Under the pieces are notes generated by a model, which was not told the origin of the DNA, did not search any database, and was given only the letters and a program-made list of their open reading frames with translations. From the IMG/VR virus record IMGVR_UViG_3300028025_004780, positions 1 to 32,748 of that record: a DNA stretch of 32,748 nucleotides, one strand, 5' to 3'. Origin of the DNA: a virus. The translations under genes were made by a program, and so were the position numbers. Positions 1-32,748 of this stretch are shown piece after piece (position 1 is the stretch's first letter; the number at the start of each line of letters is the position of its first letter).

Positions 1-40
1 GTATGATTTAGTATAAGAAGTATCTCTTGAAAGGAGACCA
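1..40 (+). promoter_or_regulatory. Truncated promoter/leader, copy 1 of a repeated leader
   Basis: The first 40 bases match the leader at about 251-290: a TATGATTTA stretch, a TATA-like hexamer (TATAAG at 12-17), then TATCTCTTGAAAGGAGA ending in the ribosome binding site of the next gene. The -35 box would lie left of the window edge. The near-identical copy upstream of the 33-aa gene suggests cassette duplication. Confidence 0.6.
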
Positions 41-42
41 AA

Positions 43-228
43 GTGATTGACTTCACAAACATCAACATCGTTGCTGGGTTAGTTGGACTGAACCAGAACA
101 ACACCGAAACCTGCCCTAAGTGCGAAAAAATTATCGACGCCGACAATCCACTTATCGACGCCGAGCGTTACTGGGTCAATGACTTTACTGGCTACTGCCT
201 AGATTGCTACGACCCAACTCCGCTATAA
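43..228 (+). CDS. Small zinc-ribbon protein, function unknown
   Basis: This 61-aa protein starts with GTG, 7 bases after a strong AAAGGAG at 30-36. It carries two CxxC knuckles, CPKC near residue 24 and CLDC near residue 53, spaced like a treble-clef or zinc-ribbon fold, so it probably binds one Zn ion. No catalytic motif is visible. It is the first of a series of tiny phage genes with strong Shine-Dalgarno sites. Such proteins are often host-takeover factors, but nothing here identifies a target. The gene is confident and the function unknown. Confidence 0.8.
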   Translation: MIDFTNINIVAGLVGLNQNNTETCPKCEKIIDADNPLIDAERYWVNDFTGYCLDCYDPTPL

Positions 229-234
229 ATAAAC

Positions 235-268
235 TTGACAAGATGTCGTAGGTATGATTTACTATACA
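235..268 (+). promoter_or_regulatory. Promoter for the 33-aa gene
   Basis: TTGACA lies at 235-240 in the context ATAAACTTGACA, which recurs before other cassettes. The -10 is ambiguous: TTTACT at 17 bp or TATACA at 22 bp (263-268). The same 22-bp TTGACA-TATA distance occurs at 4739 and 6636. ATGTCG follows the -35 and forms a GACA..TGTC inverted half-site pair seen at other promoters. Confidence 0.65.
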
Positions 269-295
269 AGTATCTCTTGAAAGGAGAACCCAAAG

Positions 296-397
296 ATGAA
301 AAGAATGAAGAACCTAACCTATCAGGTTGGACTTTTCCGTGCCGTTTGGATAATGCTTTACTGGACCGACAAGCGAATCGACAATCGTTTCAAATAA
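296..397 (+). CDS. 33-aa basic small protein
   Basis: A short ORF starting ATG at 296 follows AAAGGAG at 280-286 and a promoter at 235. The product begins MKRMKNLTYQ and ends DKRIDNRFK. It is strongly basic with an amphipathic hydrophobic centre (GLFRAVWIMLYW) that could be one membrane-associated helix. A longer open frame across the same bases begins inside the promoter and lacks a ribosome binding site, so I prefer this reading. The leader repeats the one at the window start, so this may be a duplicated cassette. Function unknown. Confidence 0.65.
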   Translation: MKRMKNLTYQVGLFRAVWIMLYWTDKRIDNRFK

Positions 398-448
398 AAT
401 GTCAGAGGCTACACCGATAATAACAATGTCTTTTGAAAGGAGACACCG

Positions 449-727
449 ATGGAACTAACAATCGAATACAATGACGCGGGACAGAAAGTAGTGGGGGGAG
501 TTCCTCACACCAAACTAACTCCGTCAGACCTGATTACTTACTGGGGAGCAATCGTAGGCTCGAACTCCGATGGCGACCTCGCTGTGTGGGATGGAGAGTC
601 AGATGTAATTCACATCTTCAACGCTAACGCCGATGGGACTTACGACTACTCCACCGACATTGAAGAAGACCTAGCAGGGCGAGACCTCGCCTTTGTAATG
701 GAACTAACCGAACAACTATTCATCTAA
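449..727 (+). CDS. Small acidic protein, unknown function
   Basis: The 92-aa product begins MELTIEYNDA. Its start is set by AAAGGAG at 435-441 followed by ACACCG and ATG. The protein is acidic, with predicted strands in the first two thirds (LAVWDGESDVIHIF) and a C-terminal helix (FVMELTEQLFI). No cysteine cluster, membrane segment or catalytic motif is seen. The stop codon overlaps the ribosome binding site of the next gene, so the two are translated from one message. Confidence 0.8.
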   Translation: MELTIEYNDAGQKVVGGVPHTKLTPSDLITYWGAIVGSNSDGDLAVWDGESDVIHIFNANADGTYDYSTDIEEDLAGRDLAFVMELTEQLFI

Positions 728-737
728 GGAGACACCG

Positions 738-1049
738 ATGAAATACAACCTATACGCACCAGAAAGAAACTTCTCCGCTGTTCCAGACCTAGAACTTGTA
801 AAGGTATCTGGAGACGACAGGGACAGAAGTGTTCACTTCTTATGGCGAGGCACTAAGCAATGGCTCGCTATGAGCAAGGACAACTACCTAGGCGATAACT
901 GCTGGCTTGTTACCGAGACCGATTACACCGAAGACTTCGCCGACTTCCTTGACGAAGAGTTGGGTGGATACGACAGCCTCGAAAGCACATTTGAGTTGTC
1001 GGACCTATTCCCAGCACACCGCGAGATTGAGTTTGAGGTGAATAACTAA
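738..1049 (+). CDS. Small acidic protein, unknown function
   Basis: The 103-aa protein begins MKYNLYAPER, with its AAGGAG overlapping the upstream stop codon. It is highly acidic (FADFLDEELGGYDSLES) and rich in Trp, Tyr and Phe in the first half, suggesting a compact alpha/beta fold. Acidic small proteins of this size in phage left arms are often inhibitors or DNA mimics, but no family could be assigned from sequence alone. Its stop overlaps the next start (TAATG), indicating translational coupling. Confidence 0.8.
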   Translation: MKYNLYAPERNFSAVPDLELVKVSGDDRDRSVHFLWRGTKQWLAMSKDNYLGDNCWLVTETDYTEDFADFLDEELGGYDSLESTFELSDLFPAHREIEFEVNN

Positions 1050-1252
1050 TGCCGAAAGTTTATAAAGTAGGACTCGTGTTCAACTTTGAGCCAGATGGCG
1101 AGCACGCCGAAATGTTCGAGGACATGGACAAGACCGAAGAGCAACTCATCAACTACATGAAGAACCTCGTATGCGAGGACATCGACAGGTATGTAAAGAT
1201 GAACGAAGTCTTTGAGGGATTGTCAGTAGAGATTGTTGAGGTGAAAGACTAA
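1049..1252 (+). CDS. 67-aa protein, unknown function
   Basis: The product begins MPKVYKVGLVFNF. The gene is coupled to both neighbours by TAATG overlaps (stop/start at 1047-1051 and 1250-1254). It is acidic, with a predicted strand-helix-helix-strand pattern: an N-terminal strand (VYKVGLVFNFE), a central helix (EEQLINYMKNLVCEDIDRYVKM) and a C-terminal strand (LSVEIVEV). That pattern would suit a small ferredoxin-like fold. No motif assigns a function. Confidence 0.75.
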   Translation: MPKVYKVGLVFNFEPDGEHAEMFEDMDKTEEQLINYMKNLVCEDIDRYVKMNEVFEGLSVEIVEVKD

Positions 1253-1473
1253 TGCCGAAGACTCTTTACGAAATCTGCGAGGACCTTTATTCGCGGAAAG
1301 GTCAGAGTGCCGTTTACGACTACATCAACAAGAATCACCCTGAGGTCAAGTGGCTTTGGTGTGAGCCTTGCGAGGCTAACTCACCAGCAGACCCTACCGA
1401 CCAAAAGACTTGCCTCGTCTGTGGCTCTCTACTAAACGAGAGTGCCAAAGATGATTCTGCCGATTGGTTGTAA
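1252..1473 (+). CDS. Small zinc-ribbon protein
   Basis: The 73-aa protein begins MPKTLYEICED. Its N-terminal half is helical, and a zinc-ribbon-like pair CEPC (about residues 37-40) and CLVC (about 54-57) follows, separated by about 13 residues. It ends the five-gene cassette that starts at 296 and lies just before a strong terminator. The N-terminal helix plus zinc-ribbon layout suggests a DNA-, RNA- or protein-binding adaptor. Role unknown. Confidence 0.8.
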   Translation: MPKTLYEICEDLYSRKGQSAVYDYINKNHPEVKWLWCEPCEANSPADPTDQKTCLVCGSLLNESAKDDSADWL

Positions 1474-1496
1474 TCTCCGCGACTAATCAAAATCAG

Positions 1497-1533
1497 ACCC
1501 CGTGCTAGAAATAGTGCGGGGTTTGGTTTTTTC
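1497..1533 (+). terminator. Rho-independent terminator
   Basis: A stem pairs ACCCCGTGCTA with TAGTGCGGGGT with two imperfect pairs around a GAAA loop, followed by a long T-rich run. It ends the first cassette. Confidence 0.85.
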
Positions 1534-1554
1534 TTTTTTTTTTGCAATGCGGGA

Positions 1555-1578
1555 GGCATGGAAAAACAGGGAACCGGG
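1555..1578 (-). repeat. Terminator-linked intergenic element, copy 1
   Basis: Read on the minus strand this is CCCGG, a variable CCCTG-containing centre, then TTTTTCCATGC. It matches the ten-copy consensus CCYGGG-N7-TTTTTCYATNCA and begins about 20 bases after the terminator. Confidence 0.75.
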
Positions 1579-1623
1579 TATTTTGGAAGCCTGGGGCCTG
1601 GAAGAAAAGCATAAGAACGCCGT

Positions 1624-1650
1624 TTAGCACTCGAAGAGGCAGAGTGCTAA
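1624..1650 (+). promoter_or_regulatory. Perfect CIRCE element (HrcA operator)
   Basis: TTAGCACTC at 1624-1632, nine spacer bases, then GAGTGCTAA at 1642-1650 form an exact 9-9-9 inverted repeat. This is the published CIRCE consensus bound by the heat-shock repressor HrcA upstream of groES/groEL and dnaK operons. All 18 arm positions match. It precedes a ribosome binding site and a 22-codon ORF at 1667, the usual CIRCE position between promoter and first gene. No convincing -35/-10 was found upstream. HrcA is not encoded in this window, so the host's protein would have to act. Confidence 0.9.
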
Positions 1651-1666
1651 TCAGGGAGATAACGAA

Positions 1667-1735
1667 ATGATAAACACCGAAGATAACAAAAAAGTTATGA
1701 TAATAAACTTGACAAATGTCGAAGGCGACCCCTAA
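1667..1735 (+). CDS. 22-aa leader peptide downstream of CIRCE
   Basis: ATG at 1667 follows AGGGAG (1653-1658) by 8 bases. It opens a 22-codon frame beginning MINTEDNKKV and ending NVEGDP, with stop TAA at 1733-1735. It is the first frame after the CIRCE operator. Its 3' part overlaps the TTGACA promoter of the next gene, so translation here could interfere with that promoter. It may be a small gene in its own right, a leader peptide, or the remnant of a longer captured gene. Coding status is uncertain. Confidence 0.45.
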   Translation: MINTEDNKKVMIINLTNVEGDP

Positions 1736-1738
1736 GAT
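1709..1738 (+). promoter_or_regulatory. Promoter for the gene at 1776
   Basis: TTGACA at 1709-1714 in the context ATAAACTTGACA, an 18-bp spacer, then TAAGAT at 1733-1738. The TTGACAAATGTC stretch is a GACA-AA-TGTC inverted pair overlapping the -35. Confidence 0.7.
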
Positions 1739-1775
1739 AGATAATGTAGTGAAGACAACGCTACAAGGAGATAAA

Positions 1776-2144
1776 ATGACTAAGAACGCATTGGTTATAA
1801 ACAGCGAACTCAAGGAAGACGACAAGTCTGCTTGGGTTGATGTTCAGATTAAAGCAATCGACATCGCCGAGAACAACAAGGAACTAGAAAACCTACAACG
1901 CGAAGTTGGTGGTTGGGTTCAGATGGTAGAACTATCACCGACTATTACTATGTGGTGCAACGAAGAGGGCAAACTAATTGGTCTGCCTCTCAACTACGCA
2001 GCAACTCGCATCTGGACTAAGGTCTTTGGATACACCGACGCCATCATGGGTCAGGTTGTATTCACAGGTGGTTCAGACGACGATGGCGAAACTCTTCCTC
2101 TATCAAAAGAAGACGAGCAAGTTATCTTGGGCTGGGTGAAGTAA
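1776..2144 (+). CDS. 122-aa protein, unknown function
   Basis: I start this gene at ATG 1776 because AAGGAG (1764-1769) lies 6 bases upstream. An in-frame ATG at 1716 sits inside the promoter and has no ribosome binding site. The product begins MTKNALVINS and has a conserved-looking core (WVQMVELSPTITMWCNEEG) followed by LNYAATRIW and an acidic C-terminus. This resembles, from memory, a DUF3846-type small phage protein whose core reads 'G-x-I-E-x-V-x-L-x-x-x-x-x-x-x-N-E-E-G-K'. I rate that match moderate. It is translationally coupled to the membrane protein at 2144. Confidence 0.8.
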   Translation: MTKNALVINSELKEDDKSAWVDVQIKAIDIAENNKELENLQREVGGWVQMVELSPTITMWCNEEGKLIGLPLNYAATRIWTKVFGYTDAIMGQVVFTGGSDDDGETLPLSKEDEQVILGWVK

Positions 2145-2323
2145 TGAGAATTATTCTTGTGCTACTCGGACTCGCTTGTTTCTTCGCTAACCTGCGGGTT
2201 GGGGACAAACTTGCCGAGGCAATCGTATTCGGTGGGGACACCAATTCACTCTGGGCATTGTTCGTGGCTTATCTTGCTGGAACTATTGGCTGTGTAATTG
2301 GGGTCATCTTCTACAAGAAGTAA
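2144..2323 (+). CDS. 59-aa two-helix membrane protein
   Basis: The start overlaps the upstream stop (TAATG at 2142-2146). The product begins MRIILVLLGLACFFAN, a first hydrophobic segment, and has a second one near residues 38-56 (LWALFVAYLAGTIGCVIGVIF) ending in YKK. The short loop holds DKLAEAIVFGGD. It is a candidate inner-membrane protein with both ends on the same side. Size and topology would suit a holin or superinfection-exclusion factor, but sequence alone does not decide. Confidence 0.75.
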   Translation: MRIILVLLGLACFFANLRVGDKLAEAIVFGGDTNSLWALFVAYLAGTIGCVIGVIFYKK

Positions 2324-2340
2324 TACCGAACTAAAAAGAG

Positions 2341-2376
2341 TCCCGCGTCTTTGGATGCGGGATTTCTTTTTATTTT
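2341..2376 (+). terminator. Rho-independent terminator
   Basis: TCCCGCGTC pairs with GATGCGGGA (one mismatch) across a TTTG loop and is followed by TTTCTTTTTATTTT. It ends the 1776-2323 unit. Confidence 0.85.
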
Positions 2377-2385
2377 AGATTTTTT

Positions 2386-2408
2386 CTAGGTCTTATGTTT
2401 TTCCATGC
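2386..2408 (+). repeat. Terminator-linked intergenic element, copy 2 (divergent)
   Basis: CTAGG, a variable centre, then TTTTTCCATGC. Only the 5' CCYGGG half is degenerate. It lies about 10 bases after the terminator. Confidence 0.55.
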
Positions 2409-2537
2409 TCCCGTATGTTTTTTGATTTCCGCCTGGAATTTTTTATGTTATAGTTTCTGCTTCGCGGGACTCATCAACGAACACCGATTCTCAGAAAAAG
2501 AAATAAAAAAAGTTTTCTAAATTGGGGATAAAAATGC

Positions 2538-2565
2538 TTGACAATGTGTTATAGTAGTTATGTAG
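2538..2565 (+). promoter_or_regulatory. Promoter for the paralogue pair at 2599 and 2824
   Basis: TTGACA at 2538-2543 follows an AT-rich stretch. The best -10 candidate is TATGTA (2559-2564) at a short 15-bp spacing, so the exact -10 is uncertain. TTGACAATGT repeats the pattern of the other left-arm promoters. Confidence 0.55.
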
Positions 2566-2598
2566 GAAACTACAAAAATGACAAAAGGAGAAAAGACA

Positions 2599-2769
2599 AT
2601 GAAACAAATCCTCGTTTCACTAACCACCAAGAACAACATCTACAAGACCAATGTAGATTTCGCCGACAAAGCAAATCTGCTAGGAGTTGCTATCGCACTA
2701 ATCAAGGAAGAGCAAGGTATCGACCTTACTTACCAGCCATTAGTTAGTTTCGCAATTCACCAAGGCTAA
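2599..2769 (+). CDS. 56-aa protein, tandem paralogue 1
   Basis: ATG 2599 is preceded by AAAGGAG (2584-2590). An earlier in-frame ATG at 2578 lies upstream of that site and is less likely. The product begins MKQILVSLTT and has a helix ending IALIKEEQGIDLTY. It shares the pattern KQ..VSL.T...Y.T...A..A...I.EE.G.DLT with the next gene, so the two arose by tandem duplication. The predicted fold is beta-beta-alpha-beta. Function unknown. Confidence 0.75.
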   Translation: MKQILVSLTTKNNIYKTNVDFADKANLLGVAIALIKEEQGIDLTYQPLVSFAIHQG

Positions 2770-2823
2770 ATGTCTGAGGTTGGTTATAGCATCAAAGAGT
2801 CATACAAAAAAGGAGATAGAACT

Positions 2824-3009
2824 ATGACTAAGCAATACAGCGTTTCACTAAGCACCGCCCACGCTACCTACACCACAACTATAAGTAGCGACACCGAGAA
2901 CCCAGACGACTACGACCTAGCAATGCTAGCCGTATCTCGTATCGCCGAGGAAGATGGTTTCGACCTGACCCCTCTGCGTTGGGACATTCAAGTAGAGGAG
3001 ATTGGCTAA
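2824..3009 (+). CDS. 61-aa protein, tandem paralogue 2
   Basis: ATG 2824 has AAAGGAG (about 2810-2816) in front. An upstream in-frame ATG at 2770 has no good site. The product begins MTKQYSVSLSTAHATY and ends in a strand after the helix VSRIAEEDGFDLTP. It matches the neighbour at 2599 at the N-terminal VSL-T strand and the helix-end EE-G-DLT motif. Its stop overlaps the next start, linking it to the 3009 gene. Confidence 0.75.
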   Translation: MTKQYSVSLSTAHATYTTTISSDTENPDDYDLAMLAVSRIAEEDGFDLTPLRWDIQVEEIG

Positions 3010-3206
3010 TGGAGAACAAGATACAAATGACTTGGACTCGTGCCGACTTTGACCGAGTGGTTGGAAGAACCCTATCCGATAAAGAGTGGGAAGTCCTAGC
3101 CTCTGAAGTTGAGAGCGACGCGGAAGAAGTTGCTATCCCAGAACTAATCAACAGCAAGTTCGAGATTATCGAACACCTAGTAGAACAGGACAAGAAGTAT
3201 GACTAA
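3009..3206 (+). CDS. 65-aa acidic helical protein
   Basis: The gene starts with ATG 3009 overlapping the upstream TAA. The product begins MENKIQMTWTRADFDR and contains GRTLSDKEWEVLASEVESDAEE. The 'G-R-x-L-S/T-D-x-E-W' turn recurs, as I recall, in many small Gram-positive phage proteins of unknown role. Mostly helical and acidic, with no metal site. It overlaps the next gene by 8 bases. Confidence 0.75.
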   Translation: MENKIQMTWTRADFDRVVGRTLSDKEWEVLASEVESDAEEVAIPELINSKFEIIEHLVEQDKKYD

Positions 3207-3387
3207 TAAAGAGTGCGAGTTTCACACTTGGAATCTTTGGACTTACGAGAACTTAAATAAGTGCGAAGAGTGTGGGGCAACTGAACCTGCTGACACAAAC
3301 GACATCGCTGAGCAACACCGACTACTTGCTGAACTAGACGCAAGTGTCGCAAGACACCCTGCGGGGAAAGGAAAGAACAATGACTAA
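3199..3387 (+). CDS. 62-aa zinc-finger-like protein
   Basis: The product begins MTNKECEFHTWNLW. Cys6 and His9 plus CEEC (about residues 22-25) form a probable C-x2-H ... C-x2-C zinc site, followed by a helix (EQHRLLAELDASVAR). It overlaps the previous gene by 8 bases and the next by 8, and the ribosome binding site of the next gene lies in its 3' end. Probably a small nucleic-acid- or protein-binding adaptor. Function unknown. Confidence 0.75.
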   Translation: MTNKECEFHTWNLWTYENLNKCEECGATEPADTNDIAEQHRLLAELDASVARHPAGKGKNND

Positions 3388-3763
3388 TGCCGACAAGTTA
3401 GCCCCTGAGTTTTATGTGTGGGAAAATGACCACGAAGAAGTTTGGGGAGTCAAAGAAAATCCTTTCTTCGTAGTGCGAAATGGCGAGATGAGAATCATCG
3501 TCAAGAGTGCCGAAGATGAATCACAAGAGATAATCAGATACACCGACGCACTACAAAAGTTTGGCATCACTACCGATAAAGAACTGGAAGAGTGGGCTGG
3601 GAAGAGTGAAGAACTATTCTCAGTTAGTATGAATCCTTGGTTTGAGGTCTGGTCTGTGAAAGACACCGAGTTTTTCTCAGAACCTTTCTTTGACCTAAAG
3701 GAAGCCATCGCCCAAGCCGAAGTTATGCTCCAAGAGTATCCAACAGGCGTCGTCGCTGATTAG
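3380..3763 (+). CDS. 127-aa protein with internal repeat
   Basis: ATG 3380 follows GGGAAAGGAAAG. A longer reading from 3344 would overlap the previous gene by 44 bases without a better site. The product begins MTNADKLAPE. Two similar stretches, EVWGVKENPFF (about residues 19-29) and EVWSVKDTEFF (about 88-98), suggest an internal duplication of a strand-turn-strand unit. The protein is acidic and rich in aromatics. It ends the 2599-3763 cassette. Function unknown. Confidence 0.75.
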   Translation: MTNADKLAPEFYVWENDHEEVWGVKENPFFVVRNGEMRIIVKSAEDESQEIIRYTDALQKFGITTDKELEEWAGKSEELFSVSMNPWFEVWSVKDTEFFSEPFFDLKEAIAQAEVMLQEYPTGVVAD

Positions 3764-3778
3764 CCAGAACTAAAGAAA

Positions 3779-3810
3779 GCCCGTGCTGAAGAAGCATGGG
3801 TTTTTCTTTA
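3779..3810 (+). terminator. Rho-independent terminator
   Basis: GCCCGTGCT pairs with AGCATGGGT across GAAG, with G-U pairs allowed, and is followed by TTTTTCTTT. Confidence 0.85.
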
Positions 3811-3823
3811 TGCTTTTCCAGGA

Positions 3824-3848
3824 CCCGGGCGGCAGGTTTTTCCATTCA
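3824..3848 (+). repeat. Terminator-linked intergenic element, copy 3
   Basis: CCCGGG, then CGGCAGG, then TTTTTCCATTCA. It lies 13 bases after the terminator and about 24 bases before the -10-like TATTGT of the gene at 3885. Confidence 0.8.
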
Positions 3849-3884
3849 TCGCGGTTTTGCTTCTGCTTCTGTTATTGTTGAGCC

Positions 3885-4175
3885 ATGCCTGATTTCCACA
3901 AAGCATCTCCTCTCAAACTCCTCAATGCCGAAGAGAATAGGATTTCCTTTCTTTATTTGCTTGAGGGTGGGGACTTTGATGGGAAAGTTGTCCTTGTATC
4001 TTCAGTATCAACACCGAACTACGAAGAAACATCTGTGTTCATCTGTAATGATTGGGAGGGAAGCGAGGCTGACTGGGGCAATGCCTTAGCGAAGATTTAT
4101 TATGTGGATACCGAAGACGCACTAAACAAAATTGGATACACAACAAAAGTCAAACTTGACACGGAAAAACAATAG
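3885..4175 (+). CDS. 96-aa protein, probable leaderless start
   Basis: The product begins MPDFHKASPLKLL and is a small acidic alpha/beta protein with the stretch GDFDGKVVLVSSVSTPN. There is no purine-rich ribosome binding site before ATG 3885. A -10-like TATTGT ends at 3878, which puts transcription start at the A of the ATG, as at the terminase gene. No start with a better site is in frame. Function unknown. Confidence 0.7.
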   Translation: MPDFHKASPLKLLNAEENRISFLYLLEGGDFDGKVVLVSSVSTPNYEETSVFICNDWEGSEADWGNALAKIYYVDTEDALNKIGYTTKVKLDTEKQ

Positions 4176-4203
4176 ACCCTATTATTGAGTCAGAAGACAG
4201 AAC

Positions 4204-4213
4204 GACGAAAGGA
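4204..4213 (+). promoter_or_regulatory. Start-associated sequence GACGAAAGGA
   Basis: GACGAAAGGA lies 6 bases before ATG 4220. The same ten bases (one or two changes) precede the genes at 6323, 6704, 7619, 8536 and 9048. The AAAGGA part is the ribosome binding site. The conserved GAC 5' extension is not needed for ribosome pairing. Confidence 0.7.
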
Positions 4214-4219
4214 ACTCCG

Positions 4220-4720
4220 ATGGGCACAACTGTTCATGGACTGAAGCCAAAGCACCAAGTGGGCGAAGAGTTTGGTAGGAATGCATGGGGCTGGAAGCCT
4301 CTGATGGATTACATTTCAGAGAACCACCCGAAGTTAGAGAAGCCGTTTGAGAAAAACCGACTAACTGAACTGCAAGCAAGCAAGATTGCCGATGCGTTGT
4401 TTGATGACATCGCATCTGGGGTTGCCGAGCGATACACCGATGGGTTTGAGAAGCACCAAGCCAACCTCGAAGAAGTCAAATGTGAAATCTGCGATGGAAC
4501 TGGCATCCGAACTGATGAGTTGGGAATGGAAAGAGGGATGCCCCAGGTGACCCTCGAACCTGACTTGGCTAATAAGTACGGAAGACTGCTTGGTTGGTGC
4601 AATGGGTGCTTCGGCAAAGGAACGCATAAGAGCACCGAAAGTGCTTACTACCTAGAACTGGTTGATTTACAAGAGTTCGCCGAGTTTCTGAAGAACTGTG
4701 GTGGGGCGAAGATTTCCTAA
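4220..4720 (+). CDS. DnaJ-type zinc-finger-like protein, paralogue 1
   Basis: The 166-aa product begins MGTTVHGLKPKHQ. It holds two CxxCxGxG knuckles, CEICDGTG at residues 88-95 and CNGCFGKG at 127-134, the spacing style of the DnaJ central zinc domain, plus an N-terminal NAWGWKPL motif and a C-terminal FAEFLKNCGG. It lacks any J domain, so it is not a DnaJ. The gene at 4811 is a clear full-length paralogue. Probably a zinc-binding adaptor. Role unknown. Confidence 0.8.
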   Translation: MGTTVHGLKPKHQVGEEFGRNAWGWKPLMDYISENHPKLEKPFEKNRLTELQASKIADALFDDIASGVAERYTDGFEKHQANLEEVKCEICDGTGIRTDELGMERGMPQVTLEPDLANKYGRLLGWCNGCFGKGTHKSTESAYYLELVDLQEFAEFLKNCGGAKIS

Positions 4721-4730
4721 GAATCTTTTG
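4709..4730 (+). terminator. Weak hairpin at the gene end
   Basis: AAGATT pairs with AATCTT around the stop codon and is followed by TTTTG. The stem is short and AT-rich, so it may only attenuate. Confidence 0.3.
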
Positions 4731-4738
4731 TAATGTAC

Positions 4739-4772
4739 TTGACAAACAATAATGTCATAGGTACGCTATAAC
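4739..4772 (+). promoter_or_regulatory. Promoter for the gene at 4811
   Basis: TTGACA at 4739-4744. TATAAC lies 22 bp away (4767-4772), and a weaker TACGCT lies at 17 bp. The stretch ATGTCATAGGTACG resembles ATGTCGTAGGTATG in the promoter at 235. Confidence 0.6.
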
Positions 4773-4810
4773 CTATAGACACATTCAAATCAACGAATAG
4801 GAGAACCCAA

Positions 4811-5323
4811 ATGGGAATGGATGTTATTGGAACGAACCCGACTATCCCTGTTGGCGAATACTTTCGCCGTAATGTATGGGGTTGGCGACCACTGTGGAAC
4901 TACTGCCTAGACACCTTTGAGGTTTCTAACGCAGTCGAGGGACACTACAACAATGGTGATGGACTAGACGAGGCTGGTGCTCTTCTACTAGCAAAGCAGA
5001 TTCGCGAATCACTTGCTACTGGAGATGCCGAACGCTACATCACCGAGCGTAATGCTGAACTAGCCCAACTTGAGCGACCAACTTGCGAGTGGTGTAAAGG
5101 CACTGGTATTCGTACCGATGAAGTTGGCGTTGAGCACAAGATGCCTGAGCGAGAACTATCTCCTGAGATGGCATCACTGACTGGTCGCACACACGGATTC
5201 TGTAATGGCTGTTCAGGTGAGGGTAAGACTGACCACTGGGACACCAACTACCAACTAGACCTTGAAGACATTAAAGAGTTTGCCGAGTTCCTTGAGAACT
5301 GTGGCGGATTCACTATCTGCTAA
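4811..5323 (+). CDS. DnaJ-type zinc-finger-like protein, paralogue 2
   Basis: The 170-aa product begins MGMDVIGTNPTI and aligns with the 4220 protein along its whole length: VGEYFRRNVWGWRPL, CEWCKGTG (residues 92-99), IRTDE, CNGCSGEG (131-138) and EFAEFLENCGG. Both zinc knuckles are intact. AGGAGA lies 6-8 bases before ATG 4811. It has its own promoter, so the two copies can be expressed separately. The function is unknown beyond zinc binding. Confidence 0.85.
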   Translation: MGMDVIGTNPTIPVGEYFRRNVWGWRPLWNYCLDTFEVSNAVEGHYNNGDGLDEAGALLLAKQIRESLATGDAERYITERNAELAQLERPTCEWCKGTGIRTDEVGVEHKMPERELSPEMASLTGRTHGFCNGCSGEGKTDHWDTNYQLDLEDIKEFAEFLENCGGFTIC

Positions 5324-5330
5324 GCCATCT

Positions 5331-5403
5331 CCGAAAGGAGAAACACCTGAGTCAAGTGTCTAAACTGACTTATTTCCCATACAAAGCACCTTTGCGGGTG
5401 TAA
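5331..5403 (+). other. Strong ribosome binding site without an ATG gene; possible CTG-start peptide
   Basis: CCGAAAGGAG at 5331-5340 is as good as any site in the window, but no ATG follows. A CTG at 5347 opens an 18-codon frame ending at 5403 (SQVSKLTYFPYKAPLRV after the start). This may be a tiny peptide with a rare start codon, or a decayed gene whose ATG mutated. Confidence 0.25.
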
Positions 5404-5487
5404 AATAGTAGGATAACTGAATAGTGTATTGGGAGAACCAAGACAAACAACGACCAAGTACTAACGCAAGGAAAGGTAGGTCGCCTA

Positions 5488-6087
5488 ATGAAATGGTTGC
5501 TAGCAATAATCACCGCTCTTACGCTAGTTGGCTGTACAAGCAGTTCAGCAAAAGCAGGTGAGTTGGCAAACGATGGAATGATAGCCGTTGTATCAAAAAC
5601 GAGTATCAAACCAAAAGTAGCAAAAGACCCAAGGCAGTTGTTTTTCTATAGCGTCAAACAAATGACTCTCATAGAAAAACAGATTGCTCACGAGAAAAAA
5701 CTAATCAGCAACAAAGCAAGAATCATCAAAGTCGTAAAGTCTTTGAAGAATAGAGTTGGTAAAACACCTTATGTGTTTGCTGGCTCTACACCCTACGGGT
5801 GGGATTGCTCTGGAATGGTTCGTTGGGCTTATCTAAAGTTGGGTAAGGAACTTCCTCACTCCGCTACAAAGCAAGCCCATGTGGGGCAACGAGTAAAGAT
5901 TCCGAAAGTCGGAGACATCGTTGCCTTTGCTTGGAAAGGCTACTCTGGTTTTTATCACTCTGCTATTTACATTGGTAATGGCAAAGTAGTAAATGCCAAT
6001 CGTGGTTTTGGAGGAACTCACATCCAACCACTCACCGACTACAAGAACAGTCGTATTGTTTATGTGCGTGTAATACAAACGCCATAA
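5488..6087 (+). CDS. NlpC/P60-family cell-wall peptidase, lipoprotein
   Basis: The 199-aa product begins MKWLLAIITALTLVGC, a lipoprotein signal peptide with lipobox LVGC (Cys16), so the mature protein should be anchored outside the membrane. The C-terminal half is an NlpC/P60 cysteine peptidase: YVFAGSTPYGWDCSG with catalytic Cys107, HSAIYIGNGKVVNAN with catalytic His157, and Asn169 at the third position. This family cuts D-glutamyl-meso-DAP-type peptide bonds. Residues about 30-85 form a Lys-rich spacer. A lipoprotein is unusual for a phage lysin, so it may aid lysis, spread or wall remodelling after infection. AAGG precedes the ATG within GGAAAGGTAGGTCGCCTA. Confidence 0.85.
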   Translation: MKWLLAIITALTLVGCTSSSAKAGELANDGMIAVVSKTSIKPKVAKDPRQLFFYSVKQMTLIEKQIAHEKKLISNKARIIKVVKSLKNRVGKTPYVFAGSTPYGWDCSGMVRWAYLKLGKELPHSATKQAHVGQRVKIPKVGDIVAFAWKGYSGFYHSAIYIGNGKVVNANRGFGGTHIQPLTDYKNSRIVYVRVIQTP

Positions 6088-6099
6088 TCTAAAAGGAAA

Positions 6100-6128
6100 G
6101 TCCCCGTCAGAAATGGCGGGGATTTTTC
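6100..6128 (+). terminator. Rho-independent terminator
   Basis: TCCCCGTC pairs with GGCGGGGA across AGAAAT and is followed by TTTTTCTT. It ends the peptidase unit. Confidence 0.9.
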
Positions 6129-6145
6129 TTATGCAAAAGAAAAGG

Positions 6146-6170
6146 ACCAGGTGGCCAGTATTTCCATTCA
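6146..6170 (+). repeat. Terminator-linked intergenic element, copy 4
   Basis: ACCAGG, TGGCCAG, then TATTTCCATTCA. It starts 18 bases after the terminator. Confidence 0.7.
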
Positions 6171-6256
6171 CTTGGGTCATCGGATGTAGAATTATTTTGC
6201 TCAGCCGATTGAGAAAAAGAGAACTCCTCGCCGTCTTCACGACACGGGGAGTTTTC
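6171..6256 (+). ncRNA. Possible small RNA between two terminators
   Basis: Between the terminator at 6100 and a second one at 6221-6256 lies no ORF with a start and ribosome site. TAGAAT at 6187-6192 could serve as a -10 directly downstream of the repeated element, giving a transcript of about 60 bases that ends in the second hairpin. This is inference only. Confidence 0.25.
6221..6256 (+). terminator. Rho-independent terminator
   Basis: AACTCC pairs with GGAGTT, enclosing an inner CCGTC/GACACGG pairing, then TTTTC. It lies just before the next promoter and may insulate it. Confidence 0.7.
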
Positions 6257-6259
6257 TAC

Positions 6260-6288
6260 TTGACAATGTCGGTGGGTGGGACTATTAT
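6260..6288 (+). promoter_or_regulatory. Promoter for the gene at 6323
   Basis: TTGACA at 6260-6265, a 17-bp spacer, then TATTAT at 6283-6288. TTGACAATGTC again gives GACA-TGTC half-sites at the -35. Confidence 0.85.
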
Positions 6289-6322
6289 TTAGGTATCAGA
6301 TAAAAAGACGAAAGGACTTCTG

Positions 6323-6532
6323 ATGAAAACAATGATTGTATGTGCTTCGCTTGGGTTGGCTTCACTTGGAGTTGCCTTTGCTATCAAGGCTGAACTGATT
6401 GTGCTTACCGCTACTCAATTGTTTGCTCTGACTGGGGCAATGATGTTGATTGTTGGTGGGGTCGCTGGTTTGGTTGATGTTTGGCAGAACCGACCAATGC
6501 GTTTTCGCAAGACTCGCCGAGGCAGGAACTAA
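6323..6532 (+). CDS. 69-aa two-helix membrane protein
   Basis: GACGAAAGGA lies 6 bases before ATG 6323. Two hydrophobic segments (about residues 4-22 and 27-50) are joined by a short KAEL loop, and the protein ends in a very basic tail (RPMRFRKTRRGRN) that should face the cytoplasm. Holins often have this outline, but so do many phage membrane proteins of unknown role. It is a single-gene unit between a promoter and a terminator. Confidence 0.8.
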   Translation: MKTMIVCASLGLASLGVAFAIKAELIVLTATQLFALTGAMMLIVGGVAGLVDVWQNRPMRFRKTRRGRN

Positions 6533-6543
6533 CTAAAAGATTG

Positions 6544-6579
6544 GCAGATGCGGGAAGGACCTGCGTCTGCTGATTTTTT
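6544..6579 (+). terminator. Rho-independent terminator
   Basis: GCAGATGCGGG pairs with CCTGCGTCTGC (G-U pairs) across AAGGA and is followed by TGATTTTTT. Confidence 0.9.
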
Positions 6580-6589
6580 GATGTGCGGG

Positions 6590-6613
6590 TGAATGGAAAA
6601 GTCAGCCGCCGGG
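6590..6613 (-). repeat. Terminator-linked intergenic element, copy 5
   Basis: On the minus strand: CCCGGCGGCTGAC then TTTTCCATTCA, one base shorter in the T run than the consensus. It begins 10 bases after the terminator. Confidence 0.75.
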
Positions 6614-6635
6614 AATAAAAATGCTTCAAATGCAG

Positions 6636-6669
6636 TTGACATTACTGCAAACATCGTATAAGTTATACA
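6636..6669 (+). promoter_or_regulatory. Promoter for the gene at 6704
   Basis: TTGACA at 6636-6641 with TATAAG at 15 bp (6657-6662) or TATACA at 22 bp (6664-6669). Three left-arm promoters share the unusual 22-bp TATA distance. Confidence 0.6.
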
Positions 6670-6703
6670 TAGAACCAAAAATGACGAAAGACAGAGGACA
6701 GAA

Positions 6704-7537
6704 ATGACCACTCCAGTAATTATCGACACAGAGATTGCCGAGACTACCAAAGCCATAGAGCAGAAGGTACTACGCCTCTCAGGTCTCAGACGCACCCTAA
6801 CCCATTACGGAACTAATTCCTATTACGCTTCCCGCGTCGAGGAAAAAGAGATTGAAATCAGCAAGACTGAGGCTGCGCTCGCGGAACTCAAGGAAAAACT
6901 GGCAACCCTAAATGGTTTCTACACAGGTTGGTCCCGTGCTTTCCTCGTTCGCAACAGCAATGGACACATTCACAAGAGCCGTTCATGTACAACCTGTTTC
7001 GATACCACCAACTATGTGTGGCTTACCGAGATGTCAGGTCGCGATGAACTTGAGATTGCTTACCTTGCTGGTGAAAAGGCTTGTACTATTTGCTACGCAC
7101 ACGCACCATCTGCTTACTTCCTACGCGAGTGTGGGTTGGAAGACCCAGAGGTAGTAGAGGCTCGCCGAATCCGTCAGGCTCGTAAAGCCGAGATTGAGGC
7201 AAAGCGTCAGAAGACTGGTATCTGGAATCCAGATGGCACACCGCTAGTGGTGTTCGAGTATGGTTTCTCAAACTACAAGAGCGAAATCAAAGCAGAACGA
7301 ACTGCTCAGTCAACTGCGGTCAACCTGCTTGTTGGGGTTCAGAGTATGAGCCGAGAGCCACGCGAGATTGAGCGTAGCAACGAGACTATCGAAACTATCT
7401 TGATTGCGTTGGCTCACAAGCGAGGCACTTCGGTCGAGGAGCAGAGGAATCTGATTCAGACCAAAGCCGATGCTCAAATCAAAATCAACAAGCGTCAGCG
7501 AGAGAAATGGCTCGCCGAGCACCCAGAGTATAGATAA
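6704..7537 (+). CDS. Coiled-coil protein with His/Cys metal cluster
   Basis: The 277-aa product begins MTTPVIIDTE. Residues about 10-70 form a coiled coil. A metal-binding module follows: GHIHKSRSC with His88 and His90, Cys95 and Cys98, then WLTEMSGRDE and CTIC (Cys127, Cys130). The 'H-x-H-x4-C-x2-C ... W-L-x-x-x-S-G ... C-T-x-C-x-x-x-A-P' layout is one I recall from many actinobacterial phage proteins, which is part of the case for the host. Residues 150-277 are helical and charged, possibly DNA-binding. The start follows GACGAAAG...AGAGGACAGAA. It is a single-gene unit. The molecular role is unknown. Confidence 0.8.
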   Translation: MTTPVIIDTEIAETTKAIEQKVLRLSGLRRTLTHYGTNSYYASRVEEKEIEISKTEAALAELKEKLATLNGFYTGWSRAFLVRNSNGHIHKSRSCTTCFDTTNYVWLTEMSGRDELEIAYLAGEKACTICYAHAPSAYFLRECGLEDPEVVEARRIRQARKAEIEAKRQKTGIWNPDGTPLVVFEYGFSNYKSEIKAERTAQSTAVNLLVGVQSMSREPREIERSNETIETILIALAHKRGTSVEEQRNLIQTKADAQIKINKRQREKWLAEHPEYR

Positions 7538-7542
7538 AAAGA

Positions 7543-7571
7543 CGCACCTCATCAAAGATGGGGTGCTTCTT
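7543..7571 (+). terminator. Rho-independent terminator
   Basis: GCACCTCAT pairs with ATGGGGTGC across CAAAG, followed by TTCTTCC. The stem is good and the T run poor. Confidence 0.75.
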
Positions 7572-7596
7572 CCTGGGTTATAATAATTTCCATACA
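7572..7596 (+). repeat. Terminator-linked intergenic element, copy 6
   Basis: CCTGGG, TTATAATAA, then TTTCCATACA. It abuts the terminator, and its variable centre contains TATAAT (7579-7584), so here it may double as promoter for the gene at 7619. Confidence 0.75.
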
Positions 7597-7618
7597 CTAC
7601 GCCACCGAAAGGAACAAA

Positions 7619-7978
7619 ATGGCTGAACCAACAACTCCAAGTGCGGGTACACCTGCCGAGAAGAACTTCACTCAGATGAGTGCTCAGGAATTCGCTGACC
7701 TGATTCGTAAAGAGGGCGACAACTACATTGCTCAGACCGAGAACGGGGACATTGACCCTGCTCAGTATCTAGATGCTGAGAAATTTACCCCAGACCGAAT
7801 GTTCAGTCTCTACTTTGCTTTCGACTACTTCACCAGAACAGAGCACGGGGAAAAATCTGGGCTGTCGCCTGTAAATGAAAAAGCAGAGTACAACGACCTT
7901 TATGCTCTATTACATAGTACAATTGAACAAGGTACAGAAATGAACCTGTTCGGAGCAGAGTATCTGCTCAAGTTGTAA
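7619..7978 (+). CDS. 119-aa protein, unknown function
   Basis: CGAAAGGA (7606-7613) precedes ATG 7619. The product begins MAEPTTPSAGTPAEK, a disordered Thr/Pro-rich head, then an acidic helical domain (SAQEFADLIRKEGDNYIAQ; DRMFSLYFAFDYF). No motif identifies a function. It is the first gene of a three-gene run ending at 8471. Confidence 0.75.
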   Translation: MAEPTTPSAGTPAEKNFTQMSAQEFADLIRKEGDNYIAQTENGDIDPAQYLDAEKFTPDRMFSLYFAFDYFTRTEHGEKSGLSPVNEKAEYNDLYALLHSTIEQGTEMNLFGAEYLLKL

Positions 7979-8001
7979 TAACAAATGATTGGAAAGACAA
8001 A

Positions 8002-8235
8002 ATGACAGTTATCAACCGATTCCTATACACATTGCTACGCCGTTTGAGTGCGGGTGCGTTCAATCTTGCTCACGGACTTCAGTGGTTATCACTAAAGGCT
8101 TATGACAAGAGCAACTATGGTAGCCACAGAGCAAGCAAGCAGGGGCGCAAGAACTACTTGAAGAACTGGGCGGGATACTCTTACGACTATCTCCGTGCTA
8201 AGTTTCAAGAACTAAAAGTCAGACTCAGTAAGTAA
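8002..8235 (+). CDS. 77-aa basic protein
   Basis: GGAAAG lies about 8 bases before ATG 8002. The product begins MTVINRFLYTLLRRLSAGAF, a basic amphipathic segment that may associate with membrane, and ends in a Lys/Arg-rich helix (KFQELKVRLSK). Its stop overlaps the next start (TAATG), so the two are coupled. It could bind nucleic acid or membrane. Function unknown. Confidence 0.7.
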   Translation: MTVINRFLYTLLRRLSAGAFNLAHGLQWLSLKAYDKSNYGSHRASKQGRKNYLKNWAGYSYDYLRAKFQELKVRLSK

Positions 8236-8471
8236 TGCTTGGCTTAGTTGCTTATGTTGCTTATCGAAAGCATCGTAAGAATAAAAAGAGCACGCAGGAA
8301 TTAGTACAGCGTCTTGCTGAACTTATAAGGGCGCTCGCGGAAGATACCGACACCGACTACAAGACGCTAGCCTATGACGAAGACTTGCTAGAACTGATAG
8401 GTTCAGACGCAGAGTATGAAGACTTAGTTGATTACATAAATGATAACTATTTCGTTATAGGACACGCCTAA
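8235..8471 (+). CDS. 78-aa protein, N-terminal membrane helix and acidic tail
   Basis: The product begins MLGLVAYVAYRKHRKNKK: a short hydrophobic start followed by a basic patch, then an acidic C-terminal half (EDTDTDYKTLAYDEDLLELIG). It is translationally coupled to the basic 77-aa protein upstream, and the opposite charges suggest they might form a complex. No known family recognised. Confidence 0.7.
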   Translation: MLGLVAYVAYRKHRKNKKSTQELVQRLAELIRALAEDTDTDYKTLAYDEDLLELIGSDAEYEDLVDYINDNYFVIGHA

Positions 8472-8477
8472 ATAAAC

Positions 8478-8506
8478 TTGACAACATAGCAATAAAGTCA
8501 TACAAT
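8478..8506 (+). promoter_or_regulatory. Promoter for the gene at 8536
   Basis: TTGACA at 8478-8483, an exact 17-bp spacer, then TACAAT at 8501-8506, in the recurring AATAAACTTGACA context. Confidence 0.9.
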
Positions 8507-8535
8507 AGAACTATGCCAACGAAAGGAAAACACAA

Positions 8536-8721
8536 ATGGCAGTTATAAACACATTGGTAATCAACATCAAGAACAGCGAGGGTGAAGAAGTTCTCTCTCC
8601 TCTCTACGAAGTCCACTCTTGGGCAGATGCGGAGAAGATTATTGAGACCACTAAGGCTCTTATCGCTGAGAGTCCAAACCCTGACAACACCTTTACCTTT
8701 TCCGTAATAGGCAACTCCTAA
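8536..8721 (+). CDS. 61-aa protein, unknown function
   Basis: AACGAAAGGA at 8518-8527 precedes ATG 8536. The product begins MAVINTLVINIKNSEGEEV: two strands, a helix (ADAEKIIETTKALIAES) and a final strand (TFTFSVIG). This beta-beta-alpha-beta plan resembles the paralogue pair at 2599 and 2824, though identity is low. Single-gene unit with its own promoter and terminator. Confidence 0.75.
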   Translation: MAVINTLVINIKNSEGEEVLSPLYEVHSWADAEKIIETTKALIAESPNPDNTFTFSVIGNS

Positions 8722-8738
8722 TACGCCGACAGAATACA

Positions 8739-8771
8739 ACCCCTCAAGTCCTAGTGGCTTGGGGGGTTTTC
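8739..8771 (+). terminator. Rho-independent terminator
   Basis: ACCCCTCAAG pairs with CTTGGGGGGT across TCCTAGTGG, followed by TTTTCT. Confidence 0.9.
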
Positions 8772-8808
8772 TGTTATGGTTGAAAAGTCAAATGGATTGA
8801 GGTGAATT

Positions 8809-8958
8809 ATGGATTGGGTAATGATTACTATCATTGCTTTGGTTGCTGGGCTAGTCGCCTTGTTCGCAGTTATTATGTTTACGGGCTGGGTTGCTAAGAA
8901 CTTTTTCGGCAAGTCTGAAGCATGGCTGGATTACGGACTCGATGAGGATGAGATGTAG
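8809..8958 (+). CDS. 49-aa single-pass membrane protein
   Basis: GAGGTG (8799-8804) precedes ATG 8809. The product begins MDWVMITIIALVAG, one long hydrophobic helix to about residue 28, then a short basic stretch (AKNFFGK) and an acidic tail (DYGLDEDEM). The positive-inside pattern puts the C-terminus in the cytoplasm. Copy 7 of the repeated element begins 2 bases after its stop. Function unknown. Confidence 0.7.
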   Translation: MDWVMITIIALVAGLVALFAVIMFTGWVAKNFFGKSEAWLDYGLDEDEM

Positions 8959-8959
8959 C

Positions 8960-8984
8960 CCTGGGCTGCCACTTTTTCTATGCA
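8960..8984 (+). repeat. Terminator-linked intergenic element, copy 7
   Basis: CCTGGG, CTGCCAC, then TTTTTCTATGCA. It sits 2 bases after a stop codon and 4 bases before the -35 of the deacetylase-like gene. Confidence 0.85.
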
Positions 8985-8988
8985 ACAC

Positions 8989-9017
8989 TTGACTTCTTTG
9001 TCACGAATTGGTAACAT
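8989..9017 (+). promoter_or_regulatory. Promoter for the deacetylase-like gene
   Basis: TTGACT at 8989-8994, a 17-bp spacer, TAACAT at 9012-9017. Confidence 0.8.
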
Positions 9018-9047
9018 TGAGGTATGACAAACGACGAAAGGACACAA

Positions 9048-10016
9048 ATGTCTAAAAAACTTACAGTCGCGTACAGCGACGACTACCTGAACTGGAATCT
9101 TGGTTCGGGTGATGGCTCGCACCCTACGAAACCTATCCGTGCGAAGATTGCTACCGAACACCTAGTCAATGAACTTGGTGCGGACAATGTGGAAATCATT
9201 GAACCTGAGTTCAGAGATGGGGACCGAGAAAAGATTGAATCTGTTCACGACACTGAGTATGTTGCTCAGGTAATCGATGATGGTATGTCTTTCGACTGGT
9301 CTGGAGAAAAGCCTGAGATGGGACACACCGCTGCTCAGATGTTTGCTGGCACTGCTCGCTTAGTTGAGAAGATGATTGCTGGAGAAACTCAGGTGGGCTT
9401 CAACCCGCAGGGAGCAAAGCACCACGCTCAGTACGACCACAGCGAGGGCTTCTGTGTATTCAATGACCACGCTTGGGCTGCTAAAGAGTTTGTGAAGAAT
9501 GGACTCAAGGTTGTCTACATTGACTGGGATGTCAATGCGGGCGATGGTGTTCAGAATCTGCTTGCGGATACTGACATACCAACCTTTAGTATCCACGGGC
9601 ACGGAATCTATCCCGTTCACTCGAACACTTGGTTGAGAGAGGCTGGGACCAAAGAGAACTATGTGTACATTGACGAAGAGAACCACTGGTACAACTACTG
9701 CCTACAGCGAGGACAAGGCGACGAGGCTTTCAAGTGGGCTATTGACTTGATTGCCAAAAAGGTTGCCGAGTACAAGCCTGATGTAATTCTGCTTGCTACT
9801 GGGGCAGATGGGCACGAGGGCGAGCACTGGGGTCTGAAGTACACATACGATGGCTACCACTATGCCGCTGGTGTGATTGCGGACCTAGCCAACAAGTATT
9901 CCGATGGGCGTGTGCTCATTGGTGGTGCTGGTGGCTATCAACCATACACTCATACACCGAGAGTATGGGCGAATGTGGTCAAAGACATCTATCAGCAGAC
10001 TCAAAAATCTGAGTAA
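9048..10016 (+). CDS. HDAC-family (arginase/deacetylase fold) protein with altered metal site
   Basis: The 322-aa product begins MSKKLTVAYS. I start at 9048 because GACGAAAGGA (9033-9042) fits that ATG, not the one at 9024. Class II HDAC/AcuC/acetylpolyamine-amidohydrolase hallmarks are present in order: active-site pair His125-His126 and GFCVFND, DWDVNAGDG (159-167), GADGHEG with Asp254, and GGAGGY with catalytic Tyr297. In the family the third motif reads D-x-D-x-H-H-G, whose first His binds zinc. Here it is Asn163, followed by Ala. Asp161 and Asp254 remain. The enzyme may use a weaker metal site, or may bind acetyl-lysine or acetyl-polyamine without cleaving it. It would act in the cytoplasm. 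Single-gene unit. Confidence 0.9.
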   Translation: MSKKLTVAYSDDYLNWNLGSGDGSHPTKPIRAKIATEHLVNELGADNVEIIEPEFRDGDREKIESVHDTEYVAQVIDDGMSFDWSGEKPEMGHTAAQMFAGTARLVEKMIAGETQVGFNPQGAKHHAQYDHSEGFCVFNDHAWAAKEFVKNGLKVVYIDWDVNAGDGVQNLLADTDIPTFSIHGHGIYPVHSNTWLREAGTKENYVYIDEENHWYNYCLQRGQGDEAFKWAIDLIAKKVAEYKPDVILLATGADGHEGEHWGLKYTYDGYHYAAGVIADLANKYSDGRVLIGGAGGYQPYTHTPRVWANVVKDIYQQTQKSE

Positions 10017-10030
10017 GTGATAGGATTGCG

Positions 10031-10068
10031 ATGCGTGGGGGACAAAAGTTCCTCACGCATTTCTTTTT
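10031..10068 (+). terminator. Rho-independent terminator
   Basis: ATGCGTG pairs with CACGCAT, with an inner GG-AC/GT-CC extension around AAAA, followed by TTCTTTTTT. Confidence 0.9.
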
Positions 10069-10093
10069 TGCATAGAAAATAAGATGACCCAGG
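10069..10093 (-). repeat. Terminator-linked intergenic element, copy 8
   Basis: On the minus strand: CCTGGG, TCATCTTA, then TTTTCTATGCA. It abuts the T run of the terminator and ends just before the ribosome binding site of the next gene. Confidence 0.75.
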
Positions 10094-10110
10094 TCAAAAA
10101 GGAGTATTCA

Positions 10111-10278
10111 ATGGAATTCTGGAGCATAGTAGTACTAATTACTGCCTTACCGCTACTGCTTTGGTTGGCATGGGCTGTCGACAAGAAGTCAGACTGGGAT
10201 GAAGACTATCCTGAAGATGAAGTAAAGCCACTTTTGGGTGTAGTCGCACCTAAAAAAGAAGAAAAAGAGGAAAAATAG
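10111..10278 (+). CDS. 55-aa single-pass membrane protein with acidic tail
   Basis: AAAGGAG (about 10098-10104) sets ATG 10111. An in-frame ATG at 10084 lies inside the repeated element, upstream of that site. The product begins MEFWSIVVLITALPLLLWLAW, one membrane helix, then a mixed-charge tail ending PKKEEKEEK. The next gene starts immediately after its stop, so the two small membrane proteins form a pair, an arrangement seen for holin pairs. Function unproven. Confidence 0.75.
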   Translation: MEFWSIVVLITALPLLLWLAWAVDKKSDWDEDYPEDEVKPLLGVVAPKKEEKEEK

Positions 10279-10449
10279 ATGCCAAGTTGGTTGATTAGAG
10301 TTCGAGACATCGTCTGGACCTCGGTTTTTGCCGTTATTTTAGTAATTATCGCCGTTCTAACTGCGATTCTGGCTCCAAATAACATTGGACTCATCGTTGG
10401 GGCTGGTTTTGCCTCAATTACGATGGCAATCCTCTCCCTGAGGGAGTAA
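10279..10449 (+). CDS. 56-aa two-helix membrane protein, holin candidate
   Basis: ATG 10279 directly follows the upstream TAG. GAGG-AAAA serves as a weak site and translation is probably coupled. The product begins MPSWLIRVRDIVWTSV. A hydrophobic segment at about residues 12-32 and another at about 36-53 are joined by PNN, with a basic N-terminus. The size and two-helix hairpin suit a class II holin, but no adjacent lysin supports this. Confidence 0.7.
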   Translation: MPSWLIRVRDIVWTSVFAVILVIIAVLTAILAPNNIGLIVGAGFASITMAILSLRE

Positions 10450-10474
10450 TTCGCGTCAAAACCGATGCGGGTTG

Positions 10475-10499
10475 CCTGGGTGGTCAGTTTTTCTATGCA
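10475..10499 (+). repeat. Terminator-linked intergenic element, copy 9
   Basis: CCTGGG, TGGTCAG, then TTTTTCTATGCA. Almost identical to copy 7 and likewise 3-4 bases before a TTGACT. Confidence 0.85.
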
Positions 10500-10502
10500 A
10501 AC

Positions 10503-10530
10503 TTGACTTTTTGTGAAGAGCATGATGATT
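10503..10530 (+). promoter_or_regulatory. Probable promoter upstream of the HTH gene
   Basis: TTGACT at 10503-10508, in the same relation to the repeated element as at 8989. The -10 is poor (ATGATT at 16 bp). A 5-bp GACCC/GGGTC hairpin (10597-10610) lies in the leader. Confidence 0.45.
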
Positions 10531-10623
10531 CCACCCGTAGCAAACACTACTTGCTTAGTTTCGCTCTCCGCGATACTCTTTTAGTAGACAAGATTTGACC
10601 CAACCGGGTCGTAATAGAGAAAG

Positions 10624-11184
10624 ATGAAAGACAAAATGGATAAAATCAAGAAAGCCAATCAGTCATTACCGACTAATGTGGTTCGATTGTTCAGTTCACT
10701 CCCTGACTCAAGTGATAGGGACAACCTGATTCGCTCACTAAACCAAGTTGGCTGGACACAGAGCAGTATCGCTCGTTCAGTTGACCTGACTCGTGAGCGT
10801 GTGAGACAGATTTGTGTTATGCCGATGGAGCCAATGGCTACTACAGATTTCGTAGTCCCCGTTCCACCACAGCACGAAGTGAAAGCAAAGCGTGAGTTCA
10901 TCGAGCCTGACCCTGAGTCGTTGGCTCGTCTGCTGGAACTACAGCCTATGGCTAAGCAGGTTCGTTCGCACGCAACTCGTTTCCGAGCAGAGGCAGAAGA
11001 ATACACAGCCCTCATCGCGAAACTTCACGAGGAAGACGGTGTTACGCTATACCGACTGGCTAAGCGTCTGGGTGTAACTCACTCAGCGTTGAGATTCAGA
11101 CTGGCTCGCTATGGATACAAGTTATCCGACAGCGGGGTTAGTAAGGTCTATCAGCCCATCAACCCAAAGAACAGAGTTCGTTAG
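10624..11184 (+). CDS. Double helix-turn-helix DNA-binding protein
   Basis: The 186-aa product begins MKDKMDKIKKANQ. Residues 44-63 (GWTQSSIARSVDLTRERVRQI) form an HTH of sigma-region-4 type, whose 'LTRERVRQI' recognition helix is typical. Residues 140-160 (TLYRLAKRLGVTHSALRFRL) form a second HTH. A Pro/Glu-rich linker and a helical segment lie between. It is two genes upstream of the large terminase subunit, so it may be the small terminase subunit or a regulator. The gene at 14478 has the same double-HTH plan. No good ribosome site is seen, and TAATAG ends 7 bases before the ATG. Confidence 0.8.
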   Translation: MKDKMDKIKKANQSLPTNVVRLFSSLPDSSDRDNLIRSLNQVGWTQSSIARSVDLTRERVRQICVMPMEPMATTDFVVPVPPQHEVKAKREFIEPDPESLARLLELQPMAKQVRSHATRFRAEAEEYTALIAKLHEEDGVTLYRLAKRLGVTHSALRFRLARYGYKLSDSGVSKVYQPINPKNRVR

Positions 11185-11189
11185 TCGAG

Positions 11190-11220
11190 ACCCCCTGAGT
11201 AATCGGGGGGTTTCTTCTTT
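11190..11220 (+). terminator. Rho-independent terminator
   Basis: ACCCCCTGA pairs with TCGGGGGGT across GTAA, followed by TTCTTCTTT. Confidence 0.9.
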
Positions 11221-11250
11221 AATGTCACTGGTCTGTCGTAATGTATACCT

Positions 11251-11529
11251 ATGGACAAATTGACAGAAAAAATCTACACAGATTACAAAAACCAAATCAG
11301 CCTAGATGGTATGACCCACTCAGTTCACTATGAAATGAAGACCGCCTTACTCAACAAGGTGCTCAATGATTTCTGGACTGTTCTACAAAAGGCAATTGCC
11401 GATGGTCAGCCACAGCGAATCATCAAACTCTACCAAGCAAAGGCAGACGCAATGATTGCTATCATCACCGACTTATCAGTGCTCGCCATCGAGATGTTTC
11501 TTCAAGAGGAGCACGACGAGGAAGCGTAA
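11251..11529 (+). CDS. 92-aa helical protein before the terminase, probable leaderless start
   Basis: The product begins MDKLTEKIYTDYKNQ and is almost wholly helical, with an acidic end (EEHDEEA). There is no ribosome binding site before ATG 11251. TAATGT ends at 11244, placing transcription start at the ATG. It sits directly before the large terminase subunit, where a small terminase subunit would be expected, but it has no recognisable DNA-binding motif. Function unknown. Confidence 0.75.
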   Translation: MDKLTEKIYTDYKNQISLDGMTHSVHYEMKTALLNKVLNDFWTVLQKAIADGQPQRIIKLYQAKADAMIAIITDLSVLAIEMFLQEEHDEEA

Positions 11530-11543
11530 TTCCTTATGCTTCA

Positions 11544-11569
11544 CCTGGGTTGCCACTCTTTCCATACTC
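11544..11569 (+). repeat. Terminator-linked intergenic element, copy 10
   Basis: CCTGGG, TTGCCAC, then TCTTTCCATACT. It runs straight into TATAAT (11570-11575), the -10 of the terminase gene, and so covers the -35 region. Confidence 0.85.
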
Positions 11570-11575
11570 TATAAT
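11570..11575 (+). promoter_or_regulatory. -10 box of a leaderless terminase promoter
   Basis: A consensus TATAAT ends 7 bases before ATG 11582, so the transcript should begin at the start codon. No -35 hexamer is seen at 16-18 bp; the repeated element occupies that place. Confidence 0.7.
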
Positions 11576-11581
11576 TGAGGC

Positions 11582-12973
11582 ATGGCTAAATCTATAATGG
11601 AACTCCTCGCTCAGTTGTCTGAAGAAGAGCGTGCCCTAGCACTTGCTGGAATGGATGCGGATACTCTCCTCTGGGACTGGTCCGTGTGGGGAAGACCTGA
11701 ACAGCAAGCACCTGAGGGTGATTGGGCTGTCTGGATGTATCTGGGTGGTCGTGGTGCTGGTAAGACCCGTGCTGCTGCCGAGTGGGTTAGAGAGCAAGCC
11801 AAATACACAACCACTGGACAGAGACGCTTTGCCTTGGTTGCTAGAACTGCTGCCGATGTGCGAGATGTTATCGTCGAGGGCGAGTCTGGAATCTTGAATG
11901 TTTCTCCACCGAGTGAGAGACCACTTTACGAACCATCGAAGCGTCGTCTTACTTGGCCGAATGGAAATACTGCTACCTGTTTCACTGCCGATGAGCCTGA
12001 CTCACTTCGTGGTCCTCAGTTCACTCACGCTTGGGGCGATGAGATTGCTGCTTGGCGTCAGACACCTGATGCTGCTGGTATGACTGCGTTTGATAACTTG
12101 CGTGTTGGAACTCGTCTGGGTTCTAATCCACAGATTATGGTTACCACTACACCTAAGCGTGTGCCTCTCCTATACAAGTTGATTGAGGAAAGTAAGAATA
12201 CGGGTCGTGTTGTAATCACTCGCGGTTCAACTATGGACAACTCAGGCAACTTGTCTGGTGCTTACCTTGAAGCCATCACGGGTGTTTATGCTGGAACGCG
12301 TCTTGCTCAACAGGAACTCTATGGTGAGATGCTAGATGCTGTCGAGGGTGCGTTGTGGACAGATGAGTTGATTGAGAAGAATAGAGAGAACGCTCTACCT
12401 TTCAATACACCTCTTCGTTGTATTGGCGTTGACCCATCAGTAGCAGAGAATCCAAGAGATGAGTGTGGAATTGTTGTAGTCGCATCAACTGGTGAGCGTG
12501 ATTTGTATAAGCGTCAGTCTTGGGTTCTTGAAGACGCAAGCGTGCTTGGCTCTCCTGAAGTGTGGGCTAACAAAGTTGTAGCAATGGCTCGTAAGTGGGG
12601 TTGCCCTGTAATCGCTGAAGTAAACCAAGGTGGTGCTCTGGTTCGTAATGCTATCAACGCCATTGACCCGACTATCAAAGTCCTTGAGGTTCACTCTAAG
12701 TATGGGAAGCAACTGCGTGCTGAGCCTGTTACTCTTGCTTATGAGCAGGGTCGTGTTCACCACATTGGATACCTTGCGGACCTTGAGTCTCAGATGCTTA
12801 GTTGGATACCAGGTGAGGGTAAGTCCCCTGACCGAGTAGATGCATTGGTTCACGCTCTTACGGCTCTACTTATCAAACCACCCGCTGGGTTCGTAGGCGG
12901 TAAGTTGACAGCCAAGTCTATGGCTAGTCGCCGAATCCCTGAAGCCAAGACTGGCTTCCTTAGATTGAGATAA
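11582..12973 (+). CDS. terL: Terminase large subunit
   Basis: The 463-aa product begins MAKSIMELLAQL. Walker A GGRGAGKT (residues 55-62, Lys61) and Walker B ending in WGDE (Asp153, Glu154) form the packaging ATPase. The C-terminal RNase-H-like nuclease shows GVDPS (Asp284), AEVNQGG (Glu346) and DRVDAL (Asp417, Asp420) as metal ligands. The length is normal for the family. The motor cuts concatemeric DNA and pumps it into the prohead through the portal encoded at 15683. The start appears leaderless. The gap between terminase and portal, holding a minus-strand gene and 830 bp of non-coding DNA, is unusual. Confidence 0.97.
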   Translation: MAKSIMELLAQLSEEERALALAGMDADTLLWDWSVWGRPEQQAPEGDWAVWMYLGGRGAGKTRAAAEWVREQAKYTTTGQRRFALVARTAADVRDVIVEGESGILNVSPPSERPLYEPSKRRLTWPNGNTATCFTADEPDSLRGPQFTHAWGDEIAAWRQTPDAAGMTAFDNLRVGTRLGSNPQIMVTTTPKRVPLLYKLIEESKNTGRVVITRGSTMDNSGNLSGAYLEAITGVYAGTRLAQQELYGEMLDAVEGALWTDELIEKNRENALPFNTPLRCIGVDPSVAENPRDECGIVVVASTGERDLYKRQSWVLEDASVLGSPEVWANKVVAMARKWGCPVIAEVNQGGALVRNAINAIDPTIKVLEVHSKYGKQLRAEPVTLAYEQGRVHHIGYLADLESQMLSWIPGEGKSPDRVDALVHALTALLIKPPAGFVGGKLTAKSMASRRIPEAKTGFLRLR

Positions 12974-12980
12974 AGAAAAT

Positions 12981-13008
12981 CCCCCTGCCTTTCGACAAGG
13001 GGTCTTTC
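12981..13008. terminator. Terminator between convergent genes
   Basis: CCCCCTG pairs imperfectly with CAAGGGG across CCTTTCGA. T-rich sequence on the right and A-rich sequence on the left allow it to work on both strands, ending terL and the phosphatase gene. Confidence 0.75.
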
Positions 13009-13572
13009 TTAGTTTCTCCAGATGGCGAGTTGCTCGTCGTCTAGTCCTACTAGCCAACGCACGAAGTGAGCGTTGCATAGAACTGCGTGGCTTCTCTTCT
13101 CACGCATCAGTGTGATTGCTTCTGCTGGTGAGTAGCCATCACGAATCAACACGAGTGCCATAACAATGCCACTGCGGTTGAGTCCTGCTTGGCAACGAAT
13201 CAGAACTTTCTTGCCGTTCTTCCAATCGCCGTGAGCCATCTTGACAATGTCAAGTAGGTCAATGGTTGGGTCGAAGTCAGACATCTGGCTGTCGTAGAAT
13301 CCAAAGCGTAGTTCCTTTACAAACCACTGAACTGGCTCAGCATCTGCGTAGAGAGTGTAGACAGAGTCAAACACTTCCTTGCTAATCTGGCGTGAGTTCT
13401 TTGGTGCGGAAGAGTGCCACTCATCTGAAGCCCAGTGGTCTAGTGTTCCACCTTGCCATAGGTTAGGTAGTGTCTCTGACCATAGGTCTCTTGGCATCAC
13501 AGGGTGAACAGGTCTGGTCAACTCTTCAAGACTTAGTGCCTTGCGGACTGCGTTCTCATTTGTAGTTGTCAT
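13009..13572 (-). CDS. Dual-specificity/tyrosine phosphatase-like protein
   Basis: The 187-aa product begins MTTTNENAVRKAL, with AAAGGAG 9 bases before its ATG on the minus strand. The phosphatase P-loop IRCQAGLNRSG (Cys127 nucleophile, Arg133) matches CX5R(S/T)G. The residue before Cys is Arg rather than the usual His, which may alter the pKa of the nucleophile. DSQMSDFDP (about residues 93-101) could carry the general acid Asp, and NLWQGG fits the family's N-terminal strand. It could dephosphorylate Tyr/Ser/Thr residues or RNA 5' ends in the host. It is the only minus-strand gene in the window, with its own promoter. Confidence 0.88.
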   Translation of the reverse strand: MTTTNENAVRKALSLEELTRPVHPVMPRDLWSETLPNLWQGGTLDHWASDEWHSSAPKNSRQISKEVFDSVYTLYADAEPVQWFVKELRFGFYDSQMSDFDPTIDLLDIVKMAHGDWKNGKKVLIRCQAGLNRSGIVMALVLIRDGYSPAEAITLMREKRSHAVLCNAHFVRWLVGLDDEQLAIWRN

Positions 13573-13616
13573 TTCTCATCACTCCTTTCATTTTGTCTTT
13601 TTGTAGTGATGTATCT

Positions 13617-13645
13617 ATTATCTAGCATTGATACTAGATTGTCAA
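13617..13645 (-). promoter_or_regulatory. Promoter of the phosphatase gene
   Basis: On the minus strand TTGACA (13645-13640), an exact 17-bp spacer, then GATAAT (13622-13617). It is close to consensus. Confidence 0.9.
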
Positions 13646-14477
13646 GTCCGATTTGAACTTTCTTTTTGTTTCTTTGGCTATGCGGATAGCCCTACTTATA
13701 ATCTTAGTGCTTGCCGTTGGCTTTGTCAAGTATTATAACCTGTTTCACGGGTAATTTATTCCCCGATACGGGCTTGCGGTGAACACGGGTGCTCTTGGCT
13801 TCCAACTATGCTCTTGAAACCTGAACTCTGCTATTTCTTATGCTTTATTCGTGGTTTATGGTCTAAGTCTATCACCTAGAGCACCCAAATGTCAAATCCT
13901 ATCGGTAGTGGCGTGTTGTCAGGTGCTTTGCTATCGGAAAGGTTGATGCGGTCAAGCCCGTCTGTGAATTGACAACTCTTTGATGCTCGGCATCGAACTA
14001 GGGGTGATGCTGAGTCTTCGGCATCGGCTGTCGGCTCACCCGAAGGTTTGTAGCATAGGGACAGGCACTATCTACTAAAAACCCACCAACCTGCCCCTAG
14101 AGCACTTCCTAGGCGGCTAGTAGATAAGTCTTTAGAAGCACCTCTAGAGCACAAATAAGTATCTAGGAACTATCAACAGGCTTGTAGGAAGTGCTCATAA
14201 GTAGTCGATAAGTCAAACTATGTCTAAGAAAGTCTTAAAGAAGTCAAAAGAGCCGCCAAAAAAGCCTCTAAGACGGCAAAAAAACGGCACTTTTTCGGCA
14301 TTTTTTAGGAAACAAATTCGAGAGACCTCAAATGTAACGGTTCCCGACTCAGCCACCAAAGGCAAAAAACGATAATGTATCGAAATTCTCCGTCAGTAAT
14401 AAGTATTTATCGCATAAGGGGGGTCCCGGATTTTTCTAAAAAATCGCCTCTAGTACAGATGCTAAAATAAATACATT
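13646..14477. other. Gene-free repeat-rich region, possible origin or regulatory locus
   Basis: About 830 bp without a convincing gene or tRNA. It contains more minus-strand TTGACA boxes (13724-13729 with TAAGAT at 17 bp; 13890-13895 with TAGACT at 18 bp) and two GATGC...GCATC hairpins (13982-13994, 14005-14024). CTAGAGCAC occurs three times (about 13877, 14098, 14153). A perfect 12-bp inverted pair lies at 14100-14111 and 14185-14196, and the direct repeat TAGTMGATAAGTC occurs at 14118 and 14202. A purine-rich tract of CGGCA units with A/T runs spans 14240-14310, and CGATA-ATG-TATCG sits near 14370. Candidates are a replication origin, a packaging site, or a transcribed regulatory RNA. Confidence 0.55.
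14100..14196. repeat. 12-bp inverted repeat with internal direct repeats
   Basis: GAGCACTTCCTA at 14100-14111 is the exact reverse complement of TAGGAAGTGCTC at 14185-14196. The enclosed stretch carries CTAGAGCAC and the first of two GATAAGTC-ending direct repeats. The arms are 73 bases apart, too far for a terminator. Confidence 0.75.
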
Positions 14478-14999
14478 ATGGAGAACAGAGAATATGCCCG
14501 TGAAGTTCCCTTGTCCGATGACGAGGTTAGTTTTCTTAGGACCGTCGGTAAGAAGCAACGCTACTACCGTGCCCGCCAACTCTTCGACGCAGGTTGGACA
14601 CTTCAAGCAATAGGCAACGCGTTTGAGCCAGCACAGAAAAGGTCGACGGTCCAATACTGGACAGCACAAGGCGACCCCAAGTACGCAACCATCAGACCAG
14701 TGCCATCTCCTTGGGGCGGGTTCGTCGACGCCCCTATGCCAAAACCCCCTAAGGGTTATCAGCCCAAGAAACCTAAGTCGCCAGGTATTCCTTTAGAGAC
14801 ACAAGAGCGTCTACGCTACTTAGCCCCCTTAGCCCGCTATTATAGAAGTGGTATGGCGTCGACATCCCTAAATGGTTCAGCCAACGAAGAGATGAACGAG
14901 ATAGTATTGGACCTATACAATAAAAATGTAAAGATTGCCGAGATTGCTCAAGCAGCGGGCGTCACAAGTAGAGCAATTGCTCGCAGATTAGGAAAATAG
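14478..14999 (+). CDS. Double helix-turn-helix DNA-binding protein
   Basis: The 173-aa product begins MENREYAREVPL. Residues about 39-61 (GWTLQAIGNAF...STVQYW) form one HTH and 149-171 (NVKIAEIAQAAGVTSRAIARRL) a second. A Pro/Lys-rich linker (PMPKPPKGYQPKKPKSPG, residues 87-104) separates them. The plan equals that of the 10624 protein, so the two may be distant paralogues. It starts the structural-gene run and may be the small terminase subunit or a late regulator. There is no ribosome site, and TAAAAT lies 9 bases before the ATG. Confidence 0.78.
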   Translation: MENREYAREVPLSDDEVSFLRTVGKKQRYYRARQLFDAGWTLQAIGNAFEPAQKRSTVQYWTAQGDPKYATIRPVPSPWGGFVDAPMPKPPKGYQPKKPKSPGIPLETQERLRYLAPLARYYRSGMASTSLNGSANEEMNEIVLDLYNKNVKIAEIAQAAGVTSRAIARRLGK

Positions 15000-15001
15000 A
15001 A

Positions 15002-15379
15002 ATGCGAATAGTTCACGATGTTTTCCCTTGCCACTTGAGCGTTGCCCCTGCGGACTACTCAGAGGACTTTACATCTATCAGGTCTAAAGGAAATCCAGAC
15101 GGAGTTTTCTATCGCGACATCACTAGGGTTGTGTTGGTTGAAGATGAAACAGGTTTGACCATTTGGGTTGCTCAAGACGCACCTAGTGGACCTCAGATTA
15201 TTTTCCAAGAGCGTCTAGCAGAGTTCATCAAGGCAGATAAGCCAGAACAAGACGCACACGCTAAGACCGTCAGCGGAAAGATACTTGCGTTTTCCAAAGA
15301 CAATAATTGTGGCTGTGGCTCTAGGCTCAAGAGTTGGAACCCGTACCGCACACTTCACTCAATAAAGGACACATTTTGA
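15002..15379 (+). CDS. 125-aa protein with C-terminal CGCG motif
   Basis: The product begins MRIVHDVFPCHLSV and ends CGCGSRLKSWNPYRTLHSIKDTF. A central beta-rich part (DITRVVLVEDETGLTIWVAQ) precedes a helix and the Cys motif. From memory, small proteins ending 'C-G-C-G-S-R-L-x-S-W' precede portal genes in actinobacterial phages, but I cannot give a function. Its TGA stop overlaps the TTG start of the next gene. Confidence 0.75.
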   Translation: MRIVHDVFPCHLSVAPADYSEDFTSIRSKGNPDGVFYRDITRVVLVEDETGLTIWVAQDAPSGPQIIFQERLAEFIKADKPEQDAHAKTVSGKILAFSKDNNCGCGSRLKSWNPYRTLHSIKDTF

Positions 15380-15666
15380 ACATTGACCTACTAGGTTTTA
15401 TTATATTGTCGCTTGCGACCTTTCGTATCACGAGGTTATTCACCACTGATTACATTTTTGAGTGGCTACGAAATGGCATATGGAAGAAGTTTCCACCACA
15501 CACTTGGCTAGGTTATCTATTCACTTGTGATTGGTGTTTTAGTATTTGGGTAGCATCGGGTATTGCGATTTGCTATACAATAGTTCCTATGGCAACCACC
15601 ATAGTTGCACTTCCGTTCGCATTGTCGGCGGTTGCCTCTCTAATTTCCAAGCGTCTAGACGACTAG
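15376..15666 (+). CDS. DUF1360-like membrane protein
   Basis: I start at TTG 15376 because AAAGGAC (15364-15370) lies 5 bases upstream. The in-frame ATG at 15334 would overlap the previous gene by 46 bases. The 96-aa product contains SLATFRITRLFTTD, GYLFTCDWCFSIWVA and two or three membrane segments. That matches the DUF1360 pattern of 'A-x-F-R-x-x-R-L-x-x-x-D ... C-x-x-C-x-S-x-W', common in Gram-positive and actinobacterial phages near portal genes. Role unknown. Confidence 0.8.
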   Translation: MNIDLLGFIILSLATFRITRLFTTDYIFEWLRNGIWKKFPPHTWLGYLFTCDWCFSIWVASGIAICYTIVPMATTIVALPFALSAVASLISKRLDD

Positions 15667-15682
15667 CAGTAGGAGAAATAAC

Positions 15683-17503
15683 TTGGGCGTTTTTAGGCGT
15701 GAGAATCCAGCATCAACACCTCGACCAGTACAGTCTGGTCTGAGAGCGTCTGCTCCTGTATCAAACACGCTCCCTGCTAACTCTGTCTTCTTGAAGCCAG
15801 TGCCAAACGCTGCGTCTCCAGTTGCCTATAACGCTCCAAGAGCGTTGACCGCTGCTGCTACCCAAATGAAGATTGGCGACAAGTCTGAAGCCGAACAATT
15901 CAAGAACCGCAGGTCAGCAGCCTCGTCTGCTTGGCAACAAGAAGCGTGGGAATACTACGACGCTATTGGAGAAGTAAAGTATGCGTTTAACCTTGTTGCT
16001 TCTGTTGTTTCTCGTATTCGTCTTTATCCTGCCGTAGTTTCTAACCCTGCCGAATCTCCTAGCCCAATTAGAAATGTCGAGGCTTACGACCAGCGTCTAG
16101 TTGCCGCAGCCGAGCGTGCTCTTCAGCGTCTTGACTCTGCTTATGGTGGTCAGGCTGGACTTTTACGAGACGCAGCACTGAACCTACAAGTTACAGGCGA
16201 GTGCTACCTAAGCCAAATTCCTCAACGCCCGTCAGACGGTACTCCAGAGTCTTGGGATATTCGTTCCGTTGACGAGATTAGCGTTGACAGCCGTGGCAAC
16301 ATTGTTATTTCCCCTAGACGCGAACTAAAGACTGCTGGTGGCGGTTCTCAAAAGGGCGTATACCTACTTCCTAAGGGTTCGTTTATCGGTCGCATTTGGA
16401 AGTCTCACCCTCGCTTCTCTGAAGAAGCCGATTCTTCAATGCGTGGAATCCTTGACCTCTGTGCCGAACTACTTCTTCTAAACCGTACTTTCCGTGCGAC
16501 TGCGCGTTCCAGACTGAACGCTGGCGCTCTCTATCTACCAGACGGTCTTTCCGTTGCTGCTAACCCAGACCCAGACTTCCCCTACTCAGACGAAGATGGT
16601 ATCTACAACGCACCTACTCCAGAGGAGTTGGAAGACGAATTTGAAGACCAGTTGATGGATGCTATGACCACACCTATCAAAGACGAGGACTCAGCGTCAG
16701 CCGTAGTTCCTTTGATTATTCGTGGTCCAGCAGAACTCGGCGACAAAATCAAGCAGTTCAAGTTTGAGCGTTCGTTTGACCCGATGCTAGCAGCCCGTGC
16801 TGACCGCGTGCTTGAGCGTATTATGCAGGGTCTAGATGTCCCTAAGGACATTGTTTCTGGTCTAGCAAATGTGAAGTACTCAAACGCACTTCAGATTGAC
16901 GAGTCGCTATACAAGGCTCATATTGAGCCTCTTATGCTCTTGATTGCCGACGCACTCACAATCGTCTACCTACGCCCATACCTACTTGCTAACGGATTTA
17001 CCGAGCCAGAAGTTGAGCGCATTGTTGTTTGGTATGACCCATCACAGGTTGCCACTCGTAATGACCGTGCGGCAGACGCCGATATGGGATTCGACAAGAT
17101 GGCTATCTCTTACGAGACTTGGCGTCGTACTCACGGATTCTCTGAGGCAGAGGCACCAAGCCCTACCGAAATCACATTGCGTATGTTGATTGAAAAGGGA
17201 ATGATTACTCCAGAACTTACGGAAGCAATGCTTGGCGTTGTCGCTCCAGATGTTATGGAGAAGATTCGTGGCGCGGCACAGGCAGCAAGCCCAGCCCCAG
17301 TCCCAGAAGACGCTCTACAGGCTCTTCAGGGAGAGCAACCAGCAGAGGGTGGAGAAGCACCAGCACCTGAAGCCAGCGAGCCACCAGCCTTGGCTGAGCC
17401 TACCGCTACTCCAGCAGAGGCTACTCCAGCACAAGAACCAGCCCCAATCACTCCGTCAGACGCTACCCCGCCTTTGGCTGAACCTACCCCACCTCAAGGA
17501 TAA
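15683..17503 (+). CDS. Portal protein
   Basis: The start is TTG 15683 with AGGAGA at 15671-15676. The 606-aa product begins MGVFRRENPAST. The fold-defining stretches of a tailed-phage portal are visible: EYYDAIGEVKYAFNLVASVV, a stem/clip region with NLQVTGECYL, RIWKSHPRF, and a long C-terminal helical part (ADRVLERIMQGLDVPKDIVSG...YSNALQIDESLYKAHIEPL). The last 60 residues or so are low-complexity Pro/Ala/Glu. It forms the dodecameric ring through which terminase pumps DNA. Its stop lies 2 bases before the Dps-like gene. Confidence 0.93.
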   Translation: MGVFRRENPASTPRPVQSGLRASAPVSNTLPANSVFLKPVPNAASPVAYNAPRALTAAATQMKIGDKSEAEQFKNRRSAASSAWQQEAWEYYDAIGEVKYAFNLVASVVSRIRLYPAVVSNPAESPSPIRNVEAYDQRLVAAAERALQRLDSAYGGQAGLLRDAALNLQVTGECYLSQIPQRPSDGTPESWDIRSVDEISVDSRGNIVISPRRELKTAGGGSQKGVYLLPKGSFIGRIWKSHPRFSEEADSSMRGILDLCAELLLLNRTFRATARSRLNAGALYLPDGLSVAANPDPDFPYSDEDGIYNAPTPEELEDEFEDQLMDAMTTPIKDEDSASAVVPLIIRGPAELGDKIKQFKFERSFDPMLAARADRVLERIMQGLDVPKDIVSGLANVKYSNALQIDESLYKAHIEPLMLLIADALTIVYLRPYLLANGFTEPEVERIVVWYDPSQVATRNDRAADADMGFDKMAISYETWRRTHGFSEAEAPSPTEITLRMLIEKGMITPELTEAMLGVVAPDVMEKIRGAAQAASPAPVPEDALQALQGEQPAEGGEAPAPEASEPPALAEPTATPAEATPAQEPAPITPSDATPPLAEPTPPQG

Positions 17504-17505
17504 TA

Positions 17506-17985
17506 ATGAAAAAGAAACTAGCAGAGATGTTGTCGGTTCTATTGGCTGACACCGTAAACTACCGAGCACTTGCTCACGGCTATCACTGGAATGTAAAGGG
17601 ACCAGAATTCCACCACTTCCACGAAATCTTTGCCGACTTGTACAAAGACGCAGACGGTGCTATTGACCCGCTAGCAGAGGGAATCCGCAAGTTGGGCTAT
17701 GACGCTCCTTTCACATTGGGAGACTTCATCTCGCTAAGCGACTTGGAGACCAACCCTGTAACTAATGGCGACCCTATTGCTATGAGTTCTAGCCTCTACC
17801 AAGTCAACTGCGACATCCGCGAAAAACTAGACGCTACTTTCAAGTGCGCTAATGACTGCAACGAGCAGGGTATTGCTAATTTCCTAGCAGAGCGTATCGA
17901 CAAGCACTCCGAGGTTTGTTGGCAACTAGGCACTGTAATTGGTGCTGACAAGACATCAGTTTCAATTCTTAACTTCGAGGAGTAA
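17506..17985 (+). CDS. Dps-family ferritin-like protein
   Basis: The 159-aa product begins MKKKLAEMLSVLLA and contains ALAHGYHWNVKGPEFHHFHEIF followed by DPLAEGIRKLG. His27, His39, Asp54 and Glu58 stand at the same spacing as E. coli Dps His51, His63, Asp78 and Glu82, so the inter-subunit ferroxidase site looks intact. The Asp67 equivalent is Ala43, with Asp44 next to it. Dps oxidises Fe(II) with peroxide and often coats DNA. The start is 2 bases after the portal stop, and the next gene follows closely, so it is co-expressed with head genes. It may protect DNA during infection or be a virion component. Confidence 0.92.
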   Translation: MKKKLAEMLSVLLADTVNYRALAHGYHWNVKGPEFHHFHEIFADLYKDADGAIDPLAEGIRKLGYDAPFTLGDFISLSDLETNPVTNGDPIAMSSSLYQVNCDIREKLDATFKCANDCNEQGIANFLAERIDKHSEVCWQLGTVIGADKTSVSILNFEE

Positions 17986-17987
17986 AA

Positions 17988-18590
17988 GTGGAAGATAACC
18001 AAGACTTTCTAAATGACGACACCTCTAGCATTTCCGAGGCTATGTCTGTCTATGACGATTCACCTGCGTTGGAATCCTTCTATGTAAAGAAAAACAAAAT
18101 CAATTTATCTGGCGAGGTTCTTTCTCTAGTAGCGTCTGCCAATGAGACAGTCCCTGTCGACAGACAGATTGGTAGATACGAAGCCATCACTGTTCTACAG
18201 CGTAGCCTTGAGAAAACTCTTATCAACTTTGCTAATCCAAATCAGCGTGCGTTTGTTGCTATGAGAGAAGTTGCTGATTATGTAAATATGGCAACGACTG
18301 GTGCTAAGCCTAAGGTTGCTGGAGAGCACACAGACCTACTGCCAGTTGGACACCCGCTATCTACTAGAGCCAATGAGTACTCGGCTGAAGATGTTATGGA
18401 ATTCAAAGCGGAGTGGGTTGCTGCTGACCCAAGAATTGCTGAAGAGTTTAGACCTCTAGTTGCGTCTGCTTACAAGACCAACACCAACAGCCTAGAGCGC
18501 GAATATGTACTGGCAAAACTTGAAGCAACATCGCCAGTAGATGTACCTAGAGATGTAGTTCTAGGACTAGCAACAGACCAGTCGTTCTAA
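17988..18590 (+). CDS. 200-aa protein of the head cluster, unknown
   Basis: GTG 17988 is preceded by GAGGAG (17978-17983), which overlaps the upstream stop. The product begins MEDNQDFLNDDTSSI. An acidic, disordered N-terminus is followed by a helical domain (EAITVLQRSLEKTLINFANPNQR) and a final part with VDVPRDVVLGLATDQSF. The phrase 'V-P-R-D-V-V-L-G-L' recalls the portal's VPKDIVSGL, which may be coincidence. The position suggests a virion or assembly protein. Confidence 0.75.
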   Translation: MEDNQDFLNDDTSSISEAMSVYDDSPALESFYVKKNKINLSGEVLSLVASANETVPVDRQIGRYEAITVLQRSLEKTLINFANPNQRAFVAMREVADYVNMATTGAKPKVAGEHTDLLPVGHPLSTRANEYSAEDVMEFKAEWVAADPRIAEEFRPLVASAYKTNTNSLEREYVLAKLEATSPVDVPRDVVLGLATDQSF

Positions 18591-18605
18591 ATCACACTAC
18601 AGATT

Positions 18606-18617
18606 TTTATTGTAGAA
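18606..18617 (+). promoter_or_regulatory. Late-region repeated leader motif, copy 1
   Basis: TTTATTGTAGAA occurs here and at 30530-30541, the only two larger gaps in the structural run. A similar ATTATTGTAATAA lies at 18661-18673. It may contain a -10 (TAGAAT at 18613-18618) or be a processing or operator site. Confidence 0.5.
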
Positions 18618-18713
18618 TAGACATACCTACAGAGAATAGTCTGATAGACGCGCTGCTAGAATTATTGTAATAAATAGCGGCTCCTTTACAGGCAGTTACC
18701 AGGAGAAATTTTA

Positions 18714-21700
18714 ATGTTTGATGCCTTCGGCAATCCACTTGATGACACCGACAATCTGGTAGCGGCTGGTAGCCAATGGACTGCTGGTGGCAACTCCGTA
18801 GCAGCCCGTCGTGCTCGTGTAAAACTCCAACGCCGTGACCGTTATGGTCGCTGGGCGGAGATGGGTGGTGGCATCTCGTTCTGGGGTCGTAAGGCTGACG
18901 GCTCTGTAGTTCGTATGATTGGTCGCTACATTGGACCTGCCCAACGCGAGGGTTATATGCGCGTCTACATTGCCAAGGATGGCGATGGATACAAGGCTGG
19001 CGTTTACGAAGTTCCTGGAACAGTAGCAACAGCAGCCAAGGCGATTATTAGCCTAGAAGATTTGGAAGAGGCTGGCGTTGATTTCGACATCAACGGAAAC
19101 CGCATTGGTCAAGTTCTTGACCGCGACATCGAACCAATTGCCACTATGTTCAAGGGTGCTCCTAACTCACTTGACAAGCAACTTGCTAATGATGAGCCAC
19201 TTACCGAGACCGAAAAGGCTACCCAAGAAAAGGCTCGCCTAAAGGCAACTCCCCATGTTTCTTACAATGTTGTTGATGAAAACGGCAACCTGATTGAACA
19301 GCCAGCAGCACCAGCAGCACCTCAGGCTCCAGCAAATCAAAATGTCAACCCTCTTTCCGATGCGATTGATAACGCTGGCGACACCCCTACTGGTTTCGGT
19401 TTCCGCAGACCTGACCTAGACACTTACATTTTGTCAGGCGATAGAGGTGACGCTGCCAGTGCTGGTATTGAGGCTACTGTTACTCGATTGCCTAGTGGAG
19501 AATACAACTCCAGCGTTTCCAATAATGGCAATGTCGCAAGTGAAACTTTTGATACTCCTCTAGAGGCTGTGAACCACGCTCACGCCAAAATTACTGAGGC
19601 TAGAAATAACAACATCGCTGGTCGCCCAGCAACTCCAGCAGAGGCTCCAATGCCAGCAGGGATAGTTGAGAACCGTAGCGAGGGTATGACCCTTTACCAA
19701 GCCACAAACGGTGACATCAATCCAATTCAGGTTGTCGCTATTGGTGGCGGAAAGGCTTGGCAAGTTACTAGAAATAAGCCAGGTCAGAACCCAGAAGTAC
19801 TTTCAACTCACTCCACCCGTGAAGACGGCGAGAATGAGGCTAAGGCAAGAATTGCTCAAGAAGCCGAAGAGCCACAGGCTGTCGCTACCCCTCCAGCACC
19901 GACTGTAACTCCCCCTAGCACCCCATCTACTCCAGCACCTGCTGGACCACAGCGACTTGCTTACGCAGATATCCCTGGAGACATACTTTCCGAGATTATT
20001 GCTCAGCGACTTGAAGACGGAGTCTTCTATCAAAAGCCAAATGGTGACTTCCACAGACACTCTGTAGTTAGAAACCCTGACGGCACATTCTCAGTAAGAA
20101 TTGCTGAACAAGAAGTCAAGAGATTTGTTGGTGGAGCAGAGGCTGAAATTGCTGCCATAGAACTAAATGCTGGAGATATCGCTTTTGCGCGTGGAATCGC
20201 TCCTCAAAGGTCAAACCCTCTCACCCAACGCTCGCAGTCAGTTATGCCTAGTGGCACTGCTCAAAATATTCAGCAGTGGATTGATTCTCAACTTGCTAGC
20301 AACGCTGACTTGATTGACGAATCAAGGCTCACCGATGATTCTTTGGACCCTTTTACTGGTGCTACCAGACTTGGTGGCAAGAATATTCTCGCCAACCTAA
20401 AAAACTACCGAGCACAACTAATCACTGGTCTAAAAGAGTCGGCACTAGATGGTAAGCAAGATGACTTTGCTTTCAAGTTCGCTGTGGCTAAGCGTGTTAC
20501 TGCTGTTATCAACGCTATGCACCAAAACCAAGTCGACGGCAACCCTGCTGAAAAAGGCTTGGAATTCAATATCAGTGCTAAGCAAGTAAATGACAGACTA
20601 GGTACTTTCCAAATTGTCCCTAATTCAGTCAAAACTGAAATTGGAACTCAAGGAATTGCTAACGGTAAAACTATCCTTTCATCATTCGACGCTCTGCTTG
20701 TTGCTAAAGATGGAAAACCTTACCTATTCAAATGGAACAATGGTTCGGTCGAGGCTTATCAAATAAACCCAGACGGCTCCTTGGGTCAAAGGGCTGGTGG
20801 ACTATCGGCATCTGACGCTCAAAGAAGAGGGTTCGGTAACGGAGAAAATTACCCTACTAATATGCAGGTTCCAGGTATGGCTGGCTCAATTAGTACATCT
20901 CAACAATTTCAAGCGCTAGGTCTAGCATCTGGATTTACACTTCTAAACCGTTGGGTAGCAACAAGAATTGGTGCTAGATACTCTCACAGTGGCAATCTTA
21001 TGCCTAACGGAAACTTCTACAGCAAGACCCTAAGCCCTGATATGCGTGACAACGACAGAACTCAGGCTGATAAGGCTGTCCACCAAAACAACCCTAATGG
21101 CACAATCTTCAAGGTAATGAAAGCCTTGCGCTGGATTGATGGCGAGTACAAGCCTCTAGACCTAGCAAACCAAAGAGATTATGGTAGCGGTTGGCTAAAG
21201 CGTCTAACTATTAACAACAGCGGTGGAGCACCTGACAACAAGTCTAAATTGGACAAGTTCACCTATGGACTTGCTGCTGAACTTAGAAATGTAAAGCGCC
21301 ACTACGGTCAACTTTCAGATGCTGAAAAGGCTAGAACACTGCCTCTAATTCCAGAAATCTTCCGCGACCACATCACTGGCGAGGATGACTGGAGCAAGTG
21401 GGATGTTCAATACAACCTACTTAGCACCGTCTACGCAGACGGTAAGACCAAAGATGAAGTAGTTCAGATGATGAACGACATCAAGGCTGGTAGAACAGAA
21501 CTTGACAGACTGTTCCCTAGAGTAAAGGGAAACAACCTAGATGAAACCAAGTTTGATGACCTGCTAAATAAAATTATTGCCACTGATTTTAGACCAGAAG
21601 ACAACAACTACACCAAGCCTCAGGAAATGAGAGCAGACGCTGTTCGTATGATGGACATCCCGTTTGCTGGACACGCCAATTTCTCTAGATGGACAGTGCC

Positions 21701-24700
21701 GACTGGAGTTAGACAAGTAGAAAACTTCTTGCCTTTCAACCCACGCAGAGCGCAACCTAATAATCCTGCTGGCTGGACAGAAGAACCTGTAAATCTTGCT
21801 CAAAAATTCTCTGCCGAGCAGTTGCTGTCAGCATTGCGAGAAAGCCTAGTATCAAACCAAGGCAGAAGTGCTTCTCTACCTTTTGGCGATAGAGGAGATG
21901 AGCAGGGCGATGTAAACCCTGACGCTATCTTCAAGGCGCTTGAGCAACAGGGTCAAGATGCCCACCAAATGCTTGCTGAAATCTACGATGAAATTATTGG
22001 AGACCCAGCAAACCCTAACCAAACAGCACTAAACGCTGCTCGTTCTGACCTAGGGAACCTAAACTCAGCAATCTCCGCTCTCAGGGCAGAAATTGGCGAA
22101 CTCGATGAGCCTACCGCTTTCGATAACATCGGTGGAAGATTCATCCCAGACGACGCAATTCTTCACGCAGATGTTGTCAAGCGTCAAGAAGAGAATGTCG
22201 GTGGCAACCCAGCCCTAGACCTACAGCCATTGTCTTCAAACAACGCTAACTACCGATTTGAAGACGGTGGAATTGCGATTAGTGGTACCCCATACTCTCC
22301 TCAAATTCCAAACCGCAGATTCTACATCGATGGCACTGCCGACAACCCTAAACTGATTGCCAGAAACTTCTCCCCTGCTGGACTAGAGAACGCCCTGACC
22401 AACGCTATAGGCAACAAAAAGAGAACTGTAAAACTACAGTTCGCTAATGGCTCTCAAGTTGATGTACCACTAGAGGCAATTCGTGATGCTCTACAGTACC
22501 AAGGTGTAGACATCAATAGTGTTTTGGCGTCTAGAGATGACCTAAGAGTGCCACCAAGACGACACAGTGCTGTGAAAGTTGTGGAGTCTCAGGATGGAGA
22601 GTCTTACGACATCTGGGAAGAGCACAACAATGGTGCTCGTCTAGTATCTGGTCAAGAACTTGGACACGGTAGTAGGAAAAGAAACTCAGCCAATGAAATT
22701 ACTCAATACAACTACGATGTTGAGAGAGTCAACGACCCTACTGACCCAGCAACCGCAACTAAAGTTGCAAAACTTGTCAAGGTTGTAAGAAACGCAGATG
22801 GTAAGTATGAGGTTTGGGTTTCCAAACTATCTGACCAGTACATGGGTGACTTTAGCGAGAGACCTGCTGACGGCGTTTATGACAGTTTTGAGGCTGCTAA
22901 TTTTGACATTAGCACTCACATTAAGAGGCAACACAACTTAGAGAACACGCCTGGAATTCTAAACAACCGCAGAGCAATAGACCCAGGACAGAACGCAGCG
23001 TTCACTGAGATTGGCGTACTGAACGACGACAACCCTGAAGCCGACTTTGACGGTATCACCATAAGAAACCCTCGTAATGGTCAGGGTGGCGAGCGTAGAG
23101 TTTATGGAGTTATAGATACAAGAATTCCAGACGCAGTCAGAAGTACTGGTGGCGGTAAGTACATAATGGTCGACACTAGCGACACCGTAGAGCAAGTTGC
23201 TTCTATAGGTAGAGATGCTGATGGTGTTGAAGTTGCTTACCCAATTTACACAGTTGTCCCCGATGGAACTACTGGAAAGTTCATTCTGAGAACCTATGGA
23301 ATGAACGGTGTCCCTCGTAACACTAGAATTTTCAACTCTAAAGATGAAGCATCTCTTTGGGGTAAGCACTTCGCTGTAAATAGTGGTTCTGTTTCTAGAG
23401 TTCCGACCTTTGAATCGGCTCAGACTTACGCTGAGGCTATTAGAGCAATTCCAGTTCAATACAATGCTCCGACTATCTCCGAAGATAACTCTTCCAAGAC
23501 TGCTACAGCAGAATTTGTCGGTAAGGGTGGAGAACTTCTACAGTTAGTCACCAATGTCAAAAAGGGTGCACACCCTACTTGGAGAAACGCTGGTTCGCCA
23601 GATAACGCTTGGGTACACGCTACCGTCTCTCTTAGAAGACAAGGTGCAAGCGGAACTGAAGAATCTTTCATAACTGCAAAAATTACTAGAAGAAACTCAC
23701 GCAGTTGGATTGTAAATGTATCTTCTGATGGAAATGCAGATGGCAGCGCTATTTTTGGTCGCGCTGGACAGACTAGATATTTTGACACTAAAACTGAAGC
23801 GCACGAGTACCTATTCGGACCTAATGGAATTAAGAAGATTTTGGGTCTTGGAGAAGATGACAAGGTTGCCCCAGATGTTCAGATTCTAGACCCAGCGCAA
23901 CAAAGAAGAAACGCTGCTCAGGCGGCAGCCGAGGCAGAGCGTCTAAGAATTATTGAAATAAGAAGAGTTGCCGCAGAGCGTGTAGAGGCAGAACGCTTGG
24001 CCGCTGAGATGGCTGCTGCTCAAAATGCTGGAGATGTAGATACTCTAATTCCTGGCAGTATGATGACCGATGAAGAATTCAATGCTTTCCTTGCTGAAAG
24101 AGGAGCGGTTGAGAACCTACTCAATGCCACTAACCTAGGTCCTATTACGCAAATGGGTGGCGGTAGGGGCGTCAATGACTCCCTAGTTTACCAACTACCT
24201 GACGGTAGAAAGTTCAAAGTTAAGCCTGGTAGCGAGGAAAAGGGTCGTAATGAGTCCGCTATGCACGCTCTTTACAGACTGTTCGGCATCCAAGTAACCG
24301 AGGGTAGATTGGGTCTTGTCCAAAGAGGTAATGACCAAAAAATCCTACTTGCAGACGCTTTCCAAGAAAATATTATCCCTAGAAACTCTAGATGGACAAA
24401 TATTTTTGATTCAGAGTTTAATAACCCAGAGTATGCTCAGGCAATTGCCGATATGCACGAAGGTCTAATGATTGACGCTCTTGTAGAGCAGTGGGACCTA
24501 CAGGTTAACGAAAACTCAGGTAATGCTTTTATTGTTAGAGACGCCAATGGAATTCTTCGTGGAGTTCGATGCGACCCTGGTAGCGGTGGTCTCTACAACG
24601 CAGCAGGAAATTCTAGAATTGGTAGCAACGCCCATTTCAATAGAAATGCTCTAGATTTCATGGTTAGAGACCGCAACGCACTCTTTGGCGATTTCATGGC

Positions 24701-27700
24701 TACAGGCAGAATTAATGGAGAGAATCAGCCAGGTCACATTAACCGCGGACTTACTGTAGATGCTCTAAAGGCAATTGCTAGAAGAACTATTCTTCCTCTA
24801 AATGACCGAAGAATTGACGCTCTAGTTGACTCAATCATAGTTGACCCTATCGACAACGCGGCTATGAAGGCTGGTCTAAAGCGTCGCCGTCTTGAGATTC
24901 TAGAGTACATGGGCATTGACCCTAATGAGTCTGCTCCTCAGGGTACTTCGGCTAGACTGCCAGAACGCGCTCCAGGACTTACTCCGCCAAACTTGGCAGA
25001 CAACGGTTATGAGTACGGAGCAACTCTACCTAACGGTAAGAGACAAGTTCGCTTTGCTGGAAGAGTTAGACCTGACGGTGTATTTATTCCTAACGACTGG
25101 TCAGCCATTCCTCCTAGAGTGAAGTCTGAACTAAAGGCTGGAGACATTGTTCCAGAGTACTTACCGTTTATGACTAAGGATGTGCCAGCCGCTGGTATTC
25201 CTAGAGATGCTCAGGGCAATCTTCTTGAGAGTCTTCCTGACTTCATTGACGCTAATGGAATCCAAAGGCACAGCCCGTTTGGTGTTGTCTCTCTTATGGT
25301 TCGCAAGCGTAAGGCTGATGGAACTTACGAGTACCTATTTGTACAGCCTGGCTCTGCTGACCCGACTGCTAAAGCACACTATGCTAACAAACTGGCTCCA
25401 CTTCACTACGGTAAGAACAGCGTAGATGAAGCAGACCCTACTCCTCAGCAAATGATGTTGGACCACTTGGGCAATTCCGTTGACCCTATCTCTACTCGTT
25501 CATTTGAGATTGACATTCCTGGCTCTGTGGGCAAGCATAAAGTTATAGTTGCCGATATTGGTGACCAAGACCTAGACATTAGCACTGCGCAGCGCAATGG
25601 CAAAGTCGGTACTTCTTACTGGAGAAGAGGCGCTCGCCTACAAGAAGCCCAGCGTTCTTACTGGAACCAGTTCGACGGACAAACTGCAACTGTAGTTGGG
25701 AAACTAAACGACCTAGAGCAAAACTGGACTGCATCACCTAGCAATGAACCTGCTGGCGATACCGATGTTCCAGAGGCTGGAAACGGTGGCGGACCAATCA
25801 ACCCTCCTACCCCTCCAAATGATGGAGAAGGCAACGCTGGAGTACCTACCCCGTCTGACAGTGGTAGAGATGCTGATGGCTACAGAGCGTTCCGTCAATT
25901 TGGTATGAGAGATGCTGATGGCAATGTAGTAATCACAGGTGTCCAGCAGATTGAAGTTGGCGACTACAGAGACGGAAGCCTAAAGGCAAAAACTACCAGT
26001 GGAACAACCCTTGGGACCATCAAACCTATCGGTAATGGAAACTGGGTTGCTACATATATGCCAGATGAAATCACTGGTCGTGATGGTGCTAACAGAAACG
26101 GAAATGCTCTAAAGGGTATATTCACTTCAAAGGAAGACGCTGACTCTTGGCTATCAAAGCAAATCCACGACAGATTCAATGCTGGTGGACCACGCAAGCC
26201 AATCAGTGGCAACGGAGAGTACAACCCTAATGCCGCATCTCTAGTTGAAATCAAAAAGGGTTTCCTCAACGAGACTACTACTGCCCAAACAGACTACGCT
26301 AACCGCCTAATTGAGCAGAAGCGTGCTACTCCACAGCAAAGAGCACTATTCCGTGCCATTTTGTCTCAAGAGAAGCCAACCACTGGTGAAGTTGGGTACA
26401 TCATCAACCAACTTAGAGATGCTGAAGACCGCGACCCAGCAGAAATTGCTGACTCTCGTGCTATTAGAGAGGCTGGAAACAGTGCTCCTATCAACAGCAG
26501 TAGCCTAGACAATGTTGGTGCCGTAGCAGGTGCAAGAGCAATCCGTGCTGACCGTTTGCGTGTTGGACAAAGAATCCTTGGAAAAGTAAACGCAAATGTT
26601 GTGTTCACCGCTCCTGGCGACAACAACACTATCAATGTCGGTGTAGTCGGAGACGATGGAGCATTGCGCGTCTACCGAGTTGGAAACAATAGCGTTATCG
26701 CCATTGGAAACGAAACTGTAGAACCAGACAACAGAGTTATTCCACCACACCCTGAGGTAGTGAGGCGTCGTGAGCAAGCCCGTCTTGTTCTAGACCGCGT
26801 AAAGGCTCAGTACCCTAACCACCGTGAGTTGCCTAACGGAGACCTAATTGTGGGTCAGCGTGAGCACAGACAAGCAAATGGTGAGGTATTCCGCTACGAG
26901 GCTATAGTTCACAAAATGAACTCAGACGAGTTTGTGAGTTATGTTCGTAAGCAAAAACTAGACGCTCACGGAAACCCTACTGGTCAAGCCGTGTCTGCCT
27001 ACTTCACCGAACCTGCTCACTCTCCTAAGGTAACTCTTGGTCGATTGGGCCGTGAAGTTCTGCCTGTAGTAAACGCTCAGAACCCAGCAAATGGATTCAA
27101 CCAGCGTGGAGACAGGTCGTCTGAAATCCTAGACCCAGCAACTGGTCAAATGCTTCCATCAATCTTTGTACCAGACCAAAATATCCAATACATTGGTGAC
27201 ACTGGTATTCAGAAGACTGGAAACGCTGCTAAAGATGCTCTTATTTCTTATGTTCAGAACCTCGTTGCTAGAGGAGTGGCTCAACCAGATATTATCAACC
27301 AAGTTCTAGGTGGAAACCAAAACATCTTTACTAGAAACCAACTTGATGACATCATTGACCGCCTTGAGGCTAACCGCAGTTACCCTGGCGTAAATGCTAT
27401 TCCTTATGTTTCTAAAGACGACAGAACTATTGTCCGTGTTGGTGACCGAGTCAAGCACTATGACGCATTTGGTCAGCCAATTGAAGACAGAAACGGTAAC
27501 CACCGTGAGGGAACCGTTGTTCGTCGTCAGCCTTATGTTCTAAACGCTAAGCGTCAAGGAAACTACGAGTATTCAGACCAACTATTTGTCCAGTGGGATT
27601 TGGATGACAGACCGCACCAAGCAGCGGCTCGTCGTCTAGAAGTTATTCGTCGTGGAGATGGTTCAGCACCAGTTCCAGCAGTTCAGGGTCCAAACGATGG

Positions 27701-30488
27701 TGGAAACAACAACCCACCTATCGACCCTATGCCTCTACCCGGTCAGCAACCAGTAGCACCTGCCCCAGCAAACGATGCCGACAATAATGCTATTGCTCTG
27801 ACAAACGCAGTTAATGCTAGAGCACAAGTTAGGGACTTCTTAGATAATCAAGGTGGACAACTTGTTAACTTCCCTGGTGGAAGATTCCTTGCGTTCACCC
27901 ACCCAGATGTACCTGAAAATGGAGGCAGAGTTGCTGACATTCAAGTACTAGAAAACGGTCAATTTAGAGTAAGTAATTGGCTAAGAGACCCTAATAACCC
28001 TAATAATGTGTTTGCTCAGGAAACTTATGACACTAGAGAAGAAGCATTAGTAGCAGCAGACAAAATCTTTAGAGATTTTGCTGTCCAAAGGAATGCTGGT
28101 CAGCCACCAGCACGGGAAACTGACAGAACTAATTTCCCTCCAGCCAGCCCTACAGACCCAGGCAACAGCAACCCTACTCTGATTAGAGCAGACGAGATTC
28201 CTCAGGCTCAAAATCCTGCTGGACCTGTCCCTAACCCTGCTCCAGCCAACTCGGATGCAAACAACACACTCATAAATCTCCCTAGAGGCAATGACCGCAG
28301 AGGAGAGGCTCCAGGTGGAGTTAGAAACCTTGGAGACGCTCAGTTCGTTCAGTCGTTCTGGGATGACGATTTCCCTGCAAATCGCTACAATGTTGTGAGA
28401 ACCCCAGAGGGCACTAAGTTTGTCGCTGCTAATGAAGAGAACCTAGGCGCTGAAGCATTTATCAAAGTCGAGAGAACTCCTAACGGTGGCTTTAGAGCAA
28501 TTGACCCTAGAGCACTTAACGATGCCGACAAGATTCTCTACGATGGTGATGACCGCCGTGTAGCAGAAGCGATTGCTATCAACAGCATGAATGGTAACGA
28601 AGCCCTAAACGCAGAAATCTTGCGTCAAAAGGGTGAAGAAGATGCTGGCAGAAACCCTAACGCTACTCCGCCAGCAACACCTAACGAGACTGACTCTGTT
28701 GTTAGCAAAACTATCGGCGGTAAAGAAATTATCCGTCGAGGCAGACCTAACGGAGAGCAACTCTTCATCTACGAGATGAATGAAGTTGGAAGAGTAGAAG
28801 TTGCTCCAAACGGCAAGTTCTTGGCAATAGATGTATTCAATGGCGACCAGAACGAGTATGACAACTTGGCTGATGCTATTGCAGATGTCGAAGGAAAAAT
28901 TGAAACTTACGCTCAAGGTGGATTGCTAGACACTCCAGATGATGGCAATGATTCAGGTGGCGGAAACGGTGGAACTCCACCTGCCCCAAGCACCCCACCA
29001 GCGGGACCTCTTGATGGGCTGCCTGTTGCGGAAGACACCCCAGCAAATGTCAACGGCGTAGTGGTCAGAAACGGCGAGCAAAAGTTCAATGTTAGTGCTG
29101 ACGGCGAACCTGAAGAACTTCGTGAAATAGGACAACCTAATCCTAATTCTAGGCTTGTGACAGGTAACGGTGAGCCGTATTTTGAGAACGAAGACGGAAC
29201 CGTTTGGCCAGCAAACTGGACCACTATGATAGATAACCTACCTCCAGTGGCTCCATTTGTAGCACCAGAGCCTCAGGCACCTCAGGCACCTCAGGCAGTA
29301 CCTGCTCAGGCACCAAGACTGCCTAGACCAAGAGTGAATCCAGTTCAACCTGGTGAGCGTTTTGTTAGATACCACGCTGGCAGAGATGGCAACTACTGGG
29401 ACATCATTGACCGCAAGAGTCGTAGGAAGATTGGTCGAGCAGACACAATCGAGAAAGCCAATGAAATGGCTGCTGGTCTTCGTGGTCTAGATGGTAAGTT
29501 GATTGACTATGACACTCCTGTAGCACCAAGACAGCCTAGACAAGTTGACGCTAAATTCCCAAGACCTAGCGGTTACAGAAGAACCGCTGTCGGTCAAGGC
29601 TATTTCTTAGAGAACACAAACGACCCTAATGGTCCAGTGGCAAGAGTCGAGTATGATGCAGATTCTTCTACTTGGGTCGGAAACCTTTACGCTAATAAAG
29701 CAGATGCCGAGGCTAGAAGAGCACCTATCGGTGAATTCTCTGCTAAGTCTCAAAACGATGCTGAAAGCAAGGCTAACGGTGCTGTTCAAGAAGAACTAGA
29801 CAGAAGAAACCCACCTGCTCCAGCCCCAGCAGCACCCGCTCCTGTGGCTCAGCCAGCAGTATCTAACCACCAGCGCACTGACCTAGGTCCAGATATGTTC
29901 TCTCTCCACGATGGAAACAAGGAGTACGGAATTGCTGAAAAGGGTACTGACGGTAAATGGACTGCTCGTATTCACGAAAACCCTAGAGATGCCCTAAGCA
30001 ATAGGAATCCTATCGCCACTGGTTCTTTTGACACACCTGAAGAAGCGGAAGCAGCGATGCGTCAAGCAATTGCTGACCGACAGGCTCCGCAAGCAGCAAA
30101 CATTTTGCAGTGGCAGTCTGGTTCTGACGGTAAGTCTTATCTAGGTCTAGATGGAGTTCCTGGAATTGATGCCAATAACGCACCTGTTTATGGCATAAGC
30201 CCTGGACCTTTCGGTGGTTGGATTGTTGCTGGCTGGTCATCTAAGGCAGATAAAGATGCTGGACTTCCACCAGTGGCAGTGACAAACCACGCTAACGAGC
30301 AAGATGCTAAAGATTCTGCTATGGGATACGCTCAACAAGCAATTGACTCTATGGCACCGCAGCAACCTGCTACTCCACCAGCACCTGCACCTGCTGCTCC
30401 ACCTGCTCCTGCTCCCGCACCGAGACCAGCCCCTAGGAGAAGACAACAACAACAGTGGCAAGGTGAAACACCACCTTGGCTAGCGTAG
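18714..30488 (+). CDS. Giant 3924-residue multidomain protein, probable virion or injected protein
   Basis: AGGAGA lies 8-13 bases before ATG 18714. Visible parts, by residue: RRDRYGRWAEMGG motif (about 40-52); Pro/Ala linkers (about 199-215, 386-410, 2345-2385, 2982-3030, 3130-3190, 3510-3545, 3880-3917); helical region with GWLKRLTINN and DHITGEDDWSKW (about 800-1100); Ala/Glu coiled coil (1733-1774); HipA/PI-kinase-like domain (about 1805-2070; Lys1837, Glu1847, Asp1928, Asn1937, Asp1954); Nudix-like segment (about 2186-2338); SH3/KOW-like segment (about 2902-2979); and about fifteen divergent strand-rich modules ending in a 'D-T-x-E-E-A' helix. No signal peptide or membrane helix was seen. 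A head-associated protein ejected into the host is the best guess. Confidence 0.9.
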   Translation: MFDAFGNPLDDTDNLVAAGSQWTAGGNSVAARRARVKLQRRDRYGRWAEMGGGISFWGRKADGSVVRMIGRYIGPAQREGYMRVYIAKDGDGYKAGVYEVPGTVATAAKAIISLEDLEEAGVDFDINGNRIGQVLDRDIEPIATMFKGAPNSLDKQLANDEPLTETEKATQEKARLKATPHVSYNVVDENGNLIEQPAAPAAPQAPANQNVNPLSDAIDNAGDTPTGFGFRRPDLDTYILSGDRGDAASAGIEATVTRLPSGEYNSSVSNNGNVASETFDTPLEAVNHAHAKITEARNNNIAGRPATPAEAPMPAGIVENRSEGMTLYQATNGDINPIQVVAIGGGKAWQVTRNKPGQNPEVLSTHSTREDGENEAKARIAQEAEEPQAVATPPAPTVTPPSTPSTPAPAGPQRLAYADIPGDILSEIIAQRLEDGVFYQKPNGDFHRHSVVRNPDGTFSVRIAEQEVKRFVGGAEAEIAAIELNAGDIAFARGIAPQRSNPLTQRSQSVMPSGTAQNIQQWIDSQLASNADLIDESRLTDDSLDPFTGATRLGGKNILANLKNYRAQLITGLKESALDGKQDDFAFKFAVAKRVTAVINAMHQNQVDGNPAEKGLEFNISAKQVNDRLGTFQIVPNSVKTEIGTQGIANGKTILSSFDALLVAKDGKPYLFKWNNGSVEAYQINPDGSLGQRAGGLSASDAQRRGFGNGENYPTNMQVPGMAGSISTSQQFQALGLASGFTLLNRWVATRIGARYSHSGNLMPNGNFYSKTLSPDMRDNDRTQADKAVHQNNPNGTIFKVMKALRWIDGEYKPLDLANQRDYGSGWLKRLTINNSGGAPDNKSKLDKFTYGLAAELRNVKRHYGQLSDAEKARTLPLIPEIFRDHITGEDDWSKWDVQYNLLSTVYADGKTKDEVVQMMNDIKAGRTELDRLFPRVKGNNLDETKFDDLLNKIIATDFRPEDNNYTKPQEMRADAVRMMDIPFAGHANFSRWTVPTGVRQVENFLPFNPRRAQPNNPAGWTEEPVNLAQKFSAEQLLSALRESLVSNQGRSASLPFGDRGDEQGDVNPDAIFKALEQQGQDAHQMLAEIYDEIIGDPANPNQTALNAARSDLGNLNSAISALRAEIGELDEPTAFDNIGGRFIPDDAILHADVVKRQEENVGGNPALDLQPLSSNNANYRFEDGGIAISGTPYSPQIPNRRFYIDGTADNPKLIARNFSPAGLENALTNAIGNKKRTVKLQFANGSQVDVPLEAIRDALQYQGVDINSVLASRDDLRVPPRRHSAVKVVESQDGESYDIWEEHNNGARLVSGQELGHGSRKRNSANEITQYNYDVERVNDPTDPATATKVAKLVKVVRNADGKYEVWVSKLSDQYMGDFSERPADGVYDSFEAANFDISTHIKRQHNLENTPGILNNRRAIDPGQNAAFTEIGVLNDDNPEADFDGITIRNPRNGQGGERRVYGVIDTRIPDAVRSTGGGKYIMVDTSDTVEQVASIGRDADGVEVAYPIYTVVPDGTTGKFILRTYGMNGVPRNTRIFNSKDEASLWGKHFAVNSGSVSRVPTFESAQTYAEAIRAIPVQYNAPTISEDNSSKTATAEFVGKGGELLQLVTNVKKGAHPTWRNAGSPDNAWVHATVSLRRQGASGTEESFITAKITRRNSRSWIVNVSSDGNADGSAIFGRAGQTRYFDTKTEAHEYLFGPNGIKKILGLGEDDKVAPDVQILDPAQQRRNAAQAAAEAERLRIIEIRRVAAERVEAERLAAEMAAAQNAGDVDTLIPGSMMTDEEFNAFLAERGAVENLLNATNLGPITQMGGGRGVNDSLVYQLPDGRKFKVKPGSEEKGRNESAMHALYRLFGIQVTEGRLGLVQRGNDQKILLADAFQENIIPRNSRWTNIFDSEFNNPEYAQAIADMHEGLMIDALVEQWDLQVNENSGNAFIVRDANGILRGVRCDPGSGGLYNAAGNSRIGSNAHFNRNALDFMVRDRNALFGDFMATGRINGENQPGHINRGLTVDALKAIARRTILPLNDRRIDALVDSIIVDPIDNAAMKAGLKRRRLEILEYMGIDPNESAPQGTSARLPERAPGLTPPNLADNGYEYGATLPNGKRQVRFAGRVRPDGVFIPNDWSAIPPRVKSELKAGDIVPEYLPFMTKDVPAAGIPRDAQGNLLESLPDFIDANGIQRHSPFGVVSLMVRKRKADGTYEYLFVQPGSADPTAKAHYANKLAPLHYGKNSVDEADPTPQQMMLDHLGNSVDPISTRSFEIDIPGSVGKHKVIVADIGDQDLDISTAQRNGKVGTSYWRRGARLQEAQRSYWNQFDGQTATVVGKLNDLEQNWTASPSNEPAGDTDVPEAGNGGGPINPPTPPNDGEGNAGVPTPSDSGRDADGYRAFRQFGMRDADGNVVITGVQQIEVGDYRDGSLKAKTTSGTTLGTIKPIGNGNWVATYMPDEITGRDGANRNGNALKGIFTSKEDADSWLSKQIHDRFNAGGPRKPISGNGEYNPNAASLVEIKKGFLNETTTAQTDYANRLIEQKRATPQQRALFRAILSQEKPTTGEVGYIINQLRDAEDRDPAEIADSRAIREAGNSAPINSSSLDNVGAVAGARAIRADRLRVGQRILGKVNANVVFTAPGDNNTINVGVVGDDGALRVYRVGNNSVIAIGNETVEPDNRVIPPHPEVVRRREQARLVLDRVKAQYPNHRELPNGDLIVGQREHRQANGEVFRYEAIVHKMNSDEFVSYVRKQKLDAHGNPTGQAVSAYFTEPAHSPKVTLGRLGREVLPVVNAQNPANGFNQRGDRSSEILDPATGQMLPSIFVPDQNIQYIGDTGIQKTGNAAKDALISYVQNLVARGVAQPDIINQVLGGNQNIFTRNQLDDIIDRLEANRSYPGVNAIPYVSKDDRTIVRVGDRVKHYDAFGQPIEDRNGNHREGTVVRRQPYVLNAKRQGNYEYSDQLFVQWDLDDRPHQAAARRLEVIRRGDGSAPVPAVQGPNDGGNNNPPIDPMPLPGQQPVAPAPANDADNNAIALTNAVNARAQVRDFLDNQGGQLVNFPGGRFLAFTHPDVPENGGRVADIQVLENGQFRVSNWLRDPNNPNNVFAQETYDTREEALVAADKIFRDFAVQRNAGQPPARETDRTNFPPASPTDPGNSNPTLIRADEIPQAQNPAGPVPNPAPANSDANNTLINLPRGNDRRGEAPGGVRNLGDAQFVQSFWDDDFPANRYNVVRTPEGTKFVAANEENLGAEAFIKVERTPNGGFRAIDPRALNDADKILYDGDDRRVAEAIAINSMNGNEALNAEILRQKGEEDAGRNPNATPPATPNETDSVVSKTIGGKEIIRRGRPNGEQLFIYEMNEVGRVEVAPNGKFLAIDVFNGDQNEYDNLADAIADVEGKIETYAQGGLLDTPDDGNDSGGGNGGTPPAPSTPPAGPLDGLPVAEDTPANVNGVVVRNGEQKFNVSADGEPEELREIGQPNPNSRLVTGNGEPYFENEDGTVWPANWTTMIDNLPPVAPFVAPEPQAPQAPQAVPAQAPRLPRPRVNPVQPGERFVRYHAGRDGNYWDIIDRKSRRKIGRADTIEKANEMAAGLRGLDGKLIDYDTPVAPRQPRQVDAKFPRPSGYRRTAVGQGYFLENTNDPNGPVARVEYDADSSTWVGNLYANKADAEARRAPIGEFSAKSQNDAESKANGAVQEELDRRNPPAPAPAAPAPVAQPAVSNHQRTDLGPDMFSLHDGNKEYGIAEKGTDGKWTARIHENPRDALSNRNPIATGSFDTPEEAEAAMRQAIADRQAPQAANILQWQSGSDGKSYLGLDGVPGIDANNAPVYGISPGPFGGWIVAGWSSKADKDAGLPPVAVTNHANEQDAKDSAMGYAQQAIDSMAPQQPATPPAPAPAAPPAPAPAPRPAPRRRQQQQWQGETPPWLA

Positions 30489-30529
30489 TGTCGAAATCCT
30501 AAACACACCAACCGAATACTAAGATAAAC

Positions 30530-30541
30530 TTTATTGTAGAA
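30530..30541 (+). promoter_or_regulatory. Late-region repeated leader motif, copy 2
   Basis: TTTATTGTAGAA, identical to 18606-18617, lies 26 bases before ATG 30567. The bases around it differ, so the 12-mer itself is conserved. Confidence 0.5.
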
Positions 30542-30566
30542 GTTATCCAAATGGAGATACCTGAAT

Positions 30567-31253
30567 ATGCCTCAAAATCCTGAGTTCTCTCTGAATTCTG
30601 ACACACTCGGTGTCGTCTATAAAGACATCGGTGTGCTGTCTGGCTATGCCTCGGAAAAGGCAGAAAGCCCGGAAGAAATTACGGCTATTCTAGGTGCTTA
30701 TTACGAACCTGCTGGCGAGTACAAAGGTCTCTACTTTGTTCTGCCTCAAGGTGAAATCAAGTATTTTGATGTAGATGTGGCAAAACTCGGTTCAGATAAT
30801 AACGGTGCCTACATTACTTTTGAGGCTGACACCAAAAACTGGGTTATTCGTAATCTAAACGAAGAAGACGGTATTTGGATTTCAAGTTGCAAAACTGAAA
30901 TTCCTGTAAGTGTTCTAGAGCAGATTGTAATTGGTCGCTCTTCTATGGCACTTAGCAAGTATCTAGGCGTTCAAGTTCCTGAATCTACCCCTGAGTATGA
31001 AGCAGTCTACGCCTACTACTCTGAGAACTCTCCAACTGTTGTTGCCTTGAACTATCTATCTAGTTATGGAACATTCACTAGATTGAACTACACATGGAAG
31101 CAGACAGATATCTCTTTGGATTATTACCAAGATTTGGCAGTGGTTGAGATTGACCCAAGCAAGATTCAAGGGCTTGTCGACAAGTACGACGAAGTTGATG
31201 GGGTCTACCCAGTTAAAGATGTACTAGAAGATTCACTAGATGGCGGTAAATAA
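30567..31253 (+). CDS. 228-aa acidic protein of the head cluster, unknown
   Basis: GGAGA about 10 bases upstream sets ATG 30567. The product begins MPQNPEFSLNSDTLGV and is acidic, with alternating strands (GLYFVLPQGEIKYFDVDV) and helices. It has YLGVQVPESTPEYEAVYAYY near residues 132-151, and no cysteine cluster, membrane segment or catalytic motif. Its stop overlaps the start of the next gene (TAATG), so it is made with the putative maturation protein. A head or assembly role is inferred from position only. Confidence 0.8.
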   Translation: MPQNPEFSLNSDTLGVVYKDIGVLSGYASEKAESPEEITAILGAYYEPAGEYKGLYFVLPQGEIKYFDVDVAKLGSDNNGAYITFEADTKNWVIRNLNEEDGIWISSCKTEIPVSVLEQIVIGRSSMALSKYLGVQVPESTPEYEAVYAYYSENSPTVVALNYLSSYGTFTRLNYTWKQTDISLDYYQDLAVVEIDPSKIQGLVDKYDEVDGVYPVKDVLEDSLDGGK

Positions 31254-32748
31254 TGAGTTTTAATTACCTAGGCTCTAATGGAGATGTTGCCTACTACTCC
31301 AATGAAAACGACTATGTCGCTGTAAATACCCTATTTAATGCTGTAACTGAGCAGGGTCCTATCACCGAAACTCTAATTTCTGATAAGGCTATTGTCAAAG
31401 ATGAGCACAGATTCACTAGCGAATCCTCTACTTTGGCTTTCTCTGCTTTACAACTTTTGTCGGAAAATCAATCTTCTTTATTGGCTTCCGCTCGTTTATA
31501 CACCATACCAACTGGCGTACAAGCAGAGGCTAAGAAAGCCCTTGAGTGGCGTAAAGAGCACAAGCGTGGCGGAACTCCTGTCGGCTTGAACACTGCTCGC
31601 ACTCTTGCTAAGGGTGGACAGATTGGTATTGAAAAGGTTCGCCACATTGCTAAGTACTTCCCTCGTCACGAAGTTGACAAAAAGGGTAAAGGCTGGAAGC
31701 CTGGAGACGACCAGTTCCCAAGCAACGGGCGTATCGCTTGGGCGCTTTGGGGTGGAGACGCCGCTTGGCGTTGGTCTAAAGCAATCGTTGAGCGTGAAAA
31801 TGTAAATGCTCTAAAGGCAGATGCTGGCTATTCTGAGAACCTACACGCTGACATCTCACCATTTGAAGATGTACACAGTCTTGATGAGAGCATTGCTCCA
31901 GACTTCTTGGCTCGTGTTCGTCTAGACGGCTCTGGTATTGACCGTATCTACAAGATTGACTTTGATGGCAAGGTCTATGTTTGGGATGACGGTACTTGGG
32001 ATGACCTAGGCGAGATTGAAAATGGCGATGTTTGGACTTATGACAAGTCCCTAGACGACCCATACGACAACTGTGAAAAGTCCCATGTTCAGATTGACCC
32101 TGAATCAGCAATTATTATCTGTGCTCGACTAAATGTAAATCCACACAAAAACATTTCTATCGAAGACATCGACGAAGACGAGGCTCTTCTAGCAGCAGAT
32201 GCTGTAGCAGAAGAAGACTGGAACTTCATTGACGATGTAATCACTGCTGCTGGAGAGGGCGGTGGCGCAGTAAACGATGGCTACACTCCACAAGAACGAG
32301 CACAAAATGCTAAGAAGCAGGTTCGTGATGGTGGCGGTCGTTTTGCTACTCAAGGTAAAAATGTAAATGTAAAGGGTCAAGGTAATGGAATCATTACCAA
32401 TGTCGACCAAGGCTCTGGCAATGTAACTGTCAAGATGGAAAACGGTCAGTCTGTAGTCGTGTCCGCTAAAGACACCAAGCAGGTAGAAGCAGAAGACTTG
32501 GCATCTCCACTTGGTCCTTACAACGCAGAAGACCTACAAGGTCCACTAGATACTTCTGGAATTCTTGGCGAGCCTCGTACTCCGCAGAATATGCCTAAGG
32601 CTCAACTGCCTGGAACTTACCCGCCAATCAACAAAGAAGACTTGCACAAGATGCTTGCCGACTTCCCATCTTGGGTTAGGGACCAACGCGCTCAATTCAA
32701 GGGAACTCCTCAACGCCAAAGTCCAGACTTTGCTAATGAATATGAATT
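31253..32748 (+). CDS. Putative capsid-maturation or head protein, 3' end outside the window
   Basis: The frame opens with ATG 31253 (TAATG overlap) and is open to the last base, giving at least 498 residues beginning MSFNYLGSNG. Residues about 91-183 (EWRKEHKRGGTPVG ... KYFPRHEVDKKGKGW ... GRIAWALWGGDAAWRW) match a small helical module. I recall it in phage head-maturation/MuF-type polyproteins, with 'R-H-E-V-D-K' and 'G-x-I-A-W-x-L-W-G-G-D' as signatures. RDGGGRFATQG (358-368) matches RDRYGRWAEMG in the giant protein, and an SH3-like stretch (GQGNGIITNVDQGSGNV) follows. The catalytic protease part, if any, is not recognised in the visible portion. Confidence 0.75.
   Translation, partial: MSFNYLGSNGDVAYYSNENDYVAVNTLFNAVTEQGPITETLISDKAIVKDEHRFTSESSTLAFSALQLLSENQSSLLASARLYTIPTGVQAEAKKALEWRKEHKRGGTPVGLNTARTLAKGGQIGIEKVRHIAKYFPRHEVDKKGKGWKPGDDQFPSNGRIAWALWGGDAAWRWSKAIVERENVNALKADAGYSENLHADISPFEDVHSLDESIAPDFLARVRLDGSGIDRIYKIDFDGKVYVWDDGTWDDLGEIENGDVWTYDKSLDDPYDNCEKSHVQIDPESAIIICARLNVNPHKNISIEDIDEDEALLAADAVAEEDWNFIDDVITAAGEGGGAVNDGYTPQERAQNAKKQVRDGGGRFATQGKNVNVKGQGNGIITNVDQGSGNVTVKMENGQSVVVSAKDTKQVEAEDLASPLGPYNAEDLQGPLDTSGILGEPRTPQNMPKAQLPGTYPPINKEDLHKMLADFPSWVRDQRAQFKGTPQRQSPDFANEYE

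Follow-up and report, generated by a model that had tools for sequence, protein, structure and literature searches.

Excess copies of the lac operator titrate LacI, a case of repressor titration by multicopy operators, and HSP20 chaperones of the kind discussed below are found in cyanophages and other aquatic phages. We know of no phage shown to titrate the heat-shock repressor HrcA by operator copies, and the literature that we searched held no report of HrcA or of its operator CIRCE in phages, nor of operator decoys. In bacteria, where CIRCE precedes groESL and dnaK, the activity of HrcA depends on GroE, as stated by the titration model first proposed for Bacillus subtilis (PMC8533110). GroEL, in turn, may be required for phage heads, an example being T4, which carries its own co-chaperonin gp31 (PMC3012670).

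Here, we report a perfect CIRCE palindrome in a tailed phage represented by a 32,748-bp IMG/VR record with a terminase and a portal (hereafter the window, meaning the whole stretch of DNA that was analyzed). A pattern scan of the window found TTAGCACTC-GAAGAGGCA-GAGTGCTAA at 1624-1650, which agrees with the CIRCE consensus TTAGCACTC-N9-GAGTGCTAA at 18/18 arm positions and in its 9-base spacer, just as the initial annotation had claimed. No second match at up to three mismatches exists in the window, the chance expectation at this threshold being 0.03 per shuffled window, and the site is the top inverted repeat of the first 22 kb (spacer of 3-20 bases, arms of at least 8). Neither a chaperone gene nor an HrcA gene or domain was found in the window. 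The site and its neighbors are the following.

1489-1540, plus strand: intrinsic terminator, with a hairpin at 1489-1530 and a T-run, that ends the small-gene operon lying upstream; the strongest terminator-like site of the region.
1624-1650, no strand assigned: perfect CIRCE palindrome with arms at 1624-1632 and 1642-1650 and spacer at 1633-1641; 0 mismatches, arms invariant in four phages.
1667-1735, plus strand: 22-codon open reading frame (ORF) of the initial annotation, not conserved; contains the promoter.
1709-1738, plus strand: sigma70-like promoter (TTGACA-N18-TAAGAT) that serves the DUF3846 unit; the -10 hexamer is invariant, and the -35 hexamer nearly so, in the related phages L098, L106 and L107.
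1776-2144, plus strand: DUF3846 gene, 122 aa, first in the downstream unit (Pfam PF12957, E = 1.8e-19; phrog_3777, E = 1.1e-21).
2144-2323, plus strand: small hydrophobic protein of 59 aa, recognized from its sequence, overlapping the DUF3846 stop codon; no Pfam match.
2338-2365, plus strand: predicted terminator closing the two-gene unit.

Upstream, a run of small genes ends at the intrinsic terminator, whose hairpin is also present in L098 and L106, while L107 has a different hairpin with a T-run; this terminator sets CIRCE, which follows in non-coding DNA, apart from upstream transcription. Downstream, the end of CIRCE and the -35 hexamer of the conserved promoter are 58 bp apart, and the site therefore lies neither inside the DUF3846 transcript nor over its promoter. 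The classical placement of an operator, in which it overlaps the promoter or the leader of the gene under its control, is not what we see in the window, nor is control of a chaperone operon, since DUF3846 and a small membrane protein are encoded downstream. It had been proposed that the site is followed by a ribosome binding site, the 22-codon ORF and then the gene at 1776, and that release of HrcA switches on both ORF and gene. The gene at 1776 does lie downstream, but conservation of the ORF fails (L098 has AAG in place of its ATG, and L106 lacks the ORF altogether) and the conserved promoter intervenes; a switch of this kind does not fit a promoter placed so far past the site, unlike the arrangement in groE and dnaK leaders. 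An intergenic repeat (approximately CCTGGGNNGCCAGTTTTTCCATNCA) occurs in the window in both orientations after terminators, at 3824-3849, 6147-6170, 8960-8985, 10475-10500 and 11544-11569, and inverted copies of similar sequence lie at about 1545-1580, at 6590-6613 and at 10067-10093, one of them between the terminator and CIRCE.

HrcA might nevertheless act as a wired-in sensor, bound to CIRCE and repressing the promoter at 1709-1738 or an unrecognized one nearby, so that DUF3846 and the small membrane protein would come on upon a shortage of chaperonin or loss of HrcA. We consider this possible and rank it second. In each of the four phages of the window clade the site is followed by the DUF3846 gene, which makes up a tidy unit with its promoter and terminator, and such control would explain why the site is upstream of the promoter in this clade; many hsp20 phages also have CIRCE 19-28 bp before hsp20, which is the classical arrangement. 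However, simple occlusion is not expected when the sole good promoter is this far beyond the site, no recognized promoter overlaps CIRCE in the window, and in two other members of the phage family (L015 and L069, described below) the genes neighboring CIRCE are unrelated to DUF3846.

The three related phages, which come from other metagenomes, carry CIRCE at the equivalent place before the DUF3846 gene, whose product is 92-100% identical in close relatives. Across the four phages all 18 arm columns are invariant, against 135/236 (57%) of the flanking non-coding columns and 1/9 spacer columns; were arm columns to behave like flank columns, this would have a probability of 0.572^18, or about 4e-5. 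The initial annotation had suggested looking for CIRCE at the matching place in relatives, where it is indeed present, and had named loss of the arms beside conserved flanks as evidence against an operator; the opposite pattern is observed. In L106, the spacer TCCGCCTTC is the reverse complement of the GAAGNGGNA type found in other clade members. The loop is thus inverted while the arms are intact, with neither its sequence nor its orientation preserved, which is what one would expect if the site is a symmetric DNA operator.

This pattern bears on two further explanations. One is that the site is an RNA or DNA hairpin (a terminator, processing or recombination site) whose likeness to CIRCE is incidental, which we consider unlikely. 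In L069, just downstream of a stop codon, the arms reach 12 bp and a T-rich tract comes next, and in some other phage contigs (L050, L054) CIRCE lies within longer hairpins. Yet no T-run follows the site on either strand in the window, L098, L106, L107 or L015, and the nine arm pairs never vary, hence show no compensatory change, which leaves a role as RNA hairpin unsupported; an Rfam search of the window returned no RNA family. The other explanation, a functionless fragment of a host groE promoter captured and kept by chance, we hold to be quite improbable. CIRCE is common in Actinomycetota, the predicted host phylum, and in the window and L107 the sequence TCAGGGAGATAACGAAATG after the site looks like a leader that includes a ribosome binding site. 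Against this, the arms stay invariant while the flanks drift, the ATG and leader are not retained in L098 and L106, and CIRCE has three placements in the phage family, with unrelated flanks and no groES remnant.

Two of these placements are provided by L015 and L069, which belong to the same family as the window (terminase 83% identical) and have perfect CIRCE at other loci. The L015 site is about 490 bp past the end of the terminase gene, at a distance of about 29 bp upstream of a -35 hexamer, while in L069, a contig of 125,776 bp, CIRCE is found at about 61,190, 22 kb before the terminase at 83,419. The family sites share no common flanking sequence. Perfect CIRCE arose at least three times in this phage family, or moved, and its three placements beside unrelated genes are those of a site that is free to move and requires no adjacent gene, as would befit a repressor sponge. 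Sites are either perfect or absent: no degenerate CIRCE was found in non-coding DNA of the family records searched, and a scan for near-CIRCE that tolerated one mismatch and R/Y gave no match in 29 further records of the family. Matches with two mismatches in L232 and L233 fall in coding repeats of a coiled-coil-like protein and were treated as chance. At L069:590-616, 57 bp after the L069 CIRCE, there is a loxP-like palindrome, TAACTTCG-N11-CGAAGTTA.

In the viral collection as a whole, perfect CIRCE is present in 103 contigs, corresponding to 64 contexts after merging similar flanks, whereas two control palindromes, likewise with 18 fixed bases, are found in 0 and 8 contigs; the rarity of such palindromes also argues against an incidental hairpin. 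The site adjoins hsp20, groES or htpG in about one third of the contigs, part of which are probably prophages or host DNA. Counted per contig rather than once per lineage, CIRCE adjoining chaperone genes lies at a median of 28-30 bp from the start codon (for hsp20, 18/21 within 60 bp, median 28), while CIRCE without a chaperone gene lies inside ORFs in 6/72 cases, as compared with 191/310 random positions, and within 60 bp of a start codon in 33%, as compared with 29% of random intergenic positions. This suggests that in viral contigs lacking an adjacent chaperone gene the position of CIRCE relative to a gene is often unimportant. A phage group of 12 related contigs, L001, L043 and L075 among them, has a perfect CIRCE with spacer TGCTTCGGG exactly 28 bp before hsp20, as in the textbook. 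Five other phage contigs (L030, L036, L089, L096 and L025) carry intergenic arrays in which 2-3 copies of CIRCE stand together with other operator-like palindromes, which are Rex-like (TTGTGAAAAAATTCACAA), cre-like (ATGAAACGTTTCAT), CtsR-like (GTCAAAAATAGTCAAA) or parS-like (TGTTTCACGTGAAACA), or read GTTAGA-N5-TCTAAC.

The window terminase shares 78% identity with its counterpart in Actinomycetia phage DSL-LC01, which comes from a lake metagenome and has a predicted Actinomycetia host (PMC10611076), and the nearest relatives of the portal are DSL-LC01 and Microbacterium phages. From these relatives of the terminase and portal we infer the host, which is predicted to be a freshwater actinobacterium; a search for the phage terminase in bacterial genome contigs gave no match, and isolated phages have no DNA similarity to window 1560-2144. 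In Actinomycetota, CIRCE is found at up to two mismatches in 281/396 genomes, compared with 4 for the reversed pattern, and HrcA is present in 26/40 small genomes of the phylum. A perfect CIRCE directly before a GroES gene of the KPLED type gave six matches in the bacterial scan, none of them recognizably from a freshwater actinobacterium. A phage-encoded repressor might bind the operator in place of host HrcA, and the family does have helix-turn-helix proteins, such as the one at window 10624-11184; but with no HrcA domain and a single site in the window, and with convergence required to produce the exact CIRCE and the exact spacer, we regard this as the least probable of the explanations, and very improbable in itself.

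The window has other features of note. It encodes a histone-deacetylase-family protein at 9024-10016 (PF00850, E = 6.9e-46), a dual-specificity-phosphatase-like protein at 13009-13572 (PF00782, E = 5.3e-11), on the minus strand amid plus-strand genes, and, after the portal region, a single ORF of 3,924 residues at 18714-30488 without a Pfam match. The motifs ACCGA and GCCGA are strongly one-sided over its whole length (130 on the plus strand vs 41 on the minus strand).

The 18/18 match, the invariant arms, the two placements elsewhere in the family and a host phylum rich in CIRCE and HrcA make 1624-1650 very likely a real HrcA operator. Judging by sequence, we take it to be a genuine operator of the host HrcA that selection has kept in an actinophage. 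For its role, the reading we rank first, and hold to be somewhat short of probable, is a repressor sponge, in which replicating phage genomes would titrate host HrcA and derepress groESL; like control of a phage promoter, it requires that HrcA bind the site. Replication of the phage genome would create many copies of perfect CIRCE, which would compete with the one or few host copies for a limited pool of HrcA; once HrcA is drawn off, host groESL would be derepressed, and the additional chaperonin would assist the folding of phage structural proteins. A decoy for HrcA had been among the alternatives of the initial annotation and, as a candidate mechanism, suits the anatomy better than the cassette switch.

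We favor the sponge on indirect grounds, namely the perfect consensus, the free and mobile location of the site away from core promoters, the lack of a common regulated gene, and what other family members carry. Two large members encode GroES (G006, 57210-57485, L278; G007, 91520-91795, L279) and have no CIRCE at up to two mismatches, and the CIRCE-bearing L069 phage (G021) encodes HSP20, 27 kb from its CIRCE. Phages of the window family thus seem to invest in chaperones, in some cases through a gene and, as we suggest, in others through an operator. Several observations weigh against a sponge. Raised GroE would also help HrcA to fold, opposing derepression (PMC8533110). With abundant HrcA, one site in each genome would be few. 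A promoter lies downstream of the site in every case, an arrangement also compatible with regulation from a distance, and in the window clade CIRCE is retained beside the same gene, DUF3846. In addition, the host is predicted, and GroES and HSP20 in relatives are known from a handful of genomes, several of them incomplete.

Boxes resembling operators of other host repressors are found elsewhere in the family. Perfect DtxR boxes, TTAGGTTAGGCTAACCTAA and TTAGGTTAGCCTAACCTAA, lie 85 bp apart in non-coding DNA after the terminase gene of L224, L225, L227 and L228, before the gene corresponding to window 14478; in L225, these DtxR/IdeR-type iron boxes are at 13176-13194 and 13261-13279. Exact matches to the paired box (TTAGGTTAGSCTAACCTAA / TTAGGTTAGNCTAACCTAA) occur only in these four contigs of the viral collection, which is not above a control palindrome (8 contigs), so that they are noteworthy only for being confined to one phage family, as pairs. 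SOS boxes (TCGAACANNTGTTCGA) have 12 matches in the non-coding DNA of the family, compared with 0 for the reversed control. After the terminase, non-coding DNA holds two SOS-type boxes, TCGAACACTTGTTCGA, twice each in L200, L206 and L212 (at about 13510 and 13540), and TCGAACAGATGTTCGA, in L216 (13051) and L219; in L176 it holds TTAGGTAAGCCTTACCTAA together with a Fur-like ATTGATAATCATTATCAAT; near the CIRCE locus, SOS-type boxes are present in intergenic DNA of L106 (2825) and L107 (2958 and 6160). From their consensus sequences, we take the family boxes to be presumptive LexA, DtxR and Fur sites. The HspR/HAIR operator has no perfect site in the family and one site with a single mismatch, in L155. 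Long tandem low-complexity stretches also occur in the non-coding DNA after the terminase, at L225:12380-13100 (TAGCTCAGCTCA) and L200:12770-13070 (AGGCTCAGGCACAGGC).

A broader and more doubtful idea is that phages accumulate, in non-coding DNA, perfect operators for the master repressors of their hosts, as sponges that would derepress selected host regulons during infection. It would cover HrcA, LexA and DtxR here and, in other phages, HrcA together with Rex-, LexA-, CtsR-, cre- or parS-like sites, some with 2-3 CIRCE copies. If the sponge is real, a phage would reprogram host stress physiology by a 27-bp DNA site and no protein, the host regulons targeted by phages would be predictable from operators in phage genomes, and the known GroEL dependence of many phages would be tied to a regulatory shortcut. 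If instead HrcA controls a phage promoter, chaperone demand would be directly linked to phage gene expression.

CIRCE as an element is already known; its phage carrier, position and company are new. The window site is like the CIRCE of bacterial groESL and dnaK in all 18 arm bases and the 9-base spacer, and the predicted host phylum has both the element and HrcA, but it differs in being phage-borne, outside a leader or core promoter, and without a chaperone gene downstream. Closer in carrier are the 12 related IMG/VR contigs with hsp20 (e.g., L001 and L043), where a perfect CIRCE is likewise found in a phage; there it stands about 28 bp before the chaperone start, whereas in the window it is 125 bp before a DUF3846 gene that has its own promoter in between. 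The mechanism proposed for the window CIRCE is the same as titration of LacI by lac operators. With its gp31, T4 adapts the GroEL system of its host (PMC3012670), and two members of the window family likewise encode GroES; T4, however, supplies a protein, whereas the window phage would use a DNA site to influence the expression of host groE.
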